Below, in pieces: positions 1-64,000 of a stretch of 64,000 nt of DNA (positions are counted from its first letter, which is position 1; every line of letters starts with the position of its first letter). The notes beneath the pieces were generated by a model. That model saw only the letters and a list, made by a program, of their open reading frames with translations. It did not search any database and had not been told where the DNA came from. The position numbers and the translations under genes were made by a program. The stretch comes from Bacteroides eggerthii (lineage in GTDB: Bacteria > Bacteroidota > Bacteroidia > Bacteroidales > Bacteroidaceae): positions 2,884,001 to 2,948,000 of the forward strand of contig NZ_CP102258.1 of NCBI RefSeq assembly GCF_025146565.1, read 5' to 3'.

Positions 1-2
1 TG

Positions 3-416
3 GATATGAGCCTGTTGAAGATGGAGGCTCCCCGCCTGCCTGAATTTACGCTGGAAATACCGGATGCAAGCAAGGATTACAGCAGAATGTTCCGTCTCAA
101 TCCAAATGCTACCTACTCGCAAGGGCTCTCCAATGTCTTTTCGCTTACTAACTCCACCGTTTACAGCATGAACCCCTTCGGACTGTCCGGATTCTGGTCG
201 TCACCGGAAAACCTGCAAATGGGAAGTTTCAGGCTGAAAAACGGAATGCGCATCAACACCTATGGCGAATACGACAAAGACGGCTGGAAAGTTCCCAACC
301 ACTCGGCATTGCCCTGGGAAAAGAACAACTTTAAGGGAGCATTCGAAATGAAATCTTCCAACGGTGCGTTCGGCATACGCATCGAAGTGCAACAAGGGAA
401 CAGGACACCGTTCTAA
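3..416 (+). CDS. C-terminal part of an unknown protein (cut by window edge)
   Basis: The frame is open from the window edge (the codon before the first ATG at position 6 is a sense codon), so this is probably the last ~138 residues of a longer protein. I do not recognise a family. The visible part is rich in Asn, Ser, Phe and Gly and has no membrane segment, which would suit a periplasmic or envelope protein, but this is a guess. Its TAA stop overlaps by 4 bases the stop of the convergent helicase gene, so the two genes meet tail to tail with no spacer and no terminator between them. Confidence 0.6.
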   Translation, partial: DMSLLKMEAPRLPEFTLEIPDASKDYSRMFRLNPNATYSQGLSNVFSLTNSTVYSMNPFGLSGFWSSPENLQMGSFRLKNGMRINTYGEYDKDGWKVPNHSALPWEKNNFKGAFEMKSSNGAFGIRIEVQQGNRTPF

Positions 417-2614
417 AGCATAAGCTCCGGTTCTGCCAGTCCTTTCTCCTTACGGTACATGTGCACTATCTCCAGAATAATGTCCCCGTACTTCTCCAAC
501 CCTTTCTTCCCAAAATAGGGAACGCGGATAAGCATCGCCTTGTCTGCGGGCAGCAGATTGCTGATACCCAGGATGGCCTTTTGCTGGATAACCGTATAGA
601 CAGGCACTCCCATTCGGGACGCTTCGGAATTTCGCCATTCCACCAGCCTGTCGTAGAGCTCAGGATGCAGTACATCCGAAATTTTTTGAGTGGCAGCGGC
701 CTTTGCCTCTTGCCTTTTCCGTTCTTGTATATTTCTCTCCACAGTCTCCAGCATACCTCTCCGCTTCAAATCTTCTTTTCCGGAAATAACCCGTTCGCCG
801 ATAGACAATACCGCTTTCTGCCTTAAAAAGTCGGCTGTATGGAAGCCGTTCTCTATGACGTAAGCCAAAAGGTCGTCTTTCTGCAGGAAAATAGTATTCA
901 GTTCTTCTTTTGCCTTGCTCAGTTGTTTCTTCAGCTCCTTGTTGTCTGTGGCAAGAACATGATCTCCTATCAATGCAAGATACTGCGGTTCCATTTCTTT
1001 CTTAAAGTATTTGGCTCCCGCTACAATTCTCTCCTGCAATGTTTTGTCCGTAGCATAGTTCTGTGCAGCGTCAATCAAACGGTTGTATTGCATACCGAAC
1101 TTCTGCGCCACTTTTATCACCTTTTCGCGAAAACGCTCCATTTCCTCTTTGTATGCAGTCAACTGGTTGGGATAGAGCTTATAGAGATGTTCATCAATCA
1201 AGCGCACATAATGTTGCAATACCTGTTCCAGTGGCTGGAAATCGAACAATCCCGTCAGGAGCTCGTGGAAATAAACCCGTTGCAATGAATGGAAACGTTG
1301 CTCGTCCGGTTCGTTCCTGCGGGCTGTCTCCGTAAACCGGTCTACCTCCCGATCGCTGATGACGGCTCTTGCGGAGAGCGGCGCACTAAGCACCAGCCCC
1401 TCCAACGTCTTGCAACGGCTCAACGCCACATACGTCTGCCCATGCGCAAAGGATGAACTGGCATCGATAATGGCGCGTTCAAACGTGAGTCCCTGACTCT
1501 TATGAATGGTAATGGCCCATGCCAGCTTCAAGGGGAATTGCCGGAAAGTGCCTTCTATATCTTCTACGATCTCCTTGCTTTCCTCATCCAATACATACTT
1601 GGCATTTGCCCATTCCTCTTCCTGCAGCAGGAAGTCCTCGCCGCTATCCTTGGCACGCACCTCAATGCTACTTGCGGATACTGCGGTCACTTTACCAATC
1701 ATGCCATTATAGTAGCGATGCTCGCCGGACGAATCGTTCTTCACAAACATCACCTGAGCACCTTTTTTCAGTTCAAGAACCTCATCCGTAGGATATGAAT
1801 ATTCGGGAAACTTCCCGTCTATCGTGGCACGAAAGGCATAGGAACGTCCCGGAAGCTGTTCCAACTCGTAATTGTTGATGCGTTGCGCCTGATAGTTATG
1901 GGTCACCAGACGGATATAACCCTCTTCTTTGCGGGGTTGAAAATCGGGAAGACAACGACGGTTCAACGCTTCCAGCACTTGCGAATCGCAATGGTTTTCA
2001 CGAATACGGTTCAACAAATCCAAAAAGACTCCGTCATTCTGCCTGTATACGGTCTTAAGCTCGATAGTGCAATATTCCGTCTGCTTCAAAGCCAGGCTGG
2101 AGAAGAAATAAGGAGTATCGTAATACTTCTTCAGCATCTGCCACTCCTCCTCCTTCACTATGGGAGCCAACTGCTGCAAATCGCCGATCATCAACAGTTG
2201 CACGCCACCAAACGGCTTGTGGTGATCGCGGTAACGGCGAAGCATCTCATCCACCGCATCCAGCAAGTCGGCACGTACCATACTGATCTCATCGATCACC
2301 AGCAAGTCCATGCTGCGTATTATATTGATTTTCTCTTTGCCGAAACGGAAACGGTAGGTAGCATTCGTACTGAACGAACTTTCGGGCACATAAGGCGCAA
2401 AGGGAATCTGAAAGAATGAATGAATTGTTACACCACCGGCATTGATAGCCGCTATGCCGGTAGGCGCGAGAACCACCATCCGTTTAGGGCTTTCCTGTTT
2501 GAGCCTGCGCAAGAAAGTAGTTTTACCGGTTCCGGCTTTGCCTGTCAAAAAAAGATGTGTGCCTGTATTTTCAATGAACTGCCATGCAAGCGCTAATTCA
2601 GAGTTTTGCTCCAT
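413..2614 (-). CDS. PIF1/RecD-type DNA helicase with C-terminal HRDC domain
   Basis: An ATP-dependent superfamily 1 DNA helicase of 733 residues. Walker A is GKAGTGKTT (residues 25-33), Walker B lies in LLVIDEISM, a further helicase motif is IGDLQQLAP, and the C-terminal UvrD-like part has the AITIHKSQGLTFE and VALSRCKTLEGL motifs. The last ~75 residues (from HPELYDRLVEWRN to the GKKGLEKYG region) look like an HRDC nucleic-acid-binding domain, as in RecQ helicases. PIF1 relatives unwind 5'-3' and often act on G-quadruplexes or stalled forks; the exact role here is inferred. It sits alone on the minus strand, downstream of atpG but separated from it by a hairpin. Confidence 0.9.
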   Translation of the reverse strand: MEQNSELALAWQFIENTGTHLFLTGKAGTGKTTFLRRLKQESPKRMVVLAPTGIAAINAGGVTIHSFFQIPFAPYVPESSFSTNATYRFRFGKEKINIIRSMDLLVIDEISMVRADLLDAVDEMLRRYRDHHKPFGGVQLLMIGDLQQLAPIVKEEEWQMLKKYYDTPYFFSSLALKQTEYCTIELKTVYRQNDGVFLDLLNRIRENHCDSQVLEALNRRCLPDFQPRKEEGYIRLVTHNYQAQRINNYELEQLPGRSYAFRATIDGKFPEYSYPTDEVLELKKGAQVMFVKNDSSGEHRYYNGMIGKVTAVSASSIEVRAKDSGEDFLLQEEEWANAKYVLDEESKEIVEDIEGTFRQFPLKLAWAITIHKSQGLTFERAIIDASSSFAHGQTYVALSRCKTLEGLVLSAPLSARAVISDREVDRFTETARRNEPDEQRFHSLQRVYFHELLTGLFDFQPLEQVLQHYVRLIDEHLYKLYPNQLTAYKEEMERFREKVIKVAQKFGMQYNRLIDAAQNYATDKTLQERIVAGAKYFKKEMEPQYLALIGDHVLATDNKELKKQLSKAKEELNTIFLQKDDLLAYVIENGFHTADFLRQKAVLSIGERVISGKEDLKRRGMLETVERNIQERKRQEAKAAATQKISDVLHPELYDRLVEWRNSEASRMGVPVYTVIQQKAILGISNLLPADKAMLIRVPYFGKKGLEKYGDIILEIVHMYRKEKGLAEPELML

Positions 2615-2722
2615 TATTCTTTCTGTTTATTCTTATGAGTGGTAAAGGTAGTATAAATAAACAAGGGAAAAGACAGATTGACCGACTGTTTTTCAGGAGA
2701 AGCACTGCCGGATATAACAACA

Positions 2723-2753
2723 AGAGGCTATATTCTTTTGGAATATAACCTCT
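2723..2753 (-). terminator. Hairpin downstream of atpG, probable ATP synthase operon terminator
   Basis: A 13-bp stem with one mismatch (2723-2735 with 2741-2753) around a 5-base loop lies 25 bases after the atpG stop. The U-tract on the minus strand is weak, so the termination call is moderate. Confidence 0.5.
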
Positions 2754-2777
2754 TATCACTGTTTCTCTTCGAGAAAA

Positions 2778-3665
2778 TTATTTCATACTGCCACCGATGA
2801 TATCCAGCAATTCATTCGTAATTGCTTGCTGGCGGCTCTTGTTATACTGCTTCGTCAAATCCTGAATCAATTCATTGGCATTGTCCGTAGCCGCCTGCAT
2901 GGCAAGCATCCGGGCCGCATGCTCCGAAGTGTTGGAATCCAACAGAACTGTATAAATCTTCTGGCTCAACACTTTAGGAAGAAGTTCTGTTATCAACCGG
3001 GCAGCAGAAGGCTCTACGATATAATCATTATTGAAACTGCTTTTTCCTGCAGTGCTTTCGGTTGCTTCTTCAGCCACCTTATCCAGATTGATAGGCAGAT
3101 ATTCATCCCTCGTCAGAATCTGTGAACCGGTGGACTTAAAATGATGGTAGATCAGTTCTACCTTGTCCACCCGCCCCTCCAGAAACTCTTTCATCAAGGT
3201 CCCGGCAAGCTCATAGGCCTGCATGTATGAAGGTTTGTCCGCCATTTCCTGATAACTGCCCTGCGGCACAAATCCCAGCTTTTTTACGGCCTCCTCCACT
3301 TTCTTGCCTACGGGATATATCTGAATATTCTCCCGGCCCAATGGTTGATACTCTTCCAGCGTGCGCTCCAGCATCTTCGCCACGTTGGAGTTGAAAGCCC
3401 CGCATAATGACGAATTGGACGAGAACGCCACAATAGCCACCCTCCCCACCGGACGTTCATCAGTATAGGGCGACTCTATCGTAGCATCCGTACTCAGGAA
3501 GTTAGTCAGAATCTCATTCAGCTTCCGTTGATAAGGCAGCATATTCTCGATCCGCCCCTGCGCCTTATGCAGCTTGGCAGATGCTACCATCTTCATCGCA
3601 GAAGTTATCTGACGCGTACTCTTGACGGAGCTTATTCTATTTTTTACCTCTTTCAGTGAAGCCAT
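2778..3665 (-). CDS. atpG: ATP synthase F1 subunit gamma
   Basis: The central rotor stalk of F1, 295 residues. The N-terminus (SLKEVKNRISSVKSTRQITSAMKMVASAKL) and the C-terminal helix (ARMLAMQAATDNANELIQDL) are the two coiled-coil helices that thread the alpha3beta3 ring and are diagnostic of the family. It is the last gene of the minus-strand operon, 85 bases after atpA, and is followed by a hairpin. That gap holds a GTGATTA repeat cluster. The ATG start gives a normal family length. Confidence 0.98.
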   Translation of the reverse strand: MASLKEVKNRISSVKSTRQITSAMKMVASAKLHKAQGRIENMLPYQRKLNEILTNFLSTDATIESPYTDERPVGRVAIVAFSSNSSLCGAFNSNVAKMLERTLEEYQPLGRENIQIYPVGKKVEEAVKKLGFVPQGSYQEMADKPSYMQAYELAGTLMKEFLEGRVDKVELIYHHFKSTGSQILTRDEYLPINLDKVAEEATESTAGKSSFNNDYIVEPSAARLITELLPKVLSQKIYTVLLDSNTSEHAARMLAMQAATDNANELIQDLTKQYNKSRQQAITNELLDIIGGSMK

Positions 3666-3671
3666 CTGATT

Positions 3672-3735
3672 AAGTGATTAGCGGTTAGTGATTAGTGATT
3701 AGCGGTTGGCAGCCGTACATTAATGATTAATGACT
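3672..3735. repeat. GTGATTA heptamer cluster between atpA and atpG
   Basis: Three copies of GTGATTA(G) lie within about 30 bases, followed by a copy of ATTAATGATTAATGA. Related clusters lie at 5344-5451, 29191-29255 and 38958-39019. It lies inside the ATP synthase transcription unit, so it would be transcribed. Confidence 0.7.
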
Positions 3736-3750
3736 TGTGCCGATCGCTAT

Positions 3751-5337
3751 CTACATAAATTGTTTAGCAGTCTTTGCCGCAGTCTCTTCTATTTTCCTGC
3801 AGATATTATCATCAATGACGCCCGTCTTCAAAACATTGAGCACTTCCATTTGATAATCTCTTTCAAGGAATTCGAGGAAGCTGTGTTCAAACTCGCTTAC
3901 TTTATCCAAAGGTACATCCTTCAACAAGCCATGCGTGCCGCAATAAAGGATTGCAATCTGCTTTTCCACAGGCATCGGAGTGTATTGCGGCTGTACCAGC
4001 AAACGGGTGTTCTTCTGCCCCTTGTCGATAGTCAATGCAGTTACAGGGTCCATGTCGCCGCTGAATTTGGTGAATGCCTCCAGTTCGCGATACTGTGCCT
4101 GATCTATCTTCAATGTACCGGCCACTTTCTTCATCGCCTTAATCTGAGCATTACCGCCCACACGACTGACGGAGATACCCACATCAATGGCAGGACGATT
4201 ACCTTGATTAAAGAGGTTGGTGTCGAGGAATATCTGTCCGTCGGTAATGGAAATCACATTCGTCGGGATATAGGCTGACACGTCGCCCGCTTGCGTTTCG
4301 ATAATAGGAAGCGCCGTCAATGAACCTCCGCCTTTCACCTTGCCTCTCAAACTTTCGGGCAAATCGTTCATCTCGCGTGCCACTTCTTCCTGATTGATGA
4401 TCTTTGCCGCACGCTCCAGCAAACGGGAGTGCAGGTAGAAGATATCACCCGGATAAGCCTCACGCCCTGAAGGACGGCGCAAAATCAAAGAGACCTCACG
4501 ATAGGCCACTGCCTGCTTGGACAAGTCATCATAGACAACCAACGCATGGCGGCCGGTGTCACGAAAATACTCACCGATTGCAGCGCCAGCAAACGGAGCA
4601 TAATACTGCAATGCAGCCGGATCACCTGCCGTAGCAGCCACAACAATGGTATAGTCCATTGCACCGTATTCACGCAATGTATTCACGATTGATGCCACCG
4701 TTGAACCTTTCTGACCGATAGCCACGTAAATACAATATACAGGATCGCCTGCTTCATAGTTGGCACGCTGGTTTATGATAGTGTCGATAGCTATCGCTGT
4801 TTTACCGGTCTGACGGTCACCGATAATCAGCTCACGCTGTCCGCGACCGATGGGAATCATTGCATCAACTGCTTTCAAGCCGGTCTGCAACGGCTGGTTC
4901 ACCGGCTGACGAAAAATAACACCTGGGGCTTTGCGCTCCAACGGCATTTCGCATAATTCACCACCTATCAACCCTTTACCATCCAACGGCGCACCCAACG
5001 GATCAATAACACGCCCCAGCATACCTTCTCCCACCATAATGGAAGCAATGCGCTTGGTACGTTTCACCACAAACCCCTCTTTGATCTTATCCGTAGGCCC
5101 CAACAACACAGCACCTACGTTATCTTCTTCAAGGTTCATCACGATGGCTTTGATGCCGTTGTCAAATTCCAGCAACTCGTTTGCTTCGGCATTGCGCAAT
5201 CCGTAGATACGTGCCACGCCATCACTGACTTGCAGCACTGTACCTATTTCGTCCAGTTGAACGCGGGTATCAATTCCTTCCAACTGCTTGCGCAAAATAT
5301 CGGAGACTTCGCTTACTTTTATATTTCCAGACAACAT
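3751..5337 (-). CDS. atpA: ATP synthase F1 subunit alpha
   Basis: The non-catalytic nucleotide-binding subunit of the F1 hexamer, 528 residues. Walker A GDRQTGKT (173-180 from the chosen start) carries the Q typical of alpha rather than beta. The [17 protein letters not shown] motif near residues 360-375 is the conserved alpha sequence. An upstream in-frame TTG exists at 5349, but the ATG at 5337 gives the family N-terminus ([15 protein letters not shown]). It follows atpH after 115 bases that hold a repeat element, an unusually large gap for this operon. Confidence 0.98.
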
Positions 5338-5343
5338 TTTATT

Positions 5344-5451
5344 TAGCAATTAATGTTTAGTGATTAATGTTTAGCGATGAATGATCAGTGTTTAGTGATT
5401 AGCTGTACGCTTTGGCACTCCCTAAGCACTAATCATCAATCACTAATCACT
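5344..5451. repeat. Heptamer repeat with inverted copies between atpH and atpA
   Basis: The stretch holds repeated TTAGTGATTA-type units on the left and AATCACTAATCAC units on the right. AGTGATTAG at 5394-5402 is the exact reverse complement of 5443-5451, so the transcript could fold back across a ~40-base loop. It belongs to the family seen at 3672, 29191 and 38958. Confidence 0.7.
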
Positions 5452-5452
5452 G

Positions 5453-6013
5453 TTATACAATTCTTCTGTTCTTATCAATGAACTGTTGTTTCACTCTCTT
5501 CAGCTGAGTAGCAATACTGGCATCCAGGCGAAAATCGTTAATGTCGAATACAAATCCACCTTCAATAGAAGGATCAACATCAGTCTGTAACTCCATTTCA
5601 GCATGCAACAAATGGGAGGCACTATTCCGAATACGTTCCCAAACCTCGCGGCTTACGGGTACGGCTGTTGTCAGTTTGGCAATACCAATGTGCCTGTCTT
5701 TTCTGTATAAATCCAAAAAGCTCAAGCATATATATTGCAAAAACGACTCACGCCTGTTTTTTAATACCAACATAATGAAACGAGCCAATTCGCGTTCGGC
5801 CGGGGCATCACCCACAGTAGCGGCACAGATGAGCGAAAACTTCTCTTGTACCGACAGAACCGGATTCTCCAATGCTGTACGCAAGTCCGGGTGTTTCTCA
5901 AAGCTCCGGCTCAACATACGCATTTCTGCATACAGCCTGTCTTCCGTACCCGTACTTTTTGCATACTCCATAAGAGCTTTTGCATATCGCATCGAAACAA
6001 TTCCTATATCCAT
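5453..6013 (-). CDS. atpH: ATP synthase F1 subunit delta
   Basis: The OSCP-type subunit that joins the peripheral stalk to the top of F1, 186 residues. The N-terminus (IVSMRYAKALMEYAKSTG) matches the family start RYAxAL, and the C-terminal part holds the EGGFVFDINDFRLDASI stretch, equivalent to the conserved xGGxxxxxGDxxxDxS sequence. It starts 19 bases after atpF. The Gly of the C-terminal motif is replaced by Asn-Asp here, common in diverged delta subunits. Confidence 0.95.
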   Translation of the reverse strand: MDIGIVSMRYAKALMEYAKSTGTEDRLYAEMRMLSRSFEKHPDLRTALENPVLSVQEKFSLICAATVGDAPAERELARFIMLVLKNRRESFLQYICLSFLDLYRKDRHIGIAKLTTAVPVSREVWERIRNSASHLLHAEMELQTDVDPSIEGGFVFDINDFRLDASIATQLKRVKQQFIDKNRRIV

Positions 6014-6032
6014 TTTTTCTAAAGATTAACGA

Positions 6033-6533
6033 TTAGTGATTGGCCGCCAGCATTTCATCCAACATACGGTCAATCATTTCCATCTGCTCATGCTTTTCGT
6101 CCAAGTTACGACGGATAATCTTCTCCGCAATATCTACCGACAGTACAGCGACTTGGCGGCGAATATCACGAATAGCTTCTTCCTTCTCTTGCTGAATCTG
6201 CTGTTTTACATCATCCAGTTCTTTCTGTGCAACGGCTTCCGCATGTTTACGTGCCTCGATGATAATCTTGTCACGCTCGTGCATTGCTTCCCGCATGATG
6301 CGTCCCTGCTCTTTGTTTGCAGCGGCAATCAAAGCTTCACTTTCCTCTTTCAGTTTGGCGAGCTGGATGTTTGCCTGACGCGCCACCTCCAACGACTGAT
6401 CTATATAGGTTCTACGGCCTTCCACCATTTTTGTTATGACAGGGAAACCATATTTGGCCAATACCACAAAGACCACACCGAATGAAAGAAGCATCCAGAA
6501 CAGCAGACCACTATCAGGTAATAACAATGACAT
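6033..6533 (-). CDS. atpF: ATP synthase Fo subunit b
   Basis: The peripheral stalk subunit, 166 residues. A single N-terminal membrane helix (about residues 5-28, [19 protein letters not shown]) is followed by a long charged amphipathic coiled coil (about 35-155) that forms the stator dimer. It lies 57 bases after atpE and 19 before atpH, in the usual Fo order. Confidence 0.96.
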
Positions 6534-6590
6534 AATTTCAATTATAAATTATAAATTAAAAAATTAAACAGGGAAGTATTCTCCCCACTT

Positions 6591-6860
<270 letters not shown>

Positions 6861-6903
6861 TTAAATGGTTATTTTATTAATGTTTATATTCTCGATTATC
6901 TTA

Positions 6904-8073
6904 TCATTTCATTACTTTCTCTTCCGCTTTCCCCTTATGTTCCTCCTGTGCCAGACCTATAAATACAGCCGACAACATAGTAAACACGTATGCTTGGATA
7001 AAGGCAACCAGTAATTCCAACGCGTTCATAAAGATGTTAAACAATACCGAAGCCACTGTCAGCGTTCCATTCAAAGCAGGTCCCATACTTGCCGATATAA
7101 ATATCAGGCAAGTAAGCACCAACATTGCCATATGCCCTGCCAACATGTTAGCAAAAAGACGGATCATCAATGCAAACGGTTTTGTGAAAATTCCGAAGAA
7201 CTCTATAAAAGGCATCATAGGCACAGGTACCTTCAACCACCAGGGTACATCCGGCCAGAAAATATCTTTCCAATATGCCTTAGTTCCAAAAATATTAACG
7301 GCAAGGAATGTACAGACAGCCAGTACCATTGTGATTGCAATATTTCCGGTGACATTTGCCCCACCCGGAAATATTGGAATCAATCCCATAAGGTTATTTA
7401 TGAAGATAAAGAAAAAGGCAGTCAGCAGGTAAGGTGCAAACTTACGATACTTCGGACCCACACAGCTCTTTATAATATCATCATTCACCATCATTATAAA
7501 CATTTCCATGAATCCGATGAAACCACCCGGCGCTGCACTGCCTTGCGGATGCTTACGGTACCATTGCGCTACACTCAGGATAATGACGAGCAGCAATACG
7601 CTATTGATAAGCAATGCTAATGTTACTTTTGTTATAGATATATCCCAGGGGCGCACCTCATTACCGGCGTCATCATATTCTACCAGCTTTCCTTCATATT
7701 TACTGCCTTCCGGAGCTATGGAAAAACCTTCATAACTTCCGCCGTTTTCCTCCAAACGGGAAGACAGGAAAGCATGCCATCCTGTTGTACTGCTATATAA
7801 AATTACAGGCAAAGGAATAATGACTTGCGTTTCTCCAAAAGCAGTGATGTGCCATTCGTACGAATCGCCAATATGTCCGAATACAATCTCCTTTACGTCC
7901 ACCGTATTCTTCTCTTGTTCCGCAGGAGTCACATCGTCACGTTGAGCCATGCTGTCAAGCTCAGCCACAAGTCCGTCTTGGGTAACGGGAATACTGTCGG
8001 CCTGTACAACAGCAGGTGACAATGCTCCCAGCACCAGCAACGCTCCGGTTAATATGTTACGCAATCGTTTCAT
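6904..8073 (-). CDS. atpB: ATP synthase Fo subunit a with long periplasmic N-terminal extension
   Basis: The proton-channel subunit, 389 residues, against about 240-270 in most bacteria. The surplus is an N-terminal signal-like segment (1-25, ending AVVQA) and a soluble region up to about residue 145, a form typical of Bacteroidota. The channel part is standard: the essential Arg lies in MIRLFANMLAGH, and the last helices carry ELLVAFIQAYVFTMLSAVFIG. Its start overlaps the end of the preceding small membrane-protein gene by 17 bases, which suggests translational coupling. Confidence 0.96.
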   Translation of the reverse strand: MKRLRNILTGALLVLGALSPAVVQADSIPVTQDGLVAELDSMAQRDDVTPAEQEKNTVDVKEIVFGHIGDSYEWHITAFGETQVIIPLPVILYSSTTGWHAFLSSRLEENGGSYEGFSIAPEGSKYEGKLVEYDDAGNEVRPWDISITKVTLALLINSVLLLVIILSVAQWYRKHPQGSAAPGGFIGFMEMFIMMVNDDIIKSCVGPKYRKFAPYLLTAFFFIFINNLMGLIPIFPGGANVTGNIAITMVLAVCTFLAVNIFGTKAYWKDIFWPDVPWWLKVPVPMMPFIEFFGIFTKPFALMIRLFANMLAGHMAMLVLTCLIFISASMGPALNGTLTVASVLFNIFMNALELLVAFIQAYVFTMLSAVFIGLAQEEHKGKAEEKVMK

Positions 8074-8527
8074 TTTCTTTTCTCTTTTTCTTTTTTAACT
8101 TCCGGTTGGCTTCAAAAGTGAAGAAAAACCAAGAGTCATAAATCAAATATATCAGATAGTTCACAATAAACGTCAGCAGGAACTCTTTTGCTTCTTCGCG
8201 TACTGCAACACAATACACCAGCATTACAATGATAGAAGCGAGCATTCTCATAACACGCATCAACAGATATATCTGCAACATCCGCCCCGGCATCCGATGA
8301 CGGCAACTTTCGACCATGTTTATCATAAACACGCCAAAAGTCAGAAAGAATATCGGTATCAACGGGTAACCACCGAAATAATGATGCGGGAACACCGAAT
8401 AGTAAGCCCAACCGCCTATACCTCCTATCAATACAGTCAAGAGCGTTATTTGCCACAAATAGTTCCGTTTTGTAATGCTCACGTCTATATGCAATTTAAG
8501 GTTGGAAATCAAAAACTCAGTCCACAC
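8057..8527 (-). CDS. Small membrane protein in the atp operon (AtpI-like position)
   Basis: A 156-residue protein with about four predicted membrane helices (near 27-48, 54-72, 87-110 and 118-138) and a very basic C-terminus (RKLKKKKRKE). It has no motif I can name. It lies between atpC and atpB and overlaps both, by 11 and 17 bases. By position it would correspond to AtpI, the c-ring assembly or magnesium-uptake factor of other ATP synthase operons, but sequence evidence for that is lacking. The likely start is GTG at 8527, as no ATG gives the first helix. Confidence 0.75.
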   Translation of the reverse strand: MWTEFLISNLKLHIDVSITKRNYLWQITLLTVLIGGIGGWAYYSVFPHHYFGGYPLIPIFFLTFGVFMINMVESCRHRMPGRMLQIYLLMRVMRMLASIIVMLVYCVAVREEAKEFLLTFIVNYLIYLIYDSWFFFTFEANRKLKKKKRKENETIA

Positions 8528-8762
8528 AGACCGAAGCTTTGTTATCGTTCATCTCTACAAAACCGCCATGAATATCCTGTACATGTTCTTCTCCGTCCTT
8601 TGTCACATAAGACAGCACACCGGCTTTCAACGATGATACAATAGGCGCATGTTTCGGCAGAATAGTAAACGATCCAAGCGTACCCGGCAAAGTAACACTG
8701 TCAACTTCACCATTAAAGATCTCCTTATCCGGTGATACAATATCCAAATGCAGTCCTTTCAT
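8517..8762 (-). CDS. atpC: ATP synthase F1 subunit epsilon, short form
   Basis: The rotor-foot subunit, 81 residues. The N-terminal beta-sandwich is complete (LDIVSPDKEIFNGEVDSVTLPGTLGSFTILPKHAPIVSSLKAG), but the C-terminal two-helix domain found in the ~135-residue E. coli protein is missing. That domain inhibits ATP hydrolysis elsewhere, so this enzyme must lack that form of control. Short epsilon subunits are usual in Bacteroidota. It follows atpD after 31 bases. Confidence 0.96.
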   Translation of the reverse strand: MKGLHLDIVSPDKEIFNGEVDSVTLPGTLGSFTILPKHAPIVSSLKAGVLSYVTKDGEEHVQDIHGGFVEMNDNKASVCVD

Positions 8763-8793
8763 TTCTTTAATCTATTGAGATTTACTACAAAAA

Positions 8794-10344
<1,551 letters not shown>

Positions 10345-10490
10345 TTATTATCTAGTAAAGTTATTAGTTGTCGCGTATCATCATCATCCTACTGACCTAG
10401 TCGCGTCTTCTGTCATTCAATCTCACTTTCCTCTATTAACATTTACGCCAAGCCATTTGTTCATTCAAAATAGTTACATAAACAACCTCA

Positions 10491-10498
10491 CAAATGTA
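10491..10498 (-). promoter_or_regulatory. Candidate -7 box (TACATTTG) for the ATP synthase operon
   Basis: On the minus strand this matches TAnnTTTG exactly. No clear TTG lies at the right distance upstream, so the call is tentative; it would give a leader of roughly 170 bases before atpD. The gap 10315-10975 otherwise holds AT-rich DNA, the galE-side hairpins listed below, and no gene I can support. Confidence 0.35.
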
Positions 10499-10751
10499 TA
10501 AACAAATCAGGTCTAATTGTTCTCCTTAGAAGCTTTTTTTCTATAAATTATACGATTTTGAACGTTTTATACTACAATAAGAACAATCTATTCCATATAT
10601 AATAACGTTGGTTAACAATTAGTAATGCACCTAATTGAAGAGATTATTCATCCCAATCCATATCTGCATCCGGATTCTTGCCTCGACTGATAAAATCACA
10701 ATGAACCAAAATATGATGGAAATAGGGAAAGAATCATCTTAGCATAAAAAA

Positions 10752-10779
10752 ATAAGCCTTGTCTCTCGACAAGGCTTAT
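10752..10779 (-). terminator. Rho-independent terminator about 200 bases downstream of galE
   Basis: A perfect 11-bp stem (10752-10762 with 10769-10779) and 6-base loop are followed on the minus strand by a run of seven T within TTATTTTTTTA. It ends transcription from the galE side before the atp promoter region. Confidence 0.85.
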
Positions 10780-10834
10780 CACAACACAAACACAAAATAA
10801 AACACGACAAAACTACTATGCAATCGTACCTGTC

Positions 10835-10938
10835 TATGCCGGGGAGGCATACGTACTAATTATGGATATTCACATACACATAAGCAGCTTCAGGCTGATT
10901 TGCATGTAATAAACAAATGCAGGAACGCATTTGTTTAT
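10835..10938 (-). other. Structured stretch between galE and its terminator
   Basis: Two further hairpins precede the terminator: a perfect 12-bp stem (10909-10920 with 10927-10938, 6-base loop) and a 6-bp stem (10835-10840 with 10846-10851). It may be a structured galE 3' UTR or a small RNA released from it. No TAnnTTTG promoter of its own was found on the minus strand. Confidence 0.4.
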
Positions 10939-10975
10939 ATCCTATCTGTTAAAAAAAGACAAACTCATTTATTCG

Positions 10976-12010
10976 TCATTGAATACCTCTTTCACGAAGT
11001 TTCAACTGCCAATTCCATGCAGAAAGTAAAGTATCTTCAATGCCTACTTCCGCTTTCCAACCTAATTCATTATTAGCCAGTTCAGGATTAGCCCATACTT
11101 TCTCAATGTCTCCGGCACGACGACCTACAATCTGATAGTTTAACTTCACACCGGTTGCTTTTTCAAATGCATTGATCAATTCCAATACAGAAAGTCCACG
11201 TCCCGTTCCGATATTGAATACTTCCACCTTCTCTTTCTGTTTCTTCTCCAATATGCGGCGGATAGCTACAACATGAGCTTTTGCCAAATCCACAACATTG
11301 ATAAAGTCACGAATACAAGAACCATCAGGAGTATCATAATCATCACCAAATACACTCAATTTTTCGCGGATACCAATAGCTGTCTGAGTGAGATAGGGTA
11401 TCAGATTTTGTGGCACACCGTTAGGCAACTCACCAAGCAATGCAGTAGGATGAGCACCGATCGGATTAAAATAACGCAATAAGATAGCATTAATAGGAGC
11501 ACCGGAAGCAACTGTGTCACGAACAATTTCCTCATTAATTTGCTTCGTGTTTCCATAAGGTGATTCCGCTTTCTTGATAGGCGCCTCTTCCGTTACAGGA
11601 AGATGATCCGGCTGACCATATACAGTACAAGAAGAAGAAAACACAATTCCCTCTACCCCATGTTTCGGCATCAACTCAAGTAAGTTTATCAAAGAGACCA
11701 AGTTGTTGCGATAATAAAGCAACGGTTTCTCCACAGACTCTCCCACAGCTTTACTTGCTGCAAAATGAATAATCGCTTTAATGCCTTTATATTTGGTAAA
11801 CACAGCGTCAAGACCGGCGTAGTCCAAGCAATCCAACTTTTCAAAAACAGGACGGATGCCTGATACCTTTTCAATGTTGTCAACAACATCTGCGCTGGAG
11901 TTTGATAGATTATCGATAATGATAACTTCATAACCTGCGTTCTGAAGTTCTACAACAGTATGAGAACCAATATAGCCGGTTCCACCTGTAACCAAGATTT
12001 TTTCTTTCAT
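10976..12010 (-). CDS. galE: UDP-glucose 4-epimerase
   Basis: Interconverts UDP-glucose and UDP-galactose (Leloir pathway and glycan precursor supply); cytoplasmic, NAD-dependent short-chain dehydrogenase fold, 344 residues. The NAD-binding motif is GGTGYIGSH (9-17). The catalytic pair is Tyr152/Lys156 in YGNTK, with the active-site Ser/Thr in FSSSCTVYG. The C-terminal half carries RDFINVVDLAKAH and the RRAGD motif typical of GalE. It stands alone between two terminators. Confidence 0.96.
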   Translation of the reverse strand: MKEKILVTGGTGYIGSHTVVELQNAGYEVIIIDNLSNSSADVVDNIEKVSGIRPVFEKLDCLDYAGLDAVFTKYKGIKAIIHFAASKAVGESVEKPLLYYRNNLVSLINLLELMPKHGVEGIVFSSSCTVYGQPDHLPVTEEAPIKKAESPYGNTKQINEEIVRDTVASGAPINAILLRYFNPIGAHPTALLGELPNGVPQNLIPYLTQTAIGIREKLSVFGDDYDTPDGSCIRDFINVVDLAKAHVVAIRRILEKKQKEKVEVFNIGTGRGLSVLELINAFEKATGVKLNYQIVGRRAGDIEKVWANPELANNELGWKAEVGIEDTLLSAWNWQLKLRERGIQ

Positions 12011-12051
12011 ATTAAAATAGATAATTTAGCTTTTAGGTTATCATTAGGCTA

Positions 12052-12059
12052 CAAATGTA
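12052..12059 (-). promoter_or_regulatory. Candidate -7 box (TACATTTG) for galE
   Basis: An exact TAnnTTTG match on the minus strand, about 42 bases before the galE ATG. A -33 box is not clear. Confidence 0.45.
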
Positions 12060-12152
12060 AGGAAATAAATTCAGAATATATACAGATAGACAAAAAAAAT
12101 GAACCAAACATTACTCTATTCCGACTGTGTTCGATAACTCCAACAATAAAAA

Positions 12153-12202
12153 AAGCGGAGAAACCACTCTCTCATTTTATAAAGAGAATAGCTTCTTCGC
12201 TT
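12153..12202 (-). terminator. Terminator of the rnf operon
   Basis: On the minus strand, a long hairpin with outer arms 12193-12202 and 12153-12163 (one G-U pair) and an inner CTCTC/GAGAG pairing is followed by CTTTTTTTATT. It lies just after the rnfA stop. Confidence 0.8.
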
Positions 12203-12225
12203 TATCTTAACTGATTAAGCCTACC

Positions 12226-12804
12226 TTATATCTTAACTACACCGGAGAAGCCCATAAATGCCATAGCCAGCAAACCGGCAGTAATCAGGGCTATCGGAGT
12301 TCCTTGCATACCTTTCGGTACATTCACCAGACTCATCTGTTCGCGTAATCCCGCAAAGAGTGTCAATGCCAGACCAAAACCAATAGCAGTAGAGAATGCA
12401 TAAACCACGCCTGTCAGCAAATCATAATCTTTCTGGATAACGAGAATAGCCACACCAAGAATACAACAGTTTGTCGTGATCAGAGGCAAAAACACGCCCA
12501 ATGCCTGATATAAAGAAGGAGATACTTTCTTTAAGATAATCTCTACCATCTGTACCAATGCGGCAATCACAAGAATGAAAGTGATAGTTTGCAAATAACC
12601 TAAATTGAAAGCATCAAGCACATACTTCTGGATGAGGAACGTCACAATTGTTGCAATAGTAAGCACGAATGCCACTGCTGCCGACATTCCCAACGCAGTC
12701 TCCACTTTCTTGGATACTCCCAAAAACGGACAAATACCCAAGAATTGCGACAACACAATGTTATTAACAAAGATTGCCGAGATAAATATCAATATATATT
12801 CCAT
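12226..12804 (-). CDS. rnfA: Rnf complex membrane subunit A
   Basis: An integral membrane subunit (192 residues, six predicted helices) of the ferredoxin:NAD+ oxidoreductase that couples electron flow to ion pumping. The start YILIFISAIFVNNIVLSQFLGICPFLGVS and LPLITTNCCILGVA are RnfA/NqrE signatures. The two conserved Cys in CPF and TNCC likely bind the membrane-embedded Fe-S centre shared with RnfE. Last gene of the operon, 23 bases after rnfE and just ahead of a terminator. Confidence 0.97.
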   Translation of the reverse strand: MEYILIFISAIFVNNIVLSQFLGICPFLGVSKKVETALGMSAAVAFVLTIATIVTFLIQKYVLDAFNLGYLQTITFILVIAALVQMVEIILKKVSPSLYQALGVFLPLITTNCCILGVAILVIQKDYDLLTGVVYAFSTAIGFGLALTLFAGLREQMSLVNVPKGMQGTPIALITAGLLAMAFMGFSGVVKI

Positions 12805-12827
12805 AATATCAATTTATGAATTACAAG

Positions 12828-13412
12828 TTATGCTTTCTTGAAACTGTTGACCAATGCAATGAGGTATCCCAAAGCAATGAATGCACCCGGAGCAAGGACA
12901 AAGACCAACATACCGTATTCTTCGGGAAGAATAGTAAGGTTGAAAATCTTGCCTGTACCCAAGAACTCGCGAACAGCACCTAATAAAGTCAATGCAATAG
13001 TAAAACCTAATCCCATGCCCAGACCGTCAAAAAACGATGCCATCGGATTATTCTTAGCAGCAAACGCTTCGGCACGCCCCAATACAATACAGTTTACTAC
13101 AATCAGCGGAATGAACAAACCTAATGTTGCATAAAGAGCAGGAACATAAGCCTGCATCACCATCTGCAATAATGTAACGAACGATGCGATTACAACTATG
13201 AAAGAAGGGATACGTACCATGTCCGGAATTAAGTTCTTTATAGCAGAAATTACTACATTAGAACAAATGAGCACGAACATTGTAGCCAATCCCATACCCA
13301 TACCATTGATAGCAGACGAAGTAGTGCCTAACGTAGGACACATACCAAGCAGGAGCACAAACGTAGGATTCTCTTTAATAATCCCGTTCATCAACACTTT
13401 AAAATTATTCAT
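12828..13412 (-). CDS. rnfE: Rnf complex membrane subunit E
   Basis: The partner of RnfA, 194 residues with about six helices. It has the family sequences NPTFVLLLGMCPTLGTTSSAINGMGMGLA and LGLFIPLIVVNCIVLGRAEAFA. Cys in GMCP and VNCI are placed as in RnfA, giving the antiparallel pair that carries electrons across the membrane. It is 15 bases downstream of rnfG in the operon. Confidence 0.97.
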   Translation of the reverse strand: MNNFKVLMNGIIKENPTFVLLLGMCPTLGTTSSAINGMGMGLATMFVLICSNVVISAIKNLIPDMVRIPSFIVVIASFVTLLQMVMQAYVPALYATLGLFIPLIVVNCIVLGRAEAFAAKNNPMASFFDGLGMGLGFTIALTLLGAVREFLGTGKIFNLTILPEEYGMLVFVLAPGAFIALGYLIALVNSFKKA

Positions 13413-13427
13413 ATCTCTACTCCTTTC

Positions 13428-14063
13428 TTATTTAGCACTGACAGAATCAGTGAGTTCAACTTTAATAGTAGCTCCCGTAGCGCCATCAGCCGTATTTTGA
13501 CCGGCATATGCTGCATATGCAACATTTACAGCATTCAGAAAAGCACGTGAAGTAATGGTCGAAGCCGTAATAGCATCTACCTTACCGCCATCTTTACTTA
13601 CAGTTAAAGAGGCTTCACCGGGATTCATACCTGTAATATCTCCCTTATTTCCTTTCTTGAACCAATCGGCTGCTTTGGAACCCAACCCCGGAGTTTCTGC
13701 ATGTGATAACAAAGAATAATCAATAATCTTACCTTCTGCATCGAAACCAACCAATACCTTCAGCTCACCACCGAAGCCCATAGAAGTCGCCTCGACAGCC
13801 GCACCAATGAATTTGCCTTCTTTGGTAGCCGGATATACAGAGTATTCAACACCGTTCACCTCTTGAATTTTCTTGTCTGCAATCGGATCATTGTCAAAAC
13901 CCGGAACGACTGCACTTACTGCATCGCTCAGCGTTTTAGCATTAGCTTGCGCAATAGGCTCCTTTGTCAGTTCGTTTACATAAGCCAGCAGTGCTACGGA
14001 AATAGCAGTAACTCCCGTAAGTACCAGCAACATATTCTTTAAGGATGATTCTAACTTTTTCAT
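13428..14063 (-). CDS. rnfG: Rnf complex subunit G (covalent FMN protein)
   Basis: A 211-residue periplasm-facing subunit: one N-terminal membrane helix (about 11-29) and an FMN-binding domain. FMN is joined by ApbE to a Thr in a motif usually written SGAT; here the equivalent is TAST in DAITASTITSRAF, with Thr169 the likely attachment site. The SHAETPGLGSK motif (120-130) is the typical family stretch. The gene overlaps rnfD by 4 bases (ATGA). No apbE is present in the window. Confidence 0.95.
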   Translation of the reverse strand: MKKLESSLKNMLLVLTGVTAISVALLAYVNELTKEPIAQANAKTLSDAVSAVVPGFDNDPIADKKIQEVNGVEYSVYPATKEGKFIGAAVEATSMGFGGELKVLVGFDAEGKIIDYSLLSHAETPGLGSKAADWFKKGNKGDITGMNPGEASLTVSKDGGKVDAITASTITSRAFLNAVNVAYAAYAGQNTADGATGATIKVELTDSVSAK

Positions 14064-15052
14064 TTCTTCTTCGCTACCTCCCCAAAGCGTTTAGGTTTAA
14101 CATATGTGTTAATCAGCGGAGTGAACGCATTCATAATCAGAATAGCGAACGACATACCTTCAGGATATGCGCCGAACAGACGAATAACGACTGTCAGCAG
14201 ACCGATGCAAACACCGTAAATCAACATTCCTTTATGGCTCATCGGAGAAGTAACATAATCTGTGGCCATAAAAACAGCACCCAGCATCAAACCGCCCGAC
14301 AGCAATTGTACTACCGGAGACACATAAATTTCCGGATTAACCAAATACATGATACCGGAAAAAACAAATACTGTACCCAAGATAGCAACAGGAATATGCC
14401 ATGTAATAATTTTCTTCCATAACATATAGGCCAGTCCCAACAACAAAGCCAACGCACTGACTTCACCCAAACAACCGCCATTGTTACCAATCAGCAAATC
14501 GAAAGATGCAGGAAGATCACTTAAAGACATTCCGGGAGCACCGTTTATAACGCCTTTCATAATAGCCAGCGGTGTGGCGGCCGTAGTAGCATCCGTATAT
14601 GCAGTCAACTGTCCGACAGCCGGCCATGTTGTCATCTGTACAGGAAAAGAAAGCAACAGGAATACACGTCCTGCCAATGCCGGGTTAAAAGGATTACAAC
14701 CTAAGCCACCAAAAGACATCTTGCCTACACCGATAGCAAACAAAGCGCCCAAAATGATAATCCAGATAGGAAGGTTGGAAGGTAAGTTAAATGCTAGCAA
14801 CACACCTGTGATAATGGCAGAACCATCACAGATAGTTGTAGTTTCTTTTTTCATCAGGAACTTGCCGATAGCCCATTCAAAGAACAAGCAGGCTGCTACG
14901 GATGTAGCCGTAACAATCAGCGCACCCAGTCCGAAAAAGTAAAGCGACACAAGAAATGCAGGGATCAATGCTATAAGCACGCCATACATATTCTTCTTTA
15001 CGCTGTCACCGCCATGAACGTGGGGCGAAAGGGATACGATTAATTTATTCAT
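14060..15052 (-). CDS. rnfD: Rnf complex membrane subunit D
   Basis: A 330-residue membrane subunit with about eight to ten helices. It has the RnfD/NqrB features SLSPHVHGGDSVKKNMYGVLIALIP, GGLGCNPFNPALAGRVFLL and the flavin-attachment region TTAATPL, where Thr160 stands at the position of the Thr in the usual SGAT. The C-terminal EGMSFAILIMNAFTPLI is also typical. It lies between rnfC (23-base gap) and rnfG (overlap). Confidence 0.96.
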   Translation of the reverse strand: MNKLIVSLSPHVHGGDSVKKNMYGVLIALIPAFLVSLYFFGLGALIVTATSVAACLFFEWAIGKFLMKKETTTICDGSAIITGVLLAFNLPSNLPIWIIILGALFAIGVGKMSFGGLGCNPFNPALAGRVFLLLSFPVQMTTWPAVGQLTAYTDATTAATPLAIMKGVINGAPGMSLSDLPASFDLLIGNNGGCLGEVSALALLLGLAYMLWKKIITWHIPVAILGTVFVFSGIMYLVNPEIYVSPVVQLLSGGLMLGAVFMATDYVTSPMSHKGMLIYGVCIGLLTVVIRLFGAYPEGMSFAILIMNAFTPLINTYVKPKRFGEVAKKK

Positions 15053-15075
15053 AAGATTATATTAAATTAAATCTT

Positions 15076-16413
15076 TCATTTTTTTACTTGACGTGCACGT
15101 ATCATCGCTCCCACTTTACCTTTACCCAAACGGATGTAATCCAGCATCGGACGGTTAGAAGGACAAGTGAACTGGCATGAGCCACACTCGATACATGACA
15201 TGATATCTTCTTTCTCTACTCTTTCAAAGTCTCCATGAGCCGATACAGTAGCAAGCAAATAGGGTTCCAGTCCCATCGGACAAGCAGCTACACATTTAGC
15301 ACAACGGATACATGGTTGTACCTCACCGCGTTTAGCCTCTTTATCGTTCATAATCAGAATACCGGAACTACCCTTAGCTGTCGGCACATCTGTATTTATC
15401 AAAGCTTTACCCATCATCGGACCACCGCCGATAATCTTCCCCGTATCTTCAGGCAGACCGCCACAAGCATCAATCAATTGTTTCATCGGCGTACCGATAC
15501 GAGCCAAGAAGTTGGAGGGGTGAGATAAAGACTTACCAGTTACGGTAATGACACGCTCAAACAAAGGTTTATTCTTCTGTACAGCCTGATATACGGCAAA
15601 TGCAGTACCAACGTTCTGAACAACTGCACCGGTAGAGATAGGCAATGCACCGGCAGCAACCTGACGATTGATGACAGCATCAATCAGTTGCTTTTCGCCA
15701 CCTTGCGGGTATTGGACTTTCAAAGGAACAACCTCGATGCCTGCATAACCGGAAGCCACTTTCGTCATTAACTGAATAGCATCAGGCTTATTATTCTCAA
15801 TACCGATAAATGCCTTATTCACTTTTACAGCTTTCATCAATATGGAGACACCTACCATTATTTCTTCGGCATGCTCCAACATCAATTGATGATCGGCAGT
15901 CAAATAAGGTTCACACTCCACTGCATTAATAATCACACATTCTGCCTTAAATGCAGGCGGCGGACACAACTTAACCTGTGTAGGGAAACAAGCGCCTCCC
16001 AACCCTACGATACCTGCATCCGCAATTTTCTTCACAATCTCCTCGGCTGTCAGATTACATTCTTTCACCAATGTCTCGGTACGGTCAATACTTTCTTCCC
16101 ATTCATCTCCTTCTACATCAATGAAAATGGCAGGCTTTGCGTATCCGCTGGCATCTACAACAGTGTCAATTTTAGCGACCTTGCCGCTGACAGACGAATG
16201 AATAGCAGCCGATACGAAGCCACCGGGTTCGGCAATCTTTGTACCTACTTTCACAACATCACCCTTGGCTACGATAGGCTTAGCAGGAGCTCCAATGTGC
16301 TGCCCCAGCAAGATAACAGCTTTTGCCGGAATCTCCGCCTGTACGATAGGCTGATGTGCTGAAAGTTTATTTTCGTGTGGATGAACTCCACCGATTGAAA
16401 ATGTCTTCAACAT
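15076..16413 (-). CDS. rnfC: Rnf complex subunit C (NADH and FMN site)
   Basis: The soluble NAD(H)-binding subunit, 445 residues, on the cytoplasmic face. It has the Gly-rich nucleotide and FMN region (VGLGGACFPTQVKL, and GGEKQLIDAVINRQV) and two 4Fe-4S clusters near the C-terminus with Cys368/371/374/378 and Cys407/410/413/417. The N-terminal part (residues ~30-95) resembles a biotinyl/lipoyl-like barrel, as in other RnfC. The gap after rnfB is 37 bases. Confidence 0.96.
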   Translation of the reverse strand: MLKTFSIGGVHPHENKLSAHQPIVQAEIPAKAVILLGQHIGAPAKPIVAKGDVVKVGTKIAEPGGFVSAAIHSSVSGKVAKIDTVVDASGYAKPAIFIDVEGDEWEESIDRTETLVKECNLTAEEIVKKIADAGIVGLGGACFPTQVKLCPPPAFKAECVIINAVECEPYLTADHQLMLEHAEEIMVGVSILMKAVKVNKAFIGIENNKPDAIQLMTKVASGYAGIEVVPLKVQYPQGGEKQLIDAVINRQVAAGALPISTGAVVQNVGTAFAVYQAVQKNKPLFERVITVTGKSLSHPSNFLARIGTPMKQLIDACGGLPEDTGKIIGGGPMMGKALINTDVPTAKGSSGILIMNDKEAKRGEVQPCIRCAKCVAACPMGLEPYLLATVSAHGDFERVEKEDIMSCIECGSCQFTCPSNRPMLDYIRLGKGKVGAMIRARQVKK

Positions 16414-16450
16414 ACAATTCTGTATTTTAGTCGTTTAATTACTTTTAATA

Positions 16451-17311
16451 TTATGCCTCTGCTTTCGGAGCTTCTCCTTCTGTTTTGGGTTTACGTGGAG
16501 GGAAGTTGAGTGCGATAATTGTACCTTGCGGACAAACTTCCTCACACTTACGACAAGATTTACACTTATTTGGATCAATATACGCCAAATTATTTTCCAG
16601 TGTAATCGCTTCGAAAGGACATACTTTCACACACTTACCACAACCGATGCAAGCTACGGTACAAGCCTTACGTGCTACGGCACCCTTATCCTTGTTTACG
16701 CATTGCACGTACACACGACGGGATTTCTTACCTTGAGGACGAATTTCAATGATGTTTCTCGGACAAGCCTTGGCGCATGCACCACAAGCAGTACATTTAG
16801 ACTCATCTACTTCAGGAAGTCCTGTTTCCGGGTTCATATGGATAGCGTCAAACTGACAAGCGGTTACACAGTCTCCACAACCCAGACAACCAAAACTACA
16901 TCCCGTTTCACCACCGTAAAGAGAAGCTGCAATAGCACAACTCTTTGCACCGTCATATTGATTGACGCGAGGACGGTTGGCACATGTTCCGTTACATCTC
17001 ACCACTGCAACCATAGGTTCGGCAGTAGCAGCATCCAATCCCAAAATTTCAGCAACCTTCGTCATAACGGGTTGTCCCCCTACCGGACAAAGCTTACCTT
17101 CGAGTGAACCTGCTTTGACACAAGCGTCTGCAAAGCCACTACATCCCGGGTAACCACATCCACCGCAGTTTGCTTGAGGCAGCACAGCTGCCACTTGTGC
17201 AATTCGCGGATCTTCATACACAGCAAATTTCTTAGAAGCAACATAAAGAATAGCGGCTGATACCAACGCTATAGCTCCTAATGAAATTACTGCAATCAGA
17301 ATTACATTCAT
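16451..17311 (-). CDS. rnfB: Rnf complex subunit B (polyferredoxin)
   Basis: The electron-entry subunit, 286 residues. A short N-terminal membrane anchor (about 3-25) is followed by a four-Cys cluster region (Cys49, 52, 57, 75) and then several CxxCxxCxxxC ferredoxin motifs, for example CLGCGDCVTAC, CTACGACAKACP, CIGCGKCVKVCP and CKSCRKCEEVCP. It receives electrons from reduced ferredoxin. It lies 38 bases after the rseC-like gene. Confidence 0.97.
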   Translation of the reverse strand: MNVILIAVISLGAIALVSAAILYVASKKFAVYEDPRIAQVAAVLPQANCGGCGYPGCSGFADACVKAGSLEGKLCPVGGQPVMTKVAEILGLDAATAEPMVAVVRCNGTCANRPRVNQYDGAKSCAIAASLYGGETGCSFGCLGCGDCVTACQFDAIHMNPETGLPEVDESKCTACGACAKACPRNIIEIRPQGKKSRRVYVQCVNKDKGAVARKACTVACIGCGKCVKVCPFEAITLENNLAYIDPNKCKSCRKCEEVCPQGTIIALNFPPRKPKTEGEAPKAEA

Positions 17312-17349
17312 AAATTAGTTGTTTATTAATTATTTGTTTTATGTATTAG

Positions 17350-17769
17350 TTAGTTCATTGGTTTGACCGAAAAAGAGAACTTCTTCCTCAATTGCGATTT
17401 ATTCAGCCACAGTACATAATAATAAGGTATAAGAAGAGCTAATGAACAGAGTGCGGAACTCAATTCATCATTCCATACAGCCATCAAGACAAAGAGAGAA
17501 AAGACTAAGAGCAAAAAAGGAAAAATGAAAGCCAACAGCACTGCCATTGCCCCCATTGACAGCTCACCGATTACCCACACGTGGTCGCCAGGCTGATAAG
17601 AAAATGTGCCGTCATTGGTAACGTCAATGATTTTCTCTTTTGTATCGGACGAACTGCAATGTCCCTTGATACTGCATGAAGCACATGCTGATGTCTGAAC
17701 AATTCTCACTTGAAGATGAGAACCGCTTATGTTTTCCACAATACCCTGATGTTTTATAGTATTCGCCAT
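17350..17769 (-). CDS. rseC: RseC/MucC-like membrane protein leading the rnf operon
   Basis: A 139-residue protein of the SoxR-reducing system RseC family. The soluble N-terminal part holds four Cys in CASCSIKGHCSSSD plus the upstream CAS pair (family Cys cluster), and two membrane helices follow (about 76-98 and 101-120). In E. coli, RseC works with the Rsx (Rnf) complex to keep SoxR reduced. In Bacteroidota it is the usual first gene of rnf operons, where a maturation or electron-transfer role is inferred. Confidence 0.88.
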   Translation of the reverse strand: MANTIKHQGIVENISGSHLQVRIVQTSACASCSIKGHCSSSDTKEKIIDVTNDGTFSYQPGDHVWVIGELSMGAMAVLLAFIFPFLLLVFSLFVLMAVWNDELSSALCSLALLIPYYYVLWLNKSQLRKKFSFSVKPMN

Positions 17770-17797
17770 TTTGCAAAGTGTGCATTACAAATCGCGG

Positions 17798-17826
17798 CAA
17801 ATTTACGCATTATTTGCGAACTGCAA
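17798..17826 (-). promoter_or_regulatory. Promoter of the rseC-rnf operon
   Basis: On the minus strand TTG (17824-17826) and TAAATTTG (17798-17805) are 18 bases apart, matching the Bacteroides -33/-7 pattern. The predicted start of transcription is about 20-30 bases before the rseC ATG. Confidence 0.6.
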
Positions 17827-17916
17827 GGGATTAGATTGTTTTTTCTGTGTACGCAAACATTCTTTTTCCCGTTTTTAGTGATTTTTCTTTATTTTTTCTA
17901 CTAAAAACACAAAAAA

Positions 17917-17943
17917 GCGCTCCGCTGTCATCCAACGGAGCGC
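17917..17943 (-). terminator. Terminator of the DUF3078 gene
   Basis: A perfect 8-bp GC-rich stem (17917-17924 with 17936-17943) and 11-base loop are followed on the minus strand by a T-rich run. It lies 28 bases after the stop. Confidence 0.85.
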
Positions 17944-17971
17944 CCCTCTTGGCCATTAACAATGTATATGG

Positions 17972-19411
17972 TTACCATTTGTAATTAATACCAAAACTCA
18001 ACAATTCTTTTAATTGAAAATAGCTATCCCCTTCGGTCGGTTTGGCACTGTCGTCAAAACGAGCATGTACATAGAGCTTAGTGGAAAGATAGCGGTTCAG
18101 TACAAAATTTACAGTGTTTTCCCATTCGACACGCGTCCATTCATAGCTGGTCTGAAAATCCAAACGTGAATCTAAGACGATAGAAGGTATGATAGTCCAT
18201 GAAATCGTAGGTTGCACCTGAGAACCGAAATTATGCTTAACGCACTTACCTTCGTCCAAACCGAACTTCACTTCATCAACTTCTTTGTTGCCTACGTAAC
18301 GCATCATATAAGTCAATGGAGCTATAAAAACCGATAAATTAAATTTCTTTTTTTTCAATTTGTAGTCCATACCAATACTGGATGCCCAGTCCGCCGGAGC
18401 GAAGAATGCAGAAACCAACTCCTCACTATTAGCTTTATAACCATGACAAAATTGAGTTTTAAACTCTGTTGTTATGGTATAGTACCATTTGGATGCGGCC
18501 TGAATACCTATTTTACTATAAATTCGAAGTTGGTCGGTGCTTACCAAATAATCATGAAATTCATCGGAAGGAGCAGAACTAAAACCTAATTTAGCATCCA
18601 ATAAATTCTCCCATTGTACTTTTTCCTTATCATTATAATTGGCAAACAATTGTAGATTGGCAAGCAAAGCATTAGTACTTTCACCACCTTTATACCAATT
18701 GTCAGAGATATAGTTTTGCGTAATTTGTAATGAACCGTTTCCACCGGTTACCCACCAGTTGGGTTTCTGTATCACAACTTCCGCATCTTCTTTCACTCCA
18801 ATTATTTTCTCTTGGGCAAAAAGTTTGGCAACGGAAGGTTTGGAAGAGACTTCCTTTTCAATATTGTCCTTAAATACCTTTGTTTTTTTTATTTCCTTTT
18901 CAGTCATTTCCACTAAATCCGGACGATTAACATATGTGTTCATCATCACGCGATCCACAACTCTGTTCGCATTCTCTTTCGATAAAAAGCTCAATGTATC
19001 AAACGGCAGAAGTTCTTTCGTCATAGCGGGTACTGTATCCTGTTTTTGAAAAGTCCAGTTAACCTGCGACAAACGCTCCATTGGAGCATAGTAATAAGTA
19101 GTAGGAACAAACAAGCGATAGTAGTCCGGATTATATGCAATATAACGTTCAGGAGTAGCCGGATCATTCAAATAATTCAGCACACCAAAATACTTTTCAT
19201 ACAACACAGAGACTGTATCCAACTGATATCCTCCATTATGCGGTTTCAGTTTCAATATCCAGTTTTGACTCCAAATGCCCGACAATGTATCCGCACTTTC
19301 TGTTCTAGCCTGCTTCTTTATATCTTTTACAGAAGTTAAAGAATCCTGTGCTATCACCGGAAATGAAAATAGTACGGCAACTAATCCTATTAAAATACGT
19401 CTATTCCTCAT
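17972..19411 (-). CDS. DUF3078 outer-membrane protein
   Basis: A 479-residue secreted protein: a signal peptide (1-21, ending PVIAQ), then a region of unknown fold, then alternating aromatic beta-strands that end in a terminal YKW, as in outer-membrane barrels. Sequences such as [27 protein letters not shown] are the DUF3078 core. The function of the family is unknown. It is a single gene with its own promoter and terminator, divergent from pyrG. Confidence 0.85.
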
Positions 19412-19437
19412 ATATTCTTAAAATCTATATTTGAACG

Positions 19438-19468
19438 CAAAATTAAACCAAAATGTTCAGATTACAAA
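19438..19468 (-). promoter_or_regulatory. Promoter of the DUF3078 gene
   Basis: On the minus strand TTTG (19465-19468) and TAATTTTG (19438-19445) are separated by 19 bases, a close match to the Bacteroides consensus. The leader would be about 20 bases. Confidence 0.65.
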
Positions 19469-19544
19469 AAGAGAGAAGTGAAAGTTTATCAGAACCTTAT
19501 TATGCATGCATATTCCACTTTTTATAATTGTTTTCACAAAACTG

Positions 19545-19576
19545 TTATGTACTTCCTCTTTTTTTTCATAATTTTG
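19545..19576 (+). promoter_or_regulatory. Promoter of pyrG-yidC
   Basis: TAATTTTG at 19569-19576 is an exact -7 match. TTATG at 19545-19549, 19 bases upstream, stands where the TTTG box is expected. A second TAnnTTTG match (TATATTTG, 19426-19433) lies further upstream. Confidence 0.5.
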
Positions 19577-19604
19577 CGCTTTAATTTTTAGAGAAAACAT
19601 TTAA

Positions 19605-21230
<1,626 letters not shown>

Positions 21231-21264
21231 TCATTACTAATTTATATAATTCATAATTGATTAA

Positions 21265-23112
21265 ATGGATAAAAACACCATCACAGGCCTCGTCCTAATA
21301 GCGATTCTGTTAGTCGGATTCAGCTTTCTAAGTCGTCCGAACAAGGAGCAATTGGCTGCGCAACAACGCTATTATGACTCCATAGCCCAAGTACAACAGC
21401 GCGAGGCTGACCTGAAAGCTAAAGCTGAAGCTGCTCTGGCTAATAACAAAGAGGCTCAAACAACCGACTCTACCGCCCTTTTCTTTGATGCGCTTCAAGG
21501 AACCGATTCACAGGTTACAATACAAAATAACCTTGCAGAGCTGACAGTAGCCACCAAAGGCGGACGTATTTCATCGGCTACATTGAAAGAGTATATGGGA
21601 CAGGACAAAAAGACCCCTGTCACTCTGTTCAGTGGAGATGACGCTTCCATGAATTTCCTTTTCTATAACAAGAAGGAAACGATACAGACAGAAGATTACT
21701 ATTTTAAAGTAGTAGATTATACGGATAGTACTGTAACAATGCGTTTGTCAGCAGATAGTGCCAGCTATATCGACTTTAAGTATTCCATGCACAATGACAC
21801 CTATTTGGTAGACTTTACGATTGATGCGGTAGGTATGGCAAACAAATTGGCAAGCACCAAATATGTAGATATTGAATGGTCACAACGTGCACGTCAGATT
21901 GAAAAGGGATACACATACGAAAACCGTTTGTCAGAGCTAACTTATAAAATCACCGGAGACGGAACCGATTATTTATCTGCCGGCAAGAACGATGAAAAAG
22001 AAGTTGCGGAACGCCTGGACTGGATTGCTTTCAAAAATCAGTTCTTCTCCTCTGTATTCTTGGCCGATGCTGATTTTGAGAAGACAAAATTGAGCTCAAA
22101 AATGGAGACACAGGGCAGCGGATATATCAAAGACTATTCTGCAGAGATGAGTACAGTTTTTGATCCGACCGGAGAAAAAACGACACAGCTGTTTTTCTAT
22201 TTCGGCCCCAATCACTATAAAACGCTGACTGCACTTGATAAAGGACGTACTGAAAAGTGGGAACTTAACCGTTTGGTATACCTTGGTTGGCCGCTGATTC
22301 GCTGGATAAACAAGTGGTTCACCATCAACATCTTCGACTGGCTATCAAGCTGGGGTTTAAGTATGGGAATTGTATTGTTGCTGATGACATTGATTGTAAA
22401 AGCGGTGGTATTTCCTGCAACTTGGAAAACATATATTTCTTCAGCTAAAATGCGTGTGCTGAAACCGAAAATAGACGAAATCGGCAAGAAATATCCTAAA
22501 CAGGAAGATGCCATGAAAAAGCAACAGGAAGTAATGGGGCTTTATAGCCAATATGGAGTCAGTCCAATGGGGGGATGTTTGCCGATGCTGATTCAATTCC
22601 CTATTTTAATGGCATTGTTCATGTTTGTGCCAAGCGCCATTGAACTTCGCCAACAAAGTTTCTTATGGGCTGATGACTTGTCCACATACGATGCATTCAT
22701 TAACTTCCCGTTCCATATCCCATTTTTGGGTAGTCATCTTAGTTTGTTCTGTTTACTGATGACAGTAACGAATATTCTGAATACCAAATTTATGATGCAA
22801 CAGCAGGATACGGGTGCTAATCCACAAATGGCAGCAATGAAATGGATGTCATATTTAATGCCTGTCATGTTCTTATTCATTTTGAACGACTATCCTTCAG
22901 GGTTGAACTATTATTATTTTATTTCAACGCTTATCAGTGTAGTGACTACGCTCATCATGCGTAAAACGACGAACGAAGAAGCTCTTCTTGCAGAACTGGA
23001 AGCTAAGAAGAAAGATCCGAAGAAAATGAAAAAGACCGGTTTCGCTGCTCGTCTTGAGGCTATGCAAAAGCAACAGGAACAGATGATGAAAGAAAAGCAA
23101 AACAGAAAATAA
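21265..23112 (+). CDS. yidC: Membrane protein insertase YidC
   Basis: Inserts and folds inner-membrane proteins, with or without SecYEG; ATP synthase subunit c is a classic client. 615 residues: an N-terminal membrane helix (about 5-22), a large periplasmic domain (about 50-350), and the conserved five-helix core from about residue 360 ([26 protein letters not shown], and [22 protein letters not shown]). The conserved core Arg equivalent is hard to assign. The C-terminal tail is Lys-rich, which may help ribosome contact. Same unit as pyrG, ended by a terminator. Confidence 0.96.
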
Positions 23113-23141
23113 ACTTCTGTTTAAGGCATTTTTCAGAGGGG

Positions 23142-23180
23142 AGCCGGACAATATACATTGCCCGGCTTTCTTTTCCTTTT
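23142..23180 (+). terminator. Terminator of pyrG-yidC
   Basis: An 11-bp stem with one mismatch (23142-23152 with 23157-23167) and 4-base loop are followed by a T-rich run. It lies across an alternative upstream ATG (23158) of the next gene, which argues against that start. Confidence 0.85.
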
Positions 23181-23211
23181 TCAACTATATCAAAAAATTA
23201 ATTTATTGAAC

Positions 23212-24543
23212 ATGCAAACGAAATACACCTATAAAGAAATCTGGCTTATAGCCTACCCTATCCTAATCAGCCTGCTTATGGAGCAGATGATTGGCATGAC
23301 AGATACCGCTTTCCTGGGACGCGTAGGAGAAATAGAGTTAGGAGCATCCGCCATTGCAGGTATTTTCTATATAGTAATGTTTATGGTTGCTTTCGGCTTC
23401 AGCATCGGAGCGCAAATATTGATTGCGAGACGTAACGGCGAACAACAATATAAAGAAATAGGTAACTTATTTTATCAAGGAATCTATTTTCAATTGGGAA
23501 TGGCAGCGGTTATGTTTATTGTCTGCTACTGTTTTGCACCGGTAATATTGAAACGGCTCGTCTCTTCCGAACACATCTACAATGCAGCAATGAGTTATCT
23601 CAATTGGCGCGTATTCGGTTTTTTCTTCTCTTTTACAGCTGTAATGTTTCGTGCTTTTTTCTTGGGAACGACACAAACTAAAACACTGACATTGAACTCC
23701 ATTGTCATGGTATTAAGCAATATCATATTCAATTATGTCCTGATATTCGGTAAATTCGGAGTCCCGGGCCTCGGTATTGCCGGAGCTGCAATCGGTTCAT
23801 CTTTAGCAGAACTGGTATCGCTTATATTCTTCATACTTTATACCCGCAGTCGTATTGACATCCGCAAGTACGGGTTAGACAAGATACCGGGCATCCGCTG
23901 GAATATACTCAAACGTATGCTTAACGTCTCTTTTTGGACAATGGTACAAAATTTCCTGTCACTCTCAACATGGTTCCTACTTTTTTTATACGTAGAGCAT
24001 TTGGGAGAACGTTCACTTGCAATTACTAATATTATCCGTAACGTATCAGGCATCATGTTCATGGTTATGATGGCATTTGCCTCGACTTGCGGTTCATTAG
24101 TCAGCAACCTTATCGGAGCGGGAAATATCAATTGTGTACCGGGTACAATACGACAGCATATACGAATTGCCTATGCTTTCGTATTGCCATTCGCCATTTT
24201 CTTTGCATTATTCCCTAAGCTGATATTGAGTGTATATACAGACATGCCTGAATTGCAGGAAGCCGCTGTTCCCTCACTTTGGGTACTCTGCTCCGCCTAT
24301 CTGTTCCTTGTACCGGCCAACGTTTATTTTCAGTCTGTATCGGGAACAGGAAACACACGTACGGCATTAGCTTTGGAAATGATAACACTGGTGATTTATA
24401 CTTGCTATATCACATACATTGTAGCCTATCTGAAATTAGATGTAGCATTTGCATGGACATCAGAAATCGTTTATTCCATAGGCATTTTAGTGCTTTGTTA
24501 CTTTTATATGAAGAAAGGGACGTGGAGCCTGAAAAAGATTTAA
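23212..24543 (+). CDS. MATE family multidrug/sodium efflux transporter
   Basis: A 443-residue inner-membrane protein with about twelve helices in two similar halves, of the multidrug and toxin extrusion type (cation antiport, substrate unknown). The start MQTKYTYKEIWLIAYPILISLLMEQMIGMTDTAFLGRVGEIELGA is the family N-terminus, including the conserved Asp in TDTAFLGR. The ATG at 23212 is chosen because the longer frame starts inside the yidC terminator. It is a lone gene in the same direction as yidC, and I see no TAnnTTTG box before it. Confidence 0.93.
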   Translation: MQTKYTYKEIWLIAYPILISLLMEQMIGMTDTAFLGRVGEIELGASAIAGIFYIVMFMVAFGFSIGAQILIARRNGEQQYKEIGNLFYQGIYFQLGMAAVMFIVCYCFAPVILKRLVSSEHIYNAAMSYLNWRVFGFFFSFTAVMFRAFFLGTTQTKTLTLNSIVMVLSNIIFNYVLIFGKFGVPGLGIAGAAIGSSLAELVSLIFFILYTRSRIDIRKYGLDKIPGIRWNILKRMLNVSFWTMVQNFLSLSTWFLLFLYVEHLGERSLAITNIIRNVSGIMFMVMMAFASTCGSLVSNLIGAGNINCVPGTIRQHIRIAYAFVLPFAIFFALFPKLILSVYTDMPELQEAAVPSLWVLCSAYLFLVPANVYFQSVSGTGNTRTALALEMITLVIYTCYITYIVAYLKLDVAFAWTSEIVYSIGILVLCYFYMKKGTWSLKKI

Positions 24544-24550
24544 GAGATAA

Positions 24551-24613
24551 ATTACTAATAACAAATTACCAATGACAAGTCAAAGTCCATAATAGTAATT
24601 TGTTATTAGTAAT
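24551..24613. repeat. Perfect 19-bp inverted repeat between MATE and DPP5 genes
   Basis: Arms 24551-24569 and 24595-24613 are exact reverse complements with a 25-base spacer. The arms are AT-only except two positions each. The right arm contains the -33 box of the downstream promoter. It may end MATE transcription, act as an operator, or be part of a dispersed repeat family. Confidence 0.85.
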
Positions 24614-24629
24614 TAATTCCTTATCTTCG
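24599..24629 (+). promoter_or_regulatory. Promoter of the DPP5-like gene, embedded in the inverted repeat
   Basis: TTTG (24599-24602) and TATCTTCG (24622-24629; one mismatch to TAnnTTTG) are 19 bases apart. The ATG lies at 24656. Confidence 0.5.
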
Positions 24630-24655
24630 CTACTAAAATAAATATTCAAACAGAT

Positions 24656-26773
24656 ATGAAACAATCAAACCTATTATTTATGTCGGCAGCAATGATGTTA
24701 GCGTCCTGCGGCGGAACCGGAGGTGCAGAACAAAACACCGCACTTATTGGAAAATCGGATATTCAAATAGAGGGTAAACGTATGACACCCGAAGCACTTT
24801 GGGCAATGGGACGTATCGGTAGTGTAGTCGTATCGCCCGACGAGAAACAGATTGCTTATTCGGTGGCCTATTACAGCGTACCGGAAAATAAGAGCAATAA
24901 TGAGTTGTTTGTCATGAATACCGACGGCAGCAACAATAGACAAATAACCTGTGACAATTGGCAGGAAAGCCAACCCACCTGGATTAAAGATGGAGCGAAG
25001 ATTGCTTTTCTCTGTAATGAAACCGGCAGCAGTCAAATATGGGAAATGAATCCGGACGGCACAGCCCGTAAGCAACTTACCCAATATGACGGAGACATTG
25101 AAGGCTTTTCTTTCTCTCCCGACGGTAAAAAACTGCTTTTTATCGCTCAGGTGAAAACCGTACAAAGCACCGCCGACAAACACCCCGACTTACCCAAGGC
25201 AACCGGTATCATCGTTACTGACTTAATGTACAAGCACTGGGATGAATGGGTAACAACTGCTCCGCACCCTTTTGTAGCAGATTTTGACGGTAACAACATC
25301 AGCAACATACAGGACATCTTGGACGGTGAGCCTTACGAAAGTCCTATGAAGCCTTGGGGAGGTATAGAGCAGTTAGCCTGGAGTCCTTCCTCTGACAAGA
25401 TCGCTTACACTTGCCGCAAGAAAACCGGATTAGCCTATGCAATCTCCACTAATTCCGACATTTACATCTATGACCTTGCCACTAAGAAAACTGAAAATAT
25501 AACTGAAGAAAACAAAGGTTACGATACCAATCCCCAATACTCTCCCGACGGCAAATATATTGCCTGGCAGAGTATGGAACGCGATGGTTACGAAGCTGAC
25601 CTGAACCGTTTGTTCATTATGGATCTTGAAACCGGAGAAAAGCGTTTTGTGAGCAGATCGTTCGAGTCCAATGTGGATGCTTTCCTATGGAATAAAAATT
25701 CCCAAAGCATATATTTCATCGGTGTATGGCATGGGGAGACGCAGATATATAATATAAACCTTGCAGACAATGACCGGCTGACTCAGCTTACTGATGGTAT
25801 GTACGACTACGCTTCCCTTGCCCTTTGCGGCGACAAAGTGATAGCCAAACGCCATTCCATGAGCATGGGTGATGAAATCTACGCTGTAAACAACGTACGC
25901 AACGGCGATATTTTTGCTGAAGCCAAACAACTGACATCCGAGAACAAGCATATCTACGACCAACTGGAAATGGGTAAGGTAGAAGCCCGCTGGATGAAAA
26001 CAACTGATGGAAAGCAAATGTTAACATGGGTAATCTACCCACCCCAATTTGATCCGAACAAGAAGTATCCCACCCTACTCTTCTGTGAAGGTGGTCCTCA
26101 AAGCCCCGTCAGCCAGTTCTGGAGTTATCGTTGGAACTTCCAGATTATGGCCGCCAACGACTATATCATCGTAGCTCCCAATCGGCGTGGTCTTCCGGGC
26201 TTCGGCGTAGAATGGAACGAAGCTATCAGCGGGGATTACGGCGGCCAATGTATGAAAGATTATTTCACCGCCATTGATGAAATGTCAAAAGAGCCATTTG
26301 TCGACAAAGACCGACTGGGGTGTGTCGGTGCCAGTTTCGGCGGTTTCTCCGTCTACTGGCTTGCCGGACATCATGATAAACGCTTCAAAGCATTTATTGC
26401 CCACGACGGTATCTTCAACATGGAAATGCAATATTTGGAAACAGAAGAAAAATGGTTTGCCAACTGGGATATGGGTGGCGCATACTGGGAAAAGAACAAT
26501 GCTACTGCCCAACGCACTTTTGCCAACTCTCCTCACCTTTTTGTAGATAAATGGGATACTCCTATCCTCTGTATTCATGGTGAAAAAGATTTCCGCATTT
26601 TAGCCAACCAAGCTATGGCAGCCTTTGATGCAGCCGTAATGCGTGGAGTACCAGCCGAACTTCTTATCTATCCGGATGAAAACCATTGGGTGTTGAAACC
26701 ACAAAATGGCATTCTGTGGCAACGTACATTCTTTGAATGGCTTGATAAATGGCTGAAACCTGCTGAAAAATAA
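24656..26773 (+). CDS. dpp5: Dipeptidyl-peptidase 5-type S9 serine peptidase, lipoprotein
   Basis: Releases dipeptides from the N-termini of oligopeptides. 705 residues: a lipoprotein signal with lipobox LASC (Cys19), a beta-propeller with WD40-like repeats (about 45-420), and an alpha/beta-hydrolase domain with catalytic Ser560 in GASFGG, Asp645 in GEKDF and His677 in ENHW. The stretch PDLPKATGIIVTDLMYKHWDEWV closely matches what I remember of Porphyromonas gingivalis DPP5. The lipobox suggests membrane anchoring rather than free periplasmic location. A POT peptide transporter lies 2.5 kb downstream and may share substrates. Confidence 0.9.
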   Translation: MKQSNLLFMSAAMMLASCGGTGGAEQNTALIGKSDIQIEGKRMTPEALWAMGRIGSVVVSPDEKQIAYSVAYYSVPENKSNNELFVMNTDGSNNRQITCDNWQESQPTWIKDGAKIAFLCNETGSSQIWEMNPDGTARKQLTQYDGDIEGFSFSPDGKKLLFIAQVKTVQSTADKHPDLPKATGIIVTDLMYKHWDEWVTTAPHPFVADFDGNNISNIQDILDGEPYESPMKPWGGIEQLAWSPSSDKIAYTCRKKTGLAYAISTNSDIYIYDLATKKTENITEENKGYDTNPQYSPDGKYIAWQSMERDGYEADLNRLFIMDLETGEKRFVSRSFESNVDAFLWNKNSQSIYFIGVWHGETQIYNINLADNDRLTQLTDGMYDYASLALCGDKVIAKRHSMSMGDEIYAVNNVRNGDIFAEAKQLTSENKHIYDQLEMGKVEARWMKTTDGKQMLTWVIYPPQFDPNKKYPTLLFCEGGPQSPVSQFWSYRWNFQIMAANDYIIVAPNRRGLPGFGVEWNEAISGDYGGQCMKDYFTAIDEMSKEPFVDKDRLGCVGASFGGFSVYWLAGHHDKRFKAFIAHDGIFNMEMQYLETEEKWFANWDMGGAYWEKNNATAQRTFANSPHLFVDKWDTPILCIHGEKDFRILANQAMAAFDAAVMRGVPAELLIYPDENHWVLKPQNGILWQRTFFEWLDKWLKPAEK

Positions 26774-26801
26774 AGAAGAGAACCTGACAGAGAATATCAG
26801 A

Positions 26802-26844
26802 AAAGGAAGTTAACATCGTTAGTGGGACGATGTTAACTTCCTTT
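26802..26844. terminator. Bidirectional hairpin between DPP5 and PspC genes
   Basis: A perfect 18-bp stem (26802-26819 with 26827-26844) with a 7-base loop lies between the convergent genes. Each arm contains GTTAAC and it forms the left end of the array below. Confidence 0.7.
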
Positions 26845-26905
26845 CTTTATGATGTTAACTTATTACAAACTATCTTGTTAACTTCATATCTGCTACGATG
26901 TTAAC
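26809..26905. repeat. Five GTTAAC sites at 22-23 bp spacing
   Basis: GTTAAC begins at 26809, 26832, 26854, 26877 and 26900, with GAT or CTT before most copies. The regular spacing is about two helical turns. The array fills the gap between the convergent genes. Confidence 0.8.
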
Positions 26906-26923
26906 AGAATCATTATCATTCTC

Positions 26924-28033
26924 CTACCATGCCATTACTCCCAGCATTGGGAATGTTGCTCCCTGCATAGCAAAGCAGATACCAAATACCGCCGCACTTA
27001 TAATCCAAAGAATAACCAAAGTCCATTTCAATCCGGAAACCATAGGCTGCCATTTGAATATTTGACAGAATATTGCCCAAACAAGGCTCACCAATGGAAT
27101 GCCCACCAACAGAAGGCCTGCAATATACATTACAATAGCAGACAACGGAGACGTAGGTAGCACCACATTAAAAGTGGGAAACATCGAAATAAGTGCAGCT
27201 CCACCACCAATGGCAACCATTACTGCTGCAAAAAGCAGAGCTACAAATACGACCCCGAATACAAACAATAACGGACTGCAAATGATGGCGAATATCACCA
27301 AACATATTTTGAAGAACAAACCGACAACCATGACTAATGCATCACCCAGTTTTTGCAAAAAAGTACGGGGTTTGTCAGACCTCATATAATCATTCACACC
27401 ATTGGCAACCTTTTCAAAACCACCGGTAACCGTCTTTCCTATATTGTCCACTGTAACAGCCTCGCCTCGCATGCTCAGTTTTTCGGCTGCCGTACGAGCT
27501 TCAGGAACGATAATCCAACAAATAATATAAGCTGGAATCAGGAGTTTAAACCCAAAAATCATGATTATGACAAGTGCCAAACGGAAGACTGTTACATCCC
27601 ATCCCCAATAAGCAGCCAGCCCGCTCACCACACCCCCTAGCATCCTATCATCGGGGTTACGATAAAAACGATGACGTACTTTCTCCGTACTCGTAGAAAA
27701 GTTTGCACCTGCATTACCGGAACAGCTACCTCCCTCCCAACTTTCCGTTTTGGCGCCGGCTTCATTTCCATCAGGTTCCAGTTCTTCGGGTTTGCCCATG
27801 CGTGCGATAACTTCTTCCACATCGGCAATAGTAATCACTTGCGACCCTGCAGTAAGTTTTTCTGTAAACAGTTCGGAAATACGACGCTCAATATCATCAA
27901 TAATCTCGTCCGCACCGGCTTCCTTACGGAAATGTATTTTCAAATTGCTCAGATAATTATCTAAAAGGCAGTAGGCATCTTCATCAATGTGAAAAACAGT
28001 TCCGCCTAAATTTACCGTTAATGTCTTTTTCAT
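26924..28033 (-). CDS. PspC-domain membrane protein
   Basis: A 369-residue inner-membrane protein. The N-terminal ~100 residues (KKTLTVNLGGTVFHIDEDAYCLLDNYLSNLK, then an IADVEEVIARMGKPEEL stretch) form a soluble helical domain, like those encoded beside PadR regulators. The PspC domain follows (about 120-180: RMLGGVVSGLAAYWGWDVTVFRLALVI), then about four more helices. PspC proteins take part in envelope-stress sensing in other bacteria. It lies 46 bases after padR and is probably controlled by it. Confidence 0.9.
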   Translation of the reverse strand: MKKTLTVNLGGTVFHIDEDAYCLLDNYLSNLKIHFRKEAGADEIIDDIERRISELFTEKLTAGSQVITIADVEEVIARMGKPEELEPDGNEAGAKTESWEGGSCSGNAGANFSTSTEKVRHRFYRNPDDRMLGGVVSGLAAYWGWDVTVFRLALVIIMIFGFKLLIPAYIICWIIVPEARTAAEKLSMRGEAVTVDNIGKTVTGGFEKVANGVNDYMRSDKPRTFLQKLGDALVMVVGLFFKICLVIFAIICSPLLFVFGVVFVALLFAAVMVAIGGGAALISMFPTFNVVLPTSPLSAIVMYIAGLLLVGIPLVSLVWAIFCQIFKWQPMVSGLKWTLVILWIISAAVFGICFAMQGATFPMLGVMAW

Positions 28034-28079
28034 TGTTATATGTTTTTATTTATTATTCTATTACTTATTTGTATAGCTA

Positions 28080-28406
28080 CTAGCTATTTGCAATATGATC
28101 GACCGTATCGTTCAACTCCTGCCAGGATGTTTCCAACTCGCCCAAGAAAACCTCTCCTTTTTCTGTAAGCTTATAATATTTACGTGGTGGCCCCTGCGTG
28201 GACTCTATCCATTCATAACTTAACAAATCATCGTTTTTTAAACGAGTGAGCAACGGATAGAGCGTTCCCTCTACCACTATCAGCCGGGCCTCTTTCAACT
28301 TTTGTATGATATCCGAAGCATAAGCCGGCTCTTTATGGAGCAATAGCATGATGCAATACTCAAGCATGCCCTTACGCATTTGCGATTTTACGTTATTAAC
28401 GTCCAT
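28080..28406 (-). CDS. PadR-family transcriptional regulator
   Basis: A 108-residue winged-helix repressor. The sequence MRKGMLEYCIMLLLHKEPAYASDIIQKLKEARLIVVEGTLYPLLTRLKNDDLLSYEW is the PadR DNA-binding domain, with the conserved G-TLYP-L-RL stretch; a short C-terminal helix serves for dimerisation. PadR proteins often repress their own gene and the adjacent membrane-protein gene. A dyad lies in its upstream region (see operator entry). The effector is unknown. Confidence 0.93.
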   Translation of the reverse strand: MDVNNVKSQMRKGMLEYCIMLLLHKEPAYASDIIQKLKEARLIVVEGTLYPLLTRLKNDDLLSYEWIESTQGPPRKYYKLTEKGEVFLGELETSWQELNDTVDHIANS

Positions 28407-28468
28407 AATCTATTTGTCATTAAAATGTTTTTTAATTACAGCAAAAGTGTTACACATTTTGTATGACA

Positions 28469-28476
28469 CAAATATA
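28469..28476 (-). promoter_or_regulatory. Candidate -7 box (TATATTTG) for padR-pspC
   Basis: An exact TAnnTTTG match on the minus strand, 63 bases before the padR ATG. The upstream dyad (28489-28509) would cover the -33 region, as expected for repression. Confidence 0.5.
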
Positions 28477-28488
28477 TGCATTATGCAA

Positions 28489-28509
28489 GTACCTTGTATT
28501 ACAAAGTAC
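28489..28509. promoter_or_regulatory. Candidate PadR operator
   Basis: A 21-bp dyad, GTAC-N-TTGT-ATT-ACAA-N-GTAC, with a single mismatched pair. It lies between the padR and GNAT genes. Size and symmetry suit a dimeric winged-helix repressor; assignment to this PadR is an inference. Confidence 0.45.
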
Positions 28510-28639
28510 CTTACATTAATATTATTTAAGAAATAAGTATCCAAAACTGTTGCATATACTATGCCTGCCATCTTTACAGATAATCTTCTAATATGCTATA
28601 AATATCTATATAATAGAATCTATTTGTAGTAAAGTATAT

Positions 28640-28647
28640 TATATTTG
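28640..28647 (+). promoter_or_regulatory. -7 box (TATATTTG) of the GNAT gene
   Basis: An exact match 28 bases before the ATG at 28675. It overlaps an in-frame TTG at 28645, ruling that TTG out as the start if the promoter is real. Confidence 0.5.
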
Positions 28648-28674
28648 CATCAGATTAATATAAACACAACAAAT

Positions 28675-29172
28675 ATGTTTACTATCAGAAAAGCAACAAG
28701 CACCGATTGTGAATTGATTCACAAACTGGCATGGCAGATATTTCCCGAAACTTATAAGGAAATACTATCAAAGGAACAAACTGAATATATGATGGAATGG
28801 ATGTACTCCATAGAAAATATCCGTAAACAAATGGAGGAAGAAGAACATGTTTACTTTATAGCCTACGAAGAGTGCGAAGCAGCAGGTTATGTATCCATAC
28901 AACCACAAGGCAAAGATTTATTCCACTTACAAAAGATTTATGTACTCCCCTATTATCAGGGGGCACACTGTGGGAGTTTCCTGTTTCGCGAAGCTGTAAA
29001 ATATATAAAAGAGATACATCCGGAACCATGTATGCTGGAGTTAAACGTAAACCGCAATAATAAAGCACTGCACTTTTACGAACACATGGGGATGAAGAAA
29101 CTAAGAGAAGGAGATTTTCCGATTGGAAACGGATATTACATGAATGATTATATAATGGGAAAGGAAATATGA
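28675..29172 (+). CDS. GNAT family N-acetyltransferase
   Basis: A 165-residue cytoplasmic acyl-CoA-dependent acetyltransferase. It has the fold landmarks in order: FTIRKATSTDCELIHKL at the start, the strand AAGYVSIQPQG, the acetyl-CoA loop region KIYVLPYYQGAHCGSFLF (the Q-x-x-G-x-G loop is read here as QGAHCGS), and ELNVNRNNKALHFYEHMGMKK at the end. The substrate is unknown. The ATG at 28675 is chosen because the promoter -7 box covers the upstream alternative. Confidence 0.88.
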   Translation: MFTIRKATSTDCELIHKLAWQIFPETYKEILSKEQTEYMMEWMYSIENIRKQMEEEEHVYFIAYEECEAAGYVSIQPQGKDLFHLQKIYVLPYYQGAHCGSFLFREAVKYIKEIHPEPCMLELNVNRNNKALHFYEHMGMKKLREGDFPIGNGYYMNDYIMGKEI

Positions 29173-29190
29173 GGACAGTAATTAGTGGCT

Positions 29191-29255
29191 GGTGATTAAT
29201 GATTAGTATGGCTGCGCTATCATCTTGCACAGTTTCCGCTTAATCATTAATCACC
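29191..29255. repeat. Inverted repeat of the GTGATTAATGATTA family
   Basis: Arms 29191-29205 and 29241-29255 are perfect 15-bp reverse complements around a 35-base loop, with extra ATTAGTG/TAATCAC units outside. It lies between convergent GNAT and POT genes and may serve as terminator. Its arm shares 14 bases exactly with the element at 38958. Confidence 0.8.
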
Positions 29256-29274
29256 AACTATTAATCACTAATTA

Positions 29275-30837
29275 TTATTTTGCCACTCTCTCCAGCCACT
29301 TAACCATAGAGAGCATTACAATCATAGAAGCACCTGTTGCACCTACAAAGACTAACCAGCATGCCCAAATTGGAACGGTAGTATACAGAATACCTCCAAT
29401 GAAAAGTAGTGAGTTGCCTACTGCAGTTGCTGCCAACCAACAACCCTGCATCAGACCTTGCAAATGAGGAGGAGCCACTTTGGATACGAAAGACAATCCT
29501 AACGGCGAGATAAACAATTCGGCAACCGTAAGAATGAAGTACAAACCAATCATAATCCATGGGGTCACACGAATCGCACTGATTTCAGCGGCACTCATAG
29601 TGCTCAACACATCCTTATCGGGCAAAGTAAATGAGAATATCATCAGGAATACGTACGCCAATGCTGCAATTCCCATACCGATAGCAATCTTCATCGGAGT
29701 AGAAGGCTCTTTGCCGGTCTTCTTCAAAGAGCCGAACAACCACATGATAAACGGAGTGAGGAATACAACAAAGAACGGGTTCACACATTGGAATATTTCT
29801 GCCCCCTTGATACGGGTAAAGCCAAGGTCGATATCTATTACGCTCAGATCTACATAGTCACGTGCAAAATATGTCAGCGAATAACCATTCTGATGGAATG
29901 ACAACCAGAAAAAGATTACCACACCGAATACAGCAAACAATGCATAGATACGTTGTTTGATTTCAGCAGCACTCATTTTGATTTCTTCCTTACTTACAGT
30001 AGTATTCTGCTCTTTAGCTGCTGCAACCTTCTTTGCCGGATCGGGGAAACGTTTTTTATTAGCCAGATAGATTACCAATGAAATCAACATAGCGACAATC
30101 GCAGCCATGAAAGCGTATTGGAAACCACGATTAAACACATCCAGATAGTTGTTGACAAATGCGCCCATATCAGCCACATGGCTACCGTCAAGCGTAACTT
30201 TTTCTGCCAAAGATGTGAGATTCTCCATTGCCTGAGGAGCCATTTTATCACCTTCTTTAAGGAATTGGTGGCAAAGTTCGGGCAAGGTGGCATCATAATC
30301 GAAGTTGTTCACTTTCAGCCACCAGTTACGCACACCGATAGCAATCCATGGAGCAAAGAAGCCACCGATATTGATAAACATATAGAAAATCTGAAAACCG
30401 GAGTCACGCAAGCTCGAGTACTTAGGATCATCATACATCTGACCTACCAATGCCTGAAGATTTCCTTTGAACAAACCGTTACCGAACGCAATGACCAAAA
30501 GTCCAAAGCAAGTCAGTCCGAGATAAAGTCCCATGCTGGGAACAGGTGTGGGAGTGGGAATGGCAATAATAAGATAACCGACAGCCATCATCACTAAACC
30601 GGCCAAAATAGTGCCTTTAAAATTTTTTGTCTTGTCAGCAATGATACCGCCTGCTAATGCCAAAATATAAATAGATGCATAGAATGCGGAATAGATATAT
30701 CCGGTTGTCGTTTCCGACAGTCCGAACTTCGCCGAGATAAACAGTGTAAGGATTGCCATCATAATATAGAAGCCGAAACGCTCTCCCATATTAGCCAAAG
30801 CGGCAGCAATCAATCCATTAGGGTGTTTGCTAAACAT
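29275..30837 (-). CDS. POT-family proton/oligopeptide symporter
   Basis: Imports di- and tripeptides with protons; 520 residues with about 14 membrane helices. The N-terminal GERFGFYIMMAI corresponds to the ExxERFxYY proton-coupling motif of the family, and FQIFYMFINIGGFFAPWIAIGV is the second POT signature. A hydrophilic insertion lies in the middle (about 270-295). It may take up products of the DPP5-type peptidase encoded nearby. It has its own candidate promoter. Confidence 0.94.
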   Translation of the reverse strand: MFSKHPNGLIAAALANMGERFGFYIMMAILTLFISAKFGLSETTTGYIYSAFYASIYILALAGGIIADKTKNFKGTILAGLVMMAVGYLIIAIPTPTPVPSMGLYLGLTCFGLLVIAFGNGLFKGNLQALVGQMYDDPKYSSLRDSGFQIFYMFINIGGFFAPWIAIGVRNWWLKVNNFDYDATLPELCHQFLKEGDKMAPQAMENLTSLAEKVTLDGSHVADMGAFVNNYLDVFNRGFQYAFMAAIVAMLISLVIYLANKKRFPDPAKKVAAAKEQNTTVSKEEIKMSAAEIKQRIYALFAVFGVVIFFWLSFHQNGYSLTYFARDYVDLSVIDIDLGFTRIKGAEIFQCVNPFFVVFLTPFIMWLFGSLKKTGKEPSTPMKIAIGMGIAALAYVFLMIFSFTLPDKDVLSTMSAAEISAIRVTPWIMIGLYFILTVAELFISPLGLSFVSKVAPPHLQGLMQGCWLAATAVGNSLLFIGGILYTTVPIWACWLVFVGATGASMIVMLSMVKWLERVAK

Positions 30838-30890
30838 AAAAATAAGTTTTTGTAAATTAGTAATTAGTATTGATTAATTTATATTTTTTG

Positions 30891-30898
30891 CAAATATA
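30891..30898 (-). promoter_or_regulatory. Candidate -7 box (TATATTTG) of the POT gene
   Basis: An exact TAnnTTTG match on the minus strand, 54 bases before the ATG. No -33 box is evident. Confidence 0.4.
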
Positions 30899-30956
30899 TG
30901 CTTTTCGTCGAGATTTCCGGTAAGAAAACAGAATATCTCTTGGCAAAACCTAACCT

Positions 30957-31436
30957 TTATGCCTCAAACAGGATGCAGACTTGGGCATGAACTTCTTTTA
31001 TCAGATCTTCCGGATTGAGTTTGAGCTGCAGGCCACGTTGCCCCGCACTTATATAAATATAAGGGAACTGCAGGCAAGTTTCGTGAATATAGGTAGGAAA
31101 AGCTTTTTTCATGCCGATAGGCGAACAGCCGCCACGAATATATCCCGTTAATGGAAGCAATTCTTTCATCGGGATGAGATCGCATTTCTTGTTACCGGAA
31201 ACTTTCGCGGCCAACTTCAAATCAACCTCGTGTTCGCCGGGGATGACGCACACAAAATAACCAGTCCTGTCACCATGCAATATCAAGGTCTTAAAGACCT
31301 GCTCTATGTCCTCTCCCAAGCTGGCGGCAACATGTACAGCGCTCAGATCTTTTTCATCCACTTCATACGGAATAAGTTCATAAGCAATTTTTGCCTTATC
31401 AAGCAGCCGGGCTACATTCGTTTTATTAATTTTCAT
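30957..31436 (-). CDS. ybaK: YbaK/EbsC-type Cys-tRNA(Pro) deacylase
   Basis: A 159-residue trans-editing enzyme that hydrolyses misacylated tRNA, mostly Cys-tRNA(Pro). It has the YbaK core: VFKTLILHGD with the conserved Lys49, VIPGEHEVDLKLAAKVSGNKKCDLIP, and the Gly-rich YIRGGCSPIGMKK loop. The gene lies 80 bases from the uvrA stop and runs in the same direction, but does not obviously share its regulation. Confidence 0.93.
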   Translation of the reverse strand: MKINKTNVARLLDKAKIAYELIPYEVDEKDLSAVHVAASLGEDIEQVFKTLILHGDRTGYFVCVIPGEHEVDLKLAAKVSGNKKCDLIPMKELLPLTGYIRGGCSPIGMKKAFPTYIHETCLQFPYIYISAGQRGLQLKLNPEDLIKEVHAQVCILFEA

Positions 31437-31516
31437 TTCCTTATTTGCAAACTATAAACTACGAATGAGCAAAAATCTTTTTCATCGTAGATTAATTATT
31501 TTTCCTCTTAAGATAT

Positions 31517-34345
31517 TCAAATATGAAGTTCTTCTTTCAAGAACTTCGGAGTATATCCCTTCGTGCTCTTTGCCACTTCTTCGGGTGTACCGCAAGAAAG
31601 GAGTTCTCCCCCGCCCTTACCGCCTTCCGGTCCCATATCTATGATATAGTCTGCCATTTTGATAACGTCAAGATTATGCTCGATAACAACGACCGTATTG
31701 CCCTTATCGACCAACTTGTTCAGCACATTCATCAGCACGCGGATATCCTCAAAGTGCAGTCCGGTGGTAGGCTCATCAAGAATATAGAGCGTCTTGCCTG
31801 TATCCCGCTTGGAAAGTTCGGTGGCAAGCTTCACACGTTGGCTTTCGCCACCGGAAAGCGTGGTAGAAGACTGTCCCAGTTTTATATAACCCAGCCCCAC
31901 CTCTTGAATTACCTTTATCTTATTCAGAATCTGAGGCACGTTTTCAAAAAATTCCACCGCGCGGTTAATTGTCATATCCAGCACATCGGCAATAGACTTC
32001 CCTTTGAAGCGCACTTCCAGGGTTTCCCGATTGTAGCGTTTGCCATGGCAGACCTCACAAGGAACATACACGTCGGGCAGGAAGTTCATTTCAATAGTTT
32101 TATAACCATTGCCCTGGCAGGCTTCGCAACGCCCCCCACTGACATTGAACGAGAAGCGTCCCGCCTTGTAACCGCGAATTTTAGCTTCGGGCAGACCGAC
32201 AAACAAGTTACGGATGTCCGAAAAGACTCCGGTATAAGTGGCGGGATTGGAACGCGGAGTACGCCCCAACGGAGACTGATCCACATTTACCACCTTATCT
32301 ATATACTCTAATCCTTCAATACTATCGTACTCCAAAGGGTCTTGAAGAGAGCGATAAAACTTCTGTGAAAGAATGGGTTGAAGTGTCTCATTAATCAGCG
32401 TAGACTTACCGCTGCCCGATACACCGGTCACACAAATCAATTTGCCAAGCGGGAACTCCACATCTACATTCTTCAGGTTATTGCCTTTGGCGCCACGCAA
32501 CCAAAGACTATGACCGTTACCTTTGCGCCGTTCGGCAGGCACTTCGATGGCACGTTCGCCGTTCAGATATTGGGAAGTCAGCGTATGCGTCTGCAACATC
32601 TTTCCCGGAGTACCGGCAAAGACAACCTCTCCGCCCAACCGGCCCGCTTTAGGCCCCATATCAATAACATAATCGGCAGCAAGCATCATATCCTTATCGT
32701 GCTCCACCACGATAACAGAGTTGCCCATATCGCGCAGCTCTTTCAGTGAATGAATAAGCCGCAGATTATCGCGTTGGTGCAATCCGATACTGGGTTCATC
32801 CAAGATATACAGAACGTTGACCAACTGCGAGCCTATCTGTGTGGCAAGCCGGATGCGCTGGCTTTCGCCGCCGGAAAGACTGACGGCACTACGGTCCAAT
32901 GACAAATAATCCAATCCCACATCCAGCAGGAATTTTAGACGGGTACGGATTTCCTTTAATATTTCGACAGCAATCTGTTGCTGCTTATTGCTGAGAAATT
33001 GGTCTACGTTCATCAACCAGTCATACAGCTCATTGATGTCCATTGTGGAGAGTTCATAGATGTTTTTATCATGGATGCGGTATGACAAAGCCTCTTTATT
33101 CAGTTTCGCTCCATGACACTCCGGACAAACAGCTGTCTTGGCAAACTGTTCTGCCCATTTCTGCGCTGTGGCAGACGCGTCTTTTTCCTGCAACATCTGA
33201 ATGTACTTCACTACCCCCTCGAAAGTAACGAAATAATCGGATGACGTACCAATGAGCGAACTCTTTATCTTTATGCGTTCATCCGAACCATACAGAATCT
33301 CATCTATGGCATCATCCGGAAGTTCCTTGACAGGAGTTTTCAACGTGGCTTCATATTTCTCCAGCAATGCGGTAATCTGCCAAAATATCATACTATTCTT
33401 GGCTTTTCCCAAAGGTATAACAGCTCCCTCACTTATGGAAAGCTCACGATCCGGGATAACCTTGTCTATATCAATCTGATTCACCACACCCAGTCCTTTA
33501 CATTTGGGACAGGCTCCCTGCGGAGAGTTGAAAGAAAAGTTATGAGGAGCAGGTTCGCGGTAAGACAACCCGGTTACAGGGCACATCAGGCGTTTACTAT
33601 AATGGCGCACACTTTCATCTTGCACATCAAGAATCATCAGCAGTCCGTCTCCCTGACGCATGGCAGTGGCAACGCTGTTCTTCAAACGAGTGTCGTCTTT
33701 ATCTGCCACAACCAGCTTGTCAATCACCACTTCTACATCATGATTCTTGTAGCGGTCCAGCTTCATGCCGGGAAGAGCCTCACGCACCACACCGTCTACG
33801 CGGACATAGAGATAACCTTTCTTCCGGACTTGCTCGAACAATTCCTTATAATGTCCTTTACGGCTACGTACCAGCGGAGCAAGAATGTAAATACGTTTTC
33901 CTTTATAATCATTCAGAATAAGATCAAGGATTTGCTCTTCGGTGTATTTCACCATTTTCTCACCGGAAACATAAGAATAAGCCTCACCGGCACGAGCGTA
34001 CAGCAGGCGAAGATAATCGTATATTTCCGTTGTCGTACCTACGGTGGAACGCGGATTTTTATTGGTTGTCTTCTGCTCAATGGAAATCACCGGACTCAGG
34101 CCTGTAATCTTGTCTACATCAGGACGTTCCAGATTCCCCAGGAAGTTACGGGCATAAGCGGAAAAGGTTTCAATATACCGGCGTTGGCCTTCAGCAAATA
34201 TCGTATCGAATGCTAAAGATGACTTGCCACTTCCACTCAACCCGGTGATGACCGTCAGGCTATTACGGGGAATTTCAGCATCAATGTCCTTCAAATTATG
34301 TACACGCGCTCCGTATACATTGATATATTCTGTTTCTTCTTGCAT
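31517..34345 (-). CDS. uvrA: Excinuclease ABC subunit A
   Basis: The damage-recognition ATPase of nucleotide excision repair, 942 residues. Two ABC ATPase modules: the first starts GLSGSGKSSLAFDTIFAEGQRRY and has signature SGGESQRIRLATQIG, the second has GVSGSGKSTLI and SGGESQRVKLATEL. Zinc-finger Cys pairs occur at CPKCKG/CPECHG and CEACQG/CEVCHG. Length and domain order are normal. uvrB lies 7 kb away on the other strand, so the partners are not in one operon. Confidence 0.98.
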   Translation of the reverse strand: MQEETEYINVYGARVHNLKDIDAEIPRNSLTVITGLSGSGKSSLAFDTIFAEGQRRYIETFSAYARNFLGNLERPDVDKITGLSPVISIEQKTTNKNPRSTVGTTTEIYDYLRLLYARAGEAYSYVSGEKMVKYTEEQILDLILNDYKGKRIYILAPLVRSRKGHYKELFEQVRKKGYLYVRVDGVVREALPGMKLDRYKNHDVEVVIDKLVVADKDDTRLKNSVATAMRQGDGLLMILDVQDESVRHYSKRLMCPVTGLSYREPAPHNFSFNSPQGACPKCKGLGVVNQIDIDKVIPDRELSISEGAVIPLGKAKNSMIFWQITALLEKYEATLKTPVKELPDDAIDEILYGSDERIKIKSSLIGTSSDYFVTFEGVVKYIQMLQEKDASATAQKWAEQFAKTAVCPECHGAKLNKEALSYRIHDKNIYELSTMDINELYDWLMNVDQFLSNKQQQIAVEILKEIRTRLKFLLDVGLDYLSLDRSAVSLSGGESQRIRLATQIGSQLVNVLYILDEPSIGLHQRDNLRLIHSLKELRDMGNSVIVVEHDKDMMLAADYVIDMGPKAGRLGGEVVFAGTPGKMLQTHTLTSQYLNGERAIEVPAERRKGNGHSLWLRGAKGNNLKNVDVEFPLGKLICVTGVSGSGKSTLINETLQPILSQKFYRSLQDPLEYDSIEGLEYIDKVVNVDQSPLGRTPRSNPATYTGVFSDIRNLFVGLPEAKIRGYKAGRFSFNVSGGRCEACQGNGYKTIEMNFLPDVYVPCEVCHGKRYNRETLEVRFKGKSIADVLDMTINRAVEFFENVPQILNKIKVIQEVGLGYIKLGQSSTTLSGGESQRVKLATELSKRDTGKTLYILDEPTTGLHFEDIRVLMNVLNKLVDKGNTVVVIEHNLDVIKMADYIIDMGPEGGKGGGELLSCGTPEEVAKSTKGYTPKFLKEELHI

Positions 34346-34366
34346 ATTTTAATTAATGAATTTGTG

Positions 34367-34374
34367 CAAAAATA
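34367..34374 (-). promoter_or_regulatory. Candidate -7 box (TATTTTTG) of uvrA
   Basis: Matches TAnnTTTG on the minus strand, 22 bases before the ATG. The -33 region is not clear. Confidence 0.4.
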
Positions 34375-34453
34375 AAGGTTTCCGGCCGAATATCAGCCGA
34401 AAAGACATATTTTTCGGTTTTGAAATGCACAATATTATTTCTTAACGCAATCC

Positions 34454-34486
34454 TTTGGTTAAAATAGGACAATATTACTAACTTTG
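34454..34486 (+). promoter_or_regulatory. Promoter of the LysM-protein operon
   Basis: TTTG (34454-34457) and TAACTTTG (34479-34486) are separated by 21 bases, a very good Bacteroides promoter. The ATG lies at 34530. Confidence 0.65.
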
Positions 34487-34529
34487 CAGCTACTTTGGGA
34501 AATTGTAAACATAAACCAACGATTACTGA

Positions 34530-36332
34530 ATGAAAACTATCAATCGTATTTTCTGCTCCTTGCTGCTTGCCGGTGCATGTAGTTTCGGTGTAAACGCACA
34601 AGAAAACCAATCTTATTTTCTGCATACAATAGAAAAAGGTCAGAGCCTATATTCCATTGCCAGCATGTATAACATCAGCCAGGCAGACATAGTGAAACTA
34701 AATCCGGGAAGTGATGACAAGATATACGTAGGACGCACCTTACGTATTCCACGTACGGATGCCAATTCACAGAAAGAAACTTTCCACACCATAGAATCCG
34801 GTGAAACCCTTTACCGGCTTACCGTAAAATACAATGTCTCGGCGAAAGACATATGCGACGCCAATCCCGGACTGAGCGCAGAGAACTTCCGCATCGGGCA
34901 GGTTATCCGGATTCCATCCTCAACGGACGCGGCTACTGCCACAACGAACAACACCGGACTTTCCGCTACATCTCCCACCGGAAACACATCTGTCCAAGCT
35001 CCGGTGCAATCACGTTGCCGCGATATGCACAAGGTGAAACGGAAAGAAACCGTATTCAGCATCAGCCGGAAGTATGGCATTACGGAAGCTGAGCTCATTG
35101 CCGCCAATCCGGAATTGCAGGGGGAAAATAAAATAAAGAAAGGTTCATTTCTCTGTATCCCCTATCCTTCCACCCAGATACAGCAAAATACGCATCCTCA
35201 AGCGACAGCGCCAAGCGACAGTGAATTGTTCAGTGAGAACAAAAAGAGTAACGAGCGTATCAATGTTATCAAGGCAGCTGTTATTCTTCCGTTTTTATCT
35301 GACGGAGCAAGCAAAAGCGAATCTGCAAAAATGGTGGAATACTATGAAGGTTTCCTCATGGCAGTAGACAGTTTGAAGCGCACAGGCACTTCTATTGATC
35401 TTTTTACATACAGTACAGGCCCTTCCACCTCATCTCTGAATTCCATACTTGGCAAAAACGAGATGAAAGACATGGATATCATTTTCGGCCCGTTGCACCA
35501 ACAGCATATCAAGCCGCTGGCCGATTTTGCCGACAAGCATGATATACGCTTGGTGATACCGTTTACATCCAAGGATAATACTGTATTCCGCAATCCGTCG
35601 GTATATCAGATCAATACTCCCCAATCCTACCTTTACTCGGAAGTGTACGACCATTTTGTCCGCCAGTTCCCCAACGCCAATGTTATCTTTATTGAAGCCA
35701 GTCAGGACACTAAAGACAAAGCGGAGTTCATAAAAGGACTGAAAGAGGAATTGCGCAACCGTTCCATACCCACAAAATCATTGAAGGAGGATGCTACCGT
35801 AGAGTCTATGAAAGCCGTATTACGCAACGATCGCGAGAATATTTTTATCCCCACTTCGGGAAGCAATATTACCCTAATCAAAATACTGCCGCAATTGACA
35901 TTGCTGGTGCGCGAACAGCCTGACAGTCGTGTGCATCTCTTCGGCTATCCGGAATGGCAGACGTACACCAAAGACCACCTTGAAGCATTCTTTGAGCTGG
36001 ATACTTACTTCTATTCCTCTTTCTATACGAACAACCTGCTGCCGGCAGCCATAACCTTCACAAAGAGTTATCGCAAATGGTATGGAAAAGAGATGGACGA
36101 GCGTTATCCGAAATTCGGCATGCTGGGGTTCGATACCGGCTATTTCTTCCTCAAAGGCCTATCCAGATATGGTTCGGGACTTGAAAAGAACTTGGATAAA
36201 ATGGACCTTGTCCCTATTCAAACCGGCTTCAAGTTCCAACGTGTCAACAACTGGGGCGGCTTCATCAACCGGAAAGTATTCTTTGTACGTTTCACCAAAA
36301 ACTTTGAGCTGATAAAGCTTGATTTCGATTAA
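34530..36332 (+). CDS. Secreted LysM-repeat protein with periplasmic-binding-protein fold
   Basis: 600 residues. A signal peptide (1-24, ending GVNAQ) is followed by three LysM peptidoglycan-binding domains (about 30-74, 84-128 and 163-212; for example HTIEKGQSLYSIASMYNISQADIVKLNPG) and a type 1 periplasmic-binding-like domain (about 245-600, as in ABC amino-acid receptors; INVIKAAVILPF... to the C-terminus). The design ties a ligand-binding fold to the cell wall. Ligand unknown; no ABC transporter genes are near. The next gene, 54 bases on, encodes a small outer-membrane barrel, so the pair may work together in the envelope. Confidence 0.88.
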   Translation: MKTINRIFCSLLLAGACSFGVNAQENQSYFLHTIEKGQSLYSIASMYNISQADIVKLNPGSDDKIYVGRTLRIPRTDANSQKETFHTIESGETLYRLTVKYNVSAKDICDANPGLSAENFRIGQVIRIPSSTDAATATTNNTGLSATSPTGNTSVQAPVQSRCRDMHKVKRKETVFSISRKYGITEAELIAANPELQGENKIKKGSFLCIPYPSTQIQQNTHPQATAPSDSELFSENKKSNERINVIKAAVILPFLSDGASKSESAKMVEYYEGFLMAVDSLKRTGTSIDLFTYSTGPSTSSLNSILGKNEMKDMDIIFGPLHQQHIKPLADFADKHDIRLVIPFTSKDNTVFRNPSVYQINTPQSYLYSEVYDHFVRQFPNANVIFIEASQDTKDKAEFIKGLKEELRNRSIPTKSLKEDATVESMKAVLRNDRENIFIPTSGSNITLIKILPQLTLLVREQPDSRVHLFGYPEWQTYTKDHLEAFFELDTYFYSSFYTNNLLPAAITFTKSYRKWYGKEMDERYPKFGMLGFDTGYFFLKGLSRYGSGLEKNLDKMDLVPIQTGFKFQRVNNWGGFINRKVFFVRFTKNFELIKLDFD

Positions 36333-36386
36333 AGACGATTTACAGCCATTCGATGACAAGCAACTCGTAAATTGCAATTTAAGAAA

Positions 36387-37073
36387 ATGAGACTAAAAAC
36401 AATTATAGGAACAGCACTTTTGGCAGGAACATGTGCCTTGCCGGCAAGCGCACAGATAGGCGAACAACGCCACAACTTTTCTGTGGGCATTAACGGCGGT
36501 ATCAACCTGAATAGCGTAAGTTTCTCTCCCAGAGTCCGCCAGAATAACCTGATGGGTATCAATGGCGGACTGACAGCCCGTTATATTTCCGAAAAATACT
36601 TCAGTATGATATGCGGTGCACAGATTGAGTTAAATTTCTCGCAACATGGTTGGGATGAGTTTTATCAGGACTACCCCGAATTGCAATACACGCGTAAAAT
36701 GAATTACATAGAAATTCCCTTCCTTGCGCATTTGGCTTTCGGCAAAGACAGAGGATTACAGTTTTTTGTTCATGCAGGTCCGCAGATAGGCTTTTTTCTT
36801 AGCGACAGTTACACAATAGGTGGCGATTGGGACAATTATACCGGAATAACCGTTGAGCAACACGATAAAGCCGTAGATAATAAGTTTGACTATGGTATCA
36901 CAGGTGGAGCCGGTGTGGAGCTTCGTACTAAAATCGGGCACTTTTTGGTAGAAGGCCGATACTATTACGCTTTATCCGATTTTTACAGCAGTACAAAGAA
37001 AGACTACTTCTCCCGTTCGGCCCATGGGGTCATCACTGCAAAGATCACTTACTTATTCGATCTGAAGAAATAA
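36387..37073 (+). CDS. Outer-membrane beta-barrel protein (PorT-like)
   Basis: A 228-residue protein with signal peptide (1-22, ending PASAQ) and alternating hydrophobic strands such as FSVGINGGINLNSVSF, LMGINGGLTARYIS and GHFLVEGRYYYALSDFY, as in small eight-strand barrels of the PorT/OprF-like type in Bacteroidota. The ATG at 36387 is chosen because it starts the signal peptide; an in-frame TTG upstream adds only five residues. Follows the LysM gene and is ended by a strong terminator. Confidence 0.85.
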   Translation: MRLKTIIGTALLAGTCALPASAQIGEQRHNFSVGINGGINLNSVSFSPRVRQNNLMGINGGLTARYISEKYFSMICGAQIELNFSQHGWDEFYQDYPELQYTRKMNYIEIPFLAHLAFGKDRGLQFFVHAGPQIGFFLSDSYTIGGDWDNYTGITVEQHDKAVDNKFDYGITGGAGVELRTKIGHFLVEGRYYYALSDFYSSTKKDYFSRSAHGVITAKITYLFDLKK

Positions 37074-37093
37074 CAGTATAAACCTCTGACAAT

Positions 37094-37136
37094 AATAAAA
37101 GCGGGACATGGTTTAAAACCATGTCCCGCTTTTATT
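37094..37136. terminator. Bidirectional terminator
   Basis: A perfect 20-bp stem (37094-37113 with 37117-37136) with a 3-base loop; the outer arms are A- and T-rich, giving a U-tract in both directions. It separates the barrel gene from the convergent DUF4293 gene. Confidence 0.9.
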
Positions 37137-37169
37137 GTATATATCCGTTTCTTATCGAAACAGTTTTTA

Positions 37170-37628
37170 TTATCTTAATCTGTCTGCCGCTTTCACCATC
37201 AGTTCATCCCGATAGATGGAACGGAAAGCCAAATAGTTCAGTATGATACATACAGCCGGAAGGCACAAAGCCCAACCCAATTGGAAGCTCGTTACATTCA
37301 AATCTTCTTTCAAAATGAACACAAATACCACGAAAGCAATGTAATAACCAGTCAGCAGAAGGCTGCCAAAGATAGTCATACGGACTTGCAACATACGGTT
37401 ACGGAATAGGAAGATAGTGCACAATGAGATAATCGCACTCAATAAAAGAATACCGAACAATCCCCATGTAGACTGAAAGCCACCATCGGCCAAAGTCACC
37501 CCCAACGGTTTGAAAACATGAGCCACTATCCCGTCCGAACCAATAAACTCTCCCGCCGGCAAACAAAGAGTTACAACCAGAAGGACAGTTACCAATAACA
37601 AATAAACGGATTGAATACGTTGTATCAT
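37170..37628 (-). CDS. DUF4293 membrane protein
   Basis: A 152-residue protein with four predicted membrane helices (about 6-25, 55-75, 82-106 and 115-135). The start MIQRIQSVYLLLV is typical of DUF4293, a family of unknown function found in Bacteroidota. It shares one base with the end of rpoZ (TAATG), so its translation is probably coupled to it. Confidence 0.85.
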   Translation of the reverse strand: MIQRIQSVYLLLVTVLLVVTLCLPAGEFIGSDGIVAHVFKPLGVTLADGGFQSTWGLFGILLLSAIISLCTIFLFRNRMLQVRMTIFGSLLLTGYYIAFVVFVFILKEDLNVTSFQLGWALCLPAVCIILNYLAFRSIYRDELMVKAADRLR

Positions 37629-37963
37629 TACTGCAATTTTTCTTTTTCCTTAGAAGGATTACGATAGTACACCTTACCCTCAAGATATTCCTGAGTAGCA
37701 ATCAAAGTAGGTTTCGGCAACTTCTCATAATAACGGGAGATTTCAATCTGTTCGCGATTTTCAAACACTTCTTCAAGGTTGTCATTATAGGAAGCAAATT
37801 CCGCCAACTTCTTAGAAAGATCATTTTTAATTTCAACACTGATCTGATTGGCACGCTTACCAATAATCGCTACGGTTTCATATACATTACCTGTATCTTC
37901 ACACAATTCCATCATGTCACGAGTAACCGTAGTAGTAGGAGCATTTGTCTTTCTGTAATCCAT
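37628..37963 (-). CDS. rpoZ: RNA polymerase subunit omega, Bacteroidota type (Rpb6/RpoZ-like)
   Basis: A 111-residue protein. The sequence TGNVYETVAIIGKRANQISVEIKNDLSKKLAEF matches the conserved omega/Rpb6 core (AIVRAKRARQI-like), and LEEVFENREQIEISRYYEKLPKPTLIATQEYLEG is the extended C-terminal part of the Bacteroidota form. It supports RNA polymerase assembly. Lies between bamD and the DUF4293 gene, the usual order in the phylum. Confidence 0.85.
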   Translation of the reverse strand: MDYRKTNAPTTTVTRDMMELCEDTGNVYETVAIIGKRANQISVEIKNDLSKKLAEFASYNDNLEEVFENREQIEISRYYEKLPKPTLIATQEYLEGKVYYRNPSKEKEKLQ

Positions 37964-38017
37964 AATTTTTATCTAAATTAATTTTATTCTATAACAATAA
38001 TATTCTCTTTTTATCTG

Positions 38018-38821
38018 TCAATCTTTCAATATTTTCTGCGCTTCTTTAAAGATACGGTCGGCATCTTTCATATATTTACTTTCAGGGAATTCATTCTTAA
38101 AAGCATAATATTCATCTACTGCTTCGCGATAGCGTTCCTCTCTTTTATCTTCCACACTGAATACCGCCATTTCATACTTGGCACGCAAGATGAGGATAGA
38201 CAAATCCTCACGCATATTAGTATAAGGATAATCTTTCAAAGCATTCTGCGCCGTAATGACGCAAGACTCATAATTATTTCCTAAGTAATTGCCCAAATTA
38301 TAATAGAGCTTAGCAGAAAGATATTCTTTCATAACCAATTTGTCCTGCAAAGCAAAAATCATGTTTTGAGCTTCGTCTTTCTTTGCGCTGTTCGGAAAAT
38401 ACTCCAAAAACATCTGTAATTGCTGGATTGCATTGTATGTACCGGACTGGTCCAAACGGGGTTCCGGCGTATCCAGATACAAAGCCTTTCCGGCATGAAA
38501 ACGTGCCAGCTCGGTAAACGTACCACGCGGATACACATTGTAATATTGGGTGAATGTTTGAGCGGCAGTCTGATAATCATTCTGGTTATAATAACTCATA
38601 CCCAGCATATAAAGTGATTCTTCAGCTTTGTCAGTACCTTTAAGAATGGCAATCAACTCGTTCAACAAAGTCGCAGCACGATTATACTGACCTTTTGCGA
38701 AGTAATTCTTTGCCGCTTCATACTTGTATTCGTAGTCTGTGCTTTTCAGCAACTTGTTGTATTCTCCACATGAGGAGAGCAGCAGTGCTGCAAGCAGAGT
38801 TATAAGGATGTTCTTCTTCAT
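38018..38821 (-). CDS. bamD: Outer-membrane assembly lipoprotein BamD
   Basis: A 267-residue lipoprotein of the BAM complex that folds outer-membrane barrels. The signal ends in lipobox LLSSC (Cys18). Tetratricopeptide-type helices follow, including YFAKGQYNRAATLLNELI, YNQNDYQTAAQTFTQYYNVYPRGTFTELARFHAGKALY and YNAIQQLQMFLEYFPNS. First gene of the bamD-rpoZ-DUF4293 unit, read from a very good promoter with a short leader. Confidence 0.93.
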   Translation of the reverse strand: MKKNILITLLAALLLSSCGEYNKLLKSTDYEYKYEAAKNYFAKGQYNRAATLLNELIAILKGTDKAEESLYMLGMSYYNQNDYQTAAQTFTQYYNVYPRGTFTELARFHAGKALYLDTPEPRLDQSGTYNAIQQLQMFLEYFPNSAKKDEAQNMIFALQDKLVMKEYLSAKLYYNLGNYLGNNYESCVITAQNALKDYPYTNMREDLSILILRAKYEMAVFSVEDKREERYREAVDEYYAFKNEFPESKYMKDADRIFKEAQKILKD

Positions 38822-38842
38822 TACTTTTATTCAAATAATGCG

Positions 38843-38873
38843 CAAAGATAGAGGTTCATATCGAATTAAACAA
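38843..38873 (-). promoter_or_regulatory. Promoter of bamD-rpoZ-DUF4293
   Basis: On the minus strand TTG (38871-38873) and TATCTTTG (38843-38850) are 20 bases apart. The leader would be only about 15-20 bases. Confidence 0.7.
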
Positions 38874-38957
38874 CGATACGCACCTTAATTTTTCAAAAAC
38901 AAAGATGAAGAGGAATAATTTGGAGAACGAATGGGGAGAGAGAGTTTGATGTGTGTT

Positions 38958-39019
38958 TAGTGATTAATGATTAGGAGGCTATGCAACAAGAGAGCGCAAT
39001 GCACTAATCATTAATCACT
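38958..39019. repeat. Inverted repeat of the GTGATTAATGATTA family
   Basis: Arms 38959-38974 and 39004-39019 pair perfectly over 16 bp, around a 29-base loop. It lies just after the ACT-domain gene and may end its transcription. The arm and part of the loop (TGCGCT...TTG...GCA on one strand) resemble the element at 29191-29255. Confidence 0.8.
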
Positions 39020-39029
39020 GATTTCTTTT

Positions 39030-39455
39030 TTACAGTTTATACAGATCGCTTGCAGCCAGCAGATCTACTTTTTTTTCCGTCAATACGCGAATACAGTTTT
39101 CCATATCGTTAGGACGGATAATGACATTGGCGGTCTGCCCATTGGCAAAAGAGTACATATATTCAATAAACACACCTTCATCGGACAGGCAGCGGAGAAC
39201 TTTTGCCAATGAACCCGGGATATTGGGGCAACTGATTCCCACCACATCCGTTACATTGACAGCAAAATGATTATCCTTTAAAGCTTTATATGCTTTATCC
39301 GGTTCAGAGACAATGCCGCGAAGAATACCAAAATCAGCATTCTCGGCTATGCAAAGAGCAGAAAGGTTGACACCTTCTTTGGCAAGAACTTCCGTCACTT
39401 CCGTAAGGCGGCCTGACTTGTTCTCCAGAAAAATAGAAAGTTGTTTTGCTACCAT
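39030..39455 (-). CDS. Tandem ACT-domain protein
   Basis: A 141-residue protein made of two ACT domains (about 4-68 and 70-137), for example KQLSIFLENKSGRLTEVTEVLAKEGVNLSALCIAE and GSLAKVLRCLSDEGVFIEYMYSF. ACT domains bind amino acids as regulators. It has no catalytic domain and lies 11 bases after paaK, so it probably senses an aromatic amino acid or related acid and adjusts the ligase pathway; this is inference from context. Confidence 0.9.
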   Translation of the reverse strand: MVAKQLSIFLENKSGRLTEVTEVLAKEGVNLSALCIAENADFGILRGIVSEPDKAYKALKDNHFAVNVTDVVGISCPNIPGSLAKVLRCLSDEGVFIEYMYSFANGQTANVIIRPNDMENCIRVLTEKKVDLLAASDLYKL

Positions 39456-39466
39456 AATATCTTGTT

Positions 39467-40765
39467 TTACAGTTTTCGGTTATCAATTACGCGTTTCGCT
39501 TTACCTACACTACGCTCGATGCTGCGCGGTTCCACCAACCGGACATCCACGCCCAAGCCTAATACGCTTTGCAAACGCGCTGTAAGTTTTTTCTTCAAGG
39601 CCAGCATCTTGTTAATCTCATCAGAGTAATATTCCGGACGGACTTCCACTTGCAGTTCCATAGTATCCGTATTGTTCTTTCGATCGACAAGCAGCAGATA
39701 ATGCGGTTCAAACTCAGGCATCTCAAGAATAACAGACTCAATCTGTGTGGGGAATACGTTTACACCGCGTATGATAAGCATATCGTCACTACGTCCGAGG
39801 ATGCGGTCCATGCGGACCAATGTACGCCCACAAGGACATTTGTCATAGTGCAAAGCCGTAAGGTCTTTAGTGCGATAGCGCAGCAAAGGCATTCCTTCTT
39901 TGGTGAGATGCGTAAACACCAATTCTCCTGTTTCGCCCGGTGCAACCGGCTCAAGCGTTTTCGGGTCTATGATTTCCGGGAAATAATGGTCTTCATTGAG
40001 ATGCGTACCATGCTGGCACTCACATTCGTATCCTACACCGGGGCCGGCTATCTCGCTCAGCCCATAGATGTCATAAGCTTTTATTCCCAATTTCGTTTCA
40101 ATGTCACGACGCATATTCTCTGTCCATGGCTCTGCCCCGAAAGCGCCGAACTTCAGTTTGAACTCTTCACGCGGAAAACCGGAGTCCTTAATGGCATCCG
40201 CCAGATACAGAGCATAAGAAGGCGTGCAACAAAGAACCGTCGAACCGAAATCATGCATCAGCGTTATTTGCTTCTCCGTATTACCGCTGGACATTGGAAT
40301 TACGGAAGCACCGATATTTTCAGCACCGGCATGAGCACCCAGCCCGCCGGTAAAGAGCCCGTATCCGTATGATATCTGAAAAATATCCGAACTGCCGGCG
40401 CCATAAGCCGTAAAAGCGCGTGACAGACACTCCGACCAGGCCGAAAGGTCCTTACGCGTGTACCCCACCACAGTGGGCTTTCCGGTAGTACCGGAGGAGG
40501 CGTGGATACGAACTATCTGGCTCATAGGAACAGCACAAAGTCCAAAAGGATAGTTATCCCTAAGATCGTATTTCGTAGTAAAAGGCAGTTTCACAATATC
40601 GTCAATGCTGTTGATGTCATCAGGAGTGATTCCCAATTCCTGCATTTTCTTGCGGTAGAAAGGAGTGTCATGATATACACGCTCCACAGTCTTTTTAAGA
40701 CGAATGCTTTGGATTTTACGAAGGCTTTCGCGATCCATACATTCGATACTCTCATTCCAAATCAT
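39467..40765 (-). CDS. paaK: Phenylacetate-CoA ligase family protein
   Basis: A 432-residue adenylate-forming ligase that makes aryl-acetyl-CoA from aryl acid, ATP and CoA. The AMP-binding P-loop is SSGTTGKPT (90-98), with YGLSEIAGPGVGYEC and the RTKDLT hinge region further on. In gut Bacteroides this family is usually linked to reductive synthesis of aromatic amino acids from phenylacetate or indoleacetate together with indolepyruvate:ferredoxin oxidoreductase, but those genes are not adjacent here. Paired with the ACT-domain gene. Confidence 0.92.
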   Translation of the reverse strand: MIWNESIECMDRESLRKIQSIRLKKTVERVYHDTPFYRKKMQELGITPDDINSIDDIVKLPFTTKYDLRDNYPFGLCAVPMSQIVRIHASSGTTGKPTVVGYTRKDLSAWSECLSRAFTAYGAGSSDIFQISYGYGLFTGGLGAHAGAENIGASVIPMSSGNTEKQITLMHDFGSTVLCCTPSYALYLADAIKDSGFPREEFKLKFGAFGAEPWTENMRRDIETKLGIKAYDIYGLSEIAGPGVGYECECQHGTHLNEDHYFPEIIDPKTLEPVAPGETGELVFTHLTKEGMPLLRYRTKDLTALHYDKCPCGRTLVRMDRILGRSDDMLIIRGVNVFPTQIESVILEMPEFEPHYLLLVDRKNNTDTMELQVEVRPEYYSDEINKMLALKKKLTARLQSVLGLGVDVRLVEPRSIERSVGKAKRVIDNRKL

Positions 40766-40809
40766 GTTTTTGTTGTATTACATTAATGGTTGTTATTAAT
40801 TTGATACCG

Positions 40810-40840
40810 CAAAGATATGTTTTACTTACGAATTCACAAA
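40810..40840 (-). promoter_or_regulatory. Promoter of paaK and the ACT-domain gene
   Basis: On the minus strand TTTG (40837-40840) and TATCTTTG (40810-40817) are 19 bases apart, an excellent match. Leader about 35-40 bases. Confidence 0.7.
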
Positions 40841-40921
40841 TTTTCAACACAAAAAACTCCAATGTTTTTTAAAAGCCTGAAAAGTATTATATAATTACAT
40901 AAGCGCCTTTATTCCAGACTT

Positions 40922-41015
40922 GCCGGCAATGACTCAAAGAAGGAGCCCCATTCAGTCAGGGACTGAAAGGCAATGACTCACTGACTGAAAGGCACTCAGT
41001 CAGTGAGTCATTGCC
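40922..41015. repeat. Nested direct and inverted repeats with a 20-bp perfect hairpin
   Basis: Arms 40969-40988 and 40996-41015 are exact 20-bp reverse complements around a 7-base loop. GGCAATGACTCA occurs at 40925 and again at 40969 on the plus strand, and GACTGAAAGGCA at 40961 and 40983. The unit lies in the 435-base gap between the divergent paaK and uvrB genes, outside both promoters. No gene is seen in that gap. Confidence 0.9.
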
Positions 41016-41150
41016 ACCCTTGCAGGAGCATGTTCTGAGAGGGGTATGGAAGTGGTGGTACATCATAGTATTTTTTATATACATTTCATTCATTTTTCCG
41101 TTTTATGGAGCAAGGAGTTATGGGAGTAACCATGTTTTTCGATACATTAA

Positions 41151-41182
41151 GTTGCTTTATTTTCATACCTTTCCTATCTTTG
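41151..41182 (+). promoter_or_regulatory. Promoter of uvrB
   Basis: TTG (41152-41154) and TATCTTTG (41175-41182) are 20 bases apart. It lies inside the 5' extension of the longest open frame and so fixes the start of uvrB at 41201, with a leader of only about 10-15 bases. Confidence 0.7.
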
Positions 41183-41200
41183 CCCGACAATCCTGATGAA

Positions 41201-43261
41201 ATGAACAAATTCGAGTTAACATCCGCCTATCACCCTACCGGTGACCAGCCGGAAGCAATTGCACAACTTACCGAAGGCGTGCGTGAGGGAGTTCCCGCAC
41301 AGACCTTACTTGGTGTAACAGGTTCCGGAAAAACGTTTACCATTGCCAACGTCATAGCCAACATCAACAAACCTACGCTCATATTGAGCCATAACAAGAC
41401 GCTGGCAGCACAGTTGTACAGCGAGTTCAAAGGATTCTTTCCGAACAATGCGGTAGAATATTATGTGTCCTACTATGATTATTACCAGCCCGAAGCCTAT
41501 CTTCCTTCCTCAGACACTTACATAGAAAAAGATCTCGCTATCAATGACGAAATTGACAAACTCCGGCTTGCCGCCACTTCCGCCCTGCTTTCCGGGCGCA
41601 AAGACGTGGTGGTAGTCTCTTCCGTATCATGTATTTACGGTATGGGAAATCCGGCAGACTTCTATAATAATGTAATCGAAGTGCAACAAGGAAAGAATTA
41701 CAGTCGCAATGTATTTCTCCGACGACTTGTAGACAGCCTTTATGTCCGTAATGACATAGACCTGAACCGCGGCAACTTCCGCGTGAAAGGTGATACGGTA
41801 GACATCTACCTGGCCTATGCCGACAATCTTCTGCGCATCGTTTTTTGGGGAGATGAAATAGACAGCATCGAAGAGGTGGACCCGGTGAGTGGTGTTACGA
41901 TAGCCCGGTTCGACGCCTATAAGATATATCCCGCCAACTTGTTTATGACAACCAAAGAAGCCACCTTGCGGGCTATCCATGAGATAGAAGACGACTTGCA
42001 CAAACAAGTGCAATGGTTTGAGAACGAGGGGCGCCCTTTCGAAGCCAAACGCCTGCAGGAACGTGTAACTTACGATATGGAAATGATGCGCGAATTAGGC
42101 CATTGCTCAGGCATAGAAAACTATTCGCGCTATTTTGACGGACGTGCGGCAGGCACCCGTCCCTACTGCCTGCTGGATTTTTTCCCCGAGGATTTTCTCA
42201 TAGTCATCGACGAAAGCCATGTGAGCGTTCCGCAGATACGTGCCATGTATGGCGGCGACCGCGCCCGAAAGACAAACTTGGTAGAATACGGTTTCCGGCT
42301 TCCCGCAGCAATGGACAACCGTCCGTTGAAGTTCGAGGAGTTTGAATCAATGGCAAAACAGGTTATATACGTCAGCGCCACACCTGCCGATTACGAACTG
42401 ATGCAATCTGAAGGTATTGTTGTAGAGCAGGTAATCCGTCCGACCGGCTTGCTGGATCCCATTATCGAAGTACGCCCCAGCCACAACCAGATAGACGACT
42501 TAATGGAAGAAATTCAGTTACGCATCGAACGCAACGAGCGCACGCTCATCACCACTCTGACCAAGCGCATGGCAGAAGAATTGACGGAATATCTTCTCAA
42601 TAACAACGTGAAGTGCAACTATATCCATAGTGATGTGGATACACTGGAGCGCGTAAGGATTATGAGTGATTTACGCGAAGGCGAATATGACGTACTGGTC
42701 GGCGTCAATCTTCTACGTGAAGGACTGGACTTGCCGGAAGTATCCCTTGTTGCTATTCTGGATGCGGACAAGGAGGGATTCCTCCGTTCCCACCGTTCGC
42801 TGACGCAGACTGCCGGACGTGCCGCCCGCAATGTTAACGGCATGGTCATCATGTATGCCGACAAAATTACGGAAAGCATGCAACTGACCATCGACGAGAC
42901 CAACCGCCGCCGCGAAAAGCAACTGAAATACAACGAAGAACATGGCATCACGCCTCAACAAATCAAAAAAGCCAAAAGTCTCAACGTATTCGCCGGTACA
43001 GAAGGATTTGCCGAAAGTGGAACCGGAAAGGAAAAACTGTCAGGAAACGCGCCCCGTCCTTATGTGGAACAAGAGAGTACCTCCATGCTCGCCGCAGACC
43101 CTATTGTTCAGTACATGAGCCGCAACCAGCTTGAAAAGAGCATCGAGCGCACCAAGAAACTGATGCAGGAAGCTGCCAAGAAACTCGACTTCATCGAAGC
43201 GGCGCAATATCGTGATGAAGTGCTGAAAATGGAAGAACTGCTGAAAGAAAAAAAAGAATAG
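41201..43261 (+). CDS. uvrB: Excinuclease ABC subunit B
   Basis: The damage-verification helicase of nucleotide excision repair, 686 residues. Walker A GVTGSGKT (38-45), the beta-hairpin region [21 protein letters not shown] that wedges between the strands, DESH Walker B in [11 protein letters not shown], and a C-terminal UVR motif (about 645-680) that binds UvrA and UvrC. The ATG at 41201 is chosen over 41105: the promoter lies between them, and [17 protein letters not shown] is the usual N-terminus. Confidence 0.98.
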
Positions 43262-43343
43262 AATCTAAAAAAGCGGTTTACACGAAACTGTTTGATGCCA
43301 CATTTGTTACTCCTTGTATATAAATCATTTAATCAACAAGATT

Positions 43344-44402
43344 ATGAATACAAAAAGAGTAGCGGTAGCATTGGCAGTCTTAGCTGCCTTATTTTCCTCA
43401 GGCGTACAGCAAGCGGACGCATGCACGCGTGCCACTTACATCGGACCGGACAATATGGTTGTCACAGGTCGTACAATGGACTGGAAAGAAGATATAATGA
43501 GTAATATTTATGTCTTTCCCCGAGGGATACAAAGAGCCGGATACAATAAAGGCGAAACAGTGAAGTGGACTTCCAAATACGGCAGTGTCATTGCAACAGG
43601 CTACGACATCGGTACGTGCGACGGCATGAACGAAAAAGGGTTGGTAGCCAGCCTTCTGTTCCTGCCCGAGTCTATATATGATCGTCCCGGAGATACCCGT
43701 CCGACAATGGGCATCAGCATTTGGACGCAATACGTACTCGATAACTTCGCCACCGTACGCGAAGCCGTAGACGAACTGAAGAAAGAGACATTCCGAATCG
43801 ATGCTCCCCAAATGCCGAACGGTTCGGCTTCCACCCTGCATCTGGCTATTACGGACGAAACGGGAAATACCGCTATCTTGGAATACCTGAACGGAAAGCT
43901 TAATATTCACGAAGGTAAAGAGTATCAGGTAATGACCAACTCACCCAGATATGAATACCAATTAGCCATTAACGATTACTGGAAAGAGGTCGGTGGATTG
44001 CAGATGTTGCCGGGAACCAACCGTTCCAGCGACCGTTTTGTACGCGCATCATTCTACATCCATGCCATTCCGCAGACGGCAGACGCTAAGATTGCAGTGC
44101 CCAGCGTATTGAGCGTGATGCGTACCGTATCCGTCCCGTTCGGAATTACCACACCGGACAAGCCTCATATCTCTTCCACCCGCTGGCGTTCGGTCTCCAA
44201 TCAGAAAGACAAAGTCTATTATTTTGAGTCAACTCTCACTCCTAACCTATTCTGGCTCGATTTGAAGAAAATAGATTTCAGCCCTAAAGCCGCTATAAAA
44301 AAACTATCGCTGACCAACGGAGAAATATATGCAGGGGATGCCGTAAAGGACTTGAAGGAAAGTCCTTCTTTTACCTTTTTATTCCAAACGCCTGTTCTCT
44401 GA
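43344..44402 (+). CDS. Choloylglycine hydrolase family (bile salt hydrolase or penicillin V acylase)
   Basis: A 352-residue secreted N-terminal nucleophile hydrolase. The signal peptide (MNTKRVAVALAVLAALFSSGVQQADA) ends just before Cys27, which becomes the N-terminal catalytic residue. Arg43 and Asp46 in TGRTMDW, Asn in MTNSPRY and Arg in GTNRSSDRFVR complete the active site. It cleaves amide bonds, in gut bacteria typically glycine- or taurine-conjugated bile acids; choice between bile salts and penicillin V cannot be settled from motifs alone. The location is periplasmic. An upstream in-frame ATG (43314) would add ten residues before the signal peptide and is not preferred. Confidence 0.92.
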   Translation: MNTKRVAVALAVLAALFSSGVQQADACTRATYIGPDNMVVTGRTMDWKEDIMSNIYVFPRGIQRAGYNKGETVKWTSKYGSVIATGYDIGTCDGMNEKGLVASLLFLPESIYDRPGDTRPTMGISIWTQYVLDNFATVREAVDELKKETFRIDAPQMPNGSASTLHLAITDETGNTAILEYLNGKLNIHEGKEYQVMTNSPRYEYQLAINDYWKEVGGLQMLPGTNRSSDRFVRASFYIHAIPQTADAKIAVPSVLSVMRTVSVPFGITTPDKPHISSTRWRSVSNQKDKVYYFESTLTPNLFWLDLKKIDFSPKAAIKKLSLTNGEIYAGDAVKDLKESPSFTFLFQTPVL

Positions 44403-44437
44403 CAAAACCTCATAAAACTTTATTAAAGATATACATA

Positions 44438-44475
44438 AAGGACCGTACCTTACAGACAAATGAAGGCGGTCCTTT
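44438..44475 (+). terminator. Terminator of the choloylglycine hydrolase gene
   Basis: A 9-bp stem (44438-44446 with 44467-44475) with an inner CCTT/AAGG pairing, followed by TTTTC. It lies 35 bases after the stop. Confidence 0.75.
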
Positions 44476-44527
44476 TCTGCATACCTGTTTTTCGCGTTAT
44501 ACTTAAGCTTTTCTCGTGATTTTTCCG

Positions 44528-44535
44528 TATGTTTG
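44528..44535 (+). promoter_or_regulatory. Candidate -7 box (TATGTTTG) of addAB
   Basis: An exact TAnnTTTG match 29 bases before the ATG at 44564. It lies inside the longer open frame, which supports the shorter start. No clear -33 box. Confidence 0.45.
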
Positions 44536-44563
44536 TAGTCAAACTTCAAAGCTGCATATCCAC

Positions 44564-47500
44564 ATGGAACTATTAGTATACAAAGCCTCAGCCGGTTCGG
44601 GAAAAACCTTCACGCTGGCTGTGGAATACATCAAACTTCTGATCCTTAACCCCCGCGCCTATCGGCAGATACTTGCCGTAACCTTCACCAATAAAGCTAC
44701 GGCAGAAATGAAGGAGCGCATTCTGACGCAACTTTATGGCATTTGGAAAGAAGATCCTGCATCAGACGCCTATCTGAAACGCATCAAAGAGGATTTGGCT
44801 TCCTCTCCCCTTTCCGACAAAGAACTGCGCCGGCGTGCAGGAATGGCATTGCAATATATGCTGCACGATTACAGCCGTTTCCGCGTGGAGACAATCGACT
44901 CCTTTTTCCAGTCCGTCATGCGCAACCTTGCCCGCGAACTGGAACTCAGTCCCAACCTGAATATTGAGTTAAACAATACCGATGTCCTGAGTGATGCCGT
45001 CGACAGTATGATTGAAAAGCTCACCCCTTCCTCACCCGTACTGGCATGGCTGCTGGACTATATCAACGAGCGCATTGCCGATGACAAACGCTGGAATGTC
45101 TCCAACGAAGTCAAAAGCTTCGGACGGAACATCTTTGATGAAAGTTACATAGAACGTGGCGAAGGACTTCGGCTCAAACTCCGTTCTCCGGAAGCAATAA
45201 AACTCTACCGGGATGTATTGCGCGAAATGGAGACCGATGCATTGGAACAGATGAAAGGTTTCTACGACCAGTTTGAAGGCGAGTTGGACGGACATGCCCT
45301 CGTACCTGAAGATTTGAAAGGCGGTGCACGCGGCATAGGCAGCTATTTCCGCAAGTTGCGCGACGGACGGCTGTCAGACAAAGATGTCATGAATGTCACG
45401 TTGCAAAACAGCCTGGCAGATGCCAAGAACTGGGCTACCAAAACATCTTCGCGCAAGGACGACATTATCCGACTGGCAGAAACCAGCCTAATACCTTTAC
45501 TCCAAGACGCAGAGCGGCTGCGTCCGCAGAAGAACCGTACGATAAACAGTTGCCGTCTCTCACTGCAACATCTCAACAAGCTGCAACTGCTCAATCACAT
45601 CGATGAGGAAGTGCGCACATTGAACCGCGAGCACAACCGATTCCTGCTATCCGACACCAGCGCTTTACTGCATAAGTTAGTACACGAAGGCGATTCCTCT
45701 TTCGTATTTGAAAAAATAGGCGCCAATATCCGCAACGTAATGATAGATGAGTTTCAGGATACAAGCCGCATGCAGTGGGACAACTTCCGGCTACTGTTGC
45801 TCGAAGGACTTTCGCAAGGAGCAGACAGCCTTATTGTGGGTGATGTGAAACAATCCATTTACCGCTGGCGAAACGGCGACTGGGGAATATTGAACAGTCT
45901 GGGAAGCACCCGGTCTGAATCCCAACTCCCGTTCCCTTTCCCGGTACGCGTGAAAACTCTGAAGATCAACCGCCGAAGCGAAACAAATGTCATCAATTTC
46001 AACAACCGCCTGTTTACCGCCGCGGTAGACCATCTGAACACACTATACTTGGAGGAACTGAAAGAAGAATGCTTTCCCCTGAAAGAAGCCTACGCCGATG
46101 TTGCTCAGGAATCTCCTAAAACAGACAACAAGGGTTATGTCAAAGTCTCCTTCATAGAGCCTGATGAAGAACAGAGCTACGCCGAAAAAACCTTATCGGC
46201 TCTGGGTGAAGAAGTACAAAGGCTGCTTTCAGCAGGTGTGAAGCTGAACGATATCACCATCCTTGTGCGTAAGAACAAGAACATACCGTCTATTGCCGAC
46301 TACTTCGACAAGGAGTTACATCTTCCTATTGTGTCGGACGAAGCGTTCCGTCTGGATGCCTCCCTTGCCATCTGCATGCTGATAGACGCCTTACGCTACC
46401 TGTCCAATCCGGAAGAAAAGATAGCAAGAGCTTCGTTAATAGCAAATTACAAACTGCAGACCAGCTATGAGCGAGGAACGGAAACCGGAAGGACGGGAGG
46501 AAATCCTGCGGACTGGCACCAACTGCTGACTGCCGATGTGGCGACAGTGCTCCCAGCAGAATTTATCTCCCGCATGGATGAATTACGCCTGATGCCCTTG
46601 TACGAGCTGTTGGAAGAACTGTTCACGCTGTTCAACATGGGCAGCATTGGGAAACAGGACGCCTATCTGTTTGCATTCTTCGATGCTGTGACGGAATATC
46701 TGCAAAGCAACTCTTCCGACCTCGACGGCTTCATCCGCTATTGGGATGAAACCCTCTGCTCCAAGACAATCCCCAGCGGAGAGATGGACGGCATACGCAT
46801 CTTCTCCATCCATAAGTCCAAAGGGCTGGAGTTCCATACGGTCCTCATCCCCTTCTGCGACTGGAAACTGGAGAACGAAACATACAACCAGTTAGTGTGG
46901 TGTACCGCCCCCGAATCACCTTACAATTCAATAGACCTTGTTCCTGTCAACTACTCTTTCACAATGGCGGAATCCGTTTACCGGCAGGACTACCTCGACG
47001 AGAGGCTGCAACTATGGGTGGACAACCTGAACCTGCTTTATGTGGCATTTACCCGCGCCGGGAAGAACCTGATCTTATGGAGCAAGAAGGACCAAAAAGG
47101 CACAATGGCAGAACTTCTTTCCGCTGCCCTGCCGCGAGTTGCCCAAGCGGGAGAAGGCAGTTGGAACGAAGATGAGAAGATCTATGAAAGCGGAACGACA
47201 TGCCCGTCGGAGGAAAAGTCTCCTCACTCTGCAGGAAATACGGAAAGCAAAGTCGTGAATAAGCTCGCACAAAAACCGGTGAAACTTCCGGTACACATGG
47301 AGAGCATGCGACACGACATTGAATTCCGCCAGTCCAACCGTTCCGCCGACTTCATTGCCGGAGTGGACGAAGCCGAGTCCAGCCAGCGTTTCATCAACCG
47401 GGGGCGCTTGCTGCATACGCTTTTCTCCGCCATCGAAACAGAAGAGGATATTGATGATGCCATCAACCGTCTGGTATTCGAAGGTGTTATCGGGCGTACC

Positions 47501-47827
47501 GAAACAGAGGAAGAAATACGGGAGTTGACCCATAGGGCTTTCTCGCAACCGCAAATCAAAGACTGGTATTCCGGGACCTGGCAACTATTCAACGAGTGCG
47601 ACATTATCTGGCAGGAAAACGGAGAACTCCGTAACCGGCGCCCGGACCGCGTAATGATGCGCAACGGTACAATCGTAGTTGTCGACTTCAAGTTCGGTAA
47701 GCCCAGCAAGAAATATAACAAGCAGGTACAAGGGTACATAGAATTACTCGTCCGCATGGGGTATGATGCAAATGCCATCAGCGGGTATCTGTGGTATGTA
47801 GAAGAAGAAATAATAGAGAAAGTATGA
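44564..47827 (+). CDS. addA: AddA-type helicase-nuclease subunit
   Basis: The ATP-driven helicase and nuclease of AddAB, the RecBCD counterpart that resects double-strand breaks for RecA. 1087 residues: UvrD-like Walker A ASAGSGKT (8-15), Walker B DEFQDTS, IHKSKGLEF motif, LLYVAFTRAG motif, and a C-terminal PD-(D/E)XK nuclease with RRPDRVM and Asp1041/Lys1043 in VVDFKFG. The start follows from the P-loop position and promoter. It overlaps addB by 4 bases (ATGA). Confidence 0.93.
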   Translation: MELLVYKASAGSGKTFTLAVEYIKLLILNPRAYRQILAVTFTNKATAEMKERILTQLYGIWKEDPASDAYLKRIKEDLASSPLSDKELRRRAGMALQYMLHDYSRFRVETIDSFFQSVMRNLARELELSPNLNIELNNTDVLSDAVDSMIEKLTPSSPVLAWLLDYINERIADDKRWNVSNEVKSFGRNIFDESYIERGEGLRLKLRSPEAIKLYRDVLREMETDALEQMKGFYDQFEGELDGHALVPEDLKGGARGIGSYFRKLRDGRLSDKDVMNVTLQNSLADAKNWATKTSSRKDDIIRLAETSLIPLLQDAERLRPQKNRTINSCRLSLQHLNKLQLLNHIDEEVRTLNREHNRFLLSDTSALLHKLVHEGDSSFVFEKIGANIRNVMIDEFQDTSRMQWDNFRLLLLEGLSQGADSLIVGDVKQSIYRWRNGDWGILNSLGSTRSESQLPFPFPVRVKTLKINRRSETNVINFNNRLFTAAVDHLNTLYLEELKEECFPLKEAYADVAQESPKTDNKGYVKVSFIEPDEEQSYAEKTLSALGEEVQRLLSAGVKLNDITILVRKNKNIPSIADYFDKELHLPIVSDEAFRLDASLAICMLIDALRYLSNPEEKIARASLIANYKLQTSYERGTETGRTGGNPADWHQLLTADVATVLPAEFISRMDELRLMPLYELLEELFTLFNMGSIGKQDAYLFAFFDAVTEYLQSNSSDLDGFIRYWDETLCSKTIPSGEMDGIRIFSIHKSKGLEFHTVLIPFCDWKLENETYNQLVWCTAPESPYNSIDLVPVNYSFTMAESVYRQDYLDERLQLWVDNLNLLYVAFTRAGKNLILWSKKDQKGTMAELLSAALPRVAQAGEGSWNEDEKIYESGTTCPSEEKSPHSAGNTESKVVNKLAQKPVKLPVHMESMRHDIEFRQSNRSADFIAGVDEAESSQRFINRGRLLHTLFSAIETEEDIDDAINRLVFEGVIGRTETEEEIRELTHRAFSQPQIKDWYSGTWQLFNECDIIWQENGELRNRRPDRVMMRNGTIVVVDFKFGKPSKKYNKQVQGYIELLVRMGYDANAISGYLWYVEEEIIEKV

Positions 47828-50715
47828 AAACATTCCTCCAAACAGTAGCCCAAGACCTTTATTCCAAGATAGGAAGCGACCTGTCACGTACAGCAATCGT
47901 ATTCCCCAACAAACGCGCCAGCTTGTTTTTCAACGAATACCTGGCAGCAGAGAGCGACCGTCCGTTGTGGTCACCCGCTTACGTTAACATCAGCGAACTG
48001 TTCCGCCAGCTTTCGCCGCTGAAATCGGGCGACCCGATTCGTCTGGTATGCGAACTATACAAAGTGTTTTGTGAAGAAACACACAGCGAGGAACCTTTGG
48101 ATGATTTCTATTTCTGGGGTGAATTGCTCATCAGCGATTTCGATGACGTAGACAAGAACCTTGTCGATGCAAACAGGCTTTTCTGCAACTTACAAGACCT
48201 GAAGAACATCATGGACAACTACGACTTCCTCGACAAAGAACAAGAAGAAGCCATACAGCAGTTCTTCCAAAACTTCTCCATCGACAAACGCACGCAACTC
48301 AAGGAGAAATTCATCTCCCTCTGGGATAAGCTGGGCGACATTTACAGACACTACCGAAAGAATCTCTCCGAACTGGGCATCGCCTATGAAGGCATGATGT
48401 ATCGCCATGTCATAGAAGGGCTTGACACCGGACTACTGCGTTATGACCGCTATGTGTTCGTCGGCTTCAACGTGCTGAACAAAGTGGAAACCCGCTTCTT
48501 CCAACTCCTGCAAGACGCCGGCAAGGCTATGTTCTACTGGGACTACGACATATTCTATACCCGCCTGCCCCATGAGCAGCAACCGCCATACGTCCACGAA
48601 GCGGGCGAATTCATACTGCGCAATTTAAAGTTGTTTCCCAACCAGTTGCCCGAAACAGCTTTCGATGCCTTGAGACATCCCAAGAAAGTCCGGTTCATAT
48701 CCGCCCCGACGGAAAACGCACAAGCCCGCTACCTGCCTGAATGGGTGCGCACTGTTATGAAAAACGATGCCGAAACGAGCAAGGAGAAAGAAAATGCCAT
48801 TGTATTATGCAATGAAACACTGTTGCTGCCCGTACTTCATTCCATTCCCCCGGAAGTGGAAAACGTCAATATAACCATGGGATTCCCATTGGCGCAGACA
48901 CCCGTATATAGTTATATCAGCGCGCTTATGGAACTGCAAACCACCGGTTACCGTCGGGATACGGGACGCTACACCTACGAAGCGGTACTTGCCATATTAA
49001 AGCATCCATATACCCGGCAACTATCCGCTGCCGCCGATGATCTGGAACACCAACTCACCAAAGACAACCGCTTCTACCCCCTCCCGTCGGAACTAAAAAA
49101 AGATGCTTTTCTTGAACGTGTATTCACTCCGCAAAACGGTATCGCGTCCATCTGCCGTTATCTCACCGAACTGCTGCGCGAAGTAGCCGTTGTCTACCGT
49201 CAGGAAAAAGATGAGAATGACATCTTCAACCAGCTTTACCGGGAATCCCTGTTCAAAAGCTACACCCTCGTCAACCGTTTGCTCAATCTGATAGAAAGTG
49301 ATGGGCTGACCCTGCAGACAGATACGCTGAAACGCCTGATGAACCGCCTGCTCACCTCGACCAACATCCCGTTTCATGGCGAGCCTGCCATCGGCATGCA
49401 AGTCATGGGAGTATTGGAAACGCGTAATCTTGACTTTCGCAACCTGATTATGTTGTCCCTCAACGAAGGCCAGCTTCCTAAAAACGGCGGTGACTCATCT
49501 TTCATCCCCTACAACCTGCGCAAAGCATTCGGAATGACTACCATTGAGCACAAGAACTCGGTATATGCCTATTACTTCTACCGGCTCATACAACGGGCAG
49601 AAAATATCACCTTATTATATAATACGGCATCCGACGGACTGAACCGGGGGGAAATGTCACGTTTCATGCTTCAGTTCCTTGTGGAATCTCCACACGACAT
49701 CTCACGCGAGTATCTGGAAGCAGGACAATCTCCCCAGCACAGTCTTGCAATAGAAATACATAAAACAAATGAGGTACTTCAGCGGATGTACAACGCATAC
49801 GACATCCGGCAACATCCTAACGCGCTCTTTTCACCCTCGGCACTCAACACCTATCTGGATTGCCGTCTAAAGTTTTATTACCGCTACGTTGCCGGTCTGA
49901 AAGCTCCCGATGAAGTGAGTGCCGAGATAGACTCCGCCCTGTTCGGAACAATTTTCCACCGTTCTGCCGAATTGGTATATCAAGACCTTACAACCAATGG
50001 AAAAGAAATACGCAAGGAAGATCTGGAACAGCTGTTGCGCAATGACGTGAAGTTGCAAACATACGTAGACAATGCATTCAAAGAGGAACTCTTTCATGTA
50101 CAAGCCAACGAACAGCCCGAATATAACGGGACGCAGCTTATTCACTCCAAAGTCATTGCATCCTATTTGCGGCAACTGCTGCGCAATGACCTGCACTATG
50201 CTCCTTTTCATATGGAAGCTATGGAGCAGAAAGTTACGGAAACAGTAGAGATAGAGACTCCTTTGGGAATACTTCCTCTGAATATTGGCGGCACGATAGA
50301 CCGTATGGATAGCAAAGACGATACGCTGCGTATTGTAGACTATAAGACAGGAGGCACTCCCAGAACTCCAGAAAACATAGAGCAGCTGTTTGTCCCCGCC
50401 GATAACCGTCCGAACTACATCTTCCAGACCTTCCTGTATGCTGCCATTATGTGCCGCAAACAAACATTGAAAGTAGCTCCGTCGCTACTATATATTCATC
50501 GTGCAGCATCCGAGAACTACTCGCCCGTTATCGAAATGGGCGCACCGCGCCAGCCTAAAATACCGGTCAGCAACTTTGCATTTTATGAAGATGAGTTTCG
50601 TGAAAGGCTATCAGCCCTTCTAAAGGAAATATACAATCCGGAAGAGACTTTCAGCCAAACGGAAGATAACGGGAAGTGTGAATACTGCGACTTCAGAAGC
50701 CTATGCAAAAAATAA
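47824..50715 (+). CDS. addB: AddB-type nuclease subunit with Fe-S staple
   Basis: The AddA partner, 963 residues. The N-terminal part is a degraded UvrD-like helicase with no Walker Lys (TAIVFPNKRASLFFNEYLA in place of the P-loop). The C-terminal nuclease has GTIDRMD and Asp839/Lys841 in VDYKTGG. Cys680 with Cys952/Cys955/Cys961 (spacing CX2CX5C) forms the 4Fe-4S staple that holds the nuclease fold in AddB proteins. The start codon overlaps the addA stop, so translation is coupled; an upstream alternative would lie inside addA. Confidence 0.92.
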   Translation: MKTFLQTVAQDLYSKIGSDLSRTAIVFPNKRASLFFNEYLAAESDRPLWSPAYVNISELFRQLSPLKSGDPIRLVCELYKVFCEETHSEEPLDDFYFWGELLISDFDDVDKNLVDANRLFCNLQDLKNIMDNYDFLDKEQEEAIQQFFQNFSIDKRTQLKEKFISLWDKLGDIYRHYRKNLSELGIAYEGMMYRHVIEGLDTGLLRYDRYVFVGFNVLNKVETRFFQLLQDAGKAMFYWDYDIFYTRLPHEQQPPYVHEAGEFILRNLKLFPNQLPETAFDALRHPKKVRFISAPTENAQARYLPEWVRTVMKNDAETSKEKENAIVLCNETLLLPVLHSIPPEVENVNITMGFPLAQTPVYSYISALMELQTTGYRRDTGRYTYEAVLAILKHPYTRQLSAAADDLEHQLTKDNRFYPLPSELKKDAFLERVFTPQNGIASICRYLTELLREVAVVYRQEKDENDIFNQLYRESLFKSYTLVNRLLNLIESDGLTLQTDTLKRLMNRLLTSTNIPFHGEPAIGMQVMGVLETRNLDFRNLIMLSLNEGQLPKNGGDSSFIPYNLRKAFGMTTIEHKNSVYAYYFYRLIQRAENITLLYNTASDGLNRGEMSRFMLQFLVESPHDISREYLEAGQSPQHSLAIEIHKTNEVLQRMYNAYDIRQHPNALFSPSALNTYLDCRLKFYYRYVAGLKAPDEVSAEIDSALFGTIFHRSAELVYQDLTTNGKEIRKEDLEQLLRNDVKLQTYVDNAFKEELFHVQANEQPEYNGTQLIHSKVIASYLRQLLRNDLHYAPFHMEAMEQKVTETVEIETPLGILPLNIGGTIDRMDSKDDTLRIVDYKTGGTPRTPENIEQLFVPADNRPNYIFQTFLYAAIMCRKQTLKVAPSLLYIHRAASENYSPVIEMGAPRQPKIPVSNFAFYEDEFRERLSALLKEIYNPEETFSQTEDNGKCEYCDFRSLCKK

Positions 50716-50718
50716 AGG

Positions 50719-50790
50719 CAGGCATGGATTACACGAAAGCTACACAGCAGCAGATGCTCCTTGAAAGAGCCTATATGTAATCCATGCCTG
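50719..50790. terminator. Large hairpin between convergent addB and kinase genes
   Basis: A perfect 15-bp stem (50719-50733 with 50776-50790) with a 42-base loop that can pair further. Minus-strand reading gives a T-rich stretch after it; plus-strand reading does not, so it most likely serves the kinase side. Confidence 0.6.
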
Positions 50791-50844
50791 AAATATTATC
50801 ATCGCGCACAACTCAATATGCGCAATCACCCCAATGGAGACTGA

Positions 50845-51972
50845 TTACTTCTTCAACGGAACAGAGAAATAGAATGTGGACCCTTCTCCTTTCTTAGATG
50901 TGAACCACAGCTTGCCGCCATTCTTCACAACAAAGTCCTGGCATAACAGCAATCCCAATCCTGAACCTTCTTCATTGTTCGTCCCGAATGTACTGAAATG
51001 CGTATCTGTGTGCAGTAATTTCTTTTGCCCCTCTTCATCGATACCGCAACCGTTATCCTTTACACTGATTACCGCCATATCTCCCTGTTCTTCCATTTTC
51101 ACCACCACTTCGGAATTCTCGTTGCTGAACTTAATGGCATTACTCAGCAGATTACGGATAACGGTTTTCAACATATCAATATCGGCACTGACAGGCAGTT
51201 TCTCCGTTTTTTCCTCACGAATGGTAATCTTCTTCAAGCCGGCTACTATGTTGAACACATCAATCACGCTGTCCACCACTTCCACGACATCGATATCCTG
51301 ATAAACAACATTCAAATTACCGATTTGGCTCTTCGTCCACTTCAACAAGTTATCCAGTAATGAGAATACGTCTTCCGTTGTCTGATTAGCCATTGTCAGC
51401 AGTTCGTACATTTCACTGCCGATCTTTTCGACAGGAAGATTAAGAATCATCATATTCAGCACCATCTTGATCGATCCCATCGGGGAACGCAGATCATGTG
51501 CTATGACCGAATATAGCTTATCACGCCCGGCAATGGTGTGCTGAAGTTCTTCTGTCTTATTCAATATGATGCGTTTGGCCGCCACCAACGAAATCTGGTG
51601 AGTTACACGAATAATCAATTCTTCCTTGTTGAAAGGTTTGGATATAAAATCATTGGCTCCTACCTGGAAACCTTTCACAATATCCGTTGTACTGTTCAGT
51701 GCAGTTAAAAAGATGATTGGAATATCTGCCGTATCGGGATTGGACTTGAGACGTTGTGCAACTTCAAACCCACTTAAATCCGGCATCATTACATCCAGCA
51801 GAACCAAGTCCGGATGCTCCTTATCCACCTGTTCCAAAGCCTGCTGCCCATTGTTGGCCGTAGCAATCGCAAACTTCTCATTTGTTAAGAGTACCTTCAA
51901 CAACAATACGTTGGACATCACATCGTCTACGATGAGAATCTTGTACTCAGAAGGATTTATTTCCATGTTCAT
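50845..51972 (-). CDS. Soluble response-regulator/histidine-kinase hybrid
   Basis: A 375-residue cytoplasmic signalling protein. A receiver domain comes first (about 5-125, phospho-Asp60 in LVLLDVMMPD, Thr90, Lys112), then a HisKA domain with His159 in VIAHDLRSP and a HATPase domain with NLLSNAIKF, DNGCGI and GSGLGLLL. There is no membrane helix or DNA-binding domain, so it must act through partners. The start may be ATG 51972 (used here), ATG 51966, or a TTG at 52017 that would overlap the uxs stop. It lies downstream of uxs in the same direction. Confidence 0.88.
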   Translation of the reverse strand: MNMEINPSEYKILIVDDVMSNVLLLKVLLTNEKFAIATANNGQQALEQVDKEHPDLVLLDVMMPDLSGFEVAQRLKSNPDTADIPIIFLTALNSTTDIVKGFQVGANDFISKPFNKEELIIRVTHQISLVAAKRIILNKTEELQHTIAGRDKLYSVIAHDLRSPMGSIKMVLNMMILNLPVEKIGSEMYELLTMANQTTEDVFSLLDNLLKWTKSQIGNLNVVYQDIDVVEVVDSVIDVFNIVAGLKKITIREEKTEKLPVSADIDMLKTVIRNLLSNAIKFSNENSEVVVKMEEQGDMAVISVKDNGCGIDEEGQKKLLHTDTHFSTFGTNNEEGSGLGLLLCQDFVVKNGGKLWFTSKKGEGSTFYFSVPLKK

Positions 51973-52013
51973 CTTTGTATTATATTTTTTCCCGTTATCA
52001 AGATCGTGTTTAT

Positions 52014-52949
52014 TCAAGAACGATACTTACTGAAATATTCAATTATGCGACACAGCCCTTCTTCCAATTCAATAGTAGGCTGCCACTTCAGTTTGCTTTT
52101 TGCCAACGTAATATCCGGCTGACGCTGTTTAGGGTCATCATGCGGCAATGGTTTAAATATCAATTTCGATTTGGAACCTGTCAGCTTAATAACTTTTTCC
52201 GCCAACTCAAGAATGGAGAATTCATGCGGATTGCCCAAATTAACCGGACCGATAAATTCATCTTCCGTATCCATCATACGCACCATTCCTTCTATCAAAT
52301 CGTCCACATACTGAAAGCTACGGGTTTGGGTGCCCGAACCGTATATCGTTATGTCCTCGTCCTGCAATGCCTGAACCACAAAATTAGAAACAACACGTCC
52401 GTCATCGGGCAACATACGAGGACCGTATGTATTGAATATACGTATAATCTTAATGCGTATCCCGTTCTGGCGGTGATAATCCATAAATAATGTTTCGGCA
52501 CAACGCTTGCCCTCGTCATAACAAGAACGAATTCCGATCGGGTTCACATTTCCCCAATAGCTTTCCACTTGAGGATGCACAACGGGATCACCATAGATTT
52601 CGCTGGTTGACGCCTGCATGATTTTTGCATTTGTCCTCTTTGCCAGCCCCAACATATTGATAGCTCCCAACACCGAGGTCTTAATAGTCTTTATGGCATC
52701 GTGCTGATAGTGCACCGGAGACGCAGGACAGGCCAGATTGTAAATTTCATCAACCTCTGCCTCATAAGGAAATTCCACATCATGATGTACAAATTCAAAG
52801 CGGGAATTCCCTTTCAGATGAGCTATATTCTTCTCCGAACCGGTAAAGAGGTTATCCAAGCATATCACTTTGTGTCCGTCTCTAATCAAGCGGGTACACA
52901 AATGAGAACCTATAAAACCGGCCCCACCACTAACCAAGACTTTTTTCAT
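52014..52949 (-). CDS. uxs: UDP-glucuronate decarboxylase (UDP-xylose synthase)
   Basis: Converts UDP-glucuronate to UDP-xylose with bound NAD; cytoplasmic, 311 residues, short-chain dehydrogenase fold. NAD motif GGAGFIGSH (8-16), active-site stretch STSEIYGDP with Glu117, and Tyr144/Lys148 in YDEGK. The sequence [33 protein letters not shown] is typical of UXS. The product feeds surface glycans. No other sugar-nucleotide genes are adjacent; the downstream gene is a signalling kinase. Confidence 0.93.
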
Positions 52950-53008
52950 ACAGCACTATTTTCTACGTCCAAAGACCATGTAACCTGTTTGTTCTGTTTA
53001 TGTGCTGA

Positions 53009-53039
53009 CAAATGTAGGAGATTTGGTTAAAATATGCAA
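53009..53039 (-). promoter_or_regulatory. Promoter of uxs (and probably the kinase gene)
   Basis: On the minus strand TTG (53037-53039) and TACATTTG (53009-53016) are 20 bases apart. Leader about 50 bases. Confidence 0.6.
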
Positions 53040-53064
53040 GTTTGTGAAAGAATTATTTTGAATG

Positions 53065-53592
53065 TTAAGGAATATATTCCGGCTTATTATCAGGAATACT
53101 GAAATCTTTATTGGCAAACAAATCTGCCAAACCTGAAATCTGTTTCAGTCGAAGCAATTCATCGCGGTCCATTCCTATATTTTTCATTATCCACTGGTCG
53201 GACATGCCGGCATGATCCAATTCTGCAACAATGTTACACATCAGTTCGATGTTGTGTGTTCCTCGCGCACGATTATGACGGATGGTGGATGCCATGCGGT
53301 TGGACAATTCCTTATCAATCACAACCACAGGCAACAGACCATTCTCACGCTGATAGATCCTCTTGGAAGTTTTCAAAACCTGATAACGGTGATACCCGTC
53401 GACCAAAATATAACTATCTTTCTCTTCGTCATAATAACAGACACAAGGCATTGTAAAACCATCCTCCCAGATAGACAGTTCCAATAATTTCATTTCGGGC
53501 GGCGCCACTACATTGGGGTTATAATCATTGGCTTGTATTTTTTCTACCGGAACCGCTTTTACACCATATACCGGGCTCTTATCTACACTCAT
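53065..53592 (-). CDS. ParB/sulfiredoxin-fold protein, IbrB-like
   Basis: A 175-residue protein with a ParB-type N-terminal domain: VEKIQANDYNPNVVAPPEMKLLELSI, the DGYHRYQ motif (65-70) and RHNRARGTHN (105-114), which replaces the second ParB box. A helical region follows (IVAELDHAGMSDQWIMKNIGMDRDELLRLKQ), like a helix-turn-helix. It lacks the rest of a partition ParB and no parA is present. Its start overlaps the PAPS-reductase-like stop by 4 bases. The pair matches IbrB/IbrA of E. coli, whose mechanism is unsettled. Confidence 0.85.
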   Translation of the reverse strand: MSVDKSPVYGVKAVPVEKIQANDYNPNVVAPPEMKLLELSIWEDGFTMPCVCYYDEEKDSYILVDGYHRYQVLKTSKRIYQRENGLLPVVVIDKELSNRMASTIRHNRARGTHNIELMCNIVAELDHAGMSDQWIMKNIGMDRDELLRLKQISGLADLFANKDFSIPDNKPEYIP

Positions 53593-54878
53593 AGCATCAT
53601 ATTTTTGAATTGTTCCATTATTTTGTCTCGCTTGTATATCTCTTCTTTCGTCAGAGCAAATCCCATATACTTACATGCGTGGTCATTCTTTAGGATGCAA
53701 ATGCACATGCGTTTGTATGTGGGTATTTCCCGAAATTCCGCAATATCGATATCATCCAGATAGTCCATGCGGACGGGTTTCTTATTTGTCTTGTAGTTGG
53801 TATGGTTCACCACTTCGAAAGAAACACCCGCATCCTGCAATTTCTTGATAGTACCCTCCGAAAGGCATCCTCCTTTGGTACGCCAAAACTCAATGCTGAC
53901 AGTCAGCTTCTTTAAGTAGTTACGCCGGGTCTCTTCGGGCAGGGTGGAAAGCAGAAACTGCATAAAGCTTTTCCACGTATACCCCTCAGGTATCCGCACG
54001 CTCTGCCACCCCATGGCATGAGTTCCGCCATAGATTCCCGTAAAGTTCACTCCATTGACACGTCCTATCATCTTTCCCCAAGTATTAGGGTCTATCACCT
54101 TATATAAAGCCAGACTTTCCTGCGCTTCGCAAAGAAACGGACTGGCCACACGCTGGCGCTCTATGTTGACACCTGCCTTATAATACAAATCGTATAAATG
54201 ATTGTAGTCGAAGCCGAACTTTCCATTGGCAGTCCATATGTCCGTTGTCTTCCAATCATAGATAGGATACGCATTGTATATGTCATTGCCGATTTTGGAA
54301 GTCCACCTGTAATTATGATACATCTGGTATTTCCGGTTCAGATGAATGCTGCGCCAGCGGTTGAAGCTCTCCTGTGTACGAATTCCTATAAGAAAGCAGG
54401 TGCGTACCGCATCTTTCCGCAAATGCAGCCATTTGGCAAAGTGCATCTGATATTCGTAATCCCACATATTCTCCGTATAAAAAGGAAAAGCTTCTTTGGT
54501 ATAGGAATTGGCAGGCATCTGGCGCACCCAAAGCTCTTTCATGCTTTCATCCCATGGACGCCAATAGCTTTGATACATAGAGGTGCAGGTGGTGACCTTG
54601 AAAGGTACACATACGCGATATACTTCCAGAATATCCTTATTAGCCTCCAATATACGGTCTACATAGTCTATGGTCACAGTATATTGTATCTCATAATCCA
54701 TGTGAAATACACATAATTTTTGTTTGAGGTTATTACGCCGGATATAGTCTATACACAGGTTCAGTAATACACCGCTGTCCTTCCCTCCGGAAAAAGACAC
54801 GCATATTGTATCGAACTCTCTAAAAATCAATTCTAAACGTTCCTGTGCAAGTTCGTATACATTTTTAGGTGTGGCCAT
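53589..54878 (-). CDS. PAPS-reductase-like ATP pyrophosphatase with DUF3440, IbrA-like
   Basis: A 429-residue PP-loop enzyme. The PP-loop is SGGKDS (30-35) in ICVSFSGGKDSGVLL; YPIYDWKTTDIW is the second family motif. The C-terminal half matches DUF3440 and contains Cys392, Cys394 and Cys402, a possible metal or thiol site. True PAPS reductases are shorter and have a catalytic ECG-H-type tail that is not seen here, so sulfate assimilation is unlikely. No cys genes are near. Coupled to the ParB-like gene by a 4-base overlap and to the upstream GNAT-like gene by a 2-base gap. Confidence 0.88.
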   Translation of the reverse strand: MATPKNVYELAQERLELIFREFDTICVSFSGGKDSGVLLNLCIDYIRRNNLKQKLCVFHMDYEIQYTVTIDYVDRILEANKDILEVYRVCVPFKVTTCTSMYQSYWRPWDESMKELWVRQMPANSYTKEAFPFYTENMWDYEYQMHFAKWLHLRKDAVRTCFLIGIRTQESFNRWRSIHLNRKYQMYHNYRWTSKIGNDIYNAYPIYDWKTTDIWTANGKFGFDYNHLYDLYYKAGVNIERQRVASPFLCEAQESLALYKVIDPNTWGKMIGRVNGVNFTGIYGGTHAMGWQSVRIPEGYTWKSFMQFLLSTLPEETRRNYLKKLTVSIEFWRTKGGCLSEGTIKKLQDAGVSFEVVNHTNYKTNKKPVRMDYLDDIDIAEFREIPTYKRMCICILKNDHACKYMGFALTKEEIYKRDKIMEQFKNMML

Positions 54879-54880
54879 AA

Positions 54881-55276
54881 TTATCTATCTTTTTTCATTT
54901 TCACATAACGAGTCCAGATTTTTTCCTCAGAAAAACCCAAATCCTTAAAAAGAGAACTGTGTTCCATAAAAGTCACTGAAGTTAATTCCTTACTTGTGTT
55001 TGTTTCTGAAATGACTTTCTCTAATAACAATTTCAGCGTGTCTTCATTATTACTTTCTATATAATAGTTGTTGATGACATACTCCTTCTTCTTCTCCTCT
55101 ACCGGTATAAAACCTATGACTTTCTTTTTGTCTACCGCCACAAACCAAACAAAATCTTCTGATGTACGAAATGGATAGTTATAATTCTGCTTCAATATTT
55201 CAGGATTCATCACCAATGGCGCAACAAGCTCATACAGCCGCTTATCTGTTCCCTGTAATTGTATAATTTGTACCAT
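54881..55276 (-). CDS. Small GNAT-like protein heading the IbrA/IbrB-like cassette
   Basis: A 131-residue protein with GNAT features: FVWFVAVDKKKVIGFIPVEEKKKEYVINNYYI (strands 2-4) and HSSLFKDLGFSEEKIWTRYVKMKK at the end. The usual acetyl-CoA loop (Q/RxxGxG/A) is not visible; ESNNEDTLKLLLEKVI stands there instead, so catalytic activity is uncertain. The gene is more AT-rich than the two after it. It is first in the three-gene unit with its own -7 box. Confidence 0.7.
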   Translation of the reverse strand: MVQIIQLQGTDKRLYELVAPLVMNPEILKQNYNYPFRTSEDFVWFVAVDKKKVIGFIPVEEKKKEYVINNYYIESNNEDTLKLLLEKVISETNTSKELTSVTFMEHSSLFKDLGFSEEKIWTRYVKMKKDR

Positions 55277-55313
55277 TCTGCATTACCGGTTTAATATTAT
55301 AATTTGAAATGTT

Positions 55314-55321
55314 CAAAGATA
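55314..55321 (-). promoter_or_regulatory. -7 box (TATCTTTG) of the GNAT/IbrA/IbrB-like cassette
   Basis: A perfect match on the minus strand, 37 bases before the ATG. No TTG at the right spacing was found. Confidence 0.5.
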
Positions 55322-55619
55322 ATTATTAAACTTTATGATATAATCACTTTTTAAGCAGTTTTAAGAATAAAGATTTAAAATGTAGCGATATATTACCTTC
55401 TCATGCAGACTAACAACGTACTGATAAACAAAATTATAACCATAGGGCTATTCAGTATACGACTGAAACAGCTTCAATATGCAATCCAATAAACATCTAT
55501 ATAAAGTATAAACAATTTTCAATACCCAGCCTTTACGCCAAAACCGGACGAATAATTTTATTTTTGTCAGCTATTGCATCTTTTTAACGATTTACCACCT
55601 ACTAATTAAAGAATATTCA
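55322..55619. other. AT-rich gap without a recognisable gene
   Basis: The divergent gap between the cassette and the envelope operon is very AT-rich. I found no supported open frame, RNA or strong repeat in it, only the promoter elements at its two ends. Confidence 0.6.
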
Positions 55620-55627
55620 TATCTTTG
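55620..55627 (+). promoter_or_regulatory. -7 box (TATCTTTG) of the envelope operon
   Basis: An exact match about 100 bases before the lipoprotein ATG, implying a long leader. A -33 box is not evident. Confidence 0.5.
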
Positions 55628-55730
55628 CGCAGCTTTTAAAAAGTATTCCAAAATTCTTTTAAGCTATTCTATTTTTCCATATATTTAATATAAGCAAACA
55701 ACAATAAATCGATTATAAAACAGTAAAATT

Positions 55731-57491
55731 ATGATGCTAAACACTAAAAGAAGACCGTTCATAGCTACGGCTCTATTATTAACATCGTTAGGGGTAACCA
55801 CATCGTGCATCGATAACAGTTATGACCTAAACAAAGACATTGACATGACAGTCAACGTAGGTGGCGAACATTTGGCAATTCCCGTAGGATATACGGAGCA
55901 AATAACACTGGACAAAATCATCGAACTTGATGAGGGAGATGATTTGCAACTCGTGAATGGAGAATATCATCTGCTGAAATCGGATAAAATAGATGAGACA
56001 AATACATCAGTAAAAATGGTGACAGTTAATGCATCTTCGAATCCTATAAATTCGATTAAAGTAATCAATGATCGGACATATCCCCAACCAGAAGATGTTA
56101 CGGTTGAGGATATAGAATCTGAAGGTTCTGTAAACACCGAGGCGCATGGAATTGATGAAGCTGTAATAGAAATCGGTTCTTTAACTGCTAATACACCTGC
56201 AAAATTAACTCTCAGTTTTGAGATTAATAAAACCAGTTCCATATCGTATAGTGATGTCACTATTGATAAAATGACAATTACATTCCCCGACTTCATAAAA
56301 TTTGAGGAAGGACAAAGTGGACTGAATGGTCAGGTTCTTACTATCAGTAATAAAACCCTTTCTAGTTCAACTTATACAATAGATCTGTATATTTCCAAAT
56401 ACGTATTTGGAGAGAAATATGGCGACGGAAACAAAGTTAAAGAAGAGAATGGTGACCGGATTATTAAAATCGAAAATCAAAAGATAACGGTAAAAACTGA
56501 TGTAACTGTACATCAAGCCCAGGGTACCGGTTCTTTAAGTATCACTCCTACAGCTATCCTCGCAGCAATGACAGTAAGTGAAGTAAATGGCACCATTAAA
56601 CCTGATATGGATGTGAAACCTACGGAAGTTGAATTAACCAATTTACCCGACTTCTTACAAGACGAGGAGGTAAAACTGGACATCACCAATCCTGTTTTCT
56701 CATTCAAGGCTAATAATCCTCTGAATGAAGAAATAGAGATGGACGGTATCATGACCGGATATAAGAACGGAAAAGTAACCAAAACCGTAAAGATAGGAAG
56801 CGGTAATGGTGGAGTCCCTATCAAGTTAAAACCCAGTGGAAACAAGCAACAAACAATTTCAATAGTACGCAATGAAAAAACTGTTGTCGAAACAGGGGCA
56901 ACTAAAGTTATCGTACCAAATCTGAATGACATTATTGAAACAATTCCCGACCGTATAAGCGTTGAGTTAAAACCGGCTGTAAAAACAGACGACTATTATA
57001 CCGTCAATTTGGGACAAGACTATGTATTGAACAGTGAATACAACATAGACATTCCTCTAAGTTTTGGCAGCGGACTGAAGATTGTATATGAAGAGACTAT
57101 CGACGATTTCGACCTCGACCTTGAAGATGTGGACATAAAGAAAGCAATAATCAGCATTACTGCCGACAACACCATTCCTTTAAAGATGGAGATCAAGAAT
57201 GAGAATGTAAGCGCACTGGACGTAAACGGTAACAAAATAACAGATATTAATGTAACCGTAGAAGGTACTATAACTGAAAGTAAAGATGGAAAAAGCATAG
57301 CAACAAGCCAACTAAACATCAATTTAGTGTCAACCAAAGAAGGCGCAATCAGCAAGCTGGACGGACTCTTCTTTAAAGTGACAGCCGTACCGGGACAAGC
57401 TACCGATGTTCAGTTATTGAGTTCACAATGGATGCAACTTAAAGACATGAAATTGAAAATCCCCAACGGCATTAAAGTGGACTTGAACTAA
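55731..57491 (+). CDS. Large surface or periplasmic lipoprotein of unknown function
   Basis: A 586-residue protein with a lipobox VTTSC (Cys26 from the first Met). After it come acidic residues (IDNSYDLNKDID), which in Bacteroides can favour surface export. The rest is beta-rich with repeated Ile/Val/Thr strands and no catalytic motif, suggesting several Ig-like or LEA-like modules. I do not recognise a named family. The start may be either of two adjacent ATGs. First gene of a three-gene unit with the DUF5723 and DUF3868/OmpA genes. Confidence 0.8.
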   Translation: MMLNTKRRPFIATALLLTSLGVTTSCIDNSYDLNKDIDMTVNVGGEHLAIPVGYTEQITLDKIIELDEGDDLQLVNGEYHLLKSDKIDETNTSVKMVTVNASSNPINSIKVINDRTYPQPEDVTVEDIESEGSVNTEAHGIDEAVIEIGSLTANTPAKLTLSFEINKTSSISYSDVTIDKMTITFPDFIKFEEGQSGLNGQVLTISNKTLSSSTYTIDLYISKYVFGEKYGDGNKVKEENGDRIIKIENQKITVKTDVTVHQAQGTGSLSITPTAILAAMTVSEVNGTIKPDMDVKPTEVELTNLPDFLQDEEVKLDITNPVFSFKANNPLNEEIEMDGIMTGYKNGKVTKTVKIGSGNGGVPIKLKPSGNKQQTISIVRNEKTVVETGATKVIVPNLNDIIETIPDRISVELKPAVKTDDYYTVNLGQDYVLNSEYNIDIPLSFGSGLKIVYEETIDDFDLDLEDVDIKKAIISITADNTIPLKMEIKNENVSALDVNGNKITDINVTVEGTITESKDGKSIATSQLNINLVSTKEGAISKLDGLFFKVTAVPGQATDVQLLSSQWMQLKDMKLKIPNGIKVDLN

Positions 57492-57543
57492 GAGAGAAAT
57501 ACATTTCATGCGATATAAACAAAAGATTCAACAATCATATATA

Positions 57544-59082
57544 ATGAAACGAATGAGAACAAATGTTTTAGCGATTATATTGTCCGGAGCAGTAGCTACA
57601 CTTGCTGTCAGTGACGCAATGGCACAGACACAGAACAGCCGTTCAACCTATTTCCTGGAAGGAAGCACCTACCGTCACGAACTCAATCCCGCCTTTATGG
57701 GCGAACGCGGCTATGTCAGCTTCCCCGGTTTGGGAAATCTCACAATCGGCGCACAATCCACCGGTGGTGTAGGCGATTTCATCTTCAAGAAGTCAAACGG
57801 TGATCTTACCACTTTTATGAATGAAGAAGTCAGCAGCGCCGAATTCTTAAAAGGATTGCCTAAAAGACTGAAAGTCGGTGTCAACATAGACGAATCAATA
57901 CTATCCTTAGGCTTTCATGCCTGGGGAGGCTTCAACACATTTGGCATTTCCGTAAAGTCAAATACCAACTTCTTCATGCCCGATGAACTCTTCAAGTTCA
58001 TGAAAAACGGAGTAGCCAGTGAAACGGGAAGCAGCTACAATGTGAAAAACTTAAATGTCGTATCTACCAACTATGCGGAGATCGCCTTCGGCCATGCGCG
58101 CGAAATCAATGAACGCTTGACAGTGGGCGCCAAAGTGAAAGCCCTCGTGGGACTGGCAAAGGCAACCGTACATATTGATGAACTGAACATCCTCGCTTCT
58201 CAAGACAAATGGACTATCACCCCCAAGAACGCTGAACTTTATATGTCTGCCAAAGGTCTCATTGTACCCACCAAAGGTGAGACCGGTAATTATCAGGAAG
58301 ATGATTACATTTTGGATGCCAACGGAGACAGAACTCAGCAACTGAAAGAAGGTACGGACGGACAGATTTCTTATGATGATCTGGATTTTGATACTGACAA
58401 TCTCGGCCCCACAGGTTTCGGTATGGCCATCGATTTGGGAGCAACGTACAAACTGAATGATGAATGGACATTCTCCGCATCTTTGCTCGACCTCGGTTTT
58501 ATTTCCTGGAAGAATACAACTAAGGGAACCATGAGTAAAGACTTCACTTTCGACGGTTTTAGTGAAATCTCCGTAAAAGACGATGGAACTAACAGTGAAA
58601 ACAAGCTGGACAACCAAGTAGACCAACTGGTAGATGACTTGGCAGACTTGGCAAAGTTCGATAAAGCGGGTGAAGGAATGAAGCGTACCACTGCCCTTGC
58701 AGCTACCCTTCATCTGGGTGCCCAATACACTCTGCCGGCCTACGACCGCCTGAACTTCGGTTTCCTTTCTACCACCCGCATGCAAGGTAAGCACTCATGG
58801 ACAGAAGCACGCGTTTCTGCCAATGTAGCTCCCCTCTCATGGTTTGAAGCATCGGTGAACTACGCTTTATCCAACTTCGGCTCTGATGCAGGAATCATGC
58901 TGAACTTCCACCCGCGCGGCTTCAACTTCTTCATCGGTGCAGATGTCCCCATGTGCAAATATGAACCGGCCTATTACGCTCCTATCAGTCGCGCAGCCGT
59001 CAACGTGAATCTCGGTATCAACTTCACTTTCGGACCTAAGCACAAGCGTAAATACAAAACGGTAGAAACCCAATCACTCTAA
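57544..59082 (+). CDS. DUF5723 outer-membrane protein
   Basis: A 512-residue protein: signal peptide (1-28, ending DAMAQ), then the DUF5723 start SRSTYFLEGSTYRHELNPAFMGERGYVSFPGLGNL, followed by many amphipathic strands and the C-terminal stretch NVNLGINFTFGPKHKRKYK. This looks like a FadL/PorV-like outer-membrane barrel. Function unknown. The ATG at 57544 is preferred because it begins the signal peptide. It lies 52 bases after the lipoprotein and 25 before the OmpA gene. Confidence 0.85.
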   Translation: MKRMRTNVLAIILSGAVATLAVSDAMAQTQNSRSTYFLEGSTYRHELNPAFMGERGYVSFPGLGNLTIGAQSTGGVGDFIFKKSNGDLTTFMNEEVSSAEFLKGLPKRLKVGVNIDESILSLGFHAWGGFNTFGISVKSNTNFFMPDELFKFMKNGVASETGSSYNVKNLNVVSTNYAEIAFGHAREINERLTVGAKVKALVGLAKATVHIDELNILASQDKWTITPKNAELYMSAKGLIVPTKGETGNYQEDDYILDANGDRTQQLKEGTDGQISYDDLDFDTDNLGPTGFGMAIDLGATYKLNDEWTFSASLLDLGFISWKNTTKGTMSKDFTFDGFSEISVKDDGTNSENKLDNQVDQLVDDLADLAKFDKAGEGMKRTTALAATLHLGAQYTLPAYDRLNFGFLSTTRMQGKHSWTEARVSANVAPLSWFEASVNYALSNFGSDAGIMLNFHPRGFNFFIGADVPMCKYEPAYYAPISRAAVNVNLGINFTFGPKHKRKYKTVETQSL

Positions 59083-59107
59083 ATTCATCAACTAAAACAA
59101 GAAGAAT

Positions 59108-60544
59108 ATGAAAAAAATATATTGTCTGCTGTTTGCCATGCTGCCGTTAGCAGCATTTGCAGGTGAAGTAAAAGTCACCAAACCGGCATTGACTCTGGAG
59201 AACGATACGCTGACATTGGACTTCAAGTTCAATATGGAAGCCGTAAAAGTCAACAGTACCCAATCATACGCATTCACCCCGGTACTGTTTGCCGGAAAGA
59301 AGTATAAGACCTTGCCTCCTGTTGTCGTAACCGGCAAGAACAAGTTCAAAATGCGCCATAAAGACCGCAAGCTGGCCAAAAAAGGTTATTATGATGCACC
59401 CTATACCATAATCAAAGGCAAGTCTGCCGACCGTCAGGACATTGTGAATTACACAGTATGCCTTCCTTATGAAGAATGGATGAATGAGGCAGATATGTGG
59501 ATATTGCAGGAAGGCAGAAAAGACTGTCTGTTGGATCTTCCGGAGATTCAGGTAATAGAACCTGTGGTTGTGGTAGAAGAAGAACCGTTGCCACAAAAAG
59601 GAGCTATTTGCGAGCCTTGCATGAGTATGGTATCTTATCTTACTCCAACGGAAGAACCACTAAAAGTACGTTCGGAACAGAATACCTTATACATAGAATA
59701 TGCAGTAGGCGGCACAGAATTCAAAGCCGATTTCAAGAATAACTCCGCAGAACTGCAAAAGTTGAAAGAAACTCTTAACCCGCTGACAGAAGGCGATTTA
59801 GTTACATTCAAAGCTATCAACATATGCGGATATGCCTCTCCTGACGGCTCTGCCAAAACCAATGACCGCGTAGCAACGAAACGTGCCGATTCATTCGCTC
59901 TCTACTTGAGAGGAAGCTACCACTTCCCCGATAGTATATTGAACGTAAGTTCAGCCGGCGAGGATTGGGAAAGTCTCGTTAAAATGCTCGAAGAAAACAA
60001 GCCCGCATACGCAGACAAGGCATTGGAAATCATTAACAAGTATACTAACCTCGATGTACGCGAAGCCAGACTGAAAAGCGGACTGGGAGCTGCTTCCTAT
60101 CGTGCCATGATGAACGAGTATTATCCCCGCCTGCGCCGCCTGTCTATTTCTATAGACTACGAAATACGCGAAGTGCGTAATGCCGAAGCCGCCACGTTGA
60201 TTCATACCAACCCCAAGATGTTGAATTTGCAGGAAATGTATGGTGTAGCCAAGAACTTCCAACCGGGTACGAAAGAATACAAAGAAGTTTACGAAATAGC
60301 CGCTACCAACTACCCCACAGATATCGTAGCAAACATCAATGCAGCCTCAGCCAACATTGTTTATGGTGATTTTGATCGTGCCGGACAATACTTGGAAAGA
60401 GTGAAAGACGACCCTCGTGCATGGAACAATTTGGGCGTATTGGCATGGTTGTCAGGCGACACCGAGATTGCCAAGGAATGGTTCACAAAAGCCTTGACCG
60501 TAGAACCTGAAAAAGCACAGGAAAACCTGAATAAGATGAAGTAA
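59108..60544 (+). CDS. DUF3868/OmpA-like/TPR cell-envelope protein
   Basis: A 478-residue protein. Signal peptide (1-18, ending AAFA), a DUF3868 domain (about 19-125), an OmpA-like peptidoglycan-binding region (about 215-345: TEFKADFKNNSAELQKLKETLNPL, INICGYASPDGSAKTNDRVATKRADSFALYL), and C-terminal TPR-like helices (about 370-475, ending WNNLGVLAWLSGDTEIAKEWFTKALTVEPEKA). DUF3868 proteins often accompany Bacteroidales fimbriae loci, but no fimbrillin gene is present here. The likely role is to tether an outer-membrane assembly to the cell wall. Confidence 0.88.
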   Translation: MKKIYCLLFAMLPLAAFAGEVKVTKPALTLENDTLTLDFKFNMEAVKVNSTQSYAFTPVLFAGKKYKTLPPVVVTGKNKFKMRHKDRKLAKKGYYDAPYTIIKGKSADRQDIVNYTVCLPYEEWMNEADMWILQEGRKDCLLDLPEIQVIEPVVVVEEEPLPQKGAICEPCMSMVSYLTPTEEPLKVRSEQNTLYIEYAVGGTEFKADFKNNSAELQKLKETLNPLTEGDLVTFKAINICGYASPDGSAKTNDRVATKRADSFALYLRGSYHFPDSILNVSSAGEDWESLVKMLEENKPAYADKALEIINKYTNLDVREARLKSGLGAASYRAMMNEYYPRLRRLSISIDYEIREVRNAEAATLIHTNPKMLNLQEMYGVAKNFQPGTKEYKEVYEIAATNYPTDIVANINAASANIVYGDFDRAGQYLERVKDDPRAWNNLGVLAWLSGDTEIAKEWFTKALTVEPEKAQENLNKMK

Positions 60545-60566
60545 TATACGTCTTTAACATGAGTTG

Positions 60567-60615
60567 TAAAAGAGTTGTAATATTGGGATTTTTTCCCTAT
60601 ATTGCAACTCTTTTA
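60567..60615 (+). terminator. Long hairpin between the OmpA-family and chrA genes
   Basis: A 22-base stem with two mismatches (60567-60588 with 60594-60615) and a 5-base T loop. No U-tract follows, so it may be a partial terminator, an attenuator ahead of chrA, or an mRNA-end stabiliser. Confidence 0.55.
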
Positions 60616-60633
60616 GTACAGATATAATAAGAA

Positions 60634-61185
60634 ATGAAATACTTGATTTTATTCCTTACATTTGCCAAAATAGGGATGTTTACTATCGGCGGCGGATATG
60701 CCATGATTCCTCTTATTGAACGTGAAATTGTAAATAAAAAATGGATGACCAAAAACGACTTTATGGAAATGTTCGCATTGACCCAATCTCTACCGGGAGT
60801 ATTTGCTGTAAACATATCCATTTTTGTCGGCTACAAACTGCATAAAGTAAAGGGCAGTCTGGTATGTGCCTTAGCTACCATACTTCCCTCCTTTGTCATT
60901 ATGATGCTGATAGCAATGTTCTTTGCACGCTTTCAGGACAATCAAACAATGATACGCATATTCAACGGAATTCGTCCGGCAGTAGTGGCTTTAATCGTAT
61001 TCCCCTGCATTTCTGCTGTACGTGCCTTGAAGCTGAAATACTGGCAGTTGGTGCTTCCCGCCATCGCTACATTACTTATATGGCAATGCGGACTGTCACC
61101 TGTCTACATCGTCTTGGCAGGAATTGCCGGCGGGCTCATCTACACATTATGGTTAAAAGATAAACTGACAAAATTACAAGCATGA
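60634..61185 (+). CDS. chrA: Chromate transporter, first half (short-chain ChrA)
   Basis: A 183-residue membrane protein, one domain of the chromate ion transporter family. FAKIGMFTIGGGYAMIPLIEREIVNKKWMTKNDFMEMFALTQSLPG is the family N-terminus. About six helices. Short ChrA proteins occur in pairs and work together as the equivalent of one long ChrA; chromate or another oxyanion is exported. Overlaps the second half by 4 bases. Natural substrate in a gut bacterium unknown. Confidence 0.92.
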   Translation: MKYLILFLTFAKIGMFTIGGGYAMIPLIEREIVNKKWMTKNDFMEMFALTQSLPGVFAVNISIFVGYKLHKVKGSLVCALATILPSFVIMMLIAMFFARFQDNQTMIRIFNGIRPAVVALIVFPCISAVRALKLKYWQLVLPAIATLLIWQCGLSPVYIVLAGIAGGLIYTLWLKDKLTKLQA

Positions 61186-61706
61186 TTTATTGGCAACTGA
61201 TCTTGGTCTATCTAAAAATTGGGATGTTCGGGTTCGGGGGTGGTTACGCCATGCTCTCGCTTATTCAGCATGAAGTAGTAGATCACTATCAATGGCTCAC
61301 ACTCCAGCAATTTACGGATGTCGTAGCTATCTCACAAATGACTCCGGGACCCATCGGCATCAACAGTGCCACTTATGTGGGATACTCCGTCACTCAAAGT
61401 GTATGGGGCGCCATTGCTGCTACAATAGCAGTCTGCCTGCCTTCATTTATATTAGTGCTGCTTATTTCCTATTTCTTTGTGAGATGCAAAGACAATAAGT
61501 ACATCAAAGCTGCCATGTCCGGACTGCTGCCAATGTCCGTTTCATTGATTGCTGCGGCAGCTCTGTTGCTGATGAACAAAGAAAATTTCATAGATTATAG
61601 AAGCAGCCTGATTTTCGCAGTCGCTTTCGGAGTAACCTGGAAATGGAACATACACCCCATTCTGCTGATAACATTGTCAGGAATAGCCGGATATATCCTC
61701 TATTAA
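61182..61706 (+). CDS. chrA: Chromate transporter, second half (short-chain ChrA)
   Basis: The 174-residue partner with the same family start (YLKIGMFGFGGGYAMLSLIQHEVVDHYQWLTLQQFTDVVAISQMTPGPIGINSATYVGY). The PGPIGINSATYVGY stretch marks the C-terminal type of domain. ATGA overlap with the first half means coupled translation, as needed for a one-to-one complex. It ends 8 bases from the convergent MFS gene and no terminator is apparent. Confidence 0.92.
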   Translation: MIYWQLILVYLKIGMFGFGGGYAMLSLIQHEVVDHYQWLTLQQFTDVVAISQMTPGPIGINSATYVGYSVTQSVWGAIAATIAVCLPSFILVLLISYFFVRCKDNKYIKAAMSGLLPMSVSLIAAAALLLMNKENFIDYRSSLIFAVAFGVTWKWNIHPILLITLSGIAGYILY

Positions 61707-61714
61707 TATTTCTT

Positions 61715-62929
61715 TTATCGTACCTTTCCTGCAACAGACAGCATTTTACGTGCGTAGCACCAAACCACGAAATAGGCAGCCAAAGGTACGATAAATGCCA
61801 TCACCATTGTTGTACAATCAGCCACAACTCCCATCAGCAAGGGACCTACCACCCCGCCTACCGGAGACATCATCAGGAAAGAAGAAGCACGCTTGGTGTG
61901 ATTACCCAACCCTCTCAAAGAAAGAGCAAAAATAGTGGGAAACATAATAGCCTCAAAAGCATATCCGCAGAGCAATGCGATCAACGACACCATACCGACA
62001 TCAAGCAGTACCACCAAAGTCGTTATCACTGTTCCCGTAGCACAAAACAGCAACATCTTCTCCGCGCACACACGCCCCATAATCCAACTACCGGCAAAAC
62101 GTCCCAACATGAACAATCCCAATCCGCCAAATGAGAGTACCAATGAAGCATCGCGAGCATTCATCCATCCTTGCTCTACTACATAATTGATAAAAAAGCT
62201 GTTAATGGAAATCTCCCCGATTTCGTAAGCAAACAAAGCCAATAGACCAAATATAAAAAGCTTGTGCGACCATAGCCCTACCTTATGCCCGTCCTTGTCC
62301 ACCTCCACACCATGTTCTATTTCGGGCAACTTTATCTTTGAGAAAACCAATGCTACCAGCAGCACCACTATCCCCATACCAACATAAGGCAAGGCAACAT
62401 TGCCGGCACCACTATTCCCGTCTTCCGAAAACAAAAGCAGCCCTACCAATACAGGAGCGCAAATACAACCTAATCCATTGAAGGATTGTGCAAAATTCAA
62501 GCGACTGGCTGCCGTCTCTTTCGCTCCCAGTTCCGTAGCATAAGGATTAGCAGCCGTTTCCAGAAATGTAAGTCCGCAACCTATGACAAAAAGAGCAAAC
62601 AGAAACATATTGAACGAAAGATAATACTGTCCCGGAATGAACAACAGCGACCCAACGCCGTACAATACCAATCCAAAAACCACTCCCCTGCGATATCCAA
62701 AGCGACTTATAAAAAGTCCTGCCGGAATGGCCATTACAAAATATCCCATATACATCATTGCTTGGATAAAGGCCGAATGTGCCTTTGTTATATCCAGCAA
62801 CTCTTGGAAATGTTTATTCAGCACATCCAGAATAGCATGTGCAAATCCCCACAAGAAAAAGAGAGAAGTAATCAATATAAAGGGAACAAGATATTGTTCC
62901 CCCACTAACGGTATTCGTTTCTGTTTCAT
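61715..62929 (-). CDS. FucP-type MFS sugar permease
   Basis: A 404-residue inner-membrane protein with 12 predicted helices, of the fucose:proton symporter branch (FHS family). PFILITSLFFLWGFAHAILDVLNKHFQELLDITKAHSAFIQAMMYMGYFVMAIPAGLFISRFGYRRG is the typical N-terminal half-motif and LETAANPYATELG follows. The sugar cannot be told; the family takes fucose, glucose/galactose, N-acetylglucosamine and others. The ATG at 62929 is chosen since the -7 box overlaps the upstream TTG alternative. No sugar-catabolic gene is adjacent. Confidence 0.9.
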   Translation of the reverse strand: MKQKRIPLVGEQYLVPFILITSLFFLWGFAHAILDVLNKHFQELLDITKAHSAFIQAMMYMGYFVMAIPAGLFISRFGYRRGVVFGLVLYGVGSLLFIPGQYYLSFNMFLFALFVIGCGLTFLETAANPYATELGAKETAASRLNFAQSFNGLGCICAPVLVGLLLFSEDGNSGAGNVALPYVGMGIVVLLVALVFSKIKLPEIEHGVEVDKDGHKVGLWSHKLFIFGLLALFAYEIGEISINSFFINYVVEQGWMNARDASLVLSFGGLGLFMLGRFAGSWIMGRVCAEKMLLFCATGTVITTLVVLLDVGMVSLIALLCGYAFEAIMFPTIFALSLRGLGNHTKRASSFLMMSPVGGVVGPLLMGVVADCTTMVMAFIVPLAAYFVVWCYARKMLSVAGKVR

Positions 62930-62959
62930 AATATCTTCATCAGCCAATAAATGCGGCTG

Positions 62960-62967
62960 CAAAGATA
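62960..62967 (-). promoter_or_regulatory. -7 box (TATCTTTG) of the MFS gene
   Basis: A perfect match on the minus strand, 30 bases before the ATG at 62929. A TTATG at 62985-62989 may serve as a poor -33 box. Confidence 0.55.
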
Positions 62968-63255
62968 TACAATAAAAGCATTTCCATAATGCTATCTAAA
63001 TTAAATAATTGCCATTTCAGCGTGCAGTTATCACTATTCTTACAACACCAAAGGAAAGACAGAGTATGATATCTTGATTACATTATGCATACATTTTCCC
63101 TAAGATTTATATAAAGATAGGAATTAGAATGATTTGAAGAACTTTTAAACTCCCTTTGAGAGCTGCTTAAATGATTCTGGAAAATAAATAAAAATCGCAA
63201 TTCGTTTTGTGTTAACAGGTGCAAAATGCTCACAAAGTGATTTGGAAAAGCATCA

Positions 63256-63346
63256 CAAAACGTTTTGCGGTTTATAAACACTGACAATCAAAGACAAATG
63301 CGTCAATTCGTGGGAGCAAAAACAGCTTTCAAAAAGTCCCACGAAT
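63256..63346. repeat. Palindrome and hairpin in the gap before tRNA-Asp
   Basis: CAAAACGTTTTG (63256-63267) is a perfect 12-bp palindrome. Next to it a perfect 10-bp stem (63306-63315 with 63337-63346) encloses 21 bases. The gap 62968-63402 has no supported gene; a 69-codon frame at 63078-63287 looks spurious. Confidence 0.6.
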
Positions 63347-63402
63347 AAGCCACGTGAGAACTACCTAAAACTGCTATTTTTTACCGAAGCGGAGAAAAAG
63401 AA

Positions 63403-63434
63403 AAAGCTCTGAAATCCTTGAATTTCAGAGCTTT
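63403..63434 (-). terminator. Terminator of tRNA-Asp
   Basis: A perfect 13-bp stem (63403-63415 with 63422-63434) and 6-base loop, followed on the minus strand by TTTTTCTTTTTC. Confidence 0.9.
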
Positions 63435-63458
63435 GCTTTAATTTGCTATTTACTTTCG

Positions 63459-63532
63459 CGGTGCGTACGGGACTCGAACCCGTGACCCCATGCGTGACAG
63501 GCATGTATTCTAACCAACTGAACTAACGCACC
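63459..63532 (-). tRNA. tRNA-Asp (anticodon GTC)
   Basis: A 74-base cloverleaf on the minus strand: acceptor GGTGCGT/ACGCACC, anticodon stem CATGC/GCATG with loop CTGTCAC, T-arm with GGTTCGAGTCC, and discriminator G, as for aspartate. The 3' CCA is not encoded and must be added later. Confidence 0.97.
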
Positions 63533-63574
63533 ATGATTTCATTTTTCCGTCGCTATCTCTCTCGATTGCGGTTG

Positions 63575-63604
63575 CAAAGGTAGATGTTTTTTTTAAATCT
63601 GCAA
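63575..63604 (-). promoter_or_regulatory. Promoter of tRNA-Asp
   Basis: On the minus strand TTG (63602-63604) and TACCTTTG (63575-63582) are 19 bases apart. The transcript would begin some 35-40 bases before the mature tRNA. Confidence 0.65.
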
Positions 63605-63640
63605 TAGTATAAAAGAAAAAAAATCATCTTTTTTTTAACA

Positions 63641-63673
63641 TTGGTTGATTATAAGAGATTTATACTACCTTTG
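63641..63673 (+). promoter_or_regulatory. Promoter of the aminotransferase gene
   Basis: TACCTTTG (63666-63673) is preceded by TTG at 63641 (22-base gap) and at 63645 (18-base gap). The ATG is at 63697, with a leader under 20 bases. The same -7 sequence serves the divergent tRNA gene. Confidence 0.65.
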
Positions 63674-63696
63674 CAGAGATAAAAAAAATAGAAATC

Positions 63697-64000
63697 ATGA
63701 AAAATACCCCTATTGAACGTAGATTAATCGATGAGACTATCGAAGATTTTCATATTGCAGACTTTGCAAAAGCTACTATCCGCGAAGTAAAAGCCATTGC
63801 AGCTAAAGCAGAGGCGGCTTCAGGTGTGGAATTCATAAAGATGGAGATGGGTGTCCCCGGACTCCCGCCCTCGGCCGTAGGCGTAAAGGCGGAGATCGAC
63901 GCACTGCAGCAAGGAATAGCAAGCCTTTATCCGGACATCAACGGGTTGCCTGCATTGAAAGAAGAAGCATCCCGTTTCATCAAAGCATTCATCAATGTAG
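63697..64000 (+). CDS. Start of a PLP-dependent class I/II aminotransferase (cut by window edge)
   Basis: The first 101 codons of a longer gene. MKNTPIERRLIDETIEDFHIADFAKATIREVKAIAAKAEAASG is followed by the FIKMEMGVPGLPPSAVGVKAEIDALQQGIASLYPDINGLPALKEEASRFIKAF segment, the normal N-terminal arm and substrate-loop region of fold-type I aminotransferases (G-PGLPP and the Y-P-NG-P-L motif). The PLP lysine is beyond the window. The reaction partner cannot be told. Confidence 0.85.
   Translation, partial: MKNTPIERRLIDETIEDFHIADFAKATIREVKAIAAKAEAASGVEFIKMEMGVPGLPPSAVGVKAEIDALQQGIASLYPDINGLPALKEEASRFIKAFINV

Follow-up and report, generated by a model that had tools for sequence, protein, structure and literature searches.

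The IbrA–IbrB pair already has a name, a recorded role as prophage co-activator and known viral representatives. In Escherichia coli, IbrAB activates prophage eib genes, according to a title cited in PMC10434257, and the K-12 genes ybdNM are repressed by the LysR regulator CitR, with YbdM suggested as a possible transcription factor in the available part of PMC9068703. Portions of three further papers place IbrA/IbrB in an Asgard archaeal virus (PMC8813620) and in viruses more generally (PMC4490671 and PMC4541368), the last noting, for a Flavobacterium phage, two ORFs that precede IbrAB.

ParB-fold proteins bind CTP, ATP or GTP, and one of them is fused to an acetyltransferase, as surveyed in PMC12704722, whose main text contains none of the terms Ibr, PAPS, phosphoadenosine, ectoine, cupin or YbdM. 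DpdB acts in 7-deazaguanine insertion and may be dispensable in some clusters, as stated in the accessible text of PMC12839542. A table of PMC7020466 presents the pair from Listeria as toxin and antitoxin, an assignment that we set aside as guilt by association only. Within the literature found, mostly open-access main texts without supplements, no product, activity or nucleic-acid binding is reported for IbrA or IbrB, eib activation is the sole recorded role, and the GNAT partner, helicase linkage and EctC–IbrB fusion described below do not appear.

The family lacks a named chemistry in these sources; it spans phages of several hosts, plasmids and E. coli K-12, and in many gut Bacteroides its two genes stand adjacent to a third, encoding a GNAT-fold protein. 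Here we analyse one such trio in a 64,000-nucleotide stretch of Bacteroides eggerthii DNA (the window; NZ_CP102258.1, positions 2,884,001 to 2,948,000).

Organization of the locus

Three minus-strand genes make up the cassette (Table 1), and the open reading frames bear out their close packing as described in the first-pass annotation: two bases (54879-54880) separate the GNAT-fold gene from IbrA, and IbrB lies directly downstream of IbrA, sharing with it the four bases ATGA (53589-53592). The perfect −7 box that had been claimed is present as a candidate Bacteroides −7 box; it is weak evidence by itself because the motif is common, with 71 copies of TANNTTTG in the window where shuffled sequence would give 56.7. 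The box is kept exactly in two of nine aligned relatives (L024 and L047).

Table 1. Features of the cassette and its surroundings in the window.
Feature	Position	Strand	Remarks
Candidate Bacteroides −7 box TATCTTTG	55314-55321	-	5' of cassette
GNAT-fold gene	54881..55276 (ORF 55276..54881)	-	131 aa; first in cassette
IbrA-like gene	53589..54878 (ORF 54878..53589)	-	429 aa; PP-loop/PAPS-reductase-fold domain about 1-263, plus DUF3440
IbrB-like gene	53065..53592 (ORF 53592..53065)	-	175 aa; ParB/sulfiredoxin fold
UDP-glucuronate decarboxylase-like gene	52014..52949	-	Context only, downstream; homologue in 22/79 loci; so annotated in B. finegoldii
Hybrid sensor kinase/response regulator gene	50845..52017	-	Context only; homologue in 23/79 loci

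No helicase lies beside the trio, and neither a defence nor a DNA-modification gene was recognised there. A defence-island setting for the defence-like pair suggested earlier is not supported: a PADLOC scan of six window neighbours (E 1e-5) recognised no defence gene and returned two partial, generic matches. Homologues of an AddB-like neighbour occur in 26 of 79 loci and, together with the recurrence of the two context genes of Table 1, weaken the idea of a recent mobile island.

IbrA combines an intact PP-loop with DUF3440

The SGGKDS PP-loop reported for the middle protein lies at residues 30-35 of IbrA, and its S30, G32, K33, D34 and S35 are present in all 42 rows of a hand-picked alignment, in which R167, E170, R174, D208, D213, N398 and D399 are also invariant or nearly so. 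The N-terminal part belongs to the PAPS-reductase fold, with a predicted structure of the PP-loop ATP pyrophosphatase type, and the remainder is confirmed as the proposed DUF3440 half by PF11922 (E 7.9e-93; 309.7 bits, cut-off 25).

The catalytic cysteine motif of PAPS/APS reductase (CysH) is of the ECGxH type. No match to the pattern [EK]C[GP][ILV]H was found in the 42 IbrA rows, which rules out IbrA as a PAPS reductase; the genome moreover carries a separate and much stronger PAPS_reduct-family gene (a 305-codon frame at 2.294 Mb), in keeping with the earlier view that ordinary sulfate assimilation is not the role of the cassette. Cys392, Cys394 and Cys402, which had also been singled out, are present in the window protein; as an Fe-S or Zn site, or a metal/sulfur site in general, they were rejected, being conserved in 31, 24 and 38 of the 42 rows, respectively, and all together in only 19. 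Support for the suggested kinship with Dnd/Ssp ends at the superfamily level: the DndC model TIGR03183 scores 21.4 bits, far under its cut-off of 290.4, and the PADLOC matches of IbrA are low-scoring ones at superfamily level (DndC, 26.1 bits).

IbrB is a short ParB-like protein

The ParB-type DGYHR motif noted in the last protein corresponds to residues 65-69 of IbrB, and the motifs DG[YF]HR and RHNRARG occur in all ten rows of a hand-picked alignment. IbrB matches phrog_2159 (7.6e-75), and ParB_N scores 20.3 bits, below the Pfam cut-off of 26.3; with no parA recognised among the flanking genes of the window or of the B. finegoldii locus, the proposal that this is not a plasmid partition system stands. 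The catalytic cysteine of sulfiredoxin lies in the motif GGCHR, and a tyrosine or phenylalanine occupies its place in 10/10 IbrB rows. Because IbrB is short and has no helix-turn-helix match in Pfam, its DNA binding is a property that we infer. PADLOC returned no match for IbrB or the GNAT-fold protein, and none of the three cassette proteins matches an RNA-binding domain in Pfam.

The first cassette protein has a predicted GNAT fold

A high-confidence structure prediction places the first cassette protein in the GNAT fold, as the GNAT-like label had anticipated. Pfam yields no GNAT domain match, the NCBIfam rimI model gives a hint below its own cut-off (E 0.0077), and the B. finegoldii counterpart is annotated as a hypothetical protein. 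The usual acetyl-CoA loop pattern of GNAT acetyltransferases is [QR]xxGx[GA]; this family has no counterpart of it, the string appearing in 2 of 23 hand-picked rows (residues 60 and 111) and away from the loop in both. With the loop gone and other parts conserved, the Bacteroidales subunit perhaps works without acetyl-CoA, and whether it tailors a group is uncertain.

Purifying selection acts on all three genes: measured against three relatives, dN/dS is 0.03-0.05 for the GNAT-fold gene and 0.006-0.018 for IbrA and IbrB, comparisons with L026 and L029 being partly undefined at saturated dS.

The three genes travel together in Bacteroidales

In an even sample of 247 genomes across the order, full-length IbrA was found in 18 and the GNAT family in 16, and all 16 GNAT-bearing genomes carry full-length IbrA at adjacent coordinates, an association far beyond chance (hypergeometric p 2.7e-23, ignoring the shared ancestry of the genomes). 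This result, with the adjacency in the window, supports the view of the cassette as one unit; the possibility that the genes lie apart in most genomes was looked at in Bacteroidales, and they are together. The threshold for full-length IbrA (E<1e-140) was chosen after inspection of the list, the default of 1e-3 giving matches in 176 of the 247 genomes, apparently through other PP-loop proteins. In a phylum-wide sample of 345 genomes, PF11922 (E<=1e-20) and the GNAT profile each occur in three, two of them in common, the third GNAT match being weak (E 5.7e-4).

A scan keyed to peptides of the window protein itself, and hence biased towards close kin, yielded 79 genome loci, 75 of which are from Bacteroidota by record title; in 67 of these 75 the trio lies within 200 bp. 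Of the eight exceptions, L091 and L096 are at contig ends, IbrA of L088 is split in two frames, L067, L083 and L090 have IbrB without an intact GNAT gene (L083 begins at a contig edge with a GNAT remnant), and L071 and L075 are orphan IbrA genes. No IbrB was found in the fetched flanks of these two or of a further orphan, L233. Within the genus, presence is patchy (17/37 genomes, some incomplete).

Viral and plasmid relatives carry alternative partners

By tblastn, IbrA matches 218 of 50,697 phage records and 598 of 72,556 plasmid records, 40 and 568 of these, respectively, over at least 80% of the query. Annotations of IbrA/IbrB pairs in the records inspected read PAPS reductase, ParB-like partition protein or prophage co-activator. 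Directly 5' of IbrA–IbrB, a helicase-type gene is present in three phages, two of Streptococcus and one of Lactobacillus; of five such upstream proteins scanned, all exceed the Pfam cut-off for SNF2 and four that for Helicase_C.

A viral set of 83 loci comprised the best 80 of 378 confirmed IMG/VR loci (near-copies kept) and three named phages (L105-L107); within it, IbrB lies within about 3 kb of IbrA in 81 loci, this helicase is found in 38, an EctC-like cupin in 33 (fused to IbrB in 15 of them), a small protein resembling the DUF3440 C-terminus in 29 and a GNAT in 6, and no locus has this helicase and EctC together. A different helicase cluster, of ResIII type, is present in 20 viral loci. 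Left out of the set were two loci retrieved by the first probe (L103 and L104), the plasmid record L108 and a 14-kb 'Bacteriophage sp.' record of unverified status, L109, with a GNAT–IbrA–IbrB trio. Three of the GNATs (L139, L141 and L186) were recognised by profile and three (L122, L127 and L133) by eye from gap ORFs; a Pfam scan of four backed L139, L186 and L133 and did not back L122. On some viral contigs, a GNAT or EctC-like cupin stands between IbrA and IbrB.

The identity of the EctC partners is firm by profile in the two viral proteins scanned, which score 140.1 (L140) and 123.3 bits (L158) with the ectoine synthase family PF06339 (cut-off 27); a comparison with the solved ectoine synthase 5bxx gives E 4.9e-25. 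Fusion to IbrB is recurrent, both domains occurring in 118 of the best 120 of 8000 scored homologues, among which lengths down to that of IbrB alone were admitted. Neither ectA nor ectB was recognised by eye among the 30 largest viral neighbour clusters, and the search of the cassette's own genome for EctC gave no match, as did its control. Active-site residues of EctC, judged by eye in ten rows at the expected positions, carry no weight in the argument.

Intermediate arrangements and the IbrA tree

Two Bacteroidales genomes retain a helicase–GNAT–IbrA arrangement. One (G274, L231) has, in order, a 116-aa gene, helicase, GNAT and IbrA up to the contig end; the other (G168, L230) has a divergent helicase, recognised by our own model (E 1.1e-29) and by no Pfam entry, followed by GNAT, IbrA and IbrB. 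The 116-aa gene of L231 resembles, by eye, the upstream gene of 12 viral loci. In a third genome (G157, L235), a ParB-like gene precedes an IbrA variant, a GNAT matching Pfam Acetyltransf_1 (1.4e-6), a 141-aa gene and IbrB; judged by eye, the surroundings resemble those of a phage.

A FastTree phylogeny of 169 IbrA rows, from which two rows shorter than 330 aa were omitted, places the Bacteroidales trio next to helicase-type viral sequences and the EctC loci on one side of a branch with support 93. Its eight helicase-plus-GNAT rows are scattered (seven changes against a shuffled mean of 7.9; 42 of 500 shuffles as low), which may reflect repeated gains or losses, and the nearest such relative, L202, has a poorly supported position. 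The simplest story, as we infer it, is that a phage-type helicase–IbrA–IbrB module gained a GNAT, and that Bacteroidales lost the helicase and the module settled there.

Proposed function and alternatives

Our preferred reading, held tentatively and with somewhat less than even confidence, is that the cassette is a chromosomal member of a phage-shared IbrA–IbrB family and likely a nucleic-acid modification complex driven by ATP, with DNA as its most probable target. Of the earlier suggestion of a nucleic-acid modification or defence-like pair, the modification part fits the SNF2 helicase, GNAT, EctC and methyltransferase-like neighbours of the wider family, and a defence-island setting is not supported.

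PP-loop enzymes such as FAD synthase and TilS activate their substrates by adenylation, and IbrA would do the same instead of reducing PAPS. IbrB would bind the nucleic acid, with NTP binding or hydrolysis loading or positioning IbrA, and in the phage forms the helicase would open up DNA or scan along it, a function that Bacteroidales would have lost or the host would supply. Selecting the substrate or tailoring the added group would fall to the GNAT-fold subunit and, in viral forms, to EctC partners, and the whole would have begun as a phage-type module that later settled in Bacteroidales chromosomes. The order of these steps, the substrate and the choice of DNA over RNA as target are proposals. 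A more elaborate and rather doubtful version makes IbrA–IbrB the core of a hitherto unrecognised system of nucleic-acid hypermodification spread by phages, in which an amine-bearing, amino-acid-like group would be placed on a DNA base through an adenylated intermediate, with IbrB as NTP-gated DNA clamp, GNATs acylating the amine, EctC-like cupins closing an ectoine-like ring and one branch domesticated in gut Bacteroidales.

The main rival, which we consider unlikely, is a nucleotide-switch transcription regulator in which IbrB would be a ParB/VirB-like NTP clamp on DNA, tuned by IbrA, together with the GNAT-fold protein, as a modifier or cofactor subunit and directed at resident prophage or surface genes. 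It draws on the recorded eib activation, on CitR repression of ybdNM with YbdM as possible transcription factor, and on Shigella VirB, a ParB-like CTP-dependent activator (PMC10770331); however, the invariant PP-loop and strong selection on IbrA exceed what a passive cofactor would need, the recurrent EctC, GNAT, helicase and methyltransferase-like partners suggest chemistry, and IbrB has no Pfam helix-turn-helix. Activation of eib could itself follow from DNA modification, or could instead mark the family as regulatory. Less likely still is a role in defence or anti-defence, whereby the modification would mark self DNA or mask phage DNA from host nucleases and be kept by Bacteroidales for protection: phages carry the family, its presence in the genus is patchy, the phage-form helicases partly match PADLOC models of ZorD, DpdE, DrmD and BrxH, and in L166 a helicase of ResIII type hits a model for type IV restriction (E 2.9e-43), but the surroundings of the window copy showed no recognisable restriction or effector gene, IbrA matches PADLOC at superfamily level only, and its chromosomal neighbours recur between loci.

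An enzyme set for tRNA or rRNA, akin to TilS, TtcA or TtuA, appears improbable given the accessory, patchy distribution and the lack of a Pfam RNA-binding domain in any cassette protein; helicases of the SNF2 type, like ParB-fold partners, are besides mostly associated with DNA. Very improbable, finally, is small-molecule metabolism, either an ectoine-like or a sulfur-linked pathway that phages would have taken over as an auxiliary metabolic gene. The EctC-like cupins of the 33 viral loci would suit it, as would the labelling of a phage gene of PAPS-reductase type as an auxiliary metabolic gene in the accessible text of PMC10434257, yet their fusion to a ParB-like protein in 15 of those loci, the failure to recognise ectA or ectB in the clusters viewed and the missing reductase cysteine motif of IbrA all weigh against it. 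For the preferred reading of a modification complex, the recurring association with helicase, GNAT and ectoine-synthase-like proteins leads to a concrete prediction, a modified nucleoside; if true, a new nucleic-acid modification could lie behind a family so far without an assigned function.

Comparison with known systems

DndB is a ParB-fold protein. The cassette resembles Dnd/Ssp (DndC–DndB) in pairing a PP-loop protein with a ParB-fold one (PMC12704722, in part), and differs in that neither a cysteine desulfurase nor DndD/E could be recognised next to its genes. With Dpd (DpdA–DpdB) it shares the principle of a ParB-like NTPase aiding a base-modifying enzyme (PMC12839542, accessible text) and kinship of SNF2-type helicases; no TGT homologue was recognised beside the cassette, which would rely on PP-loop chemistry instead.

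Closer likenesses lie within the family. E. coli K-12 YbdN–YbdM represents the same two families in the same order and with tight coupling, identity to the cassette proteins being 35% for YbdN and 46% for YbdM, whereas ybdNM lacks an adjacent GNAT gene and ybdN follows the gene of the LysR regulator (citR). IbrA–IbrB of E. coli ECOR-9 likewise belongs to these families, the identities just given having been measured on the K-12 proteins. EctC-type viral modules share the IbrA–IbrB core and the tying of an extra small enzyme to IbrB, with an ectoine-synthase-like cupin replacing the GNAT and, in many, an extra mini-DUF3440 protein. The Streptococcus/Lactobacillus phage modules keep the same core order, show identities of 50-58% for IbrA and 63-66% for IbrB over three aligned phages, and have an SNF2-type helicase at the place that the GNAT-fold gene takes in Bacteroidales.

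IbrA genes without a neighbouring IbrB

The B. eggerthii genome encodes a second IbrA, 66% identical to that of the window cassette, which is an orphan, with no IbrB match within the 20 kb fetched around it. By eye, the adjoining genes encode an IS256-like transposase and a ParA-like protein; its nearest row in the IbrA tree is an IMG/VR contig (84%). Similar orphan IbrA genes are found at loci L071 and L075, whose genomes also carry a complete trio of GNAT-fold, IbrA and IbrB genes (L031 and L030). At loci L103 and L104, where IbrA likewise lacks an adjacent IbrB, a segment of the other strand situated a few kb away weakly resembles IbrB (36.5% over 52 aa, E 2e-5).

Variant gene orders and irregular records

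Two Bacteroidales genomes, both with the form in which a SNF2-type helicase gene lies upstream of IbrA-IbrB, have a small gene directly 3' of IbrB that was judged by eye to be XRE-type HTH-like. The divergent variant L235 comprises consecutive genes for a ParB-like protein, an IbrA variant, a GNAT protein, a 141-aa product and IbrB. In B. faecichinchillae JCM 17102 (L088) the IbrA coding sequence is divided between two reading frames, and IbrB is in two pieces at L051; these could be assembly errors or pseudogenes. The cassette is also present on NZ_OY725969.1 (L108), a 125-kb B. finegoldii record labelled as a plasmid, where it is flanked by the same neighbours as on chromosomes, so that the plasmid label is doubtful. 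Elsewhere in the window, two adjacent short membrane proteins look, by eye, like a split chromate-transporter pair.

Small proteins and an IbrB fusion in viral loci

Of 83 viral loci (the best 80 of 378 confirmed IMG/VR loci and three named phages), 29 have a gene in the vicinity of IbrA for a ~80-105 aa protein that is similar to the DUF3440 C-terminal motif. Upstream of the SNF2-type helicase, a ~107-116 aa protein forms a cluster represented in 12 viral loci, to which the L234 and L231 members were assigned by eye; two of these proteins, scanned against Pfam, gave no match above the cut-off. The cluster of an unannotated ~143-aa protein occurs near IbrA in 24 viral loci. At L158 and 14 other viral loci, IbrB carries an ectoine-synthase-like (EctC-like) cupin fused at its N-terminus; among the 120 top homologues listed for the fusion protein, 118 contain both domains.

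Coordinates of the features described
Feature	Location
Second IbrA, own genome	G000:C1:3783238-3784506 (= L233:9232-10512)
HTH-like gene	L234:6263-6562; L232:11731-12015
Membrane protein pair	window 60634-61706
DUF3440-C-terminus-like protein (example)	L163:712-978
Pre-helicase protein (examples)	L114:4461-4784; L234:2954-3277; L231:5758-6108
~143-aa protein	L168:8197-8628
EctC-IbrB fusion	L158:7296-8237
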